Source: an uncultured Bacteroidota bacterium
GTDB lineage: Bacteria; Bacteroidota; Bacteroidia; Chitinophagales; Chitinophagaceae
Reading direction: 5' to 3'
Assembly: GCA_903904855.1 (NCBI GenBank)
Contig: CAIVEH010000167.1
Location: 1 to 64,000, forward strand
Length of the DNA stretch: 64,000 bases
In this document: in pieces, positions 1 through 64,000 of the stretch
Numbering within the stretch: position 1 is the stretch's first letter
Layout: each line of letters starts with the position of its first letter
Notes under the pieces: model-generated
What the model was told of the DNA's origin: nothing
What the model saw: only the letters and a program-made list of their open reading frames with translations
Databases searched by the model: none
Program-made: the position numbers and the translations under genes

Positions 1-83
1 CGTTAGTAGTAAGTCTTTAGAAAGACCTGGTACATTAATTACATAAACTCAAAACTATAAAGAACTACTACTTGCAAAAAATC

Positions 84-116
84 AAAAAGTCAAAAAGATA
101 ATCCTTTTGACTTTTT
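84..116. terminator. AT-rich hairpin AAAAAGTCAAAA...TTTTGACTTTTT, possible bidirectional terminator
   Basis: Perfect 12-bp inverted repeat with A/T-rich flanks. Confidence 0.5.
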
Positions 117-300
117 AATTGCGGAATGCAAAGGTAAGGAATATTTTGAAATGAAATGGGAAATTGCAGGTTTTATTTCATTAGAAAACTTAACTACCCG
201 CAGAAGCAGCAAATATCGACATTGTTTCTACCTACCTTTTTAAGGTAAAACCATCAATCTATACCTGTAACCTTTTCACATAAACAAATTCAAAATAAAA

Positions 301-335
301 AAACTCACTATAAACCAAGGATTTACAGTGAGTTT
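301..335 (-). terminator. Rho-independent-like terminator downstream of tRNA-Arg
   Basis: On the minus strand AAACTCACTGTAAATCC..GGTTTATAGTGAGTTT followed by a T-run, just 3' of the tRNA. Confidence 0.65.
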
Positions 336-346
336 AAATTTAAAGT

Positions 347-419
347 GATCCGGATTGGATTCGAACCAATGACCCCCAGCTTAGAAGGCTGGTGCTCTAT
401 CCAGCTGAGCTACCGGACC
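347..419 (-). tRNA. tRNA-Arg (anticodon TCT)
   Basis: Reverse complement GGTCCGGTAGCTCAGCTGGATAGAGCACCAGCCTTCTAAGCTGGGGGTCATTGGTTCGAATCCAATCCGGATC; acceptor stem pairs, GGTTCGAATCC T-arm, CTTCTAA anticodon loop. Confidence 0.95.
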
Positions 420-475
420 TGCGGCTCAACAAAAAGTGTGCAAAGTTAAGTAAAAAAACCAATGATTCCGCTGCA

Positions 476-1435
476 TTATTTAGGCTGGTCGCTTGGCGCC
501 TCGCCATCCTTAAGAATTGTTACCGGTATCAGGTCCAGCACATAGTTCCAGGTGTTATTATCCCACTTCATACCGTCATACTGGCCGCTGGGCACAAAAG
601 TATATTTACGGTGCGGGTCATTCATCTGCGAAACAAGGTGGTCGAACACAATCATATGATGCTCATCGTTCCAGTTCATCGATACCTGCACATCTTTCTT
701 ATACTCAAGTATAAATCTGTTCACCCTGTGCCCCGGAAAATTATGAGATGATACCCCGAATATGGGTGCTCCAAAAACAACATGATTGTCTTCAAAGTAC
801 ATGGCATCCAACAGCTTTTTGTTACTGATAGGAGATGAGGCGTTGTAGCCAAACATGGTATACATTTTTCTGCCTTTTATGTCTTTTGCCATAATCCGGT
901 AATACAATGCCCCGAACCATTTGCCGTCACTTAATACACTATCCTCCGCCCCCTTACCCACTTCTTCAGAATAATCATTTAGGCCTATCAGTTTCAGTTT
1001 TTCCCCTGGCAGTTGTATAGCCCCATAATACCGCTTTGCAACATTTGATGGCGTAATCTCCCAGTTAAAAACCCGGAAGCTGCTGTCATCGGGCTGAATA
1101 ATATTGATAACATTCCGTAAACTGTCGAATGGATATAACCAGGAATTAGGAATTTTTAAAGCATGAATAAGTTGCCTTGCAAAACGCTCGGAATAGCCAA
1201 GGCGCAAATCAGGGAGAAATGCCTCATACATAGAATCTGAAGTGGCTATCAGAGAATCCTCCATTATGCGGAGTTTCTCAAAATACTGAGGCTCTAGCCT
1301 TTGCGAAAATGCCCGACCAGTGGTTGCTAGCACAAATATCACAACCATGACAAATGCCCTGTTTTTCATCATCATCATGAATTTCATTAGTTCAAACCTA
1401 AACAATTTTTTGTTAAAGATAGGTGATAAGTTCAT
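476..1435 (-). CDS. Hypothetical secreted protein (signal peptide; true start probably at the internal MMMMKN)
   Basis: Long ORF with hydrophobic N-terminus ending GRAFSQ. Confidence 0.75.
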   Translation of the reverse strand: MNLSPIFNKKLFRFELMKFMMMMKNRAFVMVVIFVLATTGRAFSQRLEPQYFEKLRIMEDSLIATSDSMYEAFLPDLRLGYSERFARQLIHALKIPNSWLYPFDSLRNVINIIQPDDSSFRVFNWEITPSNVAKRYYGAIQLPGEKLKLIGLNDYSEEVGKGAEDSVLSDGKWFGALYYRIMAKDIKGRKMYTMFGYNASSPISNKKLLDAMYFEDNHVVFGAPIFGVSSHNFPGHRVNRFILEYKKDVQVSMNWNDEHHMIVFDHLVSQMNDPHRKYTFVPSGQYDGMKWDNNTWNYVLDLIPVTILKDGEAPSDQPK

Positions 1436-1606
1436 AAGTGATAAGTCGGGAGGAGATAACGTTAAACAGACAAGTGATATGACCGGGAAAATAGAAAATT
1501 AGTCGGACCTCAAATACAGGATTAGAAGCTCTGATTTTGCCCGTTGCCAGATAGTTTATGTATTTCGGGTAAAAGCCATTATTTTCGGTCTCAAATTCGC
1601 CATAGG

Positions 1607-2932
1607 ATGCATTTGGTACAACAGTTATTGTTTATAGTCTGCACGATAGCCGGCATATATATTTTCGCAAAGAAGGTGGGCGAAATGCGGCGCAACATCC
1701 TGCTTGGGCGGGACGAAGACCTCAGTGATAACAGCAGCCAGCGCTGGAAAAACATGTTGCTTCTGGCCATCGGGCAAAAGAAAATGTTCAAGAACCCGAT
1801 TCCTGCATTTCTGCACCTTGCCGTATATGCAGGCTTCATCATTATCAATATTGAGATCCTCGAAATTTTTCTGGATGGTTTTACAGGTTATCACCGCCTG
1901 TTTGCGCACGCTGAAGGCCTTCGCAACCTGTATGCTTATCTTATAGGTTTCTTTGAGGTGCTTGCCTCCCTTGTACTGATTGGTTGTGTTATTTTCCTTG
2001 TTAGAAGAAATATCATTAAAGTGCGCCGCCTTAATATGAAAGAGCTTATTGGCTGGCCGCGTGAAGATGCCAATATCATTCTGACAACAGAGATAGTACT
2101 TATGAGCCTGCTGCTGATAATGAATGCTGCCGATCAGGCGTTGCAGGGACGTGAAGGAGCAGAACATTACCTGGCCTTAAAGCCTTTCCTCGTAAGCGGT
2201 AATTTCGTTCACTTGTTTTCAGGCATGTCGGTACCTGCTCTTATAGGCATCGAGCGCACCTGCTGGTGGCTGCATATACTGGGTATTTTCTTCTTCCTCA
2301 ATTATCTGCCCTACTCCAAGCACTTCCATATATTGCTGGCTTTCCCTAATGCCTATTACTCCAAACTGACACCCAATGGCGAGGCGAAAAACATGAAGGA
2401 TATACAGAATGAGGTGCTGTATATGATGGAACCAGATAAAGCACCTGCGGCAACGGCAGAGGCAGAACACAAACGTTTTGGCGCCAAGGATGTAACTGAC
2501 CTTACCTGGAAAAACCTGCTGGATGCCTATTCCTGCACAGAGTGCGGGCGATGCACGTCTGTTTGCCCAGCAAATAATACAGGAAAGAAATTGAGCCCCC
2601 GCAAGATAATGATGGACACCCGCGACAGGCTGGAAGAAGTGGGTAAAAACATTACTGCAAACAAAGAATTTAAGGACGATGGCAAGAGCCTGCTGAATGA
2701 CTACATAACTGTAGAAGAACTGCGCGCCTGCACCACCTGCCAGGCTTGTGTGGACGCCTGCCCTGTAATGATAGACCCACTGGACATCATCATGCAGCTG
2801 CGCCGAAACCTCATAATGGAAGACAGCAATGCCCCGCAGGAATGGAACATGATGTTTGGCAATATTGAGAACAATATGGCACCGTGGAAGTTTAGTCCGG
2901 ATGACAGGGATGCATGGACTTTGAATGGCTGA
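1607..2932 (+). CDS. Membrane (Fe-S)-binding oxidoreductase, heterodisulfide reductase-like, two 4Fe-4S motifs
   Basis: CTECGRCTSVCP and CTTCQACVDACP ferredoxin motifs after several TM segments. Confidence 0.88.
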   Translation: MHLVQQLLFIVCTIAGIYIFAKKVGEMRRNILLGRDEDLSDNSSQRWKNMLLLAIGQKKMFKNPIPAFLHLAVYAGFIIINIEILEIFLDGFTGYHRLFAHAEGLRNLYAYLIGFFEVLASLVLIGCVIFLVRRNIIKVRRLNMKELIGWPREDANIILTTEIVLMSLLLIMNAADQALQGREGAEHYLALKPFLVSGNFVHLFSGMSVPALIGIERTCWWLHILGIFFFLNYLPYSKHFHILLAFPNAYYSKLTPNGEAKNMKDIQNEVLYMMEPDKAPAATAEAEHKRFGAKDVTDLTWKNLLDAYSCTECGRCTSVCPANNTGKKLSPRKIMMDTRDRLEEVGKNITANKEFKDDGKSLLNDYITVEELRACTTCQACVDACPVMIDPLDIIMQLRRNLIMEDSNAPQEWNMMFGNIENNMAPWKFSPDDRDAWTLNG

Positions 2933-3004
2933 ATTGCTTAATGGCGTAATGGCTTAATTTATGTGCAAATTTGGAAATGTGCAGATGTTAAAATAAAAAG
3001 GACA

Positions 3005-3214
3005 ATGAATAAATATGAAGTAATCATCTACTGGAGCAATGACGACAATTCATTTATCGCAGAAGTTCCTGAGTTACCAGGTTGCATGGCTGATGGCGAA
3101 ACATATACTGAAGCAATTAATAATGCTCAGATTATTATGGCAGAATGGATAGAGACTGCAAAGTCTATGGGCAGATTTATACATGAACCGAAAGGCAAAT
3201 TGATGTATGCTTAA
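3005..3214 (+). CDS. HicB-family antitoxin-like protein (orphan)
   Basis: Y-x-V-x-I-Y-W-S-x-x-D-x-x-F-I-A-E-V-P-E-L-P-G-C-x-A-x-G-x-T HicB-type motif; no HicA ORF adjacent. Confidence 0.8.
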   Translation: MNKYEVIIYWSNDDNSFIAEVPELPGCMADGETYTEAINNAQIIMAEWIETAKSMGRFIHEPKGKLMYA

Positions 3215-3226
3215 TTAAGAATAACA

Positions 3227-4672
3227 ATGACTGAAGAAAATAAAGGGATTTACTTTAATGAACTGACACTCAAAAACGTAAGATGTTTTGGTGATGAAGC
3301 CGTTTTGAAATTAAGCAATGATAAAGGTGAGTGGTGCCGATGGAATGTGATACTTGGGGATAACGGGACGGGGAAGACTACTTTGTTGCAGTGCTTGGCA
3401 GGGATGGAATTACAATTATTAGAACAACCTATTCCAGGTGACGTAGACTTAAATAAAAGAGGTATTGATTTCGTTTCCGAAAAGCAAAAAGAAAGACTAA
3501 TTAAAGAATGGAGTCCGAAATTGTTTTTGAACGAAAAAATATCATTTTATCCTTTAAATCTGAACGTAAAACAAGAAAACAAAAAAGATGCAATTTTAGA
3601 AAAACCTGCTTTAGTTCGAGCTAAAGTAATGGATCAAAAAAACTTAACCATAATTGATATTGGTTTTGGGCATCTTCATGCATTGTGGCGATTAAATTGG
3701 CGTAATTCAACGGAAATTGAATCGTTTAGTAATTTATTTATTATTGGTTACGGCGCGAACCGAAGAATTAGTTTTCAAATTCTTTCTGAAAAAGAATTGG
3801 AACCTGAAAATTCAGATACATTATTTGATGTTGATGCTAAATTAATTAATACTGAAGAGTGGTTATTACAAATTGAGTTTGCAGCTAGTAGGGACTCAGA
3901 TTTAAAAGATAGAGCTATAAAAAGAAGAGATCTAATCATTGAAACCTTACAAAAGATTTTACCTGATGAACCACCGATACGATTTAAAGATTCAACTAAT
4001 ATTGATAAACCAGTACCACGGATTGAATTTAAGACTCCATATGGTTGGGTGGGCATAAGGCAACTTAGTTATGGTTATGAAACGGTAGTAGCTTGGATTG
4101 TTGATGTAGCAGCAAGAATGTTTAAGCAATATCCAAATTCTGACAACCCTTTAGAAGAACCAGTAATTATACTTGTCGATGAAATAGACCTCCATCTACA
4201 CCCAAAATGGCAACGGCAGATTTTTGATTTTTTAGAGAAAAGGTTTCCTAGGGCGCAATTTATTGTTACAGCACATAGCCCGCTGATAGTACAAAGCGCA
4301 CCTAAGGATGCGAATATTATAGTACTGAAAAAAGAGCAGGTGGGTGATGAGTTTGTGGTAAAGATTGATAATAATAAAAAATCGGTATGGAGCTGGAGGG
4401 TAGATCAGATAATGGCGAGTGATCTGTTTGGTTTGGATGGATTGCGCAATCCAGAAGTAGAGCGGTTAATGGATGAAAGGAGTATTTTATTAAGGAAGGA
4501 TAAGGATAGCATGAATGAAAAGGAGAAAGAAAGATTGGACGAATTAAATGACCTATCCTATAGACTGCCAACAGCAGATAACCCATTGGATATTGAAGCT
4601 ATGAGCATTATCAGAGAGGCCGCTGATTTTATCAAGAAAAATAAGAAAGCACATGATCAGGATCAAAAATAA
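3227..4672 (+). CDS. AAA/ABC-type ATPase, PtuA-like (Septu-like defense)
   Basis: Walker A GDNGTGKTT, Walker B VIILVDEIDLHLHP, TAHSPLIVQSA; overlaps an HNH gene by 20 nt. Confidence 0.8.
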   Translation: MTEENKGIYFNELTLKNVRCFGDEAVLKLSNDKGEWCRWNVILGDNGTGKTTLLQCLAGMELQLLEQPIPGDVDLNKRGIDFVSEKQKERLIKEWSPKLFLNEKISFYPLNLNVKQENKKDAILEKPALVRAKVMDQKNLTIIDIGFGHLHALWRLNWRNSTEIESFSNLFIIGYGANRRISFQILSEKELEPENSDTLFDVDAKLINTEEWLLQIEFAASRDSDLKDRAIKRRDLIIETLQKILPDEPPIRFKDSTNIDKPVPRIEFKTPYGWVGIRQLSYGYETVVAWIVDVAARMFKQYPNSDNPLEEPVIILVDEIDLHLHPKWQRQIFDFLEKRFPRAQFIVTAHSPLIVQSAPKDANIIVLKKEQVGDEFVVKIDNNKKSVWSWRVDQIMASDLFGLDGLRNPEVERLMDERSILLRKDKDSMNEKEKERLDELNDLSYRLPTADNPLDIEAMSIIREAADFIKKNKKAHDQDQK

Positions 4673-5417
4673 AGTTGGGTCTCTGGTGCCGGAAGTATTA
4701 ATAAATAAAGGCAAAGTGGAATCCGATAAACTAACGAAATCATTCAGTAATGGTTTGATGGATTTCAATTTTGATTCGGGTATATATGGTAACAAAGAGG
4801 TAAAAGAAAAACTGATTCAATTACAGGGTTATAAATGTTGCTTTTGTGAGGCAAAGATTGGACATATTGCATACGGCGATGTGGAGCATTTCAGGCCCAA
4901 AGCCGGATGGGTACAAAATGATGAAGCAATAAACAAACCTGGATATTACTGGCTTGCTTATGACTGGGATAATCTGCTGTTATCATGCCAGCTTTGTAAC
5001 CAAAGACATAAGAAAAATTATTTCCCTCTTATTGATGAAACCAAAAGAGCTGTAAACCATACAATTAACATTAATAATGAAAGCCCTGTTTTTATTAATC
5101 CAATTATTGATAACCCGGAAGACTATATAGAGTTTAATGAAAATGAACCAGAAGCAATTAAAAGTAACATCAGAGGGAGTATCACGATTAAAAGACTTGG
5201 ACTAGACAGGAAAGAATTAAATGAACACCGAAAAAAAACTTTAAACATGATTAAGGATATTTTTGATTTGGCTAATGCAATCCCTGAATATCCGCCAATA
5301 AAGAAAAAAGCGGCAAAAGACATTGTCATAAGATACTATAATGCAGCCCAACAAGACGAAACCGAATACGCCTCTATGCTACGCTGCTTTTTCAGGAAAA
5401 ACCCTATAGATTTTTAA
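4653..5417 (+). CDS. HNH endonuclease family protein, PtuB/TIGR02646-like
   Basis: CCFCEAKI..GDVEHFRPK..YYWLAYDWDNLLLSCQLCNQRHKKNYFPL. Confidence 0.82.
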   Translation: MIRIKNKVGSLVPEVLINKGKVESDKLTKSFSNGLMDFNFDSGIYGNKEVKEKLIQLQGYKCCFCEAKIGHIAYGDVEHFRPKAGWVQNDEAINKPGYYWLAYDWDNLLLSCQLCNQRHKKNYFPLIDETKRAVNHTININNESPVFINPIIDNPEDYIEFNENEPEAIKSNIRGSITIKRLGLDRKELNEHRKKTLNMIKDIFDLANAIPEYPPIKKKAAKDIVIRYYNAAQQDETEYASMLRCFFRKNPIDF

Positions 5418-5435
5418 CCTTTAGAACTTTAGTTT

Positions 5436-6212
5436 ATGCCAGTAAAATCAATGAGTGAATACGCTGCGAATGGAGAGAACCCGGAGATACTTTTCTGGGT
5501 GGGATGTGCGGGTAGTTTCGATCAGCGGGCGCAGAAGGTAACAAGGGCTTTTGCCCAGATTCTCGATAAAGTGGGAATTAAATTTGCCATACTGGGTAAG
5601 GAAGAAATGTGTACCGGCGACCCGGCACGCAGGGCAGGCAATGAGTTTATGTTCCAGATGATGGCCTATAATAATATTCAGACCATGAATGGCTATGGCA
5701 TTAAAAAAGTGGTTACCATATGCCCGCATTGCTACAATATTTTCAAGAACGAATATCCTGCATTGGGAGGTAATTATGAGGTAATGCACCATACTACTTT
5801 TCTGCAGCAACTCATTAATGAAGGCAAAATAAAACTGAAAGACGGTGGTGTCTTCCAAGGCAAAAAAATAACTTACCACGATAGCTGTTACCTTGGCAGG
5901 GGAAATAACATCTATGAGGCACCCCGCGAAGTATTGGCTGCTTTCGATAGTGAACTGGTGGAAATGAAGCGCTGTAAAAGTAATGGCATGTGCTGTGGCG
6001 CCGGTGGGGCTCAGATGTTTAAAGAAGAGGAACCCGGCGATACCCGTATCAATTTTGAGCGTGCTGGCCAGGCATTGGAAACCGGCGCAACAATTATCGC
6101 ATCCAATTGCCCTTTCTGTATGACCATGCTAACCGATGGCGTAAAAAACAAAGAGCAGGAAGACAATGTTAAGGTGCTGGATATTGCTGAAATGGTAGCG
6201 ATGTCGCTTTAA
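5436..6212 (+). CDS. (Fe-S)-binding protein with CCG cysteine-rich domains, HdrB-like
   Basis: Cysteine-rich motifs CPHCYN, HDSCYLGRGN, GMCCGAGGAQMF, SNCPFCMTML. Confidence 0.88.
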   Translation: MPVKSMSEYAANGENPEILFWVGCAGSFDQRAQKVTRAFAQILDKVGIKFAILGKEEMCTGDPARRAGNEFMFQMMAYNNIQTMNGYGIKKVVTICPHCYNIFKNEYPALGGNYEVMHHTTFLQQLINEGKIKLKDGGVFQGKKITYHDSCYLGRGNNIYEAPREVLAAFDSELVEMKRCKSNGMCCGAGGAQMFKEEEPGDTRINFERAGQALETGATIIASNCPFCMTMLTDGVKNKEQEDNVKVLDIAEMVAMSL

Positions 6213-6315
6213 GTCGTAAGTCTTTAGTCGTAAGTGTTTAGTGCTGGTTTTCTTTAAACAAGGACTCCTGGTTAAGTTCTGTTTATTACTTTTTTTCAAA
6301 CCGAAAAAATAAAAA

Positions 6316-6327
6316 CGGCTTCAGCCG
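6316..6327. terminator. Short CGGCT-TC-AGCCG hairpin flanked by A/T
   Basis: Inverted repeat within aaaaaCGGCTTCAGCCGaaat. Confidence 0.35.
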
Positions 6328-6538
6328 AAATCATTCAAAGCAGGGTTAGCGCTGAAAAAACAAGGAACTCCATTGATAGCCATAGTAAACAATACAGTGT
6401 GGCAGATTCGTTTGGCTTCTACGCTTATTTTTCGATGCAGCAGTGCATATACATGGGGCCGATAAGGAAACAGGTAATTTTATATTTTCCAAAGACTTGA
6501 AAGTAAGCCGTTGATAACCGAAAGTCAGGTGGCGTATT

Positions 6539-7771
6539 TTAAAGTATAGACTTAATGTGCTCCAGGTATTTTTTGGCCAATACTCCGCGGTCAAAGTTTT
6601 CTTTAGCGAACCGGTAACCGCTTTCACCTTCCCTTTTTACTCTTTCCGGGTCGTTGAGGTATATTCGAATTACCCTGTTGTATTCTGCTGTGTTTTCTGG
6701 TTCCACATATGAACCTGCACCGGCAGCTTCAAGGAGTTCCCGTGATACACCATCAATAGCCATTAATATGGGCCTCTTGCACGACATGTAATCAAAGGTT
6801 TTATTGGAATAAACAGTCTTGAACGTATCAACACGCTTCAGCACCGATGCTCCCATTTCGGAAGCCAGTATATACCGGAATACCTCTGCCTTGGGTACGG
6901 AATCAAGGAACCGCACATTGGTAATCTTCCGGTCTTCAGCCATCTTTACAAGCCTTTCCTTTTCCATACCCTGCCCAATCAGCATGAAGAGTACATTGGT
7001 ATCGGTCAGCACTTCCCCTGCATCAAGGATCTGTTCCAGGCAGTTTGCCACACCATGGGCACCAACATAAGTAATCACAAATTTTCCATCAAGGCCATGC
7101 TCTTTGCGGAATGCGTCGCGGTCGAATTCATGCAATAGTTTCTCGGATAAACTGAAATCAGCTGCATTGGATATTTGAATCAATTTGTTTTCAGCAATCC
7201 CTTTTTTTTCTCTCAAAGCCGTGTAGAACGCAGGAGTCAAGACATTGATCAACCTGGCCTGTTTATATATAAATGCCTCAACCCAATAAGCCATTTTGAT
7301 AACCATTTTGTTTGTCAGCACACCCGTATCAATTGCTGATTCAGGCCAGAGGTCTCTCACTTCAAAAACAAATGGCATCCGCCTTAACCTGGATACCAGA
7401 TATCCGCTAACTCCCACAAACAGTGGCGGAGAAGTAACTATAACTACATCAAATTTCCCTTTCACCTTAAACAAACCTGCATAAAGAGAAGAGAACATAA
7501 AAGAAAAATACCCCCACAATCTGCCAATAAAATGTTTGTTATAGGCTTCAGATACATGGCACCTCAATACTGCAACAGAGCCCTGTTGTTTCTTTACAAA
7601 CCACCTGCCTTTATATTCTGGTTTTTTCGCCTTTCCATTATAATGCATCATACCTCCCAGCACGGTAACTGTATGTCCCTGTTCGGTCCATACCCTGGTA
7701 AATTCATTCCACCGGGAGCCTCCCGGGTCATCTTCTTCTAAAAAGTACTGGTGAATAAGAAGTATGTTCAT
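6539..7771 (-). CDS. Glycosyltransferase, GT4-like (WcaI-type)
   Basis: N-terminal MNILLIHQYFLEEDDPGGSRWNEFTRVWTEQGHTVTVLGG; typical GT-B C-terminus. Confidence 0.85.
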   Translation of the reverse strand: MNILLIHQYFLEEDDPGGSRWNEFTRVWTEQGHTVTVLGGMMHYNGKAKKPEYKGRWFVKKQQGSVAVLRCHVSEAYNKHFIGRLWGYFSFMFSSLYAGLFKVKGKFDVVIVTSPPLFVGVSGYLVSRLRRMPFVFEVRDLWPESAIDTGVLTNKMVIKMAYWVEAFIYKQARLINVLTPAFYTALREKKGIAENKLIQISNAADFSLSEKLLHEFDRDAFRKEHGLDGKFVITYVGAHGVANCLEQILDAGEVLTDTNVLFMLIGQGMEKERLVKMAEDRKITNVRFLDSVPKAEVFRYILASEMGASVLKRVDTFKTVYSNKTFDYMSCKRPILMAIDGVSRELLEAAGAGSYVEPENTAEYNRVIRIYLNDPERVKREGESGYRFAKENFDRGVLAKKYLEHIKSIL

Positions 7772-9671
7772 TAGTCAATATCAACCTTGATTGTAGTTTT
7801 AATTATCGTCTCCTTGCTGCTAAAATACAATTCTCTGGATTTTTCTTTTTGTCCATACAGAGATGAATGCCATCCATCCTGAATTTGAGGTTGCAATATT
7901 TCCCCCTCATTATAACAGGCCGTTATATTTACCTGATCCGATAACTCAAAAGGCATATGCCATGTTTGCCTGATCAAACCATGTGGTGCACCCTTTATTT
8001 CATCCTTGATTACCCATATAGGAAGGTGTTTTTTCTTAATTACTTTCCTGTTATGCAAAATGCCATTTTTAATATAACTGAATACCTGAACACTTCCCTC
8101 AAACATATAATCTCCAGGATTTTCAATTAGTATGGCATCAATCATTTTCGACCAGTAATACCATATAAACCTTCCCCCTTTCAGCATCTGGTCTTTATCA
8201 TCAAGCATAACTGTATTATGCGAGGCAGTGCCGGAAAAGTAGCGCATGGTAGTATCATCGGTATTGTATTTGTAACTGCCGGCATCAATCAATATATTCT
8301 CACCTTTATACCATATGTCCAGGTGCAGATTATCGGCATGAGACGGGCGGTCTTTATAGCTGCCGCATTTTATAAAAGTAAGTGTTTCTGGCTCCCTGAT
8401 AATATAATATAATAACCACCATCCCTGAATTCATGCCTGCCATTATCCGGCTGCCACTTTTCGTTAATGTGGAGATCCAGACCATACCAGTGCACATCTT
8501 CAGCATATTCATTGAATCCCAGGTCTATTCCAAGGGACATTCCCAACGCCTGCAGTTGTGGTCTGTAATCTCTGAAATGAGCCTTACTGAAATTGAAAAA
8601 CAATGCGCCATCATTAGCTCCATAATTTGGTAGCCATCCATTTTCCTCAACCATACAGGTTCGCAAAAATTCAAGTGATTTGCCCGCCCGGTCATAGAAA
8701 GTGTCGCTGAATTTTTCTCCATTTTTTTCAGATAATGTGATAGCCCATGTAAGTAATTGCACAACAATGCGATGATAATTCATTGAGAATTGCAGATAGG
8801 TTCCGTCTTCATATACTTGGTAAGCAATTTCTTCTTCTTCCAGCCATTTTCTTCCATGCCTTTTCCATTCTGCTGCTCCCGGTAAAGAAGGGTAAAGTAA
8901 TCCGGCCAGATACAGTACCAATGTCTCGGTAATGGCATGGTTGTTGCGCACTGCGATTCGGGAGAAATTTATATTTTTATACACATGGTTCAGATGCCAG
9001 TAAATGGCATATTGAATCTGGTTAAAAACTTCATCCGTAAGTGATTCTGAATTCTTATAGTAATATAGGGCAAAAGTCCAGTTCATTACCCTGAGCGACA
9101 TCTCCTGGCTGCAACGGTAATTAGGTCCGCTGTTCACCGGATTACCTTTTATCCAAGATAGGATATCTTTAAACACAATAGACGCGCAATCTTCTTCAAA
9201 ATGGTAATCATACCTGATAATATCGTACAAATAAGAAAACCGGGATTTTTCCCACACAAATTTTATATCCCCTGCCTCTTTCGATAAATCCGGAATCTCT
9301 GTCCAGTGTTTTTTTATATCATACCGGAATCCGGAATCCGGATTGGTTACCCAGTCATAATCTGGTCCAAGATCGGTAAGAATACTGCTGAACAACCGAA
9401 ACTTACCTTCATTAATATTGGAGAAAGTTTCTTTTAATTCTATATCAGGTTGTTTGGGAAATTTAAGCGAATCTTTGCTACTAAAAAAAAATTGTGCCTT
9501 ATTTTCCTTCCATGCCTGCAATGACATGTACTGCTTAAATTCAGGCGCTACCGGAAATTTTTTCTTTAAGAAACCTGATCGTATCTGTAATTCATAACTG
9601 ATACGGAAAGCGGTATACCGCCAACCCATATTGCTGATAAGGTTAATAATTTTTTTAAGTCTGCCTGGCAT
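7771..9671 (-). pseudogene. Heparinase II/III family protein, split by a frameshift (N-part 8370-9671, C-part 7771-8292)
   Basis: Two collinear ORFs. Removing one of three tandem ATAAT units at 8399-8413 restores ..FRDGGYYIIREPETLTFIKCGSYKDRPSHADNLHLDIWYKGENILIDAGSYKYN.. Confidence 0.88.
8399..8413. repeat. Pentanucleotide repeat (ATAAT)x3 at the heparinase frameshift
   Basis: Read directly: ctg ATAAT ATAAT ATAAT aacc. Confidence 0.95.
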
Positions 9672-9738
9672 ATCAAGTTATCCCGGTTAGCTATTGAAGG
9701 TTAAAGATAACCTGATTCAATCAGTATAAATTTGCTCA

Positions 9739-12393
9739 TCAAAGTGTAACAATAAATTCACTCCCCTCATTTTCTGTACTTTTCACTTCAATGATACCGC
9801 CCAAAGATTCAACCTGGGTCTTGGTTATGTAAAGGCCAATTCCTTTACTGTTAAACCCGGAATGAAAAACCTGGTTCAGTTTAAACAAACGATCACCATA
9901 TTTATTCAGGTTAATTCCCAGACCATTATCTTTTACAGTAATAATTGTTTTTCCGGCCAATGATTGTACAAAAATCGAAATTTCCGGAGTTATACCCGGA
10001 CGGCTATATTTGAGTGCATTACTGAGCAGATTATAAATTATATTTTCAAGATAGGCTTTTGGATAGCTTACATTCTCCTTAGAGAGTTCAGTTTTAATAA
10101 CTGCCTGTTTTTCGAAAATGAGGCTTTGCAACTGAATAAATATCTCATCCAGAATTGCTGGCAAACTACATTCATCATATGGGATAGTCTTATTCAGTTT
10201 TATCTGGGTAATCTCCATCAGCGTTTCCAGGCTGGAGATTAATGAATTACTGCTATCCTGAATAAATTGCAGTGCCTGTTCATAGGTGAAACCAGTAGCA
10301 GTCATATCAGGCACAATAATCTGACCGTTTTTTAACTGATCTGAAAGTATTTCAGAAAACATACTGATGTTAGCAGCAGGACCTCTTAAGTTATGTGCTA
10401 TAATATGGCTCAGATCTTCAAGCTGATTAACTTTATTCAGCAGGCTTTCCTTTGATGCTTCGAGTACTTTGTTCTTGCTTCTGATCTCGTTTTCCAGCTC
10501 TTTCTTCTGGGTAATGTCGATCACCTGAGCTATAAAAAATTTAGGAGATCCATCAGCATTCCATACTAATGAAACAGTAAGTAAGACCCAAACAATATTT
10601 CTACTTTTTGATATATATATTTTTTCAATCGAATATGTTTGAATATCTTTTTTCAACATTTTCGTTACTAAAGCTAAATCTTCATCAAGATCACGCGGAT
10701 GAGTAATGTCCTGGAATGTCAAATTCAGAATTTCATCTTTCGAATAGCCAACCATTCTGCAAAATGCCGGGTTTATATCCATAAACTTTCCTTCAGGACT
10801 AACGAGAGCTATCCCAATCCCGGAAAAATCAAATGCACTCGAAAAGGTGTCAGACGTTGTTTTCAGCGACTGCTGTGTCTCTATGAGATCCGTAATATTC
10901 AACCCGTAAGCTACTAAAAACTCTGTTAACCCTTTGTCATTTATTGCCGGTTTTATGATCCTCAGGTGATATTCTTCCTTCCCTTGTTTTGAAATAAGCT
11001 TTTCAATCATCTGCGCACTTTCCCTGCTTTCAGCAGCTTTATCATAGAGGGCAAATCTGGTTTCAAAAAATGAGTCGGGCCTGTTTCTGTACCTGGCGTA
11101 ATCAACATCCGTTTTTCCTATAATCCACTTCCTTAGCTCATCATCTTTAATCCCATTTCTGTTTACAAATAAATACTTGTGATCAGTGCCAAAGGCTGCA
11201 ATATCTGCAGGTAAATTATTGAGAATGTTTTCATAAAATAAGCGCTGCTGTTCAAATTTCTTTTCTAAACTTTTCTGCATTGTAACATCTGTGAATTTCC
11301 AGATTTCACCGCGATTAAGTTCATCCAAGGATAAGGTTATAAAATCAAGACTGAGAATTCTTCCATCAACTAATTCGACTTCTTTGTTGAGATGTGTTTT
11401 CCCATATGTAATGGCGGTTTTTATTCCCTGATGTACATGAACAGGGTGCTTATAAAAATGTTTGCTTCTTTCGAAACACTCATCCATTGTCCTGCCAAGG
11501 GTTTCTGGCGGTCCACCCTGAATACTGAAAATATCGCAGAACAACCCATTTGCATAGATCACTTTGTGATGCTGATCGGTTACTAAGATGCCACTGTTCA
11601 GATTATTAATCAGTTTTGATAACAGATTGGAGATTGAGGCATATTTTTCTTCTGCTATTTTCTTGTCGTTAATATCAGTATGGGTTCCTATGCATCTCAG
11701 TGGTTTTCCATCAAATGTTTTTGTGAGTGCAAATCCCCGGCTCCATATCCACTTATATGTTCCGTCCTTACATCTGAACCTTAATTCAGCAGAGTAATTT
11801 GGTATTTTACCTGAAAAGAAATCTGACTTATTTGCTAATAATTGAGCCAGGTCATCCGGATAAACATTTGCACTCCATTCCATTAAGGACATCCTTGTAT
11901 AATGTTCGTAGCCGAATATTTTATACAAATTGCCGGAAAAACAAACTACATCATCGGCAATATTTAGATCCCATATACCATCACCGGTTGCTTCAAGTGC
12001 TTTTATCAGCCGGGCTTCCTCGCATTCGTGCCCTGCCTTCCTCGATAAATTTTCAATGGTTACAAAAACATAATTTTTATCCGGATGAATTGGTAATACC
12101 CTCATTGCAAAAAGCACCACGGAGTTATTATCGATTTTGCCAAATTCCAGGTAACCATTTTTATTATTTCTGAATGCATCTGTAATAAGTTCACCCAATT
12201 GACAAACATCCGTATTCCCAACCAGCTCAGAAATTTTCAAACCAGGAATATCATTCTGTTGAACAACTGCATCATCTGTCTTTAACCATATCTTTTGTAT
12301 ACTTTGGTCGGATGAAATGACAACCACCTTATCCACAAAAATAAGCAGATGGTTCGCAATATTTTCGACCTCAGTTGATAGTATGCCAGTCAT
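9739..12393 (-). CDS. Multi-PAS sensor histidine kinase
   Basis: Repeated PAS/PAC motifs, HisKA-like LEDLSHIIAHNLRGPAANI, HATPase N/G boxes IIYNLLSNALKYS, DNGLGI, GIGLYITK. Confidence 0.9.
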   Translation of the reverse strand: MTGILSTEVENIANHLLIFVDKVVVISSDQSIQKIWLKTDDAVVQQNDIPGLKISELVGNTDVCQLGELITDAFRNNKNGYLEFGKIDNNSVVLFAMRVLPIHPDKNYVFVTIENLSRKAGHECEEARLIKALEATGDGIWDLNIADDVVCFSGNLYKIFGYEHYTRMSLMEWSANVYPDDLAQLLANKSDFFSGKIPNYSAELRFRCKDGTYKWIWSRGFALTKTFDGKPLRCIGTHTDINDKKIAEEKYASISNLLSKLINNLNSGILVTDQHHKVIYANGLFCDIFSIQGGPPETLGRTMDECFERSKHFYKHPVHVHQGIKTAITYGKTHLNKEVELVDGRILSLDFITLSLDELNRGEIWKFTDVTMQKSLEKKFEQQRLFYENILNNLPADIAAFGTDHKYLFVNRNGIKDDELRKWIIGKTDVDYARYRNRPDSFFETRFALYDKAAESRESAQMIEKLISKQGKEEYHLRIIKPAINDKGLTEFLVAYGLNITDLIETQQSLKTTSDTFSSAFDFSGIGIALVSPEGKFMDINPAFCRMVGYSKDEILNLTFQDITHPRDLDEDLALVTKMLKKDIQTYSIEKIYISKSRNIVWVLLTVSLVWNADGSPKFFIAQVIDITQKKELENEIRSKNKVLEASKESLLNKVNQLEDLSHIIAHNLRGPAANISMFSEILSDQLKNGQIIVPDMTATGFTYEQALQFIQDSSNSLISSLETLMEITQIKLNKTIPYDECSLPAILDEIFIQLQSLIFEKQAVIKTELSKENVSYPKAYLENIIYNLLSNALKYSRPGITPEISIFVQSLAGKTIITVKDNGLGINLNKYGDRLFKLNQVFHSGFNSKGIGLYITKTQVESLGGIIEVKSTENEGSEFIVTL

Positions 12394-12402
12394 AATTTTT
12401 AA

Positions 12403-13503
12403 TTAGCTTAAGCCAAAAATGATTGCAATTTTATTTACAATACGCTCAGCAGTTTTACCATCCCATAATTCTGGAATAACTCCTTTTTTCCAGTTCCCAG
12501 AAAATAATTTCCTGAAAGCAGGAGCAATATTGCCGGGATCCATTCCAAGCAACTCATTTGTTCCTAAAGTACATGTTTCTGGCCGCTCAGTATTCTCCCG
12601 TAGTGTCATGCATGGTACGCCCATTACTGTTGCTTCCTCAGTTATCCCACCAGAATCAGTGATTATTGCCTTGGCATTTTTGACAAGATAGTTAAATTCC
12701 AGATATCCCAAAGGGTCAATAACATGTAAATTGCAATCCGATATGCCAATTGTATCCAGCATCTTTGCGGTGCGGGGATGAACAGGAAAAATTACCGGCA
12801 AATTATTGGATGCCCGCACAATTTCAGAGATCAGTTCTTTAAGCTTTGTTCCATTGTCCACATTTGCCGGTCTGTGCAACGTCATAATTATATAGTTCCG
12901 TTCTTCCAACCTGGCATCATCCCAAATGGGAGGTTTGGTAAACCTTGGCATCTGTTTATAGAGCGTATCAATCATTGTGTTACCAACAAAAAATATCTTT
13001 TCATCGGGCACTCCTGATTTGCGCAGGTTATTATTGGCAGTTACAGATGTTGTGAAAAAATAGTCGCTGATTGAATCTGTTACAATCCTGTTGATCTCTT
13101 CTGGCATTGTCCAGTCACCAGATCGTATACCTCCCTCTACATGGGCTACGTTAATATTATTGATTTTTTTTGCAGCAATTGAGCAAGCCATTGTGGAAGT
13201 AACATCACCCACCACAATGCACAGATCACATGGTTTTTCCAGCAACAACCTTTCATAACCGATCATTATTTTTCCGGTCTGCTCGGCTTGTGTACCAGAG
13301 CCCGCTTCCAGGTTATAATCCGGATTAGGGATATTTAACTGATCGAAGAAATCCCCGCTCATTTTTTTATCATAATGCTGCCCTGTGTGCACCAAGCGAT
13401 ACTGCATATCCTTTCCCGCGGCCGATTGTAGCTTTATAGCTTCAATGATCGGGGCTATCTTTATAAAATTAGGCCTTGCGCCTGCAATAATATCTATAAG
13501 CAT
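12403..13503 (-). CDS. wecB: UDP-N-acetylglucosamine 2-epimerase (non-hydrolysing)
   Basis: GARPNFIKIAPI, HTGQHYDKKMS, VVGDVTSTMA, HVEGGIRSGD, TDSGGITEEA. Confidence 0.93.
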   Translation of the reverse strand: MLIDIIAGARPNFIKIAPIIEAIKLQSAAGKDMQYRLVHTGQHYDKKMSGDFFDQLNIPNPDYNLEAGSGTQAEQTGKIMIGYERLLLEKPCDLCIVVGDVTSTMACSIAAKKINNINVAHVEGGIRSGDWTMPEEINRIVTDSISDYFFTTSVTANNNLRKSGVPDEKIFFVGNTMIDTLYKQMPRFTKPPIWDDARLEERNYIIMTLHRPANVDNGTKLKELISEIVRASNNLPVIFPVHPRTAKMLDTIGISDCNLHVIDPLGYLEFNYLVKNAKAIITDSGGITEEATVMGVPCMTLRENTERPETCTLGTNELLGMDPGNIAPAFRKLFSGNWKKGVIPELWDGKTAERIVNKIAIIFGLS

Positions 13504-13522
13504 AAAATTATACTTGGTTCAA

Positions 13523-15637
13523 TCAGGATTTGAGTGTTACCCATTCGTGTTTAGTCAAACTTTCAATGGCCGCAAAACCTGCTAATGTTGTGTTCACTAT
13601 TTCATCAAAAGGGATTAATGCTTCCCCTCCGTTTTTCAATCTTTCCAGCAGCAATTTAAACTGCGCACTATGCCCTTTATCTACATTGGTTTTCAGCTTC
13701 GAAAAGCCTCTGGTTCCAAACCCCTCTGTAAACCGAAAATTATCAGTTATTAAAGTTTGCTCCTGTGCAAATACTTCAATTCTTTCCTTTGAATAAGCTT
13801 TAGAACCATTGGCGAAATAATTGATAACACCGGTACTGCCGTTTTCATACTGCAACATAATAGTAGCATTATCGGTATTCACCTGTGGATTCACACCCAT
13901 GGCATTCATGCAAACTGCCTTTATCTTACTGCCAGTAAGAAAAGTAATCAGATCCATATAGTGGCAGGCTTCCCCCATTATTCTGCCACCTCCCACTTTC
14001 ATATCATGCACCCAAACATTGGGAGGTATATTACCAGCATTCATTGTTGCTATTACATTCATCTGCCCGTCACCCACCAGTTGTTTCACGCGTTGCATAT
14101 GTGGCGAAAACCGCCGGTTGAACCCGACAGTCAATGTTTTGGTGCCAACATATACCGCCATTATATCATCAAGTTCCTGCCGGTTCAATGCCAGTGGTTT
14201 CTCAACAAAAACATGCTTCCCAGCTTTAAGACTTTCTACCACCATGTGAGCATGTTCATTGTGCCTGGTGGTTATCATAACAAGATCAACAGCAGGATCA
14301 TTAATCAGGCTTTTATAATCTGTAGTGCTTTTAGCAATTTTATATTTCTTTGCAAGGGTGGTACCTGTCAGACCTGTTGAACTGGCAATAGAATTTAATG
14401 GTGCATTCAGTTCGCTAAGCGCTGGCAGCATTGTCATACTTGTGAAATTACCAGCTCCTATTATACCTATACCTCCCTTACCCGGCTCAAAGATGCCATC
14501 TTTAATTATTATTGTATCCGATCCATTGCTTTCTTCGGGATATTCCAGGATAGAAGCTATGGAGGCTTTGTTGCTTAGGTTGGAGTATATTTTACTATAC
14601 TCAGCAAGAGGTATACGTTCAGTGATCAATGAACCCACATCAAGCTTACCTGTTGCTATTGTTTGCAGAACAGCTTTAAAATTCCGTTGTTCTGTCCATC
14701 TTACAAAAGGTAATGGGTAATCATTACCTCCTTTCTCATAGTTGTCATCATACCTGCCCGGCCCATAGGAACAGGATACCTGAAAAGTGAGCTCCTTCTC
14801 ATAAAATTCCGCCCTGCTTATATTCAGACCTATCACTCCTACAAGAATAATCCTGCCTCTTTTCCGACTCATCCGGGCAGCCTGGGAAATGATATCATCC
14901 GACTTGGCCGAAGCTGTAATAAGGACGCCATCTGCGCCAATATTATCAGTATTTTCTAAAACAAATTTTACAACATCAATTCCAGCTGAAGGATTCAGTG
15001 CCAATACTCCCTTCGTTTTTGCAAGTGCAATTTTGCTGGCATCAAGATCTATGCCTATTACCCTGCAGCCATTTGCAATCAGTAATTCAGCTGTTATCAA
15101 TCCTATTAGCCCCAAACCTACAACTACAATGGTTTCACCCAGTTGGGGGTCACATAAACGGATGCCCTGCAATCCTATAGAACCAATAACAGTAAAGGCA
15201 GCCTCTTCATCACTTACTTTATCTGGAACATGTGCACAGAGATTTTTCGGTACACAAACATATTCGGCATGAGGCCCGTTTGAGGCCACCCGATCTCCGA
15301 TTACAAAATCTGTTACCCCTTCCCCAACTGCAATTACCTTACCTACATTGCAATATCCCAAAGGCAATGGCTGGCCCAGTTTATTGAAGACAGCCTGAAT
15401 AGTTGGTTTAAATCCGTCAGTCTTAATTTTTGCCAATACCTGCTTCACCCTGTCTGGCTGCTGACGAGCTTTTTGCAGCATATTGGCCTTCCCAAATTCT
15501 ACAAGCATTCTTTCGGTTCCAGCCGACACCAGACTCCGTGTTGTCTTGATCAGCAGATGCCCCCGCTTCACTTTGGGAGCAGGCACATCTTCCAATACAG
15601 TCTCACCCGTTTTAAACGATTGTATGATTTGTTTCAA
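13523..15637 (-). CDS. Bi-domain oxidoreductase: zinc-type dehydrogenase + Gfo/Idh/MocA fusion
   Basis: N-terminal MDR fold (VVGLGLIGLITAELL) fused to GIIGAGNFTSMTMLPAL..HVFVEKPLALNRQEL. Confidence 0.9.
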   Translation of the reverse strand: MKQIIQSFKTGETVLEDVPAPKVKRGHLLIKTTRSLVSAGTERMLVEFGKANMLQKARQQPDRVKQVLAKIKTDGFKPTIQAVFNKLGQPLPLGYCNVGKVIAVGEGVTDFVIGDRVASNGPHAEYVCVPKNLCAHVPDKVSDEEAAFTVIGSIGLQGIRLCDPQLGETIVVVGLGLIGLITAELLIANGCRVIGIDLDASKIALAKTKGVLALNPSAGIDVVKFVLENTDNIGADGVLITASAKSDDIISQAARMSRKRGRIILVGVIGLNISRAEFYEKELTFQVSCSYGPGRYDDNYEKGGNDYPLPFVRWTEQRNFKAVLQTIATGKLDVGSLITERIPLAEYSKIYSNLSNKASIASILEYPEESNGSDTIIIKDGIFEPGKGGIGIIGAGNFTSMTMLPALSELNAPLNSIASSTGLTGTTLAKKYKIAKSTTDYKSLINDPAVDLVMITTRHNEHAHMVVESLKAGKHVFVEKPLALNRQELDDIMAVYVGTKTLTVGFNRRFSPHMQRVKQLVGDGQMNVIATMNAGNIPPNVWVHDMKVGGGRIMGEACHYMDLITFLTGSKIKAVCMNAMGVNPQVNTDNATIMLQYENGSTGVINYFANGSKAYSKERIEVFAQEQTLITDNFRFTEGFGTRGFSKLKTNVDKGHSAQFKLLLERLKNGGEALIPFDEIVNTTLAGFAAIESLTKHEWVTLKS

Positions 15638-15796
15638 AGTCTGTAATTAGTTAATTGATTCAAGGCATCATTAATAATGTAAATATATAATGTATGTGCC
15701 TTAACAGGGTGCAAAGGTAACTATAATACAGGGCAAAAGAAATTATTTGCGGGTTCTGTTTTCTAAAATAACCTACAAGTACTACCTGCAAAAATT

Positions 15797-18700
15797 TTAC
15801 TCCTCAATTATAAAATGGTACACACTGCTTTCTATTACAGAGTGCAGGGTTAGGATATACATACCATTCGGAATGGGCTTATTTATACTTACATTTTCAT
15901 TCAGCAGTCCTTTATGTGTTGCTGTATGCTTGCTAAATACCATCTGCCCAATCATATCTGTAATCTCCATTGTAACCTCTTCATCCACAGGTGAACTCAT
16001 TGAACCCTTAATTGTAAACGCTCCTTTATTCGGATTAGGGTATATCACCAGGCTGCCATGGCCGGTTATGTAACTTACTGCAACATTGCTTACTGTGATA
16101 ATGAAAGAATTAAACGATGACAGATGGCAAAGTCCGGTACTGGTGGTGATACAGGTAACAGAGTCGCCATTATTCAGTGTACTGGTAATGAATGTATCTG
16201 TAGTATCACCTGTTGGCAAGCCATTCAGCAGCCATTCATACGTAACCGGAACACCATTGGTGATAATAGCTAAGAATGTATCTGAGACACCAGCACTGAT
16301 GAATGCACCAGGGCTGGCTATCATCGAATCTATAGGTGGTATTGGCGAGAGCACAGTTAATACCATGGTTGCAGTCGCAGTATCGGGGGTAACACACTGT
16401 GCGTTACTGGCCAGCATTACTGATACTGTATCACTAGTTAAAGGCACATAGATGTAGGTGCTATCGGTTCCCACATTAATACCATCAACTGACCATTGGT
16501 ATACAGGAGATGGGCCACCATTCAGCGTTGATGCAGTGAACACCGGTGTAGTTCCGGTGCAAATGGTATCGCCCATACCACTGTTGGAATTTATGGTTAC
16601 GGAAGCCGCTACTACCGGATTTATGGTTACAACATGTGTTGCAGACCTGCTAAGGCAGGAATTGGAAAGTGTATAACTTATAGTATCCATACTGGCAGCA
16701 GATGTTGAAACCAATCCGCCAGTAACAGCAGCAGCAGTATTGGAAGCGCTCCAAACACCGTTTGCACTGGCATCAGAAAGTAGGAGGGATGAACCCAGGC
16801 AAACACTACCAGGACCAATTATTGGATTGATTCCTATAATGTTGGTAGCGGTATCTGTCAAAACCGGCAGATTATCGTCAAAGTAAATACTTGCGTGATT
16901 CATGATCACACTGCCATCAGCCAATCCGGCCTTTGCTTTAACTGTGAAAATAACTTCACCGAAACACTGGTTATGATGAGAACTGTCAGGCAGATTAATA
17001 TGAGGGAAGTCGAACTTCACCACATTATGCCCGCTGTAAGTGGTTGGTACCAGATTGACTACTGAAGTTGAGGAAACCAGTTTCAGGCTTCTTGCATCTA
17101 CATAATCAGGCAAGGTATCAATTACTGAAATGTTGTGGGCTGTATCATTGCCGGTATTTTCAAACCTGATAGCATATTGCAGTGGGGTGCAGGGTATAAT
17201 TTCACCTTGTGGCGAAACATTAATGCCATTAGGATCATAAGATGCCATAATAGTATCCACCCTTGAATAATAATTATTGACCGGATTGATATCACCTGAT
17301 AATGGTGTAATGGAGAAATAGGTCTGTATGGTATCACCGGCAGTAAGGAATGGACCTGGTACGTTTAGATTAAAAGATATGTAGGGTGTCCACATGTGAC
17401 TTGTGTAATTATTCAGCCCGTTAATATGCCAGGTAACCGTATTGCCAACAATAGAATAGGGTGTAACAGATGAACTGCCAAAAACATAATTGGGGCTGAA
17501 GGTCATTGTTACAACTGCATTTTCAACAGTGCACCAGTCATTGCCAAAGTCAATATAACCAGATGCAATATGCCTTGCGCAGGTCATATAAGCCGAAATG
17601 CTCATGTCGAAATTACCGGTGGTAGTACAGTTAAAACCAAAAAATCTCGCAGGATAATTGTTGGCATAAGCAGTGATGGTATCATACAATATTCCGGATG
17701 TGGGGCAACTCATATGCAACCCCGTATCATGGGAAATTACTTTAAACCTGTATACTGTTCCCGAATCTCCCAGTGCTTTATAGTAGAACCCACCTACCGT
17801 AGTGATTGTATCCACAGGTATTCCGGCTGAGTCAATCTCGGTTGTTACGGGATGATAAGGATAGCCATCGCCGTAATCATCGACACAGTCATTATTGGTA
17901 TCGAAATAGAAAAAAACGGGAAGGGTTCTGCAATAATTATAATTGAATGTATATGCTATTGAATCCTGAGGAATAATGCCATTCCTTAATATCTGCTTTA
18001 CAGTATAGGTACCAGCCATATTGTAGGCATGATAAATATGGGCATTAGCTGATGAATCGGTACTGTAAGAAAATAGATGTGTACTGTCGGATGTACCATC
18101 GCCATAAAAAGTGAGGATATTGGTACCCGGCTGAATGCCGCAGGTGCTCAGCCCGAATTCAGGACCATTGCAGAAATAGGATGGTGTATTGATAATGCTA
18201 TGTGCTGAAATGCTGTTATATACTATTACATGCACCGGTGTGGAATAAGCAAATAAACTACTGCTATAGCAGGTAACTTTGCACCGGTAATATATATTTG
18301 TTTGTGGGTGCGCATAGATTGAATCATTTGTAGCGCCTGTAATATTCGTCCACCAGATGCTGTCTGTTGAACTCTGCCATTGATAAGTAACACCACAAAC
18401 AGATGAAGCTCCGGTCAAATAAAGCAAATCTGCCTGGCCGGCACAGATATTGGTATTAACAGCATTGGCTGTTCCACCAGCCGGTGTGCCGGTACAACTC
18501 GAAGTAACACTGATTGTATGATTGGATACACATCCGGTTGAAAAGGAAGTACAGGTAATTATTGCCGAACCCGGTAACAGGCCAGTAATGATACCGGACG
18601 GTGATATACTTGCGAAAAAAGGATTGCTGCTGGTCCAGGAGCCTGCAATGCTGGTGGTATAAGTTGTTGTATTGCCCACGCAGATGCTCGATACCCCTGT

Positions 18701-20176
18701 AATAACAGGTGGAGGGTCAACACTTATAACAGCTGAAGATTTACAACCTGAGGGTAAGGTATAACTGATAGTTGCCGAACCTCCGGCAATGGTGGTTACT
18801 ATGCCCGAAGTGCCTACCGTGGCAACTGCGGTATTATTGCTGCTCCATACGCCGCCAGTAGTGGTGCAGGCCAATGATGTAGTGCCACCGGCACAAACAC
18901 TGGTTATACCGGTTAATGCTGCCGGTGCAGAATTTACTGTAACCGGCTTGCTCACATAGCCGCAGGTGCCGCCTACTGTATAACTTATTACTGCTGTGCC
19001 TGCCGCAATACCTGTTACAATACCATTTGAGGATCCGACAGTGGCTATTGCAGTATTGGAACTAGTCCATGTTCCGCCTACGGAAGCATCGGATAAGGTG
19101 TTATTCAACCCAACACAAACTGAACCGCTCCCTGTTATGGGTAGTACCAGATTTGTTACTGAAAATGAGACGGCAGACCAACAACCAGATGGTGCAGTAT
19201 ACTTGATTGTTGTTGTGCCTGGTGTAACACCGATTACATGGCCTGATGTGCCAATTGTAGCAACAGCAGGATTACTGCTGGTCCAGGCACCTCCGGCAGA
19301 GGTATCGGTTAAAGTAACACTTGAACCTGCACATACCCCACTTGGTCCTATTATCGGCCCGGGTGAAGGTAATATGGATAAAGTAACCGCCCCACTCATT
19401 GTACTCATGCATCCGGTTGATGCATTGATTCCAACAGCAGTATAAATACCAGGAAAAGAATAAGAACCCATATTCAAAAGGCTTCCAGTACCTGGAACTG
19501 GCGGGCCTACAGTTATACCTCCCATATTCAATTGATAGTTAACCCCAGTTTGAGAACCAGAAAGATAAATAAAGCCCGGGGCGCCTGAGCAAACTGCGCC
19601 ACTGCCCGGCGTATACAGAGTATAAGTTGCAGGTAATGCATTTACAATTACAGGAACACTCAAAGCCATAGTTCTGGAACAACCGGTAATAACGTTAGTA
19701 GCAATTATGGTATAAATTCCTGCTGCAGTTTGTATACCAAAGTCAAGAATCATTCCTGTTCCAGAAATTGGTCCTCCAACAGCAGAACTACCATTGTATA
19801 ATTGGTAATTTACCCCTGCTGTTGAGCCGCTTAGTCCAATATGTGGTCCCGAACTGCCTATACAATAGCTACCTCCGCCAATTATAGTATCCAGTATAGG
19901 TAAAGCGTTTACAGTCATGGCAAGAGTAACATAACTTGCTCCTACAGTATAAGTAATGGTAGTTGTACCTGCTAAAATCCCGGTTACTACCCCGGTTGAT
20001 GAACCTACTGTGGCAATAGTTGTGGCGCGGCTGCTCCAGGTGCCGCCTGTAGTACCATCGCTAAGGGTTGTTGTACTGCCTACACATACATGGTTTACCC
20101 CGGCTATAGGTCCCGGCACTGCAAAAGATGCAAAACTGATCAATAAAGCGGAGAAAATTAAGATAAAATGCTTCAT
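15797..20176 (-). CDS. Large T9SS-sorted surface protein with Ig-like/BID-type repeats
   Basis: Repeated SVCVGxxTTLSDxTxGGxWSSSNxxIATVGxSxGxVTGIxAGTxTITYT units; C-terminal YPNPNKGAFTI..ITDMIGQMV..NGMYILTL. Confidence 0.88.
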   Translation of the reverse strand: MKHFILIFSALLISFASFAVPGPIAGVNHVCVGSTTTLSDGTTGGTWSSRATTIATVGSSTGVVTGILAGTTTITYTVGASYVTLAMTVNALPILDTIIGGGSYCIGSSGPHIGLSGSTAGVNYQLYNGSSAVGGPISGTGMILDFGIQTAAGIYTIIATNVITGCSRTMALSVPVIVNALPATYTLYTPGSGAVCSGAPGFIYLSGSQTGVNYQLNMGGITVGPPVPGTGSLLNMGSYSFPGIYTAVGINASTGCMSTMSGAVTLSILPSPGPIIGPSGVCAGSSVTLTDTSAGGAWTSSNPAVATIGTSGHVIGVTPGTTTIKYTAPSGCWSAVSFSVTNLVLPITGSGSVCVGLNNTLSDASVGGTWTSSNTAIATVGSSNGIVTGIAAGTAVISYTVGGTCGYVSKPVTVNSAPAALTGITSVCAGGTTSLACTTTGGVWSSNNTAVATVGTSGIVTTIAGGSATISYTLPSGCKSSAVISVDPPPVITGVSSICVGNTTTYTTSIAGSWTSSNPFFASISPSGIITGLLPGSAIITCTSFSTGCVSNHTISVTSSCTGTPAGGTANAVNTNICAGQADLLYLTGASSVCGVTYQWQSSTDSIWWTNITGATNDSIYAHPQTNIYYRCKVTCYSSSLFAYSTPVHVIVYNSISAHSIINTPSYFCNGPEFGLSTCGIQPGTNILTFYGDGTSDSTHLFSYSTDSSANAHIYHAYNMAGTYTVKQILRNGIIPQDSIAYTFNYNYCRTLPVFFYFDTNNDCVDDYGDGYPYHPVTTEIDSAGIPVDTITTVGGFYYKALGDSGTVYRFKVISHDTGLHMSCPTSGILYDTITAYANNYPARFFGFNCTTTGNFDMSISAYMTCARHIASGYIDFGNDWCTVENAVVTMTFSPNYVFGSSSVTPYSIVGNTVTWHINGLNNYTSHMWTPYISFNLNVPGPFLTAGDTIQTYFSITPLSGDINPVNNYYSRVDTIMASYDPNGINVSPQGEIIPCTPLQYAIRFENTGNDTAHNISVIDTLPDYVDARSLKLVSSTSVVNLVPTTYSGHNVVKFDFPHINLPDSSHHNQCFGEVIFTVKAKAGLADGSVIMNHASIYFDDNLPVLTDTATNIIGINPIIGPGSVCLGSSLLLSDASANGVWSASNTAAAVTGGLVSTSAASMDTISYTLSNSCLSRSATHVVTINPVVAASVTINSNSGMGDTICTGTTPVFTASTLNGGPSPVYQWSVDGINVGTDSTYIYVPLTSDTVSVMLASNAQCVTPDTATATMVLTVLSPIPPIDSMIASPGAFISAGVSDTFLAIITNGVPVTYEWLLNGLPTGDTTDTFITSTLNNGDSVTCITTSTGLCHLSSFNSFIITVSNVAVSYITGHGSLVIYPNPNKGAFTIKGSMSSPVDEEVTMEITDMIGQMVFSKHTATHKGLLNENVSINKPIPNGMYILTLHSVIESSVYHFIIEE

Positions 20177-20397
20177 AAGGTGCGAATTTACAATATAAAT
20201 CCGGCAAAAACTCAATCGACAGGCAAAGCTTTACATTTTTGTAAAAACCGCAATAAGTTTCACTCCCGGGTTTATTATTATAATTACAGGCGTAGTTTTT
20301 CGGAGAAATGTTAGTAAAACATCCAAAAATATACCTAGTCTAAATAAGGATACGCGTATATAAATAATAATATGCTGCTATCAATATTATCGTGAAT

Positions 20398-20434
20398 AGA
20401 GATTTGACAACTTTTTAAAAGTTGTCAAATCTCT
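20398..20434. repeat. Intergenic perfect palindrome AGAGATTTGACAACTTTT-T-AAAAGTTGTCAAATCTCT
   Basis: 18-bp perfect inverted arms with 1-nt centre. Confidence 0.9.
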
Positions 20435-20577
20435 GCCCACAGTGCCTTTTCAGATGTTGAATCATATTTATTGAATGCTATTTTAAGAATATTGATAGCG
20501 GATTATTATAAAACAGAATCACAACTACTTAGATAAAAAGCCAAGGAGAAATCCAAAGATGAAATCTTGAAACAGGT

Positions 20578-20606
20578 GTACTCCCCTTTAGGGGCCGGGG
20601 GTGAGA
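20578..20606. repeat. Dispersed GTACTCCCCTTTAGGGGCCGGGGGT element, copy 1
   Basis: Near-identical to 38529-38552 (CTTTAGGGG vs CTTCAGGGG). Confidence 0.75.
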
Positions 20607-20615
20607 TTGATTTTT

Positions 20616-20837
20616 TTACAACCTCCCCACATAAAACGCAGTAGAATACTCATCATGCTGAATGATAGAGGCATGGATATCCTCTGGATTATCATCAACA
20701 ATTATCTCTGCACCACTTTTCAGTATAATCCTGGAGTATGCCTCATCTTCCTCAACAAACTGAACAATAGCTGCTATTTCCAGGTAATTGATCCAGATTT
20801 CGGTGCCATCAGGCCGGGTGCAAACAATGATTTTCAT
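20616..20837 (-). CDS. Conserved hypothetical small protein
   Basis: 73-aa ORF in the intergenic interval; soluble composition. Confidence 0.6.
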   Translation of the reverse strand: MKIIVCTRPDGTEIWINYLEIAAIVQFVEEDEAYSRIILKSGAEIIVDDNPEDIHASIIQHDEYSTAFYVGRL

Positions 20838-20908
20838 ACACTAAAGATAACGAAAAATAATCCGCCGCAGTCATTTTTTCTGATACAGCGGATTATCTTT
20901 CAATGAAA

Positions 20909-22039
20909 TTATAAATTACCTCTTTTTGCCTGCTCTCTTTCTATTGATTCGAACAATGCTTTGAAATTACCTGCTCCAAAACTTTGAGCGCCTTTACGCT
21001 GAATAATTTCGAAGAAAAGTGTTGGACGGTCTTCTACAGGTTTGGTAAATAACTGCAGCAGATAGCCTTCTTCATCACAATCTACCAGTATGCCCAGCTC
21101 CTGCAACGGTGCAATATCCTCATCTATTTTTCCTACCCGGTTGGGCAGATCTTCATAATAGGCATTTGGTGGAGCATCCAAAAATTCCACTCCGCGGGCC
21201 ATTAATTCCTTCACTGTTGTCACTATATCATTGGTTGCTACTGCAATATGCTGCACTCCTTCACCCTCATAAAAATCAAGATATTCTTCTATCTGCGATT
21301 TTTTCTTGCCTTCAGCAGGCTCGTTGATCGGGAATTTCACGTAGCCATTGCCATTGCTCATTACCTTGCTCATTAATGCTGAATATTCGGTATTGATTTG
21401 CTTGTCATCGAATGAAAGAATATTAACAAAGCCCATTACATCTTCATACCACTTAATGGTTGGGTTCATGCGGCCCCAACCTACATTACCTACACAATGG
21501 TCTACATAGAGCAGGCCGGCATCAGTAGGATTGTATTTGCTGTTCCAGGCTTTATAACAAGGGAGAAAAAGTCCGGCGTAGTTTTTCCTTTCAACAAACA
21601 GGTGAACAGTTTCGCCGTAGGTATAGATACCACTCATCCGCACTTCTCCATCATTATCTTTAAGTGTTACCGGCTCCATGTAAACCTTGCCGCCACGGCT
21701 CACTGTCTCTTCGAAGGCTTTGTAGGCATCATCTACCCATAATGCAAGTATTTTCACACCGTCGCCATGAATTTTGATATGCTCAGAAATAGCAGTTTTT
21801 GAATTCAGTGGGGTGGTAAGCACCAACCTGATCTTACCCTGCTGCAGCACATAAGACGCTCTGTCCCTCACACCTGTTTCTGGCCCGGCATATGCCAGCG
21901 ACTGAAAACCGAAAGCAGTTTTATAATAATGGGCTGCTTGCTTGGCGTTACCCACATAGAATTCAATATGATCTGTACCATTTATAGGCAAAAAATCCTT
22001 TGCCTGGGTCATTTTCTGGCTAACTGTAAGTGATTCCAT
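20909..22039 (-). CDS. hppD: 4-hydroxyphenylpyruvate dioxygenase
   Basis: Two VOC domains, DHCVGNVGWGRM, VQHIAVATNDIV, C-terminal TLFFEIIQRKGAQSFGAGNFKALFESIEREQ. Confidence 0.95.
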   Translation of the reverse strand: MESLTVSQKMTQAKDFLPINGTDHIEFYVGNAKQAAHYYKTAFGFQSLAYAGPETGVRDRASYVLQQGKIRLVLTTPLNSKTAISEHIKIHGDGVKILALWVDDAYKAFEETVSRGGKVYMEPVTLKDNDGEVRMSGIYTYGETVHLFVERKNYAGLFLPCYKAWNSKYNPTDAGLLYVDHCVGNVGWGRMNPTIKWYEDVMGFVNILSFDDKQINTEYSALMSKVMSNGNGYVKFPINEPAEGKKKSQIEEYLDFYEGEGVQHIAVATNDIVTTVKELMARGVEFLDAPPNAYYEDLPNRVGKIDEDIAPLQELGILVDCDEEGYLLQLFTKPVEDRPTLFFEIIQRKGAQSFGAGNFKALFESIEREQAKRGNL

Positions 22040-22086
22040 AAAAAATCAAAAGTTGAAAATTAAAATCTAAAAGTTCTATTTCGCTT

Positions 22087-22123
22087 TTAGATTTGTCAAC
22101 TTTTGGAAAGTTGACAAATCTAA
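22087..22123. terminator. 17-bp perfect inverted repeat between hmgA and hppD
   Basis: TTAGATTTGTCAACTTT-TGG-AAAGTTGACAAATCTAA. Confidence 0.7.
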
Positions 22124-22132
22124 TTTTTAACA

Positions 22133-23293
22133 CTACTCTATCCAGCTATAAACATAAGTGTCATCTTCAATGCCAATCGCATCCTTCGTCAATATCAGCG
22201 GATGAAATGTATCAACCATCACTGCCAGTTCTTTGGTTTCTTTTTTACCTATACTTTTTTCTACAGTTCCAGGGTGTGGCCCATGGGGTATTCCTGCGGG
22301 GTGCAAAGTAATCATGCCCCGCTCCACATGCTTGCGGCTCATAAAGTCACCATCCACATAATAAAGCACTTCGTCGCTGTCTATGTTGCTGTGGTTATAT
22401 GGTGCAGGTATAGCATGAGGATGGTAATCGTATAGCCTTGGCACAAAGGAACAGATCACAAAATTATTGGCATCAAATGTCTGGTGTACCGGTGGTGGCT
22501 GATGTACCCTGCCTGTTATTGGTTCAAAGTCATGAATACTCAATGCATAAGGATATTCGCATCCATCCCAGCCAACCACATCAAACGGGTGGTGGCCATA
22601 CCATATAGGATATAGAAAACCCTTCTTTTTTACCTGAATAAGGTATTCGCCTTTCTGATCAATGGGGTTCAGATCGGTTGGCAACCTGAGGTCGCGCTCG
22701 CAAAACGGCGAATTTTCAAGCAATTGACCATACTTGCTCAGGTACCTTTTAGGGAAAACTATCGGGCTGAATGACTCTATGATAAACAACCGGTTGTTTT
22801 CCCTGTCAAACTCAATCTGGTATATTGTTCCCCTGGGTACCACTACATAATCGCCATAGCCAAAAGTAATCTGCCCGTACTGGGTTTTCAATGTACCTGT
22901 ACCCTCATGTATAAACAACACTTCATCGGTGTCGGCATTTTTATAAAAAATATGATCTGTGAGGCCTTTTGTGGGCGCCGCAAGAGTCAGTTGTACATCG
23001 TTATTGAAAAGAACTGTCTTCCGGCTTTTCAGGTAGTCATGATCGGGCTTTACATTAAAACCCTTTAAACACCTGTGCTTCAGAATATTAGAACTGGCAG
23101 CATGAGGGGCAATATTTATTGGTTCTTCCGCTTTTATTATCTGTGTAGGCGGATGTATATGATACAGCAAAGATGAATTGGAAGAAAATCCCTCGGTGCT
23201 GAACAACTGTTCAGAATAAAGGGTGCCATCAGGTTTGCGAAACTGCGTATGCCGTTTCTTTGGCATTTTACCCAATGAATGATAATGTGGCAT
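22133..23293 (-). CDS. hmgA: Homogentisate 1,2-dioxygenase
   Basis: Cupin-type protein with VVGWDGCEYPYALSIHDFEPITGRVHQPPPVHQTF and SLHPAGIPHGPHPG-like motif; adjacent to hppD. Confidence 0.92.
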   Translation of the reverse strand: MPHYHSLGKMPKKRHTQFRKPDGTLYSEQLFSTEGFSSNSSLLYHIHPPTQIIKAEEPINIAPHAASSNILKHRCLKGFNVKPDHDYLKSRKTVLFNNDVQLTLAAPTKGLTDHIFYKNADTDEVLFIHEGTGTLKTQYGQITFGYGDYVVVPRGTIYQIEFDRENNRLFIIESFSPIVFPKRYLSKYGQLLENSPFCERDLRLPTDLNPIDQKGEYLIQVKKKGFLYPIWYGHHPFDVVGWDGCEYPYALSIHDFEPITGRVHQPPPVHQTFDANNFVICSFVPRLYDYHPHAIPAPYNHSNIDSDEVLYYVDGDFMSRKHVERGMITLHPAGIPHGPHPGTVEKSIGKKETKELAVMVDTFHPLILTKDAIGIEDDTYVYSWIE

Positions 23294-23571
23294 TAAGTGA
23301 AAGTTTATGCGAAATTACAAATAAAAGGATAATTAGGTCTGATTTTTAGTTTCCTTATTCTGACAATTTGTGATGGTTTTTTGAGTTAAAATTTTCAATC
23401 ACATTATTTTGTGACTATTTTATTAAAAAATAAAAGCAATTTTGCCACTCAGGTGTACATTTAAACCGGGGTAGTGTATTTTTATCCAACATCTGAAAAC
23501 AGAAGAGGAAATTTTCCAAACAGTAATTTTATATTCAAAACGCTAAGGCATACTAAATTTTCGATTGAAGA

Positions 23572-25428
23572 ATGAATAAAAAATCTTGCTTAATACTTTC
23601 TGCCTTATTGTTTTTCGCATTTGCATATACTTCACTTGCCCAGATTCAAGGTCCATCTCATTATTCCAAAAAGGAAATAATGGTGCCGGTACGGGATGGT
23701 AAAAAATTATTTACTCGCATTTATACACCAGATAGTATTCCCGGCCCGCTGCCAATAATTATTATGCGCTCGCCCTATAGCGACTGGAATATTGGCACCT
23801 TTTACCCGGATAAAGACCCTTATGTTTTTAACATGGCCAAAGAAGGCTACATTTTCGTTTACCAGAATATCAGGGGAAAACAAAAAAGTGAAGGTGATTT
23901 CATTATGGAGGGCGCCTTTGATAAAGACAACTGGAATGCCATTGATGAGGCTTCAGATTGTTATGATCTGATAGATTGGCTCTTGAAAAATACAAATAAT
24001 AATGGCAAAGTAGGTCAGCTAGGCATTTCGTACCCCGGCGAACTTACTTTGATCAGCGCCATAAAACCGCACCCTGCATTAAAAGCTGTGTCTCCGCAAG
24101 GCACCGTTGGAGATTTCTTTCTTGGAGATGACTTTTTTCATAATGGCGCTTTCAGGCTGGCATTTGGCTTTGAATATTCTTTCAGTGAGGAGGCAGCTAA
24201 AGGGGATACTTCTTTCCCTTTTAAGATGTATGACCTCTATGACTGGTATTACGATCTGGGGCCAATTTCAAATGTAAATAAAAACTTTTTCCATAACGAA
24301 ATTCCCACCTGGAACGATTTTATAAAACATCCTAACTACGATAGCTACTGGAGCGATAAAGCTCCGCTTCGCTATTCAGATACCCCAAGGCTGCCCATTT
24401 TGCATGTAGGTGGCTATTGGGACCAGGAGAACATGAATGGCCCGGAAGCACTGTATGCAAAAATGGAAAAGTATGACAAGAAGAATTTTAACTATCTGGT
24501 ATTAGGCCCCTGGTGCCATGGCCAATGGGGCGACTCTAATGCGTCAATATTGCATAACTATGATATGGAGCGCAATACAGCCGATGACTTCAGGGCAATT
24601 CAGAAAACCTGGTTCGATTACTGGCTGAAAGGAAAGGGGGATGGGAAATTCCCTGAAGCCACCTGTTTCCAGACCGGATCCAATGTATGGAAGCAATATG
24701 CAACATGGCCCGATAAATCGGTGAAACCGGCCAGAATTTATCTTCAGGACAATAAAAAACTGTCTTTCAAAAAGCCCATTGCCAGCGATAATGCATACGA
24801 CAGCTATACCAGCGACCCGGAAAGTCCGGTAGGATACCGACCCCGCCCTATTGAACTGACTTATTCGGATAGTTCGGAGTGGGAAACATGGCTGATGGAA
24901 GACCAGAGGTTTGTGGACCACAGGCCGGATGTGCTTAGTTACCGGTCTGATACACTTGATTTGGATATTACCATTACAGGAGATGTTCTTGCCCATATAT
25001 TTGCCAGCATTACGGGGTCGGATATAGATTGGGTTATTAAATTAATAGACGTTTATCCGGTCGATTACAAGAAAAAACAGGGGCTAAGTCAGTTTGAACT
25101 AATTATAGCAGCTGATATTTTCAGGGGCCGATTTAAAAATAGTTTTACCAAACCTGAGCCCATCACCCCCGGAAAGGTGGAAGAGTATTCTTTTGGTCTG
25201 CATCAGGTAAATCATGTGTTTCAGAAAGGGCACCGGATCATGATCCAGATTCAAAGTACCTGGTTCCCGATTTTTGACAGGAACCCGCAGAAATTTGTTC
25301 CAAATATTTTCCTGGCCACCCAGAAAGACTTTATAAAATCTACACAGCATGTTTACCACAGCAAACAGTACCCGACTTCTATAGAACTGCCTGTAGTGAA
25401 AGAGAATGGAAAGGTAAGTTTGAAATAA
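23572..25428 (+). CDS. CocE/NonD family hydrolase (X-Pro dipeptidyl-peptidase type), secreted
   Basis: Signal peptide; GQLGISYPGELTL nucleophile motif, LHVGGYWDQE, C-terminal jelly-roll. Confidence 0.9.
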   Translation: MNKKSCLILSALLFFAFAYTSLAQIQGPSHYSKKEIMVPVRDGKKLFTRIYTPDSIPGPLPIIIMRSPYSDWNIGTFYPDKDPYVFNMAKEGYIFVYQNIRGKQKSEGDFIMEGAFDKDNWNAIDEASDCYDLIDWLLKNTNNNGKVGQLGISYPGELTLISAIKPHPALKAVSPQGTVGDFFLGDDFFHNGAFRLAFGFEYSFSEEAAKGDTSFPFKMYDLYDWYYDLGPISNVNKNFFHNEIPTWNDFIKHPNYDSYWSDKAPLRYSDTPRLPILHVGGYWDQENMNGPEALYAKMEKYDKKNFNYLVLGPWCHGQWGDSNASILHNYDMERNTADDFRAIQKTWFDYWLKGKGDGKFPEATCFQTGSNVWKQYATWPDKSVKPARIYLQDNKKLSFKKPIASDNAYDSYTSDPESPVGYRPRPIELTYSDSSEWETWLMEDQRFVDHRPDVLSYRSDTLDLDITITGDVLAHIFASITGSDIDWVIKLIDVYPVDYKKKQGLSQFELIIAADIFRGRFKNSFTKPEPITPGKVEEYSFGLHQVNHVFQKGHRIMIQIQSTWFPIFDRNPQKFVPNIFLATQKDFIKSTQHVYHSKQYPTSIELPVVKENGKVSLK

Positions 25429-25524
25429 TGTGGTAACTATGTAATCCTTTAGTAAGCACCCTATTTTTACAAATTCCGGATTACTCTTCATTTTTCTTCT
25501 AAAATTTTTGGCCCGTCTTTTTTA

Positions 25525-25992
25525 TCAAAACTGCACTTGATCTGGTATAAACATGCGGGCGTTGCCGCCATTGCGGATAACGTCGCGGACGAGGGTGGAG
25601 GAGATTGTGGAATAGAGTGGGGCGCAGGTGAGGAAGATGGTTTCGATATCAGGTACCAACATACGATTCATGTCGGCAATGGCTTTTTCGTATTCGAAGT
25701 CGCTTACATAGCGGATGCCGCGGAGAATGTATTGTGCGCCTGTTTTTTTGCAGAAGTCGACAGTGAGGCCTTCGTAGCTGGTAACTTCGATAGTGGGGAT
25801 GTCTTTGAATATTTCTTTTATCCAGCCTGTGCGCTGTTCGATGGTGAACATTGGCTGCTTGGTTGAGTTGATGCCTACGCCTATAATGAGCTTATCGAAC
25901 AGGGATTTGGCACGATGAATAATATCGACATGGCCGAGTGTGATGGGATCGAAGGTGCCGGGAAATAAGCAGATGCGTTGCATATCAATCAC
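25525..25992 (-). CDS. coaD: Phosphopantetheine adenylyltransferase
   Basis: CLFPGTFDPITLGHVDIIHRA; YSTISSTLVRDVIRNGG. Confidence 0.96.
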   Translation of the reverse strand: MIDMQRICLFPGTFDPITLGHVDIIHRAKSLFDKLIIGVGINSTKQPMFTIEQRTGWIKEIFKDIPTIEVTSYEGLTVDFCKKTGAQYILRGIRYVSDFEYEKAIADMNRMLVPDIETIFLTCAPLYSTISSTLVRDVIRNGGNARMFIPDQVQF

Positions 25993-26530
25993 TGTTTTGC
26001 GTAAAGAAAGTAAAAACTGTTGTTCCGTAATTTTTCATGCGGGTGAAATTGGGGTGCTTCTGGTAATCGTTGCGGGGTGTATGTTCATGTACAAAGATGC
26101 CACCGGGCAACAGCAGTTTTCGCTCGAAGACCAGCTGGGGTATTTCGTCAATATTTATCAGGGCATAGGGCGGGCCTGCGAATATGAAATTGTACTGTTC
26201 GGTGCACTGTTTCATGAATTTGAAGACTTCGCCACGGATGATATGCAGGCGGTCGTTTATGTCGAGTTCGTTGGAGGTTTTTTTTATAAAATCGATAGTA
26301 GTAAGATCGCGCTCTACGAGCGTAAGATCGACGGCGCCACGTGAAGCAAGTTCATAGCTGATGCTGCCGGTGCCGCCAAAGAGATCGAGGGTTTTAAGGC
26401 CTTCGAAATCGATCATATTATTAAGCATATTGAAGAGGCCTTCCTTGGCAACCTCGGTAGTGGGCCGGGCAGGAATACGGGCAGGTGGATTGAACCTGCG
26501 ACCGCCGAATATGCCGCCTACTATACGCAT
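25985..26530 (-). CDS. rsmD: 16S rRNA (guanine(966)-N(2))-methyltransferase-like, RsmD family
   Basis: MRIVGGIFGGRRF..RPTTEVAKEGLFNML; DLFGGTGSISYELASRGA; FAGPPYA. Confidence 0.93.
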   Translation of the reverse strand: MRIVGGIFGGRRFNPPARIPARPTTEVAKEGLFNMLNNMIDFEGLKTLDLFGGTGSISYELASRGAVDLTLVERDLTTIDFIKKTSNELDINDRLHIIRGEVFKFMKQCTEQYNFIFAGPPYALINIDEIPQLVFERKLLLPGGIFVHEHTPRNDYQKHPNFTRMKNYGTTVFTFFTQNSD

Positions 26531-27351
26531 GAAAACAATTGAAGAGCCAATGAAACAGCACTTTCCCAGCCGGATGTAAAGCCGTAGCCATCACCAGTAG
26601 TGATACCTGGAAAGTACTGAGAAAGATTGCCAATAACCTTATGTTCGGCCGCGCTGACCGCATTGCACCTTACGGTTACCTGATGGCGGGGTATTAGGTT
26701 TTCGTCGATTACCTGCATCAGCATATAGGCAATATCTTCGGCTTTGTTGTAGTCGAAAACATTGTGCCAGAGCAGTTGGCCGTTGTTGTGAAGTGTGGTG
26801 CTGACCTGCTCGGCGCTGATGAGGCATTGTACCACTGCTCCTTTGGCTGGGATATTACTGAATTGGTAAACAGATGCGGGTAGAATTGTTGCTTTATTGA
26901 AATTGATACGTATGAGTTCAGTAATATTTACAGGAACGGCTATCAGGTACTGTGCCTTTGCCTCGGGCAATGCATAACACTGAAAAACATCAGAGCGTTC
27001 CATGAAATGGATTTTGCGGAGCCAGTTTTCGGCTTCGGTTTTATCATAGAGTTCATCAGGTATTAACAATTGGCGGTCGGGGAGAATAAAGACACCTTTT
27101 ACTGTTGCCTTGGTGGCCAGTAGCGGTTCGTGAGCAAATAGTTGTTCAAAAAACGCCAGTTCCCATATGGGCCTGTTATTGTTGTAACCGGAATAGTGGA
27201 GGGTGAGCAAATCGTTGTCCTGCCGGAAACCAGCTACCAGCAGGCCACGGGGTAATAGCAGGACTGCCGCCTGGCTTACCTGCCCATAGAGCGAATCATC
27301 ATCGCTCACGTTCCAGACCTGCTGGTTTGAGTTGTTATTGGTTTTAGCCAT
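26521..27351 (-). CDS. DUF3822 family protein
   Basis: Full ORF overlapping rsmD; FtsA/actin-like fold family usually linked to rsmD/coaD in Bacteroidota. Confidence 0.75.
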   Translation of the reverse strand: MAKTNNNSNQQVWNVSDDDSLYGQVSQAAVLLLPRGLLVAGFRQDNDLLTLHYSGYNNNRPIWELAFFEQLFAHEPLLATKATVKGVFILPDRQLLIPDELYDKTEAENWLRKIHFMERSDVFQCYALPEAKAQYLIAVPVNITELIRINFNKATILPASVYQFSNIPAKGAVVQCLISAEQVSTTLHNNGQLLWHNVFDYNKAEDIAYMLMQVIDENLIPRHQVTVRCNAVSAAEHKVIGNLSQYFPGITTGDGYGFTSGWESAVSLALQLFSCV

Positions 27352-27568
27352 TAAGAAGCTATGTGCTGTAAAAAGGGAATAATCCTGATTTTACTATCAG
27401 ACTGTAAATATAATGAATCAATGGATAAAGGAAGAATTCAGGGATTGAAACAGGAACAAGCGATACAATCTAATTTTAATTATTTATTTAGAAAGATTGA
27501 TATGCTATTTTATTTATCAAAGAAACTGCTTAATTTTATATGGTATAACCTTATAAAATCTTACGAAT

Positions 27569-29482
27569 ATGAAATCTTACCTGCAAATACTCATAGTAAC
27601 CTCTTTTATACTGCTTGGTTCAACAGGATCTAATGCGCAAACCATTACAACCCTTGCCGGAATAGGAGGTTGGTCATGGTATTCCGGAGATGGCGGTCCA
27701 GCAACTGCAGCAGCCGTTCCGGCTCCAGGAGGGTTGGCAACTGATGCTTTTGGAAATACCTATATTTCCTCAGATATTTATACAGGTTACAATGCGCATA
27801 AGGTTAGAGTAATTGATGCATCTGGTCATATATCATTGTTTGCAGGTAGTGGAATTCAGGGTTTTGGCGGTGATGGAGGCCCGGCAACTGATGCCCTTAT
27901 GAATTATCCTACTGATATTGCACATGATGCTTTTGGCAATCTCTATATTCTTGATTTTGAGAATTACAGGATACGCAAAGTAAATGCAGCAGGTATTATC
28001 AGCACAGTTGCCGGAATCGGCGTAAATGACTATATGGGCGATGGTGGTCCGGCCATCGAAGCTGCGATTAATGCTCCATATGGACTAGCTTGCGATCGAT
28101 CAGGAAATATATACTTCAGCCAGTTTAATGCCCATGCAATACGCAAAATATCTGCAACCGGTGTAATTACTACTTTTGCCGGAAATACTACTGCGGGATT
28201 CAGCGGGGATGGGGGGCCTGCTACAGCCGCACAAATAGGCGTTGTTTATGGTATAGCTGCAGATAAGTCAGGGAATATCTATATAGCGGATTACACCAAC
28301 TACAGAATAAGGAAGATTAATACCTCAGGAATTATAACTACGGTGGCAGGAAACGGGATTGGTGGTTTCAGTGGAGATGGCGGGCCTGCAACAGCAGCTT
28401 CATTCAACGGACCGAATTACCTGACAATTGACACTGCAGGTAACATCGATATCTCAGATTTTTATAACCACAGAGTGCGCCAGATAAATACTGTTGGAAT
28501 TATTAATACCATTGCTGGTAACGGTATATATGGATACAGTGGTGATGGGGGGGCAGCCACTGCTGCCAAGCTATCATATTGCATGGGTTTGGCAGTTAAT
28601 AACCTCAATAATGTAATTGTTGCAGATCAGGATAATAACAGGGTGCGATCAATAAAAGTACCTGGTCCCGTCCTTTATTTTACCGGTGGCCATTATCAGA
28701 ATGTTGTATTGTGTGTAAATGAATCGCAGCTGCATGCCCCTGTAAATACAATATTGGCTGTAGAGGATTCCACAACCGGCAGTACCGATAACTGGTCGGT
28801 AGTAACACCTCCATTACATGGTACACTTGTAGCTACCTATTCCACAACATCAACAGGTGGAATACTTACACCTTCTGGCTTAACATATACCCCTAATAGT
28901 GGGTATTTAGGTGCTGATACGTTTAAAGCAGCAGTAACGAATGGCATGAACACTGATTATACCGTAATCTGTGTTTCCATTAATCCTGTACCTGAGTCCG
29001 GGATTGTATCAGGCAAAAACAGTATTTGCCCCGGTCAGCTGGATACCTTGACTGAAACTGCAATAGGAGGCTATTGGGGTTTAACCAATACAGCAATTGC
29101 GCACATCAGTTCAACTGGTTTAGTAACTGGTTTATTACCTGGCCTGGATACTATTGTTTATACAGATACTAATTTCTGCGGTACTGCAAGATCCTATTTT
29201 CCTATCGTGATAAAACCGTATAGTCTTTGCCATACGGGCATTGGGTTTATTGCTAATCCGACTGATAAGGTAACCATATATCCTGATCCGGTGCATGATG
29301 AGTTAACTATATCGTCTGAAAACACGATTATTAATGTAGTAATTACTAACCTTGCCGGCCAACTGATTTATGAGCAAAAAGGAATCAGCGATCTTATAAA
29401 GGTGGATGTAAGGAATTATCCACAAGGGGTTTATTTTATTAAAATAAACAACACGAATATCAGAAAATTCGTGAAGGAGTAA
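27569..29482 (+). CDS. NHL-repeat T9SS-sorted protein (paralog 1)
   Basis: Repeats TTVAGNGxxGFSGDGGPATAA..GNIYIADxxNxRIRKI; C-terminal T9SS-type domain. Confidence 0.88.
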   Translation: MKSYLQILIVTSFILLGSTGSNAQTITTLAGIGGWSWYSGDGGPATAAAVPAPGGLATDAFGNTYISSDIYTGYNAHKVRVIDASGHISLFAGSGIQGFGGDGGPATDALMNYPTDIAHDAFGNLYILDFENYRIRKVNAAGIISTVAGIGVNDYMGDGGPAIEAAINAPYGLACDRSGNIYFSQFNAHAIRKISATGVITTFAGNTTAGFSGDGGPATAAQIGVVYGIAADKSGNIYIADYTNYRIRKINTSGIITTVAGNGIGGFSGDGGPATAASFNGPNYLTIDTAGNIDISDFYNHRVRQINTVGIINTIAGNGIYGYSGDGGAATAAKLSYCMGLAVNNLNNVIVADQDNNRVRSIKVPGPVLYFTGGHYQNVVLCVNESQLHAPVNTILAVEDSTTGSTDNWSVVTPPLHGTLVATYSTTSTGGILTPSGLTYTPNSGYLGADTFKAAVTNGMNTDYTVICVSINPVPESGIVSGKNSICPGQLDTLTETAIGGYWGLTNTAIAHISSTGLVTGLLPGLDTIVYTDTNFCGTARSYFPIVIKPYSLCHTGIGFIANPTDKVTIYPDPVHDELTISSENTIINVVITNLAGQLIYEQKGISDLIKVDVRNYPQGVYFIKINNTNIRKFVKE

Positions 29483-29664
29483 ATAGACGGCTTTTGTTTT
29501 TGAAAAGAACCCTAAAGCAGCAACTTGATTCTTAAAGCTTCTTTTGAGTTTTTGATTTTTGAAAGTGATCTGGATTAATGTTGTTAATGAAAATATATAC
29601 TATTATGTTTATTTAGTTGATAGTCTTTAATTTTAATGCTCAAACCTTATAAAATCAAATTTAT

Positions 29665-32091
29665 ATGAAATCAAACCTACAAACCCTTTTACTGGCTGTA
29701 ATGGTATTGGTGGGTAGCACCTGTGCAAAAGCACAAACAATTACAACTGTTGCAGGAACCGGAGTAGCAGGTTATACCGGAGATGGTGGACCTGCAACCA
29801 TGGCTGAGATCAACAACCCTTATGCAATTGCAGAGGATGGTTCAGGTAATTTGTATTTCACCGACTATGCCAATAATCGTATCCGAAAAATTAACAGCGC
29901 AGGTATTGTCACAACCGTGGCAGGCACAGGTGCCGCAGGATTCAGTGGAGATGGCGGACCGGCAGCTTTAGCTCAGATAAACGGTCCATATGGTATATCT
30001 GTGGATATAGCCTCGGGCTCTATATATTTTGCCGACAAAGGCAATAACAGGGTCAGGAAAATTTCTACTACAGGAATAATTAGTACTATAGCCGGTAACG
30101 GAATGGGTGGTTATAGCGGAGATGCCGGCCCGGGAACTGCTGCAGCTCTTAATAATCCTTCCGGAATTGCAGCAGACGGTACAGGTGTGTATATCGCAGA
30201 CAAGAATAACCACCGGATAAGGTGTGTAGATGCTTCGGGAATTATTACTACCAAAGTTGGTACAGGCATGGCTGGTTTCAGCGGAGATGGCGGCCCGGCA
30301 AGTGCAGCTGCACTTAATAACCCTATAGGTGTTGCCCTGAATGGGTTCAGTGATATTATTATAGCAGACTATAGTAATAACAAAATAAGAAAAGTAAGCA
30401 GCTATTATGGCACAATCAACACAATAGCGGGTAATGGTACTGCAGGATTCAGCGGAGATGGAGGACCCGGAACCGCAGCCCAGATTAATTTGCCTACGGG
30501 TGTAGCGGCAGACAACGTTGACAATGTTTATATTGCTGATAATGGAAATAACAGGGTAAGAAGATTAGATCCTTCCGCTATTATCAGCACATTTGCCGGA
30601 ACCGGAACTATGGGTTACAGCGGTGATGGAGGTGTGGCTTCATCAGCTATGGTCAGCGCTTTTAATACAGGTGTATTGCACGGCGGGAATTATGTTTATA
30701 TATGCGGAGGCAGCCAGTCGAGGATAAGAGGTGTTGATACAGGTATTGTATCGCCGATTACAGGCCTTGGTACTGTATGTGTGGGCAGTACTATAACGTT
30801 AAGCGATGCTACACCCGGCGGCGTATGGTCGAGCAGCACACCGTCAATAGCTACTATAAGCGCAACAACTGCAATTGTAACAGGTATTACGCCCGGTACT
30901 GTTGTAATTACTTATACAGTGGGTACCAGTTTTGTAAACACATTAATAACTGTAACATCGGGACTTACCATAACTGCATCTGCGGCATATGCTGCCTGCG
31001 GCGGGCTATATACACTAACTGCCAGTGGCGGAACGACTTATTCATGGTCGCCATCTACAGGGCTTTCATGCATTACCTGTAGCAGTACGACCATTGACCC
31101 GACTGCAACTACAACATTTACTGTTACCGGTACGACAGGTGGCTGCAGCGGCACTGCTACTGTTACCATTGACGGGAACAGGATTACTGGTGCCATATCG
31201 CCAACAATGACCGGATCTGTGCGGGTGTGGCTGGTACATTTTAATCCGATTGACAGTTCTATTATAGCAACTGACTCAACTATGGCCTGCACATCGGGCG
31301 GCACGATGTATTATGAGTTCATGGACCCTGCAGGCGGCAGTTACCTGGTAAAGGCTTATGAGCTGGGCGGAACTCCCGGAACCAGCGGATATATACCTAC
31401 CTATGGATATTCGGCGCCACATTGGGATTCTGGAACAAGTATTTCTCATACAACTGCTACAGATAATCAGGACATAGTGATGCTTTTTGGCACTGTGCCT
31501 TCTGGGCCTGGCTTTATAAGCGGCTATGTAGTATCTGGTGCGGGTAAACACACATCGCCCGATGTGCCGGCCGTTAATATGCTGGTGTACCTGGAAGATA
31601 TCACCGGCCACATAATTACTTATACCTACACCAATACTGCCGGGGCTTATTCATTCGGAAGCCTGGCGAATGGGTCTTATATCATATATCCGGAAGCCTA
31701 TAAATATTACACCACACATTCATCGTTTATTACATTGAGTACATCTCATGAAACTGCTGCGAACATAGATTTTAAGCAACATACTTCATTCGGGACAATT
31801 ACACCGGTTACTACAAATAGTGTGCTGCCGGCAGTTACTGGTACTGCTTTGTATTTGTATCCGAACCCAACCAGCGGCGACCTGAATATTGAATGGAATA
31901 TCCAAACTATGTGCAGCGCTGATGTGGTACTGACAGATATGACAGGCAGGGTGGTGATAAAGACAAGGCTGGATATTAATACTACAAAAGGACAGACAGT
32001 TATTGATCTGAGCGGAATTGAGGAAGGCGTTTATATAATTACTATCAAATCGGGAAGTATTAATTATTGCGGTAGGGTAGTGAGGGAGTAA
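29665..32091 (+). CDS. NHL-repeat T9SS-sorted protein (paralog 2)
   Basis: Same NHL unit repeated about six times, Ig-like and SdrD-like region, C-terminal LYPNPTSGDLNIEW..EEGVYIITIKSG. Confidence 0.88.
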   Translation: MKSNLQTLLLAVMVLVGSTCAKAQTITTVAGTGVAGYTGDGGPATMAEINNPYAIAEDGSGNLYFTDYANNRIRKINSAGIVTTVAGTGAAGFSGDGGPAALAQINGPYGISVDIASGSIYFADKGNNRVRKISTTGIISTIAGNGMGGYSGDAGPGTAAALNNPSGIAADGTGVYIADKNNHRIRCVDASGIITTKVGTGMAGFSGDGGPASAAALNNPIGVALNGFSDIIIADYSNNKIRKVSSYYGTINTIAGNGTAGFSGDGGPGTAAQINLPTGVAADNVDNVYIADNGNNRVRRLDPSAIISTFAGTGTMGYSGDGGVASSAMVSAFNTGVLHGGNYVYICGGSQSRIRGVDTGIVSPITGLGTVCVGSTITLSDATPGGVWSSSTPSIATISATTAIVTGITPGTVVITYTVGTSFVNTLITVTSGLTITASAAYAACGGLYTLTASGGTTYSWSPSTGLSCITCSSTTIDPTATTTFTVTGTTGGCSGTATVTIDGNRITGAISPTMTGSVRVWLVHFNPIDSSIIATDSTMACTSGGTMYYEFMDPAGGSYLVKAYELGGTPGTSGYIPTYGYSAPHWDSGTSISHTTATDNQDIVMLFGTVPSGPGFISGYVVSGAGKHTSPDVPAVNMLVYLEDITGHIITYTYTNTAGAYSFGSLANGSYIIYPEAYKYYTTHSSFITLSTSHETAANIDFKQHTSFGTITPVTTNSVLPAVTGTALYLYPNPTSGDLNIEWNIQTMCSADVVLTDMTGRVVIKTRLDINTTKGQTVIDLSGIEEGVYIITIKSGSINYCGRVVRE
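29745..30700 (+). repeat. Tandem coding repeats of about 170 bp (NHL units)
   Basis: GGAGATGG-containing module recurs near 29778, 29946, 30118, 30283, 30460 and 30630. Confidence 0.75.
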
Positions 32092-32210
32092 AATCAGATT
32101 ATACAATATTTTTGGGTTGTGGGTCTCTGGTATTTGCCGGGAGTTTTTTTGTTTTTCAGTAGGTTAGCCAGCTCTATAAAGTTATCATTACTAATTTTAT
32201 CAACTTGTCA

Positions 32211-32252
32211 GATTTGACTGCCTTTATAAGGTAGTCAAACTGCTTTAAATCT
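32211..32252. repeat. Imperfect intergenic palindrome GATTTGACTGCCTT-TAT-AAGGTAGTCAAAC
   Basis: Inverted repeat sharing the TTTGAC..CTTT core with 20398-20434. Confidence 0.6.
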
Positions 32253-33267
32253 GGAAACGCCAGACAAGATCGAATGAGATAGTGTGTTCATAGTTAAATA
32301 ACGGAGCCTTTTGCAATGAAAACAGATAGGGCTGGTACAGGAATCCGATATGGAAATTGCGGCCGAGGCGGTAGTAAGCCGAAAAGGCCGCGCCTATGCT
32401 GGTGTTATTGTAATTGCGTAAAGTGTCGGTTTTATAGTGGTTTGAACTGTCTCTAATAGTCCGGAATTCTCTCCATGTATTATGGCTAACGGATAGTCCG
32501 TAGCCGAATTCATAGCGCCGAGTAGTGTAATTGTTTTTCAGGTTCAAAAAAGTGCTGCTGATATTGGAACGGACAACTGTATCACCAAAATAGTCGATAG
32601 CTGCAGGAACAGGTATTGGCAGGTTGACGGCAGTTCCTAACTGGAGTGAAAGAGATTTACGGGAGGCATAATAGTTGTTGACTCCGCAGGAAATACCCCA
32701 GAAGCCGCCTTGGGAAAAAGAGTTTTTACCATCATTGAAGGTGAATATATTGATGTAGGGAACAGACATATTTAGGGTAATATCACATCTTTGCCATGGA
32801 GCAAATCTGTGATAAAGCTTGTCTCCGGTATCATTGGTATTAATGTAGATTTTATAGGGGTAAGCAAAGCGGTTGGGATTTTTAAAGTCAGCCAGAAAAC
32901 CAAGTCCATAACTAAGGAAATTGCAGTAATAAGCTTTGCTGTGTCTGGGTTTGAGATATACGGTTTTGCGCACACTGTCTTTACGTATAGTGATGGGCAA
33001 AAGAACTGTTTGGCTACGTGCAACAGTAATATTAACTCCGTGGTGCGGAATCGGGTATGTGGTATCAGTTTTTGCCAAGGGGATGAATGGCGTTTCTGAC
33101 TCAATGTCTATAAAACGAGTTGTGTCAATAACCATTACAGCCCCTTTGTCGCTCCGGATATTTATGGTTGCATTTTTGTGGCAAAACAGTGTTACGCAGC
33201 TGATGAATGAACCAGAAATGCCCGCAAATAATGAATAAAGCAGAAAGGATTTTAATAGTTTTTTCAT
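32245..33267 (-). CDS. Hypothetical lipoprotein/outer-membrane-like protein
   Basis: Lipobox-like ISCVTLFC N-terminus, repeated beta-like YRLGRNFHIGFLYQPYLF. Confidence 0.65.
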   Translation of the reverse strand: MKKLLKSFLLYSLFAGISGSFISCVTLFCHKNATINIRSDKGAVMVIDTTRFIDIESETPFIPLAKTDTTYPIPHHGVNITVARSQTVLLPITIRKDSVRKTVYLKPRHSKAYYCNFLSYGLGFLADFKNPNRFAYPYKIYINTNDTGDKLYHRFAPWQRCDITLNMSVPYINIFTFNDGKNSFSQGGFWGISCGVNNYYASRKSLSLQLGTAVNLPIPVPAAIDYFGDTVVRSNISSTFLNLKNNYTTRRYEFGYGLSVSHNTWREFRTIRDSSNHYKTDTLRNYNNTSIGAAFSAYYRLGRNFHIGFLYQPYLFSLQKAPLFNYEHTISFDLVWRFQI

Positions 33268-33372
33268 GAGGCAGATTGCCTGCCAAAAGTATGTAATAAA
33301 GTGAATCGCAGAGGTATTGAAAGCTATACAAACAATAAACAGTAAAAACTGGTAGAGAATCTGGCCTTGCTA

Positions 33373-34515
33373 CTAAATATCTTTTTTCCCTTTTTTTAGT
33401 ATCGCCAGTTTCCCATCTCCGCCTGCAAGCAGCACCAGGTTGCCTGTCCTGCTTTTTTTAACCACATGAAAATGTTTTTCGTCTGATAAACTGGTCCAGT
33501 TATTGCCATTATTATAAGAGATATCAATGCCTTGGGGGCTGACAGCCAGCAGGGTATTTACGTTTTTGTATGACATGCCCATGCCAGTTGTTGTAACAGC
33601 TACCTGGGTATTTGTGTTCTTGGATGTAAATATTGCAATGGGGGTCTCTGATGCATTAACTGCATCGGTATGCTTAAGTACCTGCAGGCATTCGGTATAA
33701 CCCCTGGTGGTTTGGTAAGGCTCGTACCAGTTTTCACCTCCGTTTTCTGTGATAAAAAGGTTGGCTGTGCGCAATGTTTCATTTTTATAATCTCCCCCGG
33801 CTATTACCCAGAGCTTTTTGCCCAAAGGTAAAAATGTAAAAATACCAGTACTTGCCGTTCCCTGCAGAATAGGTGTATTTATTGCTTTCCAGCTTTTACC
33901 CCTGTTTTTCGAAACCAGTAACCGGGAAACTGTTCCGCCTGTAGCAATAAACAGTTTTTTGCGCTGTACACATTTAATACAGGTCCCACTTGCGGCAAAT
34001 GAGGCTTCGCCAGGGCTCAATGCAGGACACTCAGCCGAAGGGTATTCAGTCCAGGTTTTACCACCGTCTTTAGTATGAGCTAATAACATGTGGCCTTTTA
34101 ATGGATCGCCATACATGATGCCGAATTTATGGTCCCAGAAATCTATGCCATCTATGAAAGCTGCTGAATCATCATTTTCGTAAACCTTCTGCCAGGTATA
34201 TCCGCTGTCTGATGTATACAATATATATGCCGGGGCGCCTGCATTGGCAATTACAGCATTTTTTGCATTGAAGGCATAGATGCTCCTGAAATCACATTGT
34301 TCATAACCCTTCACTTGTCTGAAGCGCCAGTCTTTGCCGCCGTTTATGGTAGTGCCTACCCAGCCCTTACTGCCGCTTACCCATGCATCACTGTCGTTGA
34401 TTACAGAAAGCCCGCGGAATGAGGCATTGGTTTTGGAATCTATGAGTTGCAACTGCATATTATGCGCCGATGAAGTCGTAACCAGAAGTATTAAACAGAG
34501 AATATTTCGGAGCAT
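33373..34515 (-). CDS. YCF48/BNR-repeat photosystem-stability-factor-like protein
   Basis: GKDWRFRQV, SGYTWQKVYEN, DGGKTWTEYP, NRGKSWKAI, NGGENWYEPY, NGNNWTSLSD repeats. Confidence 0.8.
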   Translation of the reverse strand: MLRNILCLILLVTTSSAHNMQLQLIDSKTNASFRGLSVINDSDAWVSGSKGWVGTTINGGKDWRFRQVKGYEQCDFRSIYAFNAKNAVIANAGAPAYILYTSDSGYTWQKVYENDDSAAFIDGIDFWDHKFGIMYGDPLKGHMLLAHTKDGGKTWTEYPSAECPALSPGEASFAASGTCIKCVQRKKLFIATGGTVSRLLVSKNRGKSWKAINTPILQGTASTGIFTFLPLGKKLWVIAGGDYKNETLRTANLFITENGGENWYEPYQTTRGYTECLQVLKHTDAVNASETPIAIFTSKNTNTQVAVTTTGMGMSYKNVNTLLAVSPQGIDISYNNGNNWTSLSDEKHFHVVKKSRTGNLVLLAGGDGKLAILKKGKKDI

Positions 34516-34699
34516 GATTTTTGGATTGCAGGAGTCTAAAAATAAGAAATGCACGGCTAATATTGAAGTACAATAAATCACAGAATTTATACGTTAGCCA
34601 CATACAGTGATTATAATGAATCGTGTTAACTTCAAGTGTACTAATCACACTTAGTTTTTATTCCCCCATTTTATTTTAAAAATCAAGAAACAGGAAAAT

Positions 34700-35371
34700 A
34701 TGATAAAGCCCTTAATTTACGCTGTTGCTTTATTTCCGATAACCTGTTCAGGCCAAACATCCATGGTTGAAACTGGCGTATCGGTACCAATGTTTTTAAA
34801 AGTAAACGCAGATTTCACACCACGATTAAAAAGTTCGGTAATAGGCGCAACAGGAATAGATTTCGCAATAAAAGTTAATGGATCTGATGAAAATTCCTTG
34901 TCCTACTTGCAACTAATTGGTTTTATGAATGATAAAAGGTCTTTTCAAATTGAACCAGGCAGTAAGATTATTTCAGAGTTTTATTTTATAAATATCAATC
35001 CTTCAGTGCTGATCAAAAGCAAATGGGATAATATGAAATTCAGTTTTGGTATAGGTGGATTGATAAATATTGGCCAGGACATAGGTACTTCATCAAGCAA
35101 AAATACATCAGGGAATAATTATACAAATCTGGATAGTAGTTATCAAATAATTATTTCAAATAGCCGCAACATAATTCCCTATATATCTTTTGGAGGAGTT
35201 TGGGATATCCGGAAACACATAAAAGCTCAATTACTTGTACAGCCCACAGTGCATAATTTTTATGAGCCAGGCACAAAAATTGAATATAAAATCAACAATA
35301 GCGAGAAAGAAATTCAGTTAAGTTATCTGCCTGTTTATTTTGGATTGAGGCTGTTTTATTTTTTCAGATAA
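34700..35371 (+). CDS. Hypothetical secreted protein
   Basis: ORF with N-terminal signal. Confidence 0.6.
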   Translation: MIKPLIYAVALFPITCSGQTSMVETGVSVPMFLKVNADFTPRLKSSVIGATGIDFAIKVNGSDENSLSYLQLIGFMNDKRSFQIEPGSKIISEFYFININPSVLIKSKWDNMKFSFGIGGLINIGQDIGTSSSKNTSGNNYTNLDSSYQIIISNSRNIIPYISFGGVWDIRKHIKAQLLVQPTVHNFYEPGTKIEYKINNSEKEIQLSYLPVYFGLRLFYFFR

Positions 35372-35401
35372 AGTTCTTTTGGCGGTATTCCCTCATTAAA
35401 T

Positions 35402-35986
35402 TTGATGAACAGGATATTTATGACAAAGCTGCTTCCAATAATTTTGTTCTGTATTTCTTTCCCTTTTCTGTCACATTCACAGGACATCAGGGTTTACTTT
35501 GATACCAGCAAGTATTACCAGGTTGACTCTGTTTTTTTTACAGTACATGGAGTGAACCAGGCGCTCTATATCCTTTATGGAAATGACGATGACGAATCGG
35601 TCATTATCTATAAAAACAATGGCCGGAATTCTATTTATAAAAGCTTCCTCCCCTGCTATACTTGCCGCGGGAGAGGCATGAACGAACCAACTTATATGGG
35701 CCACACAATAAAAGGCGAAAGTATTGTTTTAGCCCACGAATATTTTTTGGGTCGCGATTCTGTTTATCTCGGTTTCACAGGCGGTTGCCCGGCTGTTCAG
35801 AAAATTATAAGAAGGTCATATAGCAACGAAAAGGTAAAAAGCGTTGATGATGCGGGAAATTATTTGTTTACTGCAAAAAAGAATGCCAATACATCAATAG
35901 ATAAATTTCAACTGCCTGTGGACAACGAAGATCCTAAAATAAGAGCGCTCTTTGATATCCGGAAAATAAAGTGGGTTAAGATATAA
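35402..35986 (+). CDS. Hypothetical secreted protein
   Basis: ORF with N-terminal signal FPFLSHSQD. Confidence 0.6.
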   Translation: MMNRIFMTKLLPIILFCISFPFLSHSQDIRVYFDTSKYYQVDSVFFTVHGVNQALYILYGNDDDESVIIYKNNGRNSIYKSFLPCYTCRGRGMNEPTYMGHTIKGESIVLAHEYFLGRDSVYLGFTGGCPAVQKIIRRSYSNEKVKSVDDAGNYLFTAKKNANTSIDKFQLPVDNEDPKIRALFDIRKIKWVKI

Positions 35987-36076
35987 AACAATATACCTGG
36001 CCATGTAACTAACCAAGCCAGGTATATCAAAATAAATATTCAATAGATTCAAATCAGCTATGTCAGCAATAGCCCA

Positions 36077-37081
36077 TTAATTCTTAACCGACACTTTCCC
36101 TCTTTGTACGGCAACTCCACTGGCATCAAATACCGAGTAGAAATACAAACCAGATGGCAGCTGAGACACATCGACAGCATCATAGCCAGAAAGGACTTTT
36201 TGGGTGGCTACCTGGCCGTTAATAGAATAGATTACGGCCTCCAGACCCTGAACCCCATAGGTGCTGAAATACAACTTACCGGTGGCAGGGTTAGGGAAAA
36301 CTTTTACTGAGCCGGAAGCGGAGATATTGCTGATTCCGGAATGGTCAGGATTTGCGATGCTTGTCATGGTTACATCATCCACGTAAAGAGTGCTGCTGTC
36401 GAGGGCAGAACCGGGTTTGCTGCTCGAAAATGCAATGCGCATAGTATCAATAGTGCCCGTACTGTCCAATGGATAATTTATATTAACGGTTACCTGTCTC
36501 CAGCCAGTATCCGGGCCAAAAGTAATGGTACCAATACCAATAACAGAATCTTTGCCGCCTATCAAACTCAGAGCCTGTACATTCAGTGTGCCACTGTCGA
36601 TACCGGTAGCTCCGGTGCTGTCTTTGCCGGGAAAATAAAGAACCCAGGCACTAACAGTTTTTGGTTTTACATTCACTGCCGTGCCTCCTGAAAATGACAC
36701 TCCGGAGATACTAGGTGGAATAAATGAAATGCCAATATGAGTTTGCCCGGTAGTCAAGACACCAGGTATGAGCAGGGTATCCTGCAGCATAGTCATGATT
36801 TTTGCCGAATGGCTTCCGGAATGCACTATAGAATCTTCGCGGTACAGATTCCTTCTCCAGTCCTGATCTGTAGTACCCAGAAAAGTATGCCCGAATGACT
36901 GTCCGAGGCTAATAATAATAGAATCATCGCCATACCAACCAGCAGGTGCTTGAACTGTTACCGGACTGTCGGGACCCGATGAATTTGAGCGCCAGGTCTC
37001 CATATCGCCACCAGGGATAGTTTGAGCTGAAGACAAAAAGGAAGCAGCTAATGCGCAGAACAAGAGGAAAATTTTATTCAT
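36077..37081 (-). CDS. T9SS-sorted protein with carbohydrate-binding-like domain
   Basis: Signal peptide; C-terminal VFPNPATGKLYF..LPSGLYFYSVFDASG..VKN. Confidence 0.82.
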   Translation of the reverse strand: MNKIFLLFCALAASFLSSAQTIPGGDMETWRSNSSGPDSPVTVQAPAGWYGDDSIIISLGQSFGHTFLGTTDQDWRRNLYREDSIVHSGSHSAKIMTMLQDTLLIPGVLTTGQTHIGISFIPPSISGVSFSGGTAVNVKPKTVSAWVLYFPGKDSTGATGIDSGTLNVQALSLIGGKDSVIGIGTITFGPDTGWRQVTVNINYPLDSTGTIDTMRIAFSSSKPGSALDSSTLYVDDVTMTSIANPDHSGISNISASGSVKVFPNPATGKLYFSTYGVQGLEAVIYSINGQVATQKVLSGYDAVDVSQLPSGLYFYSVFDASGVAVQRGKVSVKN

Positions 37082-37108
37082 AATTGTATTATTTATTTGT
37101 CAAAAATA

Positions 37109-37579
37109 CTATTTTAAATCATTCAGGCATTTTAAGATGGAGTTAAAATCGGGCAGTTCAGAGGCACTCTCCAGTACTTCGGCATACCGTAGCACACCTG
37201 ATTTATCGATAATAAAAGCAGAACGCCTTGAAACGCCATCCATATCGAGGATGAAATGTTCATAGATCGAGCCATAAACTGTGGATACTGTTTTATTGAA
37301 ATCGCTGAGTAATGGGAAATTGATTCCCTGCTGTTTTTTAAACTCAGCCTGGGCAAAAAGGGAGTCTACAGAAATACCGAAAACTATAGCATCCAGGTTG
37401 TTGTACTGTAAAAGGTTATCGCGCATATAGCAAAGCTCTTTGGTACATGTGCCTGTAAAAGCCAGCGGATAAAACAACAACAATACATTTTTACCCCTGT
37501 AACTGCTGAGGGTAACTCTATTTTTTTCGGAATCCATGAGGGTGAAATCGGGAGCGGGGGAGCCAATCTGTAGCGACAT
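37109..37579 (-). CDS. Peroxiredoxin / redoxin domain protein (AhpC/TSA)
   Basis: MSLQIGSPAPDFTLMDSE..LLLFYPLAFTGTCTKELC. Confidence 0.9.
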   Translation of the reverse strand: MSLQIGSPAPDFTLMDSEKNRVTLSSYRGKNVLLLFYPLAFTGTCTKELCYMRDNLLQYNNLDAIVFGISVDSLFAQAEFKKQQGINFPLLSDFNKTVSTVYGSIYEHFILDMDGVSRRSAFIIDKSGVLRYAEVLESASELPDFNSILKCLNDLK

Positions 37580-37629
37580 AATTTTTTTTTGTAAAAATAG
37601 GTGAACTAAGGTTAGTGAAAAGTCAGAAA

Positions 37630-37920
37630 TCATTTATTATACCATATGCTGAACAAAATGTTGATAAAGATTATCAGGAATAAATAGGCGAAAAACCAGA
37701 CTGAGCCAAAGATTTCAAACAAGCTATTTGAACTTAGGAAACAGGAAGCAACCATGTAAACTATAAATCCAATTCCAAATGCAACCAGACTTCTGACCTG
37801 TCGGTAATATTGTACCCTGGGGATAAAAAATCGGATAATAAAATAAACAGTAAGAAATATTGCAGCCCATAGAAAGGGTTGAAATAGTATGGGCATCAGG
37901 TTGTCATTAATTTCGTGCAT
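37630..37920 (-). CDS. Hypothetical membrane protein
   Basis: Three hydrophobic segments. Confidence 0.5.
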   Translation of the reverse strand: MHEINDNLMPILFQPFLWAAIFLTVYFIIRFFIPRVQYYRQVRSLVAFGIGFIVYMVASCFLSSNSLFEIFGSVWFFAYLFLIIFINILFSIWYNK

Positions 37921-38114
37921 AGGAAATTCAGTCTGCCAAATTAAGCATTTTATTATTTATATATGAAAATTTGACCTTGCAGCCAAATAATATCATTAAG
38001 AAAATATCACATTTCTGCAAAAATGACCGACTTTTGCAGCCCCATAAAGGGTGGCACAATAAATGATACAAGCTATTTACAAAATCATTTACTAAATAAT
38101 AAAAACAGATAATT

Positions 38115-38396
38115 ATGGCAACAAACGTGAACATTACCCCCCTGCACGACCGGGTAATAGTGAAACCCGCTCCTGCTGAAGAGAAGACTGCCGGCGGTAT
38201 TATCATACCAGATACTGCTAAAGAAAAACCACAACGTGGCACAGTTGTAGCTGCTGGACCTGGTAAAAAAGACGAACCAATGACCGTTAAGTCAGGCGAC
38301 ACCATCCTTTATGGCAAGTATGCCGGTACTGAGGTTTCATTTGAAGGTAATGATTACCTGATTATGAGGGAAAGCGATATACTGGCGGTTATTTAA
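38115..38396 (+). CDS. groES: Co-chaperonin GroES
   Basis: [45 protein letters not shown]. Confidence 0.98.
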
Positions 38397-38400
38397 TAAA

Positions 38401-38556
38401 CAAGTCACCCCAAATCAAACCCTAAATCCCTAAAGGGACTTCCCATTCAGACTAAATAAAAATCAAAAATTAAAAACAATTATTAACAATGCCCAAAGCT
38501 TCCTTTTAAGTTGAGTACTTGTTCATACAGTACTCCCCTTCAGGGGCCGGGGGTTA
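38401..38556. repeat. groES-groEL spacer with CCCTAAATCCCTAAAGGGACTT and GTACTCCCCTTCAGGGGCCGGGGGT elements
   Basis: Small hairpins TCCCTAAAGGGA, GAGTACT..AGTACTC and CCCCTTCAGGGG; second block also at 20578-20606. Confidence 0.65.
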
Positions 38557-38563
38557 AAATTAA

Positions 38564-40210
<1,647 letters not shown>

Positions 40211-40337
40211 GTTGATTAATTAATAAGAGATAAGTTGTAAAGCCCTGGCGATGTGCCGGGGCTTTACGATATATTTATTCCTGTTGTGTCCGGTTTATTG
40301 TTGCTATCCAACTGGTATTCTCTACTTTTGCCCCCTG

Positions 40338-40955
40338 ATGAAAATTAAGCTTGAGCATATCAGCAAACGGTTTCAGCGATACTGGATATTCAGGGAGGTG
40401 AATTATGTGTTCGAAGGGCCAGGGGCATATGCACTGCTGGGCCCCAACGGTTGTGGTAAAAGCACGCTGCTACGAATAGTGGCTGGAATGCAGGGAGCAA
40501 GTAAAGGGAAAGTGATATTTGATCATTCTGGTAATGGAGTTGAGATTACTGATATTTTTAAATATATCAGTTTCTGTGCGCCGGGTATGGAGGTGGTGGA
40601 GGAACTGACACTACGTGAGTTTATGGAGTTTCATTTTTCGTTTAAGCAACCATTGCCCGGACTGGATATTGATCAGATCATCTCGATGGTGGGATTAAAG
40701 GATACCGGCGATAAAACCATTGGCGACTACTCCAGCGGCATGAAGCAGCGGGTGAAGCTGGCACAGGCTATCTTCAGTGATACCCCGGTATTACTGCTTG
40801 ATGAGCCTTGTACCAACCTTGACCAGCAGGGTGTAGCGCAATACCAGGGCTGGATAGACCAATATGCCAGGGGGAGGCTGGTGGTAGTTGCATCGAACGA
40901 TGAACGGGAATATTATTTTTGTAAGGAGAAGGTAGTGATTGAAGACTATAAATAA
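40338..40955 (+). CDS. ABC transporter ATP-binding protein
   Basis: Walker A LGPNGCGKST, signature YSSGMKQRVKLAQA, Walker B VLLLDEP. Confidence 0.9.
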   Translation: MKIKLEHISKRFQRYWIFREVNYVFEGPGAYALLGPNGCGKSTLLRIVAGMQGASKGKVIFDHSGNGVEITDIFKYISFCAPGMEVVEELTLREFMEFHFSFKQPLPGLDIDQIISMVGLKDTGDKTIGDYSSGMKQRVKLAQAIFSDTPVLLLDEPCTNLDQQGVAQYQGWIDQYARGRLVVVASNDEREYYFCKEKVVIEDYK

Positions 40956-40983
40956 ATTACCTTTGCACTTCGTTAAAAATATT

Positions 40984-41055
40984 GGCCTCGTAGTACAATG
41001 GATAGTATAAGAGTTTCCGAAGCTCCAGATCCAGGTTCGATTCCTGGCGAGGCCA
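40984..41055 (+). tRNA. tRNA-Arg (anticodon CCG)
   Basis: GGCCTCG..CGAGGCC acceptor stem, TTCCGAA anticodon loop, CCAGGTTCGATTCCTGG T-arm; upstream TACCTTTG promoter-like box. Confidence 0.92.
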
Positions 41056-41188
41056 CATACAAAAGTTGCAACTAATTGGTTTGTAATCATTTGCAACTAC
41101 TAAACATTGATTGGGGTGCATGCTGGGGTGCAGTTGGCTTGGTATAGTCTCAGTTTGTTTGCTTGTTTGTAAGAATACAGCTGCCTTT

Positions 41189-42763
41189 CTAAAATTTGAC
41201 AACTTTTTTTGTGCACCAAAGATAATTATCAACATGAATGTTCATTATGAATATTCCTTGAGGTAAATCTCGCACGTTTATTTCAACCGTGTTTGTATTG
41301 GTGCTATTTATTTCGATAAGTTTACTGCCAAGCATATTTAGTATGTCAATTCTTACTTGCTTTTGTTCATCACCGAATGAAATTGTACAAACTTCTGCAA
41401 CCGGGTTAGGATAAATATTCAATGAATGACCATTCCTGTTTTGATCGTTAATTGATGTTGCTGAAGCATTTCGGACAAGCCTTACATAATTGGAACCTCT
41501 GATGGCATCGCCCTGTGGACCATGTGAGTAGCCAGTATAAGTAACCCCACTTACAACAACTGTTTTAACGACAGCATATCCATATGGTGGCCCTACCTTT
41601 GGATCACTTCGCTGGCATCCAGCCCCATGCACATCGACCCAATGCGTTTGAGTTGAAGGCCAACCCAACGCTCTGCCAAACGGAACATAATCTGCTTCAG
41701 CGCCGTTGCTTGACCCAGAGAAATAGCCTTCGTGTGTAGTACCAGACCAATAATATGGATAATCCAACTGACCTGCTTCATTAATGATAGTACTACATTG
41801 GAAATAGTTAGTATCAATAGCAGGCAAACTATCATAGTCTGGAGCATGTGTATAATCTACAATACTCTGAAGTTCTTTTATATTCGGCATCCTCCAGTCA
41901 CTGTGACCTAAATAATTTGCGGCATTTTCTGTTCGTACCCAAGCCAACGCATTTTCCCAATTAAGCCCTGAGCCATTATCGGTCCTTGACCACATCAATC
42001 CAGTCGCATTATCTGTTGTAGTTTGGTCCCCGTTGTTTACAAAAGTATTGTATCCATAAGTAAGCGGGCCACGAACTAACTGAACATAGAAGGTTTTGGG
42101 CAGACCGCTAAGCACATCTACTGTATCATACCCTTTAATTCTTCCATCTGAGAAATTTACCCCAAAATCCTTAGTATAGCCAGATTCGCTGGGATTCTTG
42201 ATGAAAATATTCGCAGACATATATTGTTGGTCAATTACTCGTTCTCCATGTGCCGTATTGCCATATGCAAATTTGAAATAATTGGTGTCTATAAAAGGAG
42301 TTAACCCAACTGATGAAGTTGAACCACCTGGGTCTGTGCCCTTGCCACTATAAAGTGAGTAGAGTTCTTTTATCGTTGGAATCCGCCAGTCATTGTACCC
42401 GCCATAATTAATAGCATTTACTGTAGTAAGCCAATTTTGAGCAGTTGCGTAAGTCATTCTATTAGCTTTTACTGGCGGTGTATTGGTTGTGTTAGGACTA
42501 CGCATCCAGGTCAAACTTGTATTGTTATCATGAACTGTTTTCCCATCGGTACTAATAGAATAATTGGGCAACGTACCAATATAGGCAGCATCTTGCCCAT
42601 AATAATTCGCTCCAGGTGAAGGACAAGTAATTAAAAATAAGGTATCATAACATGTGGTTTGAGCCGGATCAACAATAGAATATGTTTGACCATTACCAAC
42701 ATTACTCAACGACAAATAAATGGACACAAATAAAATAACCCTTAGAGTAATGATTTTTCGCAT
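41189..42763 (-). CDS. DUF1566 domain T9SS-sorted protein
   Basis: TGLMWSRTDNGSGLNWENAL..LGHSDWRMPNIKELQSIVDY; C-terminal IYPNPVAEVCTISF..KKVVKF. Confidence 0.87.
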   Translation of the reverse strand: MRKIITLRVILFVSIYLSLSNVGNGQTYSIVDPAQTTCYDTLFLITCPSPGANYYGQDAAYIGTLPNYSISTDGKTVHDNNTSLTWMRSPNTTNTPPVKANRMTYATAQNWLTTVNAINYGGYNDWRIPTIKELYSLYSGKGTDPGGSTSSVGLTPFIDTNYFKFAYGNTAHGERVIDQQYMSANIFIKNPSESGYTKDFGVNFSDGRIKGYDTVDVLSGLPKTFYVQLVRGPLTYGYNTFVNNGDQTTTDNATGLMWSRTDNGSGLNWENALAWVRTENAANYLGHSDWRMPNIKELQSIVDYTHAPDYDSLPAIDTNYFQCSTIINEAGQLDYPYYWSGTTHEGYFSGSSNGAEADYVPFGRALGWPSTQTHWVDVHGAGCQRSDPKVGPPYGYAVVKTVVVSGVTYTGYSHGPQGDAIRGSNYVRLVRNASATSINDQNRNGHSLNIYPNPVAEVCTISFGDEQKQVRIDILNMLGSKLIEINSTNTNTVEINVRDLPQGIFIMNIHVDNYLWCTKKVVKF

Positions 42764-42824
42764 GACAACCGGTTTTGTTAATTGTTTAGACGTTTTCCAA
42801 GGGGAAAAGTCTTCTGCGCAAAAG

Positions 42825-42860
42825 ATGATCTTGGTCATCTTTTTTTATGACGAAGATCAT
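42825..42860. promoter_or_regulatory. Quasi-palindromic site ATGATCTTGGTCAT-N8-ATGACGAAGATCAT in a divergent intergenic region
   Basis: Arms are inverted repeats with one mismatch; each half is itself ATGA-N6-TCAT-like. Confidence 0.5.
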
Positions 42861-42872
42861 AATATCCTTTGT

Positions 42873-42902
42873 GCCAGAAATAATCTGAGGTGTCGTCTAA
42901 AT
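42873..42902 (+). promoter_or_regulatory. Putative ECF-sigma promoter, site A (GCCAGAA-N14-CGTCTAAAT)
   Basis: Shares both boxes and exact spacing with sites B and C; 46 nt upstream of the SUMF1-like gene start. Confidence 0.65.
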
Positions 42903-42943
42903 AATTAATAGGGCATATTTATTCAGAAAATAAAAGGTCGTTT

Positions 42944-44314
42944 ATGGTCAATTTGAAATTAAGAATAACCGCTGTTGCTTGTTTATTGGTGGTTTTTTCT
43001 ACACAATTAAATGCACAAACAATTAATGAAGCATTAATACCCGGAGGTGCATTCGAAATGGGCGACCATTATGGATTTGTAGATTCAGCCCACCCAAGTG
43101 ATGAAATTCCACTTCATGCAGTTAAAATCGATTCTTTTTACATCGCAAAAACAATAGCTACAAATCAGCAATACCTGCAATTTCTTGATTCTGCTTTGTC
43201 AAAAAGCCTGATTGAGGTACGTAGTAATATAGTGTACCTTACTGGTGACACCAACATTCTGTGCTACACAAATCAGTATTCATCATATTATAGCATAGGT
43301 TATGACGGACATTCGTTTTCCATTGTAGATTTCAGGGCACAACATCCCATGGTCGGCGTCATGTGGTTTGGCGCAGCAGCCTATTGCAACTGGTTAAGTA
43401 ATAAAAACGGATTGCAACAATGTTTTAATGAAACTACCTGGATTTGCGATTTTACAAAGAACGGTTATCGCTTACCAACTGAAGCCGAATGGGAATATGC
43501 TGGCAGGGGTGGTGATACTACACCTTATTACATATATCCATGGGGCAATACGCTGGATACCACAAAAGCAAACTGGCCAAATTCAGGTGACCCTTATGAA
43601 ACGGGAGCTTACCCCTACACTACACCTGTCGGGTTCTATGATGGCACATTGAAATTGAAAGCGGTTTGCGGCTGGCCAGGTAGTGCTACAATTTACATGA
43701 CTTCCAATGGGGCTAATAATTATGGGCTCTATGACATGGCAGGAAATGTGTGGCAGTTTGTTTATGACTGGTACTCCCGCAACTACTATAGTAGTTCTCC
43801 ATACAACAGCCCTCAGGGACCAACCACGGGCGATCTCATGCCGGATGGCAAACCCTACAGGGGTATGCGTGGCGGAAATTGGTACAATGGAGATATGATC
43901 AGTGGAGTTAATGATGGACATTCAAGAGTGTCAAACAGAGACCCGTCTTACTTCCGAGGACCTTTAGATCCCAATCATCCATGGTATCATGTGGGCTTTC
44001 GGGTAGCAAGAAACTTCAGCCACTCTACTGGCGTTGCTACAACTAATGCGAAGCCAAACCTATATTGCTGCACTTACCCGAATCCTTCCTCTGAATCGAC
44101 GATGATACAATTCTCTTTGCCTGAAGAGTCTTATGTCTCAGTGAAAATTTTCAACTATCTGGGGCAACTGCAAGCCACCCTGACAGATGGAAGACTGGCC
44201 GCAGGCCAACACGAATTTAAATGGAATGCATTAAATCAGCCCGCAGGTTTATATTTCTACATTCTTCAAACAGATAATCAGTTCATAAAAAACAAAATTA
44301 TACTAATAAAATAA
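42944..44314 (+). CDS. SUMF1/FGE-sulfatase-fold T9SS-sorted protein
   Basis: IPGGAFEMGDHYG..YRLPTEAEWEYAGRGG..YDMAGNVWQFVYDWYS..RGGNW..GFRVAR; C-terminal YPNPSSESTMIQFSLPEESYVSVKIFN. Confidence 0.88.
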   Translation: MVNLKLRITAVACLLVVFSTQLNAQTINEALIPGGAFEMGDHYGFVDSAHPSDEIPLHAVKIDSFYIAKTIATNQQYLQFLDSALSKSLIEVRSNIVYLTGDTNILCYTNQYSSYYSIGYDGHSFSIVDFRAQHPMVGVMWFGAAAYCNWLSNKNGLQQCFNETTWICDFTKNGYRLPTEAEWEYAGRGGDTTPYYIYPWGNTLDTTKANWPNSGDPYETGAYPYTTPVGFYDGTLKLKAVCGWPGSATIYMTSNGANNYGLYDMAGNVWQFVYDWYSRNYYSSSPYNSPQGPTTGDLMPDGKPYRGMRGGNWYNGDMISGVNDGHSRVSNRDPSYFRGPLDPNHPWYHVGFRVARNFSHSTGVATTNAKPNLYCCTYPNPSSESTMIQFSLPEESYVSVKIFNYLGQLQATLTDGRLAAGQHEFKWNALNQPAGLYFYILQTDNQFIKNKIILIK

Positions 44315-44325
44315 AACGCTGTGAT

Positions 44326-46119
44326 ATGAAAAAATTATTCTTATTCTGGTTGCTGTCCTGTTTCGGTTATTCATTAATTGCTCAGGAAAGCTTTATGGTT
44401 TCCACGGAAACAAGGTATTGGAATTCTTCTGAAACATATTTTGGATATACTCTGTTTGGGACGAGGGGCACATCCTATTTAATTGACTTTGAGGGGCATG
44501 TTATTCATACATGGAATATTGGTACTAATCCCAGGTTTACAGAGGCCGGAACATTACTGGACGCTGTAGGCGGAGATCCAAGTAATTCAAATCAGTGGAA
44601 AGAACTTGACTGGAATAGTACGGTAGTATGGAGTTATACCGAAACAAGGACCAATTACCACCCGCATCACGATTTCGAAAAAATATATAACCCTAAATTG
44701 GGTGACTCAACTTTCATATATATCGCGAATAAAGACTTAACTGCTACCCAATGCCTGAATGCCGGATGCGACCCATCTCACAGCTATACTGGCGCTCAGA
44801 TGGATGCCATCGTTGAGGTAGACAGGTCAGGTAACGTGATTTGGGAATGGTGCTTTTTCGATCATGTAGTGCAGGATATTGATGCGAGCAAACCAACTTA
44901 TGGTGTTATTGCTGGCACACCAGGCAGAATCAATCTCAATATCAGTGGCAACCCGGTCCAAAAAGACTGGTTGCATTGTAATTCCCTTGATTATAACCAG
45001 GATTCAGACCTCATAGTCATAAATTCAGTCCATGGCGAATTTTATGTAATAGATCATGGCAACACTTTTATCCCTTCCAATCCAGCAGGGAGTATTACTC
45101 TTGCTGCAACAAGTGCAGGTGATTTTAAATATAGATTTGGTGATCCGGCGAAATACAACCAGGGGGTAGCTCCTTCTGTAACAGCCAACTGGGAAAAGTC
45201 GACAGCCGGTAACAAACAAATTGGAGGTGCGCACGATATTCAATGGATAAAACCAGGATTGCCTGGAGCAGGGCATTTCATGCTTTTCAACAACGATGAA
45301 AATTTGTTTGAACTTACCCCCCAATCCTATATCTATGAAATAAATCCATTTCTGGATTCCAGCGGCACTAACACCGGGAACTTTGTCAATCCACCAAATG
45401 CTGGCTACAGGACAGTAAATTCACCAAACTCTAACCTGATGAAAGTTTCAAAAAATGAATCCAAACAAATTACCTGGAAATTTTCAAGTAAAAATAATAC
45501 ATCATTCTATAGCACCATTGGCGGTAGCGCACAACGATTACCAAATGGAAACACATTGATATGTTCGATGAATGATGGTCATTTTTTTGAAATTTCCCCG
45601 TTAGACTCGTTTATTGTGTGGGAATATATCAACCCCATGACAAGGGATGGGATAAAAGGAGTGAAAGTGGACAACTATCCCACCTATAACGGTGTATTTA
45701 GAGCATATAGGTACGATAGCACTCATCCTGCACTCAGTGGACATGATTTGACTCCCGGTCCCACAATGACTGGCAAAACGCCAAGTTATTGGACCCCTTC
45801 AACAATTCAAACCCTTGTTAAGCCTTTGGGGAAACCAATGTCAAATGATTTACTTAATCAGAACTATCCAAATCCTTTTTCTTATTCCACTACAATTGCG
45901 TTCGATATTCCTGAATCTAATCAGGTCAGCGTAAACATATTTGACTTATCAGGAAAGCCAGTAAGGTCACTCATCAACAAAAACTATGCTGCGGGAAAAT
46001 ACACACTTGTCTGGGATGGTACTGATGACAGGGGCATTCAAGTTGCAAGTGGAATGTACATATGTATACTCAAAACAAATGACCAGCAAGTGAGCAAAAA
46101 AATCGTATTCATTAAATAA
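44326..46119 (+). CDS. Arylsulfotransferase-like (ASST) T9SS-sorted protein, paralog 1
   Basis: GTSYLIDFEGHVIHTW..HHDFEKI..VDRSGNVIWEW..HDIQWIKPGLPGAGHFMLFNN..QRLPNGNTLIC; T9SS tail. Confidence 0.83.
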   Translation: MKKLFLFWLLSCFGYSLIAQESFMVSTETRYWNSSETYFGYTLFGTRGTSYLIDFEGHVIHTWNIGTNPRFTEAGTLLDAVGGDPSNSNQWKELDWNSTVVWSYTETRTNYHPHHDFEKIYNPKLGDSTFIYIANKDLTATQCLNAGCDPSHSYTGAQMDAIVEVDRSGNVIWEWCFFDHVVQDIDASKPTYGVIAGTPGRINLNISGNPVQKDWLHCNSLDYNQDSDLIVINSVHGEFYVIDHGNTFIPSNPAGSITLAATSAGDFKYRFGDPAKYNQGVAPSVTANWEKSTAGNKQIGGAHDIQWIKPGLPGAGHFMLFNNDENLFELTPQSYIYEINPFLDSSGTNTGNFVNPPNAGYRTVNSPNSNLMKVSKNESKQITWKFSSKNNTSFYSTIGGSAQRLPNGNTLICSMNDGHFFEISPLDSFIVWEYINPMTRDGIKGVKVDNYPTYNGVFRAYRYDSTHPALSGHDLTPGPTMTGKTPSYWTPSTIQTLVKPLGKPMSNDLLNQNYPNPFSYSTTIAFDIPESNQVSVNIFDLSGKPVRSLINKNYAAGKYTLVWDGTDDRGIQVASGMYICILKTNDQQVSKKIVFIK

Positions 46120-46131
46120 CATCGAACTATT

Positions 46132-47787
46132 ATGAAAAGAATAATCTTGGTAATTTTGGTATTGCTTGTTTTTGGTTGTACTTGTATCTCGCAGACACGA
46201 ACTGTAGGTGTATTTATTAATGACACCATTAACGCTTACCATGGATATACTTTGTTAGCTCCGAAGCATGATACGGTAACCTACCTCATCAACAATGACG
46301 GCCGCATTGTACATCAATGGAAGGCCAGTCACTATGCACCGGGGCAAGCCGTTTACCTGCTTCAAAATGGGAATCTGCTACGTCCTTGCGAGATTACCGG
46401 GCCTATGAGCACTGGTGGGGGCGAAGGAGGAAGAATAGAAGAATATACCTGGAATGATTCCCTTATCTGGTCAATCAACTACTCAACCAGTGCTTATATG
46501 CAGCACCACGATGTAAAAATGCTGCCCAATGGAAATATTATTATGTTGGTTGTTGAAAAAAAAACACTGGCTGATATAATAGCAGCGGGATTTGATACAA
46601 GCGATTTTCAGGCTGGTGTAATTTCTTCCGGGTATATGTTGCCCGATTGCATAATTGAAATTCAACCAACGCTTCCATCAGGAGGAAATGTAGTTTGGCA
46701 ATGGCATGTATGGGATCACCTTATTCAACATTTTGATGCAACTAAAGCAAATTATGGTGTTGTAAGCGCCCATCCCGAATTAATCTGTGATTCAGGTGAC
46801 CGACGCAAATTGCCTCAGTTCTGGAATCACATGAATAGTATTGATTATGATTCTACTTTTGACCAGATTGCTGTCAGTGTAAGAGGAAACAGTGAAGTAT
46901 GGATAATAGACCACAGTACCACAACCACGCAAGCCGCAGGTCACTCAGGGGGGGTGAGAGGAAAAGGAGGAGACTTGCTTTACCGGTGGGGGAATCCGAT
47001 GGCATATGATAGGGGAACAATAAGTGATCAAAAATATTTTGAGCAGCACGATGTTGAATGGATAAAAGCAGGTTCTCCCGGTGCAGGGCATTTACTTTGT
47101 TTTAATAATGGTGTAGGCCGAAGCTACTCTACGATTGATGAAATAATTCCTGCAGTAGATATGAGCGGAAACTATGTCGTACCGACATCTTCAGCCTTTG
47201 GCCCGACAAGCCTTACATGGACCTACACTGCAAGCCCACCTTCAAGTTTATATGCTCAGGATATTTCAGGCACTCAGCGATTGCCCAATGGTAATACACT
47301 AATAGATAACGGCCCTCTGGGAATATTTACTGAAGTAACTGCTGCCGGTACGATTGTTTGGAAATATATTAACCCTTGCACTGACACAGGACCATTGACG
47401 CAGGGAGACACAATCCCGGCCAACCCGGTCTTTGCTGGTGAGACAATGAATTCAGTCTTCAGGGTTTATAGGTATGCACCAAACTATCCGGCATTTAACG
47501 GTAAGACACTGACTCCAGGTAATTTTGTTGAAATTTATCCTGCAGCAGTAAACGAAGTATTCCAACAAAATACTATCAGGAATTATCCAAATCCATTCAC
47601 AGGTAAAATCTACGTTGATAATGTCTCCAGCGATGCGCATTTCCTACTTTTGAATATGACAGGACAGTTATTATGGTCAGGAGATCAAATTGAGCAATAC
47701 GATTTTTCCTCGATAAATGCAGGTTTATACCTGCTTAAAATAGTAACTCAAAATTCAAATCAAACGATAAAAATTATGAAACAGTAA
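46132..47787 (+). CDS. Arylsulfotransferase-like (ASST) T9SS-sorted protein, paralog 2
   Basis: VTYLINNDGRIVHQWKAS..QHHDVKMLPNGNI..HDVEWIKAGSPGAGHLLCFNN..QRLPNGNTLID; tail YPNPFTGKIYVDN. Confidence 0.83.
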   Translation: MKRIILVILVLLVFGCTCISQTRTVGVFINDTINAYHGYTLLAPKHDTVTYLINNDGRIVHQWKASHYAPGQAVYLLQNGNLLRPCEITGPMSTGGGEGGRIEEYTWNDSLIWSINYSTSAYMQHHDVKMLPNGNIIMLVVEKKTLADIIAAGFDTSDFQAGVISSGYMLPDCIIEIQPTLPSGGNVVWQWHVWDHLIQHFDATKANYGVVSAHPELICDSGDRRKLPQFWNHMNSIDYDSTFDQIAVSVRGNSEVWIIDHSTTTTQAAGHSGGVRGKGGDLLYRWGNPMAYDRGTISDQKYFEQHDVEWIKAGSPGAGHLLCFNNGVGRSYSTIDEIIPAVDMSGNYVVPTSSAFGPTSLTWTYTASPPSSLYAQDISGTQRLPNGNTLIDNGPLGIFTEVTAAGTIVWKYINPCTDTGPLTQGDTIPANPVFAGETMNSVFRVYRYAPNYPAFNGKTLTPGNFVEIYPAAVNEVFQQNTIRNYPNPFTGKIYVDNVSSDAHFLLLNMTGQLLWSGDQIEQYDFSSINAGLYLLKIVTQNSNQTIKIMKQ

Positions 47788-47871
47788 ACTTAATATTGCT
47801 TGTGGTTAAACCTCGGGGAAATTGAAACATCTACGATAATAGTTAAGACTAAGTTTATTAAAAAGCATTGG

Positions 47872-49548
47872 ATGGTAATAGAAGTATTATTCGACAGACA
47901 TATTATTTTTTTTAGAAGAGGATTTATTGCCATCCTGTTATTGATGATATATGCTAATTCTATAAGCGCCCAAGATTATTCGATAATTCTGGGTAGGCCG
48001 ACCGACACATCGATGACAGCCAATATTATGTTCGATCTGTCTGGCCAATTTTATTTAAAGTGGGGCACACAATCTGGCACTTACATTGATTCTACTGCGT
48101 TGCTCACTTATACTGCGAGAGTGCCCTATGTAGTTGATATGAACAATCTAACTGCCGATACCAAATATTATTATTGTGTTGCTTATAAAAACAACGGATC
48201 TGCAAATTTTACAATTAGCCCGGAGTATACTTACCACACTCAGCGACTACCTGGCAGCTCGTTCACATTTACAGTAGAAGCAGATGAGCACCTTTATGAT
48301 TACGGCAATCAGCATCTTTACCAGGTTTCATTGGCTAATGTGGCCCTGGATAATCCAGATTTCATGTTCACACTCGGCGATATTTTTGGCGATGACCACT
48401 ACCCATTTACCATCACGTCTCAACAAGTTGATTCTTTAAGAAGGGCTTACAGACAAAGACTTGGAGCAGTATGTAACTCTATCCCTTTTAATATTTGCCT
48501 TGGCAATCACGATGGAGAAAAGATGTATTATCTTGATACCCTCGCCCCAAATAATCTCGCTATCTGGTCCACGTTATGGCGCAAATATTATTATTCTAAT
48601 CCTGAACCGAATGGCTTTTATTCAGGCAATTCTAACGCTGAAGGCTTTGGGATTGGTTTACCCGAAGATTATTATTCCTTTACCTGGGGCAATGCTCTGT
48701 TTGTGGTACTGGATGCCTACAGGTTTGACTGCGATTCAGTTACTTCCCTTCAGGCCAAACCAAAAGGCTGGAATTGGACCCTTGGCTTAGCACAATATAA
48801 CTGGCTTAAAAATACACTCCAGAACAGTACGGCCAAATTCAAGTTCGTTTTTGTACATCACCCTTTAGGAGAAGATAGAGGGGGCATTATACCAGCTCAG
48901 CTTTTCGAATGGGGAGGACATGAACAAAATGGAACATACACCTTTGATACTCATCGCCCAGGGTGGGGAGTCCCCATTCAGCAGTTATTCGTGAATTATG
49001 GGGTAAATATCCTTTTTCAAGGACATGATCATCTCTTTGCTCATGAGGTGCTGGATAGTATCACATACCAGGAGGTGCCAATGATGGCTGACTCTACCTA
49101 TGTCAAAGGCAGTGTTAACACCGCTGCCTATACGGCAGATACATTGCAGAATAGTGGTTATGTCAGGGTCACTGTTTCTGCTTCATGTGTAAAGGTAGAT
49201 TATATTAAGAGCTACCTTCCACGAGATACAGTGACGGGAATTAATCACAATCATTCGGTGGCTTTTTCTTACACTATAGGTACTTGCGATTCAGCCGCAT
49301 TTGTTTCCAATCTATCGAAAAATATTAACCTAAACGTATTCCCCAATCCCGCAACCAATTTGGTCAATATTAGTTTCGACGATAATAGTCATGTGCATCT
49401 GATAAGACTCATAAATACTGTTGGCGGTAAAATAAGCCAAACTCAGGAAGATCATATTGATGTAAGTAGCATCCCCACTGGTTTATATTTTCTGAATATC
49501 CGGACCGAAAACTATCAAACAGTCAGAAAAATACTTGTGATTCATTAA
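47872..49548 (+). CDS. Metallophosphoesterase (purple-acid-phosphatase-like), T9SS-sorted, paralog 1
   Basis: FTLGDI, LGNHDGEK, FVHHP, FQGHDHLFA; FN3-like N-terminus; C-terminal VFPNPATNLVNISFD. Confidence 0.88.
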   Translation: MVIEVLFDRHIIFFRRGFIAILLLMIYANSISAQDYSIILGRPTDTSMTANIMFDLSGQFYLKWGTQSGTYIDSTALLTYTARVPYVVDMNNLTADTKYYYCVAYKNNGSANFTISPEYTYHTQRLPGSSFTFTVEADEHLYDYGNQHLYQVSLANVALDNPDFMFTLGDIFGDDHYPFTITSQQVDSLRRAYRQRLGAVCNSIPFNICLGNHDGEKMYYLDTLAPNNLAIWSTLWRKYYYSNPEPNGFYSGNSNAEGFGIGLPEDYYSFTWGNALFVVLDAYRFDCDSVTSLQAKPKGWNWTLGLAQYNWLKNTLQNSTAKFKFVFVHHPLGEDRGGIIPAQLFEWGGHEQNGTYTFDTHRPGWGVPIQQLFVNYGVNILFQGHDHLFAHEVLDSITYQEVPMMADSTYVKGSVNTAAYTADTLQNSGYVRVTVSASCVKVDYIKSYLPRDTVTGINHNHSVAFSYTIGTCDSAAFVSNLSKNINLNVFPNPATNLVNISFDDNSHVHLIRLINTVGGKISQTQEDHIDVSSIPTGLYFLNIRTENYQTVRKILVIH

Positions 49549-49561
49549 TGTTATATATCCG

Positions 49562-51289
49562 TTGTCTGTGAAAAAAAATCGACTTCTCTTCTTACTATGC
49601 CTGTTTTTAACTTCGGCATGTTATTCCCAACAATTACTTTTCACAGAACTCCTTTCAAGGCCTACAGCATCCGGGGTGACTATTCAGCTTATCTTTGCGG
49701 ATTCAGCACAAGTTTCCGTAGAATATGGCACGAGCAGTGGAGTTTATCCATACCAGACAGCCTGGCAAACATTTCCCGATAGCACCATGGCAACTACTGC
49801 ACTGACTGGGTTGTCCGCCGATACGAAATACTACTATCGCATACTTTATCGTAAGCCAGGTGATACGTTAAATACTGTTAGGCCAGAATATTCGTTCCAT
49901 ACACAGCGATCCGTGAGTAGCCCATTTACCTTCGATATTGAGGCCGATCCTCATGATGATTATAATAGCGACACTGCGCTCTACCACCAATGTCTGCTCA
50001 ACCAGTTGGCTGACAGTCCTGATTTCATGATTGACCTCGGGGATTTCCTAATGACTGATAAGCTACAAAACACGTCTGGTATAGTGCCCTATGATACCAT
50101 ACCCTATCGGTGTCGGTTGTTTAGGAAATTTTATTCGGTATCAGGCAATTCAGTGCCCTTGTTTATTGCAATGGGGAACCATGAAGGTGAGGCAGGCTGG
50201 TATTTGAATGGCACAGCCAACAGCATCCCTGTATGGGATGCACAGGTTCGAAAGAAATATTTCCTGAACCCGGAACCTGATAGTTTTTATACCGGAGATA
50301 CAACAAATTACCCTTTCATTGGAAAAAGGCAGACTTATTATGCATGGCAATGGGGTGATGCATTATTCATTGTACTCGATCCTTTCTGGTATACCAATCC
50401 TAAACCTGACTCTCTTAACGCCTGGAATTGGTCGTTGGGGTCATCCCAATATAACTGGCTGAAACAAACACTTCAGAATAGTAATGCAACATTCAAATTT
50501 GTATTCTCCCACCAGCTTGTAGGAGGAGCAGGATCGGGCCAGGGGAGAGGTGGTACCGAACCGGCTGATTTCTATGAGTGGGGAGGCGAAAATATAGATG
50601 GTACTCCAGGCTTTGCTACCCATAGACCGGGTTGGTACAAACCCATCAAAGACCTGCTCACAGAAAACCATGTAAATATCTTTTTCCATGGTCACGACCA
50701 CTTCTTTGCCAAACAGCAGAAGGATTGCCTGATCTACCAGGAAACGCCACAGCCAAGCCTTCATAACTTTAACTATCCGGCACAAGCTGCACAATATGGT
50801 TACGACTCAGGCCTTATCCTTTCCAATTCCGGACACCTAAGGGTAACGGTAAGCCCTATAGGAACACAGGTACAATACGTAAGAGTGTACTTGCCCTCCG
50901 ACACCAATGCAACTCATCATAACGGAGATATTGCGGCGACTTATTTTATCGGTACGCAAAACTGCTATGACTCTATAAACACCGGTACACCTGTGCTATG
51001 GAACAGCAACTATTTTGACGAAATGGTGTTTCCCAACCCATTTACAACCGAAACCAAAATATCGTTCGCTTTGGATAAAACTGAGGCTATTAACTTAGCT
51101 ATCTTTGACGAACAGGGTAAATTGGTAAGGACTCTGATTAATGGAAATGTTGTATCTGAGGGGAAGTATGACGTGTTATGGGATGGCAAATACAGTTACG
51201 GCGCTGATGCCAGACCAGGGGAATATTATTATGTCCTTCAGGGTGAGAAAACAGGCAGGAAAACAGGAAAAATAGTGCATATGAAGTAA
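49562..51289 (+). CDS. Metallophosphoesterase (purple-acid-phosphatase-like), T9SS-sorted, paralog 2
   Basis: IDLGDF, MGNHEGEAG, FSHQL, FHGHDHFFA; C-terminal VFPNPFTTETKISF..LVRTLINGNV. Confidence 0.88.
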   Translation: MSVKKNRLLFLLCLFLTSACYSQQLLFTELLSRPTASGVTIQLIFADSAQVSVEYGTSSGVYPYQTAWQTFPDSTMATTALTGLSADTKYYYRILYRKPGDTLNTVRPEYSFHTQRSVSSPFTFDIEADPHDDYNSDTALYHQCLLNQLADSPDFMIDLGDFLMTDKLQNTSGIVPYDTIPYRCRLFRKFYSVSGNSVPLFIAMGNHEGEAGWYLNGTANSIPVWDAQVRKKYFLNPEPDSFYTGDTTNYPFIGKRQTYYAWQWGDALFIVLDPFWYTNPKPDSLNAWNWSLGSSQYNWLKQTLQNSNATFKFVFSHQLVGGAGSGQGRGGTEPADFYEWGGENIDGTPGFATHRPGWYKPIKDLLTENHVNIFFHGHDHFFAKQQKDCLIYQETPQPSLHNFNYPAQAAQYGYDSGLILSNSGHLRVTVSPIGTQVQYVRVYLPSDTNATHHNGDIAATYFIGTQNCYDSINTGTPVLWNSNYFDEMVFPNPFTTETKISFALDKTEAINLAIFDEQGKLVRTLINGNVVSEGKYDVLWDGKYSYGADARPGEYYYVLQGEKTGRKTGKIVHMK

Positions 51290-51443
51290 GGCGCTATGTA
51301 GAATGTGCATAACGGATACCCATTCTCAGTTAATCCAAAACCAAGAAAGTTTCCAAGCGCAAGCTATTTTAGTGATAATATCACGTTTTTGGAGAATATT
51401 TATGAATTTTGTGTATTAAACGAATAATAAAATTTTCGGCTAA

Positions 51444-52013
51444 TTGTTAGAAGACTCGATTCTGATTGAAAAAGTAAAAGCAGGTAATCGATCTGCTTTT
51501 AATGAATTAGTCGGTCTTTACAGAAATAGGGTTATTAATACTTGCTACAAATTTTTATTAGATATAGAGGAGGCCGAAGACATTTCGCAGGAGGTTTTCC
51601 TTGAAGTTTATCAGTCCATAAAGTTCTTTCGTGGAGATTCGAAATTATCAACCTGGATATTACGAATAGCTGTTTCAAAAAGCCTTGATGAAATAAAAAA
51701 ACGAAAACGTAAAAAACGGGTATCATCAGCATTCAAAAAGGTACACCTGGAAGATTTAGCCAATTGGCTGGCAGGTGGCACTACCCCGGAAAAGCTATTA
51801 AGTGGAAAAGAAGACATGAAAGAAATAATTAAGGCAATGGATACATTACCTGATAACCAGCGTATTGCATTCACATTAAGTAAAGTGGAAGGTTATACCA
51901 ATACAGAGATTGCTGAAATAATGAAAACAACTATAATTGCAGTAGAATCTCTCATATATAGGGCAAAAAAGGAATTAATTCGAAAGCTGGTGGATATTTT
52001 AAAGAATGTTTGA
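51444..52013 (+). CDS. ECF-type RNA polymerase sigma-70 factor (TTG start)
   Basis: AEDISQEVFLEVYQSIKFFRGDSKLSTWILRIAVSKSLDEIKKRKR and LPDNQRIAFTLSKVEGYTNTEIAEIMKTTIIAVESLIYRAKKEL. Confidence 0.93.
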   Translation: MLEDSILIEKVKAGNRSAFNELVGLYRNRVINTCYKFLLDIEEAEDISQEVFLEVYQSIKFFRGDSKLSTWILRIAVSKSLDEIKKRKRKKRVSSAFKKVHLEDLANWLAGGTTPEKLLSGKEDMKEIIKAMDTLPDNQRIAFTLSKVEGYTNTEIAEIMKTTIIAVESLIYRAKKELIRKLVDILKNV

Positions 52014-52021
52014 GATTATCC

Positions 52022-52050
52022 GCCAGAATAATCATCAATAGTCGTCAAAT
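52022..52050 (+). promoter_or_regulatory. Putative ECF-sigma promoter, site B (GCCAGAA-N14-CGTCAAAT)
   Basis: Same boxes and spacing as sites A and C; upstream of the small TM protein gene. Confidence 0.65.
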
Positions 52051-52064
52051 ACAACAATAGTAAT

Positions 52065-52370
52065 ATGAATTCGCAGAAAGTAGAAATTGAAGCATTGCAA
52101 ATCCTTGACAAGTTTGAGGAATTGCCAGAATTGACACCATCCGCAGATTGGGATCAATCTCTTATGAGCAGAATTATTCAATCTAAACAATCTACAAGAT
52201 CAAAGATTTACCTTTCATCATTGAGTGCGTTGGTAGTATTCGTGATATTGTTTAATGCTGGCTTTGTTATGAAAGCTGTACGCAACTCTGACAATCCAAC
52301 TGTTAGTCATACGGAGGAATATCATACTCTTTCAAGGGAATTATTTATAAACCCAATCCCCAACAATTGA
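52065..52370 (+). CDS. Small single-TM protein, candidate anti-sigma factor (CnrY-like position)
   Basis: 101 aa, one TM segment (IYLSSLSALVVFVILFNAGFVM), immediately downstream of the ECF sigma gene. Confidence 0.65.
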   Translation: MNSQKVEIEALQILDKFEELPELTPSADWDQSLMSRIIQSKQSTRSKIYLSSLSALVVFVILFNAGFVMKAVRNSDNPTVSHTEEYHTLSRELFINPIPNN

Positions 52371-52373
52371 TCT

Positions 52374-52994
52374 ATGGACATATTCACTCAAAAAAAGCTG
52401 TTGGTTAGAGTTGTGATTTTATTGGTAATAATAAATACATGCTCCATTTGCATATTCTTATGGAAGGATGCTTTTAGGAAAGATCAACCTGCTCAACAAT
52501 TACACAATGATGAGTATAATGACGAGAACAGGACTGGAAATTCTGGACCATCACCACGAAATCGTGAGGATGAGAATGAGATCAGAAAAGATAAAAATGG
52601 AGGACCGCCCCAAAATGATGAGCACAAAGACGTAGCGCATATTTTAGAGCATGAATTAGGTTTAACGCAACAGCAGGCAGAACAAATCGGGAACATCAGG
52701 GAGTCCTTTTTTGAAAAAGAAAAAATATTGGAGGCAGTCATACGTGGTGAAAGGGATTCTATGAACATGCAAATGTTCAATAAAAATACAAACGAAGAAC
52801 AGCTAAAAAGCCTTGCTCATAGTGTATCTGAAAACGAGTATAAGATGGAATTGCTTCGTATTGATCAGGCCCAGCAATTAAAAAGAATTTGTACGCAAAA
52901 ACAATTAGAAAAACTTAATAACCTGGTAATAGAAATCCGAGATTATTTCAGGCCCGACAACAGACCGAACAGACAACCGTCACCCAGAAAGTAG
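52374..52994 (+). CDS. CpxP/Spy/CnrX-like periplasmic sensor with N-terminal TM anchor
   Basis: N-terminal TM; LTQQQAEQIGNIRESFFEKEKILEAVIRGERDSMNMQMFN..QLKRICTQKQLEKLNNLVIEIRDYF helical LTxxQ pattern. Confidence 0.75.
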   Translation: MDIFTQKKLLVRVVILLVIINTCSICIFLWKDAFRKDQPAQQLHNDEYNDENRTGNSGPSPRNREDENEIRKDKNGGPPQNDEHKDVAHILEHELGLTQQQAEQIGNIRESFFEKEKILEAVIRGERDSMNMQMFNKNTNEEQLKSLAHSVSENEYKMELLRIDQAQQLKRICTQKQLEKLNNLVIEIRDYFRPDNRPNRQPSPRK

Positions 52995-53012
52995 AATATT
53001 ATTAAGATGGGT

Positions 53013-53041
53013 GCCAGAATATTTAATAATAATCGTCAAAT
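53013..53041 (+). promoter_or_regulatory. Putative ECF-sigma promoter, site C (GCCAGAA-N14-CGTCAAAT)
   Basis: Same boxes and spacing as sites A and B; upstream of the YHYH gene. Confidence 0.65.
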
Positions 53042-53072
53042 CTATAGTAAGAACTAAAAATTTATTGCTTTT

Positions 53073-54722
53073 ATGAAAAAAACGGGACTAACATTTCTGG
53101 CTATTTGCGTGCTGAACATTTGTGCATTTGCGCATGTTGTAGACTATGGGAACGTAATAATGCATCATTGGAACATCGAATCCAATAACAGCGCAATAGA
53201 AGGCTCATTTTATATGATGCGTGACGGGAAAGTATTTATTGATAAAGCTGATAATGAAATTGTTTCCTATCCTTTAAACGCTCTGTCGAAGGAAGATCAG
53301 GAATATGCAATGAAAAGGCAAGAATGTGTAAAGCAAATAAATAATAGGAAGGTTACACCTCCCATTTCAACTTCCCAGCCCATGCTTGATGTAAATTTCA
53401 GGCTTTATTTAACTGCATCGCTTTCAGTTATTTTTCTTTTATTACTACTTGGCTTTTCGAAAGGTATAGGGCAGCATTTTATCAGCAAAGACAAGGTAAG
53501 ATATGCTTACCCGATTCTAACAGTCGGTATTATTGCCACTCTTTTTGGCTTTAATAAAGCTTACCGGACAACCACTACCACAAATCCTGCTGTTATAGAT
53601 TCTGCGTTTACACCATTCAAACCCAATGTTATAACTTCTTGGGATACTACCTATTTCTATGTTCAGTCTCATGGTATTCCAACTACGCATGGCATGATGG
53701 TTGGTATAAGCAGCAACGGTTGGCAGCAGCAAGTGCCCATACCTCAGTGCTATCTTTTACCTACTAATGCATGGAGCATTCCGTTGAAACCAACAATAGC
53801 AACAAACCATATTCCCGTCGACACCATACATTTTACAAGGGGAGCAATAGCAATTGCAGTAAATGGCGTTCCAATATTCAACGAGCATACAAACACCGGT
53901 GCTGATGCTTTGGTGGCAGGGCAGCTGGATAATTATGGTGGGCATTGCGGAAGAGCGGATGACTATCACTATCATATTGCACCTCTTCACCTTTATGGGA
54001 CAACATCGGCCAATTTACCAATTGCTTATGCATTTGATGGCTTTGCTGTATATGGGTCACATGAACCCGATGGCACATCAATGGCAGCTTTAGATACTAA
54101 CCACGGCCATTTCGGGGTGGGTGGAGTATACCATTACCATGGCACAACAACCTACCCATATATGATAGCTCGTTTTGCGGGACAGGTAACTGAAGATGGT
54201 ACCCATCAATTAGTTCCTCAGGCGGCAGCAAGCCCGGTGAGAGGAGGCCAAAATCCTCTGCCAGGTGCCTTGATAACAAGTTGCCAACAAGTAGGCACAA
54301 ATGGGTATAGACTTATATATACACTAAGTGGAGTGAGCGATACTGTGGCATATAGCTGGACTCCAACAGGTATTTATACATTTGTTTTCAGCTCCCCTGG
54401 CTCGGCTCCCAGAGATAGCATATATACAGGGTTCATTCCTTGCTATGTTTTGCCAAATATTGTAAACGAAATTACTAACTTAGGGAACAGGCTTGATATT
54501 TATCCAAACCCTACGAATGGTATAATTTCCATAGCGCTGAATACACCGTTTATGGCCGGTGACGTGCAGAGCATTTCAGTTTATAATATTATGGGTCAAA
54601 CTGTGTTTCATGTGTTCGGATATACCCAAAACATTGACACAAGAAAATGGCCCAAAGGTAGTTACTTAGTGAAAATTCAACTTGCCGGAGAGCAGATAAA
54701 CAGAAAACTGATCGTTCAATAA
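53073..54722 (+). CDS. YHYH domain T9SS-sorted protein
   Basis: GHCGRADDYHYHIAPLHLYG..AFDGFAVYGSHEPDG..GVYHYHGTTTYPYMI; C-terminal IYPNPTNGIISI. Confidence 0.88.
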   Translation: MKKTGLTFLAICVLNICAFAHVVDYGNVIMHHWNIESNNSAIEGSFYMMRDGKVFIDKADNEIVSYPLNALSKEDQEYAMKRQECVKQINNRKVTPPISTSQPMLDVNFRLYLTASLSVIFLLLLLGFSKGIGQHFISKDKVRYAYPILTVGIIATLFGFNKAYRTTTTTNPAVIDSAFTPFKPNVITSWDTTYFYVQSHGIPTTHGMMVGISSNGWQQQVPIPQCYLLPTNAWSIPLKPTIATNHIPVDTIHFTRGAIAIAVNGVPIFNEHTNTGADALVAGQLDNYGGHCGRADDYHYHIAPLHLYGTTSANLPIAYAFDGFAVYGSHEPDGTSMAALDTNHGHFGVGGVYHYHGTTTYPYMIARFAGQVTEDGTHQLVPQAAASPVRGGQNPLPGALITSCQQVGTNGYRLIYTLSGVSDTVAYSWTPTGIYTFVFSSPGSAPRDSIYTGFIPCYVLPNIVNEITNLGNRLDIYPNPTNGIISIALNTPFMAGDVQSISVYNIMGQTVFHVFGYTQNIDTRKWPKGSYLVKIQLAGEQINRKLIVQ

Positions 54723-54749
54723 TTGACAATTACTTTAAGAAGTTTTCCT

Positions 54750-55997
54750 ATGAACAAATATCTGGGGATAATATGCGCTGCGTTGTTTGGCTTCCCGGTT
54801 TATGGACAGAGCGTAAGCAAGACTATGAAACATTTGCCTGACTCAGGCGAAACACTTCATTATACCACTACATTCGGGGAAGATGCTGGGTATAGCATTT
54901 ACACTCCTTTCTTTATAAACAACGGAGATGGCACAGTAACAGACACTGTTACGGGACTTATGTGGCAAAAAAACGATGGTGGTGAGATGACAATACAAAA
55001 TGCGCAATTATATTGTAATACACTCACTTTAGGTGGTTACACAAACTGGAGACTTCCTAATGCCTATGAAGGTTATAGTATTGTTAATCTTGGACACCTT
55101 AATCCTGCACTTGATACCAATTATTTTACCAAAAATAATGCCGAGTACTGGTGGACAAGTGATAGACAGGTGGGTGACACTTCTTTTATTTGGGTGACTA
55201 ATGCCGGTGGCGGTGTAGGTAACCACCCAATGACTGAAACAATCAGCGCAGGAGGAGTAAAAAGTTTTCATGTAAGGGCAGTACGAAATATTACAACGCC
55301 ACCTGTTATACCTTCACATTTTACAGATAATGGCGATGGCACTGTCACTGATAACCTGACTTCTTTGACGTGGCAGAAAGTGCTGGTGCAAGATACAATC
55401 ACCTGGGAGCAGGCCCTGAATTATGCTGACACACTAACATTAGCAGGACATACTGATTGGCGACTACCCAATATAAAGGAACTTCAATCTATCAGCGATT
55501 TAACGGTAACCAATCCTGCAATTAATCCGATTTTTACTTTAGGTACTGGCGCTAAATTTTACTGGTCGTCTACCACTCAATTTAATAATGCCCCTGATGC
55601 ATGGTATCTGAATACTCAATATGGCATCACGACGTACATTACCAAGACAAGCAATCTTTATGCTCTCTGTGTTAGAGGTAATACTTCTACTACCGAAATA
55701 AGCGAGATTGCTGCTACCACTTTAGCCTCGAATGCATTCCCAAATCCCGCCCATGGTAGGGTAACTATTAGCTATACTATTTATGATGCAAAAAGTGCAG
55801 CGATGACTATTAGAAATGTCATTGGCAAAAAGGTATTTGAACAGAATATTATTGGCTTTAAAGAAGGGGTTAACCAGCTGATATGGGAGGCACATGATAT
55901 GGCTGAAGGAGTTTACTATTATTCAATTGAGGTTGTAAAAAACGATCTTACAATACAACAGGGAAGTGGTAAAATAGCATTAATGAACAGAAATTGA
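54750..55997 (+). CDS. DUF1566 domain T9SS-sorted protein
   Basis: TGLMWQKNDGGEMTIQNAQLYCNTLTLGGYTNWRLPN; LAGHTDWRLPNIKELQSISDL; C-terminal AFPNPAHGRVTISY. Confidence 0.87.
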   Translation: MNKYLGIICAALFGFPVYGQSVSKTMKHLPDSGETLHYTTTFGEDAGYSIYTPFFINNGDGTVTDTVTGLMWQKNDGGEMTIQNAQLYCNTLTLGGYTNWRLPNAYEGYSIVNLGHLNPALDTNYFTKNNAEYWWTSDRQVGDTSFIWVTNAGGGVGNHPMTETISAGGVKSFHVRAVRNITTPPVIPSHFTDNGDGTVTDNLTSLTWQKVLVQDTITWEQALNYADTLTLAGHTDWRLPNIKELQSISDLTVTNPAINPIFTLGTGAKFYWSSTTQFNNAPDAWYLNTQYGITTYITKTSNLYALCVRGNTSTTEISEIAATTLASNAFPNPAHGRVTISYTIYDAKSAAMTIRNVIGKKVFEQNIIGFKEGVNQLIWEAHDMAEGVYYYSIEVVKNDLTIQQGSGKIALMNRN

Positions 55998-56001
55998 ATT
56001 C

Positions 56002-56580
56002 ATGGAGTTATCATCTTTTCAGATTGCCCGTGATTATTTTCAATTAGGTTACACACACGTGATACCCTTGGGGTATGACCACATTCTTTTCATTCTTGGT
56101 ATCTTTCTGCTTAATTCAAATCTCAAATCAGTTATTATTCAGTGTTCGGTATTTACTTTAGCTCATTCTATCACATTAGGATTGACTGCAACAGGATTTA
56201 TAATGCCAGATTCAAGAATAATAGAACCAATGATTGCCATCTCTATCTTATTTGTAGCAATCGAAAATATTTTTCACAATAAAATAAATGCCTGGCGATT
56301 GATAATAATTTTCTTTTTCGGGTTAATACATGGTATGGGGTTTGCAAATGCCATTAAAGATATTGGATTATCTAAAACCTATTTTCTCGGATCTTTATTA
56401 TTCTTCAACATAGGCGTGGAGTTTGGGCAAATCGCAATAATATTAAGTGCTTATCTTTTGATAGCCAAGAGGTTTGGTAAAAAGGAGTGGTATAACAAGC
56501 GAATTGTCTATCCTGTTTCAAGCTTAATCGGTTGCATAGCTTTATATTGGACTATTGAGAGAATATTCTTTGTGAGTTAG
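56002..56580 (+). CDS. HupE/UreJ-like integral membrane protein
   Basis: GYTHVIPLGYDHILFILGIFLL, FTLAHSITLGL, FGLIHGMGFANAI, FNIGVEFGQIAII. Confidence 0.9.
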   Translation: MELSSFQIARDYFQLGYTHVIPLGYDHILFILGIFLLNSNLKSVIIQCSVFTLAHSITLGLTATGFIMPDSRIIEPMIAISILFVAIENIFHNKINAWRLIIIFFFGLIHGMGFANAIKDIGLSKTYFLGSLLFFNIGVEFGQIAIILSAYLLIAKRFGKKEWYNKRIVYPVSSLIGCIALYWTIERIFFVS

Positions 56581-56768
56581 GAAACAATTTCAAAATAATT
56601 TAATAACCTGTTTGGTCGGGTCGATATCGTTGCCTTTTTCCCCTCATTGTATCTTCATGGCGCATGTATGGATTTAAGTTCTGCCTTTGTTATTAGTTTA
56701 TCATTAGCAGGTAAAAATATAGTACTTCATTGGCATCTGCTATATTCACGTTACAGAAAGACAGGAAT

Positions 56769-57035
56769 ATGAACAGCCAGATAATACCAAGTAAACAAGG
56801 ACAGATTTGTAAGATCATAAACCCATTTCCGGACGAAAACCCAGCAGAAACCTACCTCATAACAGACGACGTATCCGGTTGTGGTGATACACTGCTTTAC
56901 GTTGTTAGCTTGACAGAGCTACAAAGAAATATTTCAAACCCGACATTAACTCCCCGGAAGGCCATTATGAAATCAGAGCTTACCGTTGTTGCCGAAGACC
57001 TTACCAGCTTTGTTGAATCCTGGAATAATTTATAA
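56769..57035 (+). CDS. Small hypothetical protein
   Basis: ORF preceding 57055-57294 in an accessory region. Confidence 0.55.
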   Translation: MNSQIIPSKQGQICKIINPFPDENPAETYLITDDVSGCGDTLLYVVSLTELQRNISNPTLTPRKAIMKSELTVVAEDLTSFVESWNNL

Positions 57036-57054
57036 CCTTAGTTAAAACTATTTT

Positions 57055-57294
57055 ATGGATACGAAAAAGCTTACGGCCAAACAATACTTGAAAATGCACC
57101 CCGGCAAATATGTTATGATTACCCACGAATTTGGTAATCCAATTTATGTCGCCCCACTTAAGGATTTGCTGATACAGGTAACCTTGAATGTTGATGAAGC
57201 CGAGCTATGGGGTGAATTAGATACAACGCAAACCAAGCTTGAATATCACAAGGTTTGTACAGGATACAAAGAGTTGAAGTTTGAAATTGTATAG
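57055..57294 (+). CDS. Small hypothetical protein
   Basis: ORF closely following 57035. Confidence 0.55.
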   Translation: MDTKKLTAKQYLKMHPGKYVMITHEFGNPIYVAPLKDLLIQVTLNVDEAELWGELDTTQTKLEYHKVCTGYKELKFEIV

Positions 57295-57520
57295 CTTGCC
57301 TTGCAAACTTGCAGAGAAACATTCCCGACCGGCACTAAGTTTTAAAGCGCCAATTCAAAATCAGTATAACTGTTATAACTGATGATTTTTTGTACTTTTG
57401 CAGCGCTGAATAAAGTTTAAGACCCCGGTATATAATAATGTAAGACCTGAGTAAATAATAAATTCTTGCAGCAAAGTATTTTTTTTTATATTTCAGCAAA
57501 ATAGGCAACCTGACCATAAA

Positions 57521-58516
57521 ATGAATCAAGACTTACTAATAAGACTATTTCGCTCCATTGAAGGAGAAAAAAGCGATGATATTGTCACTGTTGCCAATTT
57601 AATTATTGAAGATGAAAACAAAAAGGGTCATGGAAAACTTGCCGACAGATTAAAATCAATACTCGATAAAAATATCAATTCAACACAGCTATTTCGAGGC
57701 GAGTTACGAAAATTGCTTCCACAGGGAATTACAATACCTACAGACAAGAGACATAATTTTCCTTTAGCAACACTAATTGAACGCGACGAACTGAGACACG
57801 AAATGGTTCTTCCTGTTGAAACGGAAGAAAAAATAAGGAGGATAGAAAAAGAGTTTGCAGCTAAGGAGCGCTTGGCCCATCATGGATTAATGTATAAGCA
57901 AAAAATCCTTCTCTATGGTGGCCCTGGCTGCGGCAAAAGTATGAGCGCTGAAAGAATAGCATGGAATTTAGGTCTGCCATTTCTTAAAGTACGATTTGAT
58001 GTTATTATTTCGTCCTATTTAGGTGAGACGGCCGCTAATCTTACAAAGCTTTTTGATGGCATCAAGGATTATCCATGTGTTTTACTCTTTGATGAGTTTG
58101 ATATTGTTGGTAAAACAAGATCAAATTCGCAGGATGTTGGCGAGATGCACAGAATAGTAAATATTTTATTGAGCTTATTGGAAGAATATCATTCCCAAGG
58201 CCTGTTAATTGCAACTACAAATTTAGAAAATGCTCTTGATAAAGCACTTTTTAGAAGGTTTGACGACATCATTGAAATTCCTAAGCCAAGTAAAGAAGAA
58301 ATACTACGTCTAATCAAAATGACTTTGTCTTCCATAGAAAAGTCGAAAGATATTAACTGGAATTTGCTCGTTGATAAGATGATTGGTTATAGCGCTGCCC
58401 TTGTCGTGAAAATCGTGAATGATGCCGCAAAGCTTACTGTCATTGGCAACGAAAAAATATTGAAGCAGGAGCATGTGGAAAAATCCTTAACCGAAAACCT
58501 TCTATACACAAAATAA
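57521..58516 (+). CDS. AAA+ ATPase, IetA-like (partner of subtilase)
   Basis: Walker A YGGPGCGKS, Walker B VLLFDEFD, sensor ATTN, RRFDD; 4 nt before the subtilase gene. Confidence 0.88.
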   Translation: MNQDLLIRLFRSIEGEKSDDIVTVANLIIEDENKKGHGKLADRLKSILDKNINSTQLFRGELRKLLPQGITIPTDKRHNFPLATLIERDELRHEMVLPVETEEKIRRIEKEFAAKERLAHHGLMYKQKILLYGGPGCGKSMSAERIAWNLGLPFLKVRFDVIISSYLGETAANLTKLFDGIKDYPCVLLFDEFDIVGKTRSNSQDVGEMHRIVNILLSLLEEYHSQGLLIATTNLENALDKALFRRFDDIIEIPKPSKEEILRLIKMTLSSIEKSKDINWNLLVDKMIGYSAALVVKIVNDAAKLTVIGNEKILKQEHVEKSLTENLLYTK

Positions 58517-58520
58517 TGTC

Positions 58521-61055
58521 ATGCCCGATTTTCCTCATTTAAAGTTACCATTTAAGGTTGATGGTGTAATTAAGCCTTCTAATAGAAGATTTGGAACAGA
58601 ACCGAACGAGAGGACGGTAGGAAATAGAGTGAATAGGCAGCAGCATGGACAATACCTGGGCGCGTCAGCAAATACACTTCTTGAAAGTTGGAAAGACCTA
58701 AAAGCGAAAAAACAAAAAGAAGGGTTAGATCTTCCAAATTCAGATGACATTCCCGTGTTTTTGAAGATCGATACATCGGTTTTTAATATTGATTCTTTAA
58801 CTAATTGGGGAATAGAAATTATTTCTGAGGAACAAGAGGGATATATAATCGGAGCTTCTCTTGATGGACTTCAATCATTTCAAGAAAATATAAACCAATT
58901 CCTAAATGAAGATGGCCGTTACAGAGATAAGGCGGCACAAATCTGGGAGTTTGTTACTGATGATAATTGGCGGGTTGAACAACTTTTGAAGGGGGATTTA
59001 GGTAGCATTTGGGGAAATCTTGAAAATGAAACGGTATATACCGTTGAGTTGGGAGTTTCTTGCTACGTAGCGAATAAAAAAAATTATCCGAATAGAACAG
59101 ATTTTGATTCAGAAGACAGGTATATACGGAAAGTAGAAGAATATAATGAACATGAAAGATCATTACAGATAGCTCGAGGCGATAAACAAATCTTAAGAGA
59201 AAATGAAGTTGAAGGCTACGTACAATTATACGGGGGAACAATGCAGGATATGTGGGACAATGAAACGGATGCCATATTTTTTAAGTTGTCAATTAATGGA
59301 ATCGGATTAAGGGACATTGTATTTACTTATCAATATCTATATGAGGTAAAATTAAGTGTTACATATAATATTGAAACAGCAGAGGGTATTTTAGATGATG
59401 ATTACCAGGTAAATATAATAGCACCGATTGCCACCGCGCCTAAAGTGTGTGTCATAGACAGCGGTATTCAAGAAGGTCATAGGTTACTATCTTTAGCGAT
59501 TGATAGTGCAAATTCCAGATCTTATGTTGAAGGGGATGCTTCTACAGCAGATCATGTTCGGCAATCTGGGCATGGAACTAAAGTCGCAGGTGCCGTTTTG
59601 TACCCATATCAAATACCAAAGAATGGAGACTATCAATTAGAAAGTTTTATCCAAAATGCTCGTATCTTGGATAATAGGAAAAGAATAAGTGACAATAGGT
59701 TTGTACCTGCATTACTACAACAAATTGTAGCAGATTATCCTGAAACAAGAATATTTAATTTATCTGTCACTGAAGATTCTGCATTCATGGGCACGCATAT
59801 GCCTTCTTTGGCAGCTTCAATTGACAAGCTTACTCATGAAAAGGATATTCTTTTTATTGTTGCGGCAGGTAATTTGTATCATAGTTCGGTAGTCCCGAAC
59901 AACCCGGGAATTATCGAGCACATTGCTGCCGGTAAAACGTATCCTGATTACCTTGATGAAAATACTTCCGGAATTTCAAATCCCGGTGTAAGTTATTTTG
60001 CAATAACTGTTGGTTCAATTTCAATGGCCAATTATGAAGACGATGACTATAAATCAATGGCAGGGACAAATTATGTTTCTCCGTTTTCAAGAACAGGTCT
60101 TGGACTCTGGGGAAATATAAAGCCGGATGTTGTTGAGTTTGGTGGAGATTTAGCAAAAAACAAAAACTCTGATGAATTAAAAATTGAGGAATTACTTTGT
60201 CCAGAGTTAGTTAGTTCTACTATACATGGAGCAAGTGCGGTAGGAAGGGATGAAACAGGAACTTCTTACAGTGCGCCCAAAGTCAGTTTTATAGTTTCTC
60301 GTCTCCAGACTGAACATCCCAATGAAAGTGCTCAGATGTATAGAGCTTTAATCATCCAAAGTGCAAGATTGCCCAATCATTGTTTTGATAATCCTACGTT
60401 AAATGACATTAGACGTTATGGTTACGGCGTTCCTGATTTGAGCAGAGCATTAAATAACACAGCAAACCGTGTAACCTTTATCCAAAATGGAACAATCAGG
60501 GTGAAAAATGCAGATATTTATCGACTGAATATTCCGGTAGAATTGAGAGGTGAGGGAAGGGATTTTCGGGTTTTAGTTGAAGTTACACTTTCTTTTACAA
60601 CTAAAACAAGGCTTACGAGAAAGGGAGCTCACTCTTATCTTTCAAACTGGCTGGAATGGCAGTCATCAAAATACAATGAGAGTTTTACCAGCTTCAGAAA
60701 TAGGACGATTGAATACCTTGAATTAGATGACCAGGTAATTGAAGCGGGAGGAATTGAACAAGGTCTTAATTCAATAAGATGGTGCTTAAGAGAAAATCCT
60801 GCCTTTACGAACAACGGAATAAATAGGAATAATTCAACCGTACAAAAAAGTTGGGCAATTATAGAACCACATCAATTTGCCGAAGAGTTCAGTATAGCAG
60901 TTATTGGACATGCTGGATGGGATAAAAACCCCGAACATGATATTCCATATGCTCTTTGCGTTTCTTTTGAAGCAGTAGGTCAAGAATTGCGTGTTTATAA
61001 TTTGATGGCAGAGGCACAAATTGAAACTGTAATTGAGCAAGAAGTAGAAGTATAA
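58521..61055 (+). CDS. S8 family subtilisin-like serine protease, IetS-like
   Basis: Catalytic triad contexts VCVIDSGIQ (D), SGHGTKVAGAV (H), GTSYSAPKVSF (S). Confidence 0.9.
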   Translation: MPDFPHLKLPFKVDGVIKPSNRRFGTEPNERTVGNRVNRQQHGQYLGASANTLLESWKDLKAKKQKEGLDLPNSDDIPVFLKIDTSVFNIDSLTNWGIEIISEEQEGYIIGASLDGLQSFQENINQFLNEDGRYRDKAAQIWEFVTDDNWRVEQLLKGDLGSIWGNLENETVYTVELGVSCYVANKKNYPNRTDFDSEDRYIRKVEEYNEHERSLQIARGDKQILRENEVEGYVQLYGGTMQDMWDNETDAIFFKLSINGIGLRDIVFTYQYLYEVKLSVTYNIETAEGILDDDYQVNIIAPIATAPKVCVIDSGIQEGHRLLSLAIDSANSRSYVEGDASTADHVRQSGHGTKVAGAVLYPYQIPKNGDYQLESFIQNARILDNRKRISDNRFVPALLQQIVADYPETRIFNLSVTEDSAFMGTHMPSLAASIDKLTHEKDILFIVAAGNLYHSSVVPNNPGIIEHIAAGKTYPDYLDENTSGISNPGVSYFAITVGSISMANYEDDDYKSMAGTNYVSPFSRTGLGLWGNIKPDVVEFGGDLAKNKNSDELKIEELLCPELVSSTIHGASAVGRDETGTSYSAPKVSFIVSRLQTEHPNESAQMYRALIIQSARLPNHCFDNPTLNDIRRYGYGVPDLSRALNNTANRVTFIQNGTIRVKNADIYRLNIPVELRGEGRDFRVLVEVTLSFTTKTRLTRKGAHSYLSNWLEWQSSKYNESFTSFRNRTIEYLELDDQVIEAGGIEQGLNSIRWCLRENPAFTNNGINRNNSTVQKSWAIIEPHQFAEEFSIAVIGHAGWDKNPEHDIPYALCVSFEAVGQELRVYNLMAEAQIETVIEQEVEV

Positions 61056-61079
61056 ATGAATAGACTTCAGGATTATGAG

Positions 61080-61087
61080 TTTTAAAG
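61080..61087. repeat. Target-site duplication TTTTAAAG, left copy
   Basis: Identical to 62471-62478 flanking the IS. Confidence 0.85.
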
Positions 61088-61148
61088 GAGGCTGTAAATT
61101 AAACTGTGTCAAAGTCCACAAATAAGTGGAACTTTAAAAACACAGTAT

Positions 61149-62387
61149 ATGAAAAAACCGAGTAAGTCTTTTGAGTTTGACTACGAAGAGGTGAAGAACA
61201 AAGCCTTGGAGCAACTCAAAACGGGCCGTCCCCTTTTAGGAAAAGGCGGAGCATTAGCCCCATTATTTAAGTCATTTCTTGAAGCTGCCCTGGAGGCCGA
61301 ACTAGAAAACCATCTACAGGATTCGCCCCGGGAGGAGGAACAAACCAATCGCCGTAATGGGCATGGGATAAAGCAATTGCGGACCAGTGAAGGGACAATG
61401 GAACTATCTACCCCTCGCGACCGAAGTGGCAGCTTTGAGCCTGAGATCGTCAAGAAACGGCAAACCATATTAGCTGACAGTCTAGAGGATAAGATTATAG
61501 GTATGTACAGCCTTGGAATGAGCCTGCGTGATATAGCCTCGCACATTAAGGAGATATACGACACCGACATTAGCCATACGGTACTTTCAGAGATCACCGA
61601 CAGGGTCATTCCGGCTATTCGTTTGTGGCAAGGTCATGCTCTGGATCCGATCTATACAATTGTATGGCTGGATGCCATGTATTACAAGGTAAAAGACGAG
61701 AGTGGCCACATAGTTACCCGATGCCTGTACAACGTCTTAGGAATTGATCTGGAGGGCCGCAAACACCTGATGGGCATGTATGTATCCGAAAGTGAAGGCG
61801 CTAAGTTTTGGCTTAGTGTGTTGACCGATCTGCAGCAAAGAGGGGTCAAGGATATACTCATCGCTTGTATCGATAATCTTGGTGGTTTTGAAGAGGCAAT
61901 TGGTAGTATTTTCCCTAAAACGGAGGTGCAGAGCTGTATCGTCCATCAGGTTCGAAATACAATCAAATACGTAGCCAGTAAAGATGCCAAAGCGGTGGTC
62001 GCAGACGTCAAAAAAATCTATAGGGCGGTAAGTAAGGAACTGGGCGAACAGCACCTAGACGAATTTGAAGAAAAGTGGGGTAAAAAGTATCCTATTGTCA
62101 TAAAATCCTGGCGCAATAACTGGCATAAACTCAGCACGTTTTTTAAATATAGTGCTGATATCCGCAAGCTCATTTACACAACCAATACCATTGAAGGATA
62201 TCACCGACAAATCAGAAAAGTGACGAAAACGAAGGGGGCGTTTACAAACGATATGGCGCTTCTGAAGCTGGTTTATCTTGCCTCGCAGCGGATAATGGAT
62301 AAGTGGACTCAACCGCTTCAAAATTGGAGCCTTACCATTCAGCAATTAAGTATTATGTTTGACGGTAGGATGCCGGAGCTCTTTTAA
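61149..62387 (+). CDS. IS256-family (Mutator-like) transposase
   Basis: DAMYYKVKDESGHIVTRCLYNVLGIDLEGRKHLMGMYVSESEGAKFWLSVLTDLQQRGVKDILIACIDNLGGFEEAI; TTNTIEGYHRQIRKVTKTKGAF. Confidence 0.96.
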   Translation: MKKPSKSFEFDYEEVKNKALEQLKTGRPLLGKGGALAPLFKSFLEAALEAELENHLQDSPREEEQTNRRNGHGIKQLRTSEGTMELSTPRDRSGSFEPEIVKKRQTILADSLEDKIIGMYSLGMSLRDIASHIKEIYDTDISHTVLSEITDRVIPAIRLWQGHALDPIYTIVWLDAMYYKVKDESGHIVTRCLYNVLGIDLEGRKHLMGMYVSESEGAKFWLSVLTDLQQRGVKDILIACIDNLGGFEEAIGSIFPKTEVQSCIVHQVRNTIKYVASKDAKAVVADVKKIYRAVSKELGEQHLDEFEEKWGKKYPIVIKSWRNNWHKLSTFFKYSADIRKLIYTTNTIEGYHRQIRKVTKTKGAFTNDMALLKLVYLASQRIMDKWTQPLQNWSLTIQQLSIMFDGRMPELF

Positions 62388-62397
62388 AAATTTTATA

Positions 62398-62441
62398 TTC
62401 ATCATGTGTTAGGCGGGCATGCCCGCCTAACACATGATGAA
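62398..62441. terminator. 44-bp perfect palindrome inside the IS, after the transposase stop
   Basis: TTCATCATGTGTTAGGCGGGCATGCCCGCCTAACACATGATGAA reads the same on both strands. Confidence 0.8.
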
Positions 62442-62470
62442 GGACCTGACACAGTTTACTTTACACTCCC

Positions 62471-62478
62471 TTTTAAAG
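62471..62478. repeat. Target-site duplication TTTTAAAG, right copy
   Basis: Identical to 61080-61087. Confidence 0.85.
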
Positions 62479-62721
62479 TTTATTCTGACATGCACATTGC
62501 TTTCGGCAGCCGATTATATACTTTCAGTGTCTCGTCGCGATTTTGAGCAAAAGAAGTGTCATTATGCTCGTTTTAACTTCAAGGCTACAATAATGCTGAT
62601 TTGGATGATTTTGCTTTGATAATTTCAATGATATTATTTGACGTTTCGTCATATAGTCGCACACCGGCGAGACAAAACGTCGCCTCTCTTTGGTGCGGGG
62701 GCATCATTTTTTTGCCCTTAG

Positions 62722-62961
62722 TCAAGCTGGAACTTTCTGTGATTTATCAGATTTCCACCCGACCCATTTGCCAGTTTTGATGTCCAAGCCTCGGTTTCTC
62801 ATTTCCATGCACGCCATTTCAACAGGGTCAATTTTCTCGTTGATTATATCAAGAAGTATTTCCCGGTTTGTTTGGCTAAATAGGAAAAGAGGATTTAGGC
62901 AATCATCAACGATGCCCAAAGCTGCTTTCGTGCGCCACGTGTTTATCTCTGTCTGTGTCAT
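62722..62961 (-). CDS. Small hypothetical protein
   Basis: 79-aa ORF, same strand and close to 62974-63315. Confidence 0.6.
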   Translation of the reverse strand: MTQTEINTWRTKAALGIVDDCLNPLFLFSQTNREILLDIINEKIDPVEMACMEMRNRGLDIKTGKWVGWKSDKSQKVPA

Positions 62962-62973
62962 GTCTAAATGTAT

Positions 62974-63315
62974 TTAGTGTTCGGACGGAAGCAAGGCTAC
63001 GCCGGCCTCTACCCACACAGTGCAAACGTCGGCCTCAAAATAAGTCCAGGGTATATTTTGCGATTTTAACACTCTGTCGTTACCATCTGTGCAGATTACG
63101 ATGGCTGAACTGTCTTCGTTCTTACTCAGGCTCCAAACCTGAAATTCCTCGTTCTCGAGTTGTTGTTGGTAAGATGCTATCACATCGGCAAACCACCAGC
63201 ATGAAAATTTCTCACATAGTGCTTTCACCCCATCGGTGATGATCAGGCCGAAGCTAAACTTGTAATAATTGTCTGTACAATTATATTCTTTCAGAGTTTT
63301 GTTTGCATCAATCAT
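62974..63315 (-). CDS. DUF6876-like hypothetical protein
   Basis: NCTDNYYKFSFGLIITDGVKALCEKFSCWWFADVIASYQ. Confidence 0.65.
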   Translation of the reverse strand: MIDANKTLKEYNCTDNYYKFSFGLIITDGVKALCEKFSCWWFADVIASYQQQLENEEFQVWSLSKNEDSSAIVICTDGNDRVLKSQNIPWTYFEADVCTVWVEAGVALLPSEH

Positions 63316-63424
63316 TGCGCGCGTATTTTATAGCGCAGTTTAGCCAATCCTTTTTTCCTGTGGAATAGCGGGAGCGTTAATGTGGCGCAAATATGGCGCA
63401 CACATGTTTCAGTCAAAAAAAAAC

Positions 63425-63460
63425 AATAAAAAAAGGCGCTCATTGTGGGCGCCCGTTTTT
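63425..63460 (-). terminator. Rho-independent terminator for the 63481 gene
   Basis: Minus strand GGGCGCC-CACAATGA-GCGCC then TTTTTTT. Confidence 0.7.
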
Positions 63461-63480
63461 ATCTCATCTAATTTTTGGAA

Positions 63481-64000
63481 CTACTTAATTTTGTAGCCCA
63501 GGGATTTCGCTACCTTTATTAGCGGTTGGATATTCTCAAAAGTCCATTGCGATGACACTACCACCGATGTTTTATCCTTGAGTACGATGACATGATCTGG
63601 TTTAAAAAAATAACGGTCATATTTTGGCCCTGAAATTTTCCGACCTTCTTCAATCGTCTGTATCACACCGAACCTTTTAAGCAATTCGGGTTTGAAAATT
63701 CCTTGTAGCTGCAAATATGTTGTATCCGGATTGTCGGCAACATAGGCTGAAATTATTGCCCGTGCCAGCCCTCCCTTGTTGTATTCTACGCCGTTCAGTT
63801 TGAATTTTGAATTATCACGAGCGGTTGATTTTTCAGCGGGTGTTTCTTCGATGGTTTGCTGAGGCTGTTCTTTCAATGGTTGTACATCCGATGAAACATC
63901 TGCACCTTGAACAGTTTCTTCAACGACGGGTTCTATTGGCTGTTGTTTTACTTCAGTAATTACAGCAGCAGAAAATTTTGCCGTCAGTCCATCGCCCTGG
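63481..64000 (-). CDS. Hypothetical protein, truncated by the window edge
   Basis: Reading frame stays open to position 64000 (..QGDGLTAKFSAAVITEVKQQPIEPVVEETVQGADVSSDVQPLKEQ..), so the ORF-track start at 63876 is not the true start. Confidence 0.65.
   Translation of the reverse strand, partial: QGDGLTAKFSAAVITEVKQQPIEPVVEETVQGADVSSDVQPLKEQPQQTIEETPAEKSTARDNSKFKLNGVEYNKGGLARAIISAYVADNPDTTYLQLQGIFKPELLKRFGVIQTIEEGRKISGPKYDRYFFKPDHVIVLKDKTSVVVSSQWTFENIQPLIKVAKSLGYKIK

Follow-up and report, generated by a model that had tools for sequence, protein, structure and literature searches.

Does the bipartite motif GCCAGAA-N14-CGTC, which recurs around an ECF sigma factor gene in this genome, mark the promoters of that sigma factor, and which genes would it then control? 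The original prediction proposed a self-contained regulon in which the sigma reads three intergenic sites and switches on a type IX secretion system (T9SS) cluster.

Three sites in one gene cluster

Within the window, by which we mean the whole 64,000-nt stretch of DNA analysed, a pattern scan returned exactly three matches to the motif, all on the + strand. A re-scan reproduced the predicted sites exactly, including their positions, the 14-nt distance between the boxes and the mutually unrelated spacers (Table 1). The downstream box had been written as CGTC(T)AAAT; the sites in fact carry CGTC followed by A or T, with no inserted T.

Table 1. Coordinates of the sites and genes in the window.
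Feature	Position	Strand	Basis
Site A	42873–42902	+	GCCAGAA-N14-CGTCTAAAT, exact match; 5' of SUMF1/ASST/PAP operon
SUMF1-like protein (FGE-sulfatase domain), T9SS sorting tail	42944–44314	+	PF03781, PF18962
Arylsulfotransferase (ASST)-like protein, T9SS tail	44326–46119	+	PF05935, PF18962
Second arylsulfotransferase-like protein, T9SS tail	46132–47787	+	PF05935, PF18962
Purple-acid-phosphatase (PAP)-like metallophosphoesterase, T9SS tail	47800–49548	+	PF00149, PF16656, PF18962
Second purple-acid-phosphatase-like protein, C-terminal FlgD_ig/T9SS-type tail	49562–51289	+	PF00149, PF13860; PF18962 below cut-off
ECF sigma factor	51444–52013	+	Sigma70_r2 and Sigma70_r4_2; nearest solved structure SigW
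Site B	52022–52050	+	GCCAGAA-N14-CGTCAAAT, exact match; kept in 46/48 orthologs
Candidate anti-sigma factor	52065–52370	+	101 aa, one hydrophobic segment; position, size, conserved synteny
Putative membrane-anchored periplasmic sensor	52374–52994	+	PF13801 (Metal_resist) just below cut-off; AlphaFold, Foldseek
Site C	53013–53041	+	GCCAGAA-N14-CGTCAAAT, exact match; 5' of YHYH operon
YHYH-domain protein, T9SS tail	53073–54722	+	PF14240, PF18962
Lcl_C-domain protein, T9SS tail	54723–55997	+	PF07603, PF18962
HupE/UreJ-like membrane protein	56002–56580	+	PF13795

Tolerating one mismatch left the window count at three, against 0.41 expected from shuffles, and when the intergenic stretches were shuffled 2000 times, a 7+4 bipartite word of any kind turned up three times in just 16 of the shuffles. 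Genome-wide, the 11-base core has four exact matches, which is about chance level and is what a reading of the three sites as coincidence could appeal to. Three of these matches are sites A, B and C, every one intergenic and all within 10 kb, and the fourth lies on a separate contig and overlaps an ORF. The longer pattern GCCRGAA-N12-RTCGTCWAA has three matches in total in the 5.6 Mb genome, and GCCRGAA-N13-TCGTCNAA matches exactly at sites A, B and C only. The genome-wide scan put forward with the original prediction as a check for hits elsewhere therefore found few, and the longer form only at the three cluster sites. We regard an origin of the three matches by chance or duplication as negligible: chance is ruled out by the shuffles, the fixity of the spacer and the conservation in dozens of loci, and duplication is ruled out because the spacers are unrelated.

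Conservation of the motif with one sigma subgroup

The motif lies next to the 3' end of the sigma gene in 46 of 48 sigma orthologs that are followed by the same sensor gene, a count that is partly selected because the orthologs were retrieved via the sigma and the scanning matrix was trained on site B. The usual position is 1–15 nt past the sigma stop, immediately 5' of the anti-sigma start; in the window, the two codons lie 8 nt upstream and 14 nt downstream of site B, respectively. Related sigmas without the sensor gene lack the motif (0 of 7). Sites outside the sigma gene end and genome-wide pattern counts provide more independent tests. Site A retains both boxes in a related genome, with a partly altered spacer, and site C is kept in two genomes (G032 and G011) and present in a diverged form in a third (G012). 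When 820 kb of locus sequence was scanned with the matrix, 83 matches were obtained, versus 4 in reversed sequence. Most precede members of the same gene families, with some placed on the opposite strand, and they always face a gene. Strict matches number 41 at a spacer of 14 and none at spacers of 8–13 or 15–21. In the 44 sigma-bearing genomes there are 42 strict matches, of which 38 share a contig with the sigma gene; the controls gave none. Across 399 genomes of the order, those without a close sensor homologue contribute only five strict matches, against approximately 15 control matches, and we treat these five as background.

The ortholog-derived consensus reads (T/C)GCC(A/g)GAA-N12-(A/G)T-CGTC(A/T)AA. 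In the comparison of orthologous loci put forward with the original prediction, both boxes proved conserved, and most of the spacer and flanking sequence variable. The gene set is syntenic across genera and in another family. The combination of motif and genes recurs across dozens of bacteria that are only distantly related, of which many come from lakes. A cultured relative, Flavobacterium aciduliphilum DSM 25663 (L187), also has the locus.

The motif is bipartite, has a fixed spacing, lies 5' of linked genes and tracks the sigma, which are the properties of an ECF target promoter. Its predicted resemblance to typical ECF -35/-10 elements was borne out for the CGTC -10 box but not for GCCAGAA, which is unlike the usual AAC-type -35 box; in Flavobacterium, ECF promoters are marked by CGT -10 boxes (PMC9723704). 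Alternatively, the boxes might be the site of another regulator, or an RNA or DNA element, with the sigma gene nearby by coincidence. We consider this very improbable: the 14-nt spacer is fixed, the -10 box is CGTC, the sites face genes, the motif co-occurs strictly with one sigma subgroup, and the gene lists of these loci have no other regulator gene in common. The motif is very probably a promoter read by the sigma factor, its recognition being suggested by this pattern of position and co-occurrence.

The sigma factor, its candidate anti-sigma factor and the putative sensor

As predicted, an ECF sigma gene lies among the sites. Its 189-aa product matches PF04542 and PF08281 (regions 2 and 4) and has no region 3 match, which places it among the ECF sigmas. 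Compared with solved structures, it is closest to SigW (E 1.2e-32), and CnrH follows at 1.6e-15. Motif-bearing sigmas have group-specific residues in common near regions 2.4 and 4. The host genome contains 13 sigma-like matches, and other ECF sigmas of the genome could use overlapping promoters, a point against the model below. A housekeeping TAnnTTTG box 5' of the sigma gene was found in 14 of 61 cases versus 9 of 61 in reversed sequence, which is unconvincing overall, and none in the window is exact; in several relatives such a box lies 46–63 nt upstream. Since a simple scan found no terminator between the last phosphatase gene and the sigma gene, read-through from site A into the latter is possible.

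The 101-aa, one-span protein would be the anti-sigma factor, as its location suggests. Family profile searches gave it no match, which, like the unusual -35 box, counts against the model. NCBIfam has no specific name for the sigma, the candidate anti-sigma or the sensor. The sensor is modelled by AlphaFold with a pLDDT of 82 and a helix at the N-terminus, and Foldseek places the model with CpxP (top match), ZraP and CnrX at a probability of about 1, but with E values of 0.04–0.3, a further point against the model. This suggests a membrane-anchored protein with a CpxP/ZraP/CnrX-like fold that probably acts as a sensor. A profile search included ZraP and Spy among its matches; haemagglutinin coiled-coil matches in the same search were taken as chance. 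The sensor alone as query in a PDB sequence search gave nothing useful. Across 47 sensors, Met130, Met134, Met158 and Cys173 are kept in 87–98%, and no conserved histidine ligand set was found.

Putative target operons and proposed circuit

The putative targets are T9SS cargo proteins together with the anti-sigma/sensor operon. The expectation of a T9SS cluster held in that the family profile matches identify cargo with sorting tails, but not in the sense of secretion machinery. The strict motif is not found 5' of T9SS machinery genes, its genome matches being the three cluster sites only. The first phosphatase gene is given with a TTG start, and its true start may lie further downstream. No relevant paper emerged from a literature search that combined YHYH proteins, sigma factors and Bacteroidetes.

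In the proposed circuit, the short anti-sigma and the membrane-anchored sensor would hold the sigma at the inner membrane until a signal at the sensor releases it. The freed sigma would transcribe the anti-sigma/sensor operon from site B, as negative feedback, the YHYH/Lcl_C/HupE operon from site C and the SUMF1/ASST/ASST/PAP/PAP operon from site A, and most products of the three operons bear T9SS sorting tails. As the sigma-dependent promoter usually lies 3' of the sigma gene, the direct loop would mainly feed the brake. Leaving aside the identity of the signal, we consider this model of a sigma-read promoter, membrane anti-sigma, sensor and three operons highly probable. The motif, its conservation, fixed spacing and position and the linked gene set are read directly from the genomes.

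Comparison with known systems

SigW/RpoE-type sigmas with a membrane anti-sigma include the nearest solved sequences and resemble this system in self-contained control and a sigma-specific promoter. In their usual scheme, the sigma lies within its own autoregulated operon. Here, in contrast, the promoter usually lies between sigma and anti-sigma.

CnrX/CnrY/CnrH offers a precedent for a sensor paired with a short anti-sigma (PMC4598750). In CnrYX/CnrH of Cupriavidus metallidurans, an ECF sigma, a short membrane anti-sigma and a membrane-anchored periplasmic helical-hairpin sensor are co-encoded, as they probably are here, with sigma-dependent promoters 5' of the anti-sigma and of the target operon (PMC4598750, PMC9045368). 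The present locus differs in its order sigma–anti-sigma–sensor with the promoter 3' of sigma, in a sigma that resembles SigW and RpoE more than CnrH and hence is not classed as a CnrH orthologue, and in a sensor without a conserved histidine ligand set. Its putative targets are T9SS cargo, and the three operons encode no RND or other efflux pump.

The SM6 promoters of Flavobacterium psychrophilum are also Bacteroidota ECF-type promoters with a CGT -10 box, one ECF/anti-sigma operon included, whereas they precede T9SS machinery, flotillin-like and other genes, and the available part of their description gives no GCCAGAA -35 box (PMC9723704). SigP with PorXY of Porphyromonas gingivalis similarly ties an ECF sigma to type IX secretion, but acts, by way of a two-component system, on the machinery rather than on cargo, and the motif proposed for it differs from GCCAGAA-N14-CGTC (PMC4800418).

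What the sensor may detect

With promoter and regulon taken as real, the sensor may bind copper or a different soft metal in the periplasm, or react via its conserved cysteine, and so free the sigma. The retained Cys and Met positions and a predicted fold like those of CnrX (nickel and cobalt) and ZraP are in line with this possibility, as are neighbouring genes: an MbnP/MbnH pair lies 3' of the sensor gene in four loci (L161, L173, L174 and L176), a T9SS-tailed multicopper oxidase gene has the motif directly upstream in one locus (L170) and lies 3' of the sensor gene in another (L182), and further copper-related genes adjoin the cluster elsewhere. Yet the sensors lack conserved histidine ligands, the Metal_resist match is below the cut-off, the window's own regulon includes no efflux pump or copper gene, and in L178 and L179 the copper-type genes sit in the operon of a second sigma. 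The link of MbnP/MbnH to copper was itself called unproven at the time of the paper (PMC3621798).

With similar likelihood, the same circuit may respond to general envelope or protein-folding stress or to nutrient change, with no metal involved. CpxP as the top fold match, Spy and ZraP in the profile search and the missing histidines would fit such a signal; the phosphatase- and sulfatase-type cargo would also suit nutrient scavenging, and the F. psychrophilum set of CGT-box promoters is induced at low nutrients (PMC9723704). Against it stand the retained Cys/Met residues and the copper-related genes that recur within or next to some of the loci. A periplasmic copper or thiol signal to the sensor is a reasonable guess. 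Quite tentatively, the locus may belong to a trans-envelope module that would be widespread in Bacteroidota and Ignavibacteria and probably move horizontally. There, a membrane-anchored, Met/Cys-bearing CpxP/CnrX-like sensor would relay periplasmic copper or thiol stress via the ECF sigma to T9SS surface enzymes, with no efflux pump.

Significance

Little is known of the promoters and inputs of ECF sigmas in Bacteroidota, and only about 6% of these sigmas come with a classical class I anti-sigma (PMC7406223). Here, a sigma, its probable promoter GCCRGAA-N12-RTCGTCWAA and its likely controls and targets are defined jointly across dozens of species. The strict pattern can now be used to find the regulon, and a reporter is ready for a signal search. 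YHYH, Lcl_C and T9SS-tailed PAP and ASST proteins gain a testable context, and the locus very probably encodes a conserved control circuit for secreted surface enzymes.

Conservation of a bipartite, probable promoter motif

The three copies of the putative ECF promoter GCCAGAA-N14-CGTC lie exactly where the original prediction had placed them (see table), and a scan of the 5.6 Mb genome recovered the longer form as an exact match at these three sites only. The 11-base core has four genomic matches, which is about chance for such a length. Three of the four are clustered within 10 kb, all intergenic and oriented towards genes, and it is this placement rather than the genome-wide number that is unusual. 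In shuffles of the intergenic stretches, 16 of 2000 contained any 7+4 word three times.

Features of the sigma factor locus in the window
Feature	Coordinates	Strand	Remarks
Lcl_C gene	41189-42838	minus	second Lcl_C protein, T9SS tail
Site A	42873	plus	precedes SUMF1/ASST/ASST/PAP/PAP operon
ECF sigma gene	51444-52013
Site B	52022	plus	between sigma and candidate anti-sigma genes
Candidate anti-sigma gene	52065-52370		101 aa
Sensor gene	52374-52994		206 aa
Site C	53013	plus	precedes YHYH/Lcl_C/HupE operon

Searching GTDB contigs with the sigma yielded 63 loci. They belong to Bacteroidota, among them Flavobacteriaceae, Chitinophagales and Bacteroidales MAGs, and to MAGs of Ignavibacteria and Kapaibacteria. 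A locus labelled Candidatus Nitrotoga (L177) is of the Flavobacteriaceae type, groups inside that family and is probably a misbinned contig. The motif accompanies the sigma gene end in 46 of 48 sensor-type orthologs and is absent from all seven related sigmas without an adjoining sensor gene. In 40 of the 46 the box begins 1–15 nt past the sigma stop, and the anti-sigma start follows the motif by ~10–20 nt in most loci. Information per alignment column peaks in the two boxes, where it is at or near the maximum, and drops across the AT-rich spacer and the flanking positions. The spacer measures 14 nt in 41 of 41 strict matches, with none at 8–13 or 15–21 nt. The element is still recognisable, with an altered -35 box, at ~50% sigma identity to the window (G052, L204).

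The resemblance to typical ECF promoters holds for the CGTC -10 box but not for GCCAGAA, which is unlike the usual AAC-type -35 element. The -10 box resembles the CGT box, of ECF -10 type, in F. psychrophilum SM6 promoters (PMC9723704). The motif proposed for P. gingivalis SigP differs (PMC4800418).

Probable specificity of the sigma factor

Across 44 sigma-bearing genomes the strict pattern GCCRGAA-N12-RTCGTCWAA has 42 matches, 38 of them on the same contig as the sigma, and no control matches. In an order-wide set of 399 genomes, it occurs in 5 of the 10 with a close sensor homologue and in 5 of the 389 without (control matches ~15 in all). Residues such as E83, K85, K147 and N153 are common to motif-bearing sigmas and mostly absent from motif-less relatives; we take E83/K85 to lie near region 2.4 and K147/N153 in region 4. 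Taken together, this co-occurrence across genomes and the group-specific residues make it probable that the motif is read by this sigma.

Strict matches off the main sigma contig occur at L217 (G460:C388) and L226 (G463:C138): one match lies behind a second sensor-like gene and in front of a gene for a small secreted His/Gly-rich protein, and the other two are on a contig that also encodes a PAP-like protein. The paralogous sigma at L101 (G000:C258; 43% identity) comes with a small protein and a sensor-like gene of its own and lacks the motif; the genome thus has other, similarly built ECF modules using other promoters.

Regulon and circuit

A matrix derived from site B, applied to 820 kb of loci, gave 83 matches versus 4 in reversed sequence. 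Matches other than site B precede SUMF1-like genes (L163, L183, L184, L199), PAP-like genes (L163, L168, L190, L191, L194), YHYH (L157–L159) and Lcl_C (L198). Where targets lie on the opposite strand (L191/L194, L199), the motif flips with them. The order sigma, anti-sigma, sensor, YHYH, Lcl_C, HupE recurs in G032, G011 and G012, and G052, from another family, adds two PAP genes. Upstream of sigma, the SUMF1/ASST/PAP block with site A is confined to the window's close relatives; at other loci, genes of these families follow sigma. A related genome has both site A boxes intact and a partly changed spacer. The supposed "T9SS cluster" target applies to T9SS cargo proteins and not to the secretion machinery. 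Divergent from the site A operon lies the second Lcl_C gene, and no motif directed at it was found in the window.

Since a putative sigma-dependent promoter separates sigma from anti-sigma in most loci, the sigma would there activate its own brake, the anti-sigma operon, without acting directly on its own gene. A second site, upstream of sigma, is present in L192 and several Flavobacteriaceae-type loci. In the window, the sigma gene begins 154 nt past the last PAP gene with no terminator predicted between them, so read-through from the site A block may provide positive feedback. Some relatives carry a housekeeping-type TAnnTTTG box 46–63 nt upstream of sigma; the exact box is absent there in the window.

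Sensor and signal

The 101-aa product contains one hydrophobic segment and matches no family; its position, size and conservation make it a candidate anti-sigma. The AlphaFold model of the 206-aa sensor (pLDDT 82) shows an N-terminal helix connected through a variable linker to a helical hairpin. Its best folds are CpxP, ZraP and CnrX, with probabilities near 1 though E-values of 0.04–0.3, and Pfam Metal_resist falls slightly below cut-off. In Cupriavidus, CnrX and the short anti-sigma CnrY together hold CnrH (PMC4598750, PMC9045368), an arrangement analogous to that proposed here. The sigma itself is not a CnrH ortholog, SigW and RpoE being closer.

Met130, Met134, Met158 and Cys173 are kept in 87–98% of 47 sensors, among which a conserved histidine set is absent. 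Cys173, the one conserved cysteine, is present in 46 of the 47 and occupies the leucine place of an LTxxQ-like repeat; an unpaired periplasmic residue of this kind could coordinate metal or become part of a disulfide. Together with these residues, copper-type genes at some loci make copper a reasonable guess for the signal. MbnP/MbnH pairs lie downstream of the sensor gene in L161, L173, L174 and L176 (in L176 the motif precedes the next gene, YHYH), in L170 the motif stands immediately before a gene for a T9SS-tailed, CueO-like multicopper oxidase, and L178/L179 carry similar genes in an adjacent operon that includes a second sigma. General envelope stress suits the sensor fold about as well as copper does. 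In Bacteroidota and Ignavibacteria, these MauG-type MbnP/MbnH pairs sit with a YHYH protein inside ECF sigma/sensor operons and, within the extent of the loci, far from methanobactin genes.

The original prediction was right, and its support is now stronger than the window sequence alone could show. As predicted from these comparisons, the system is an ECF sigma regulon in which a CnrX/CpxP-like sensor would control exported surface proteins.
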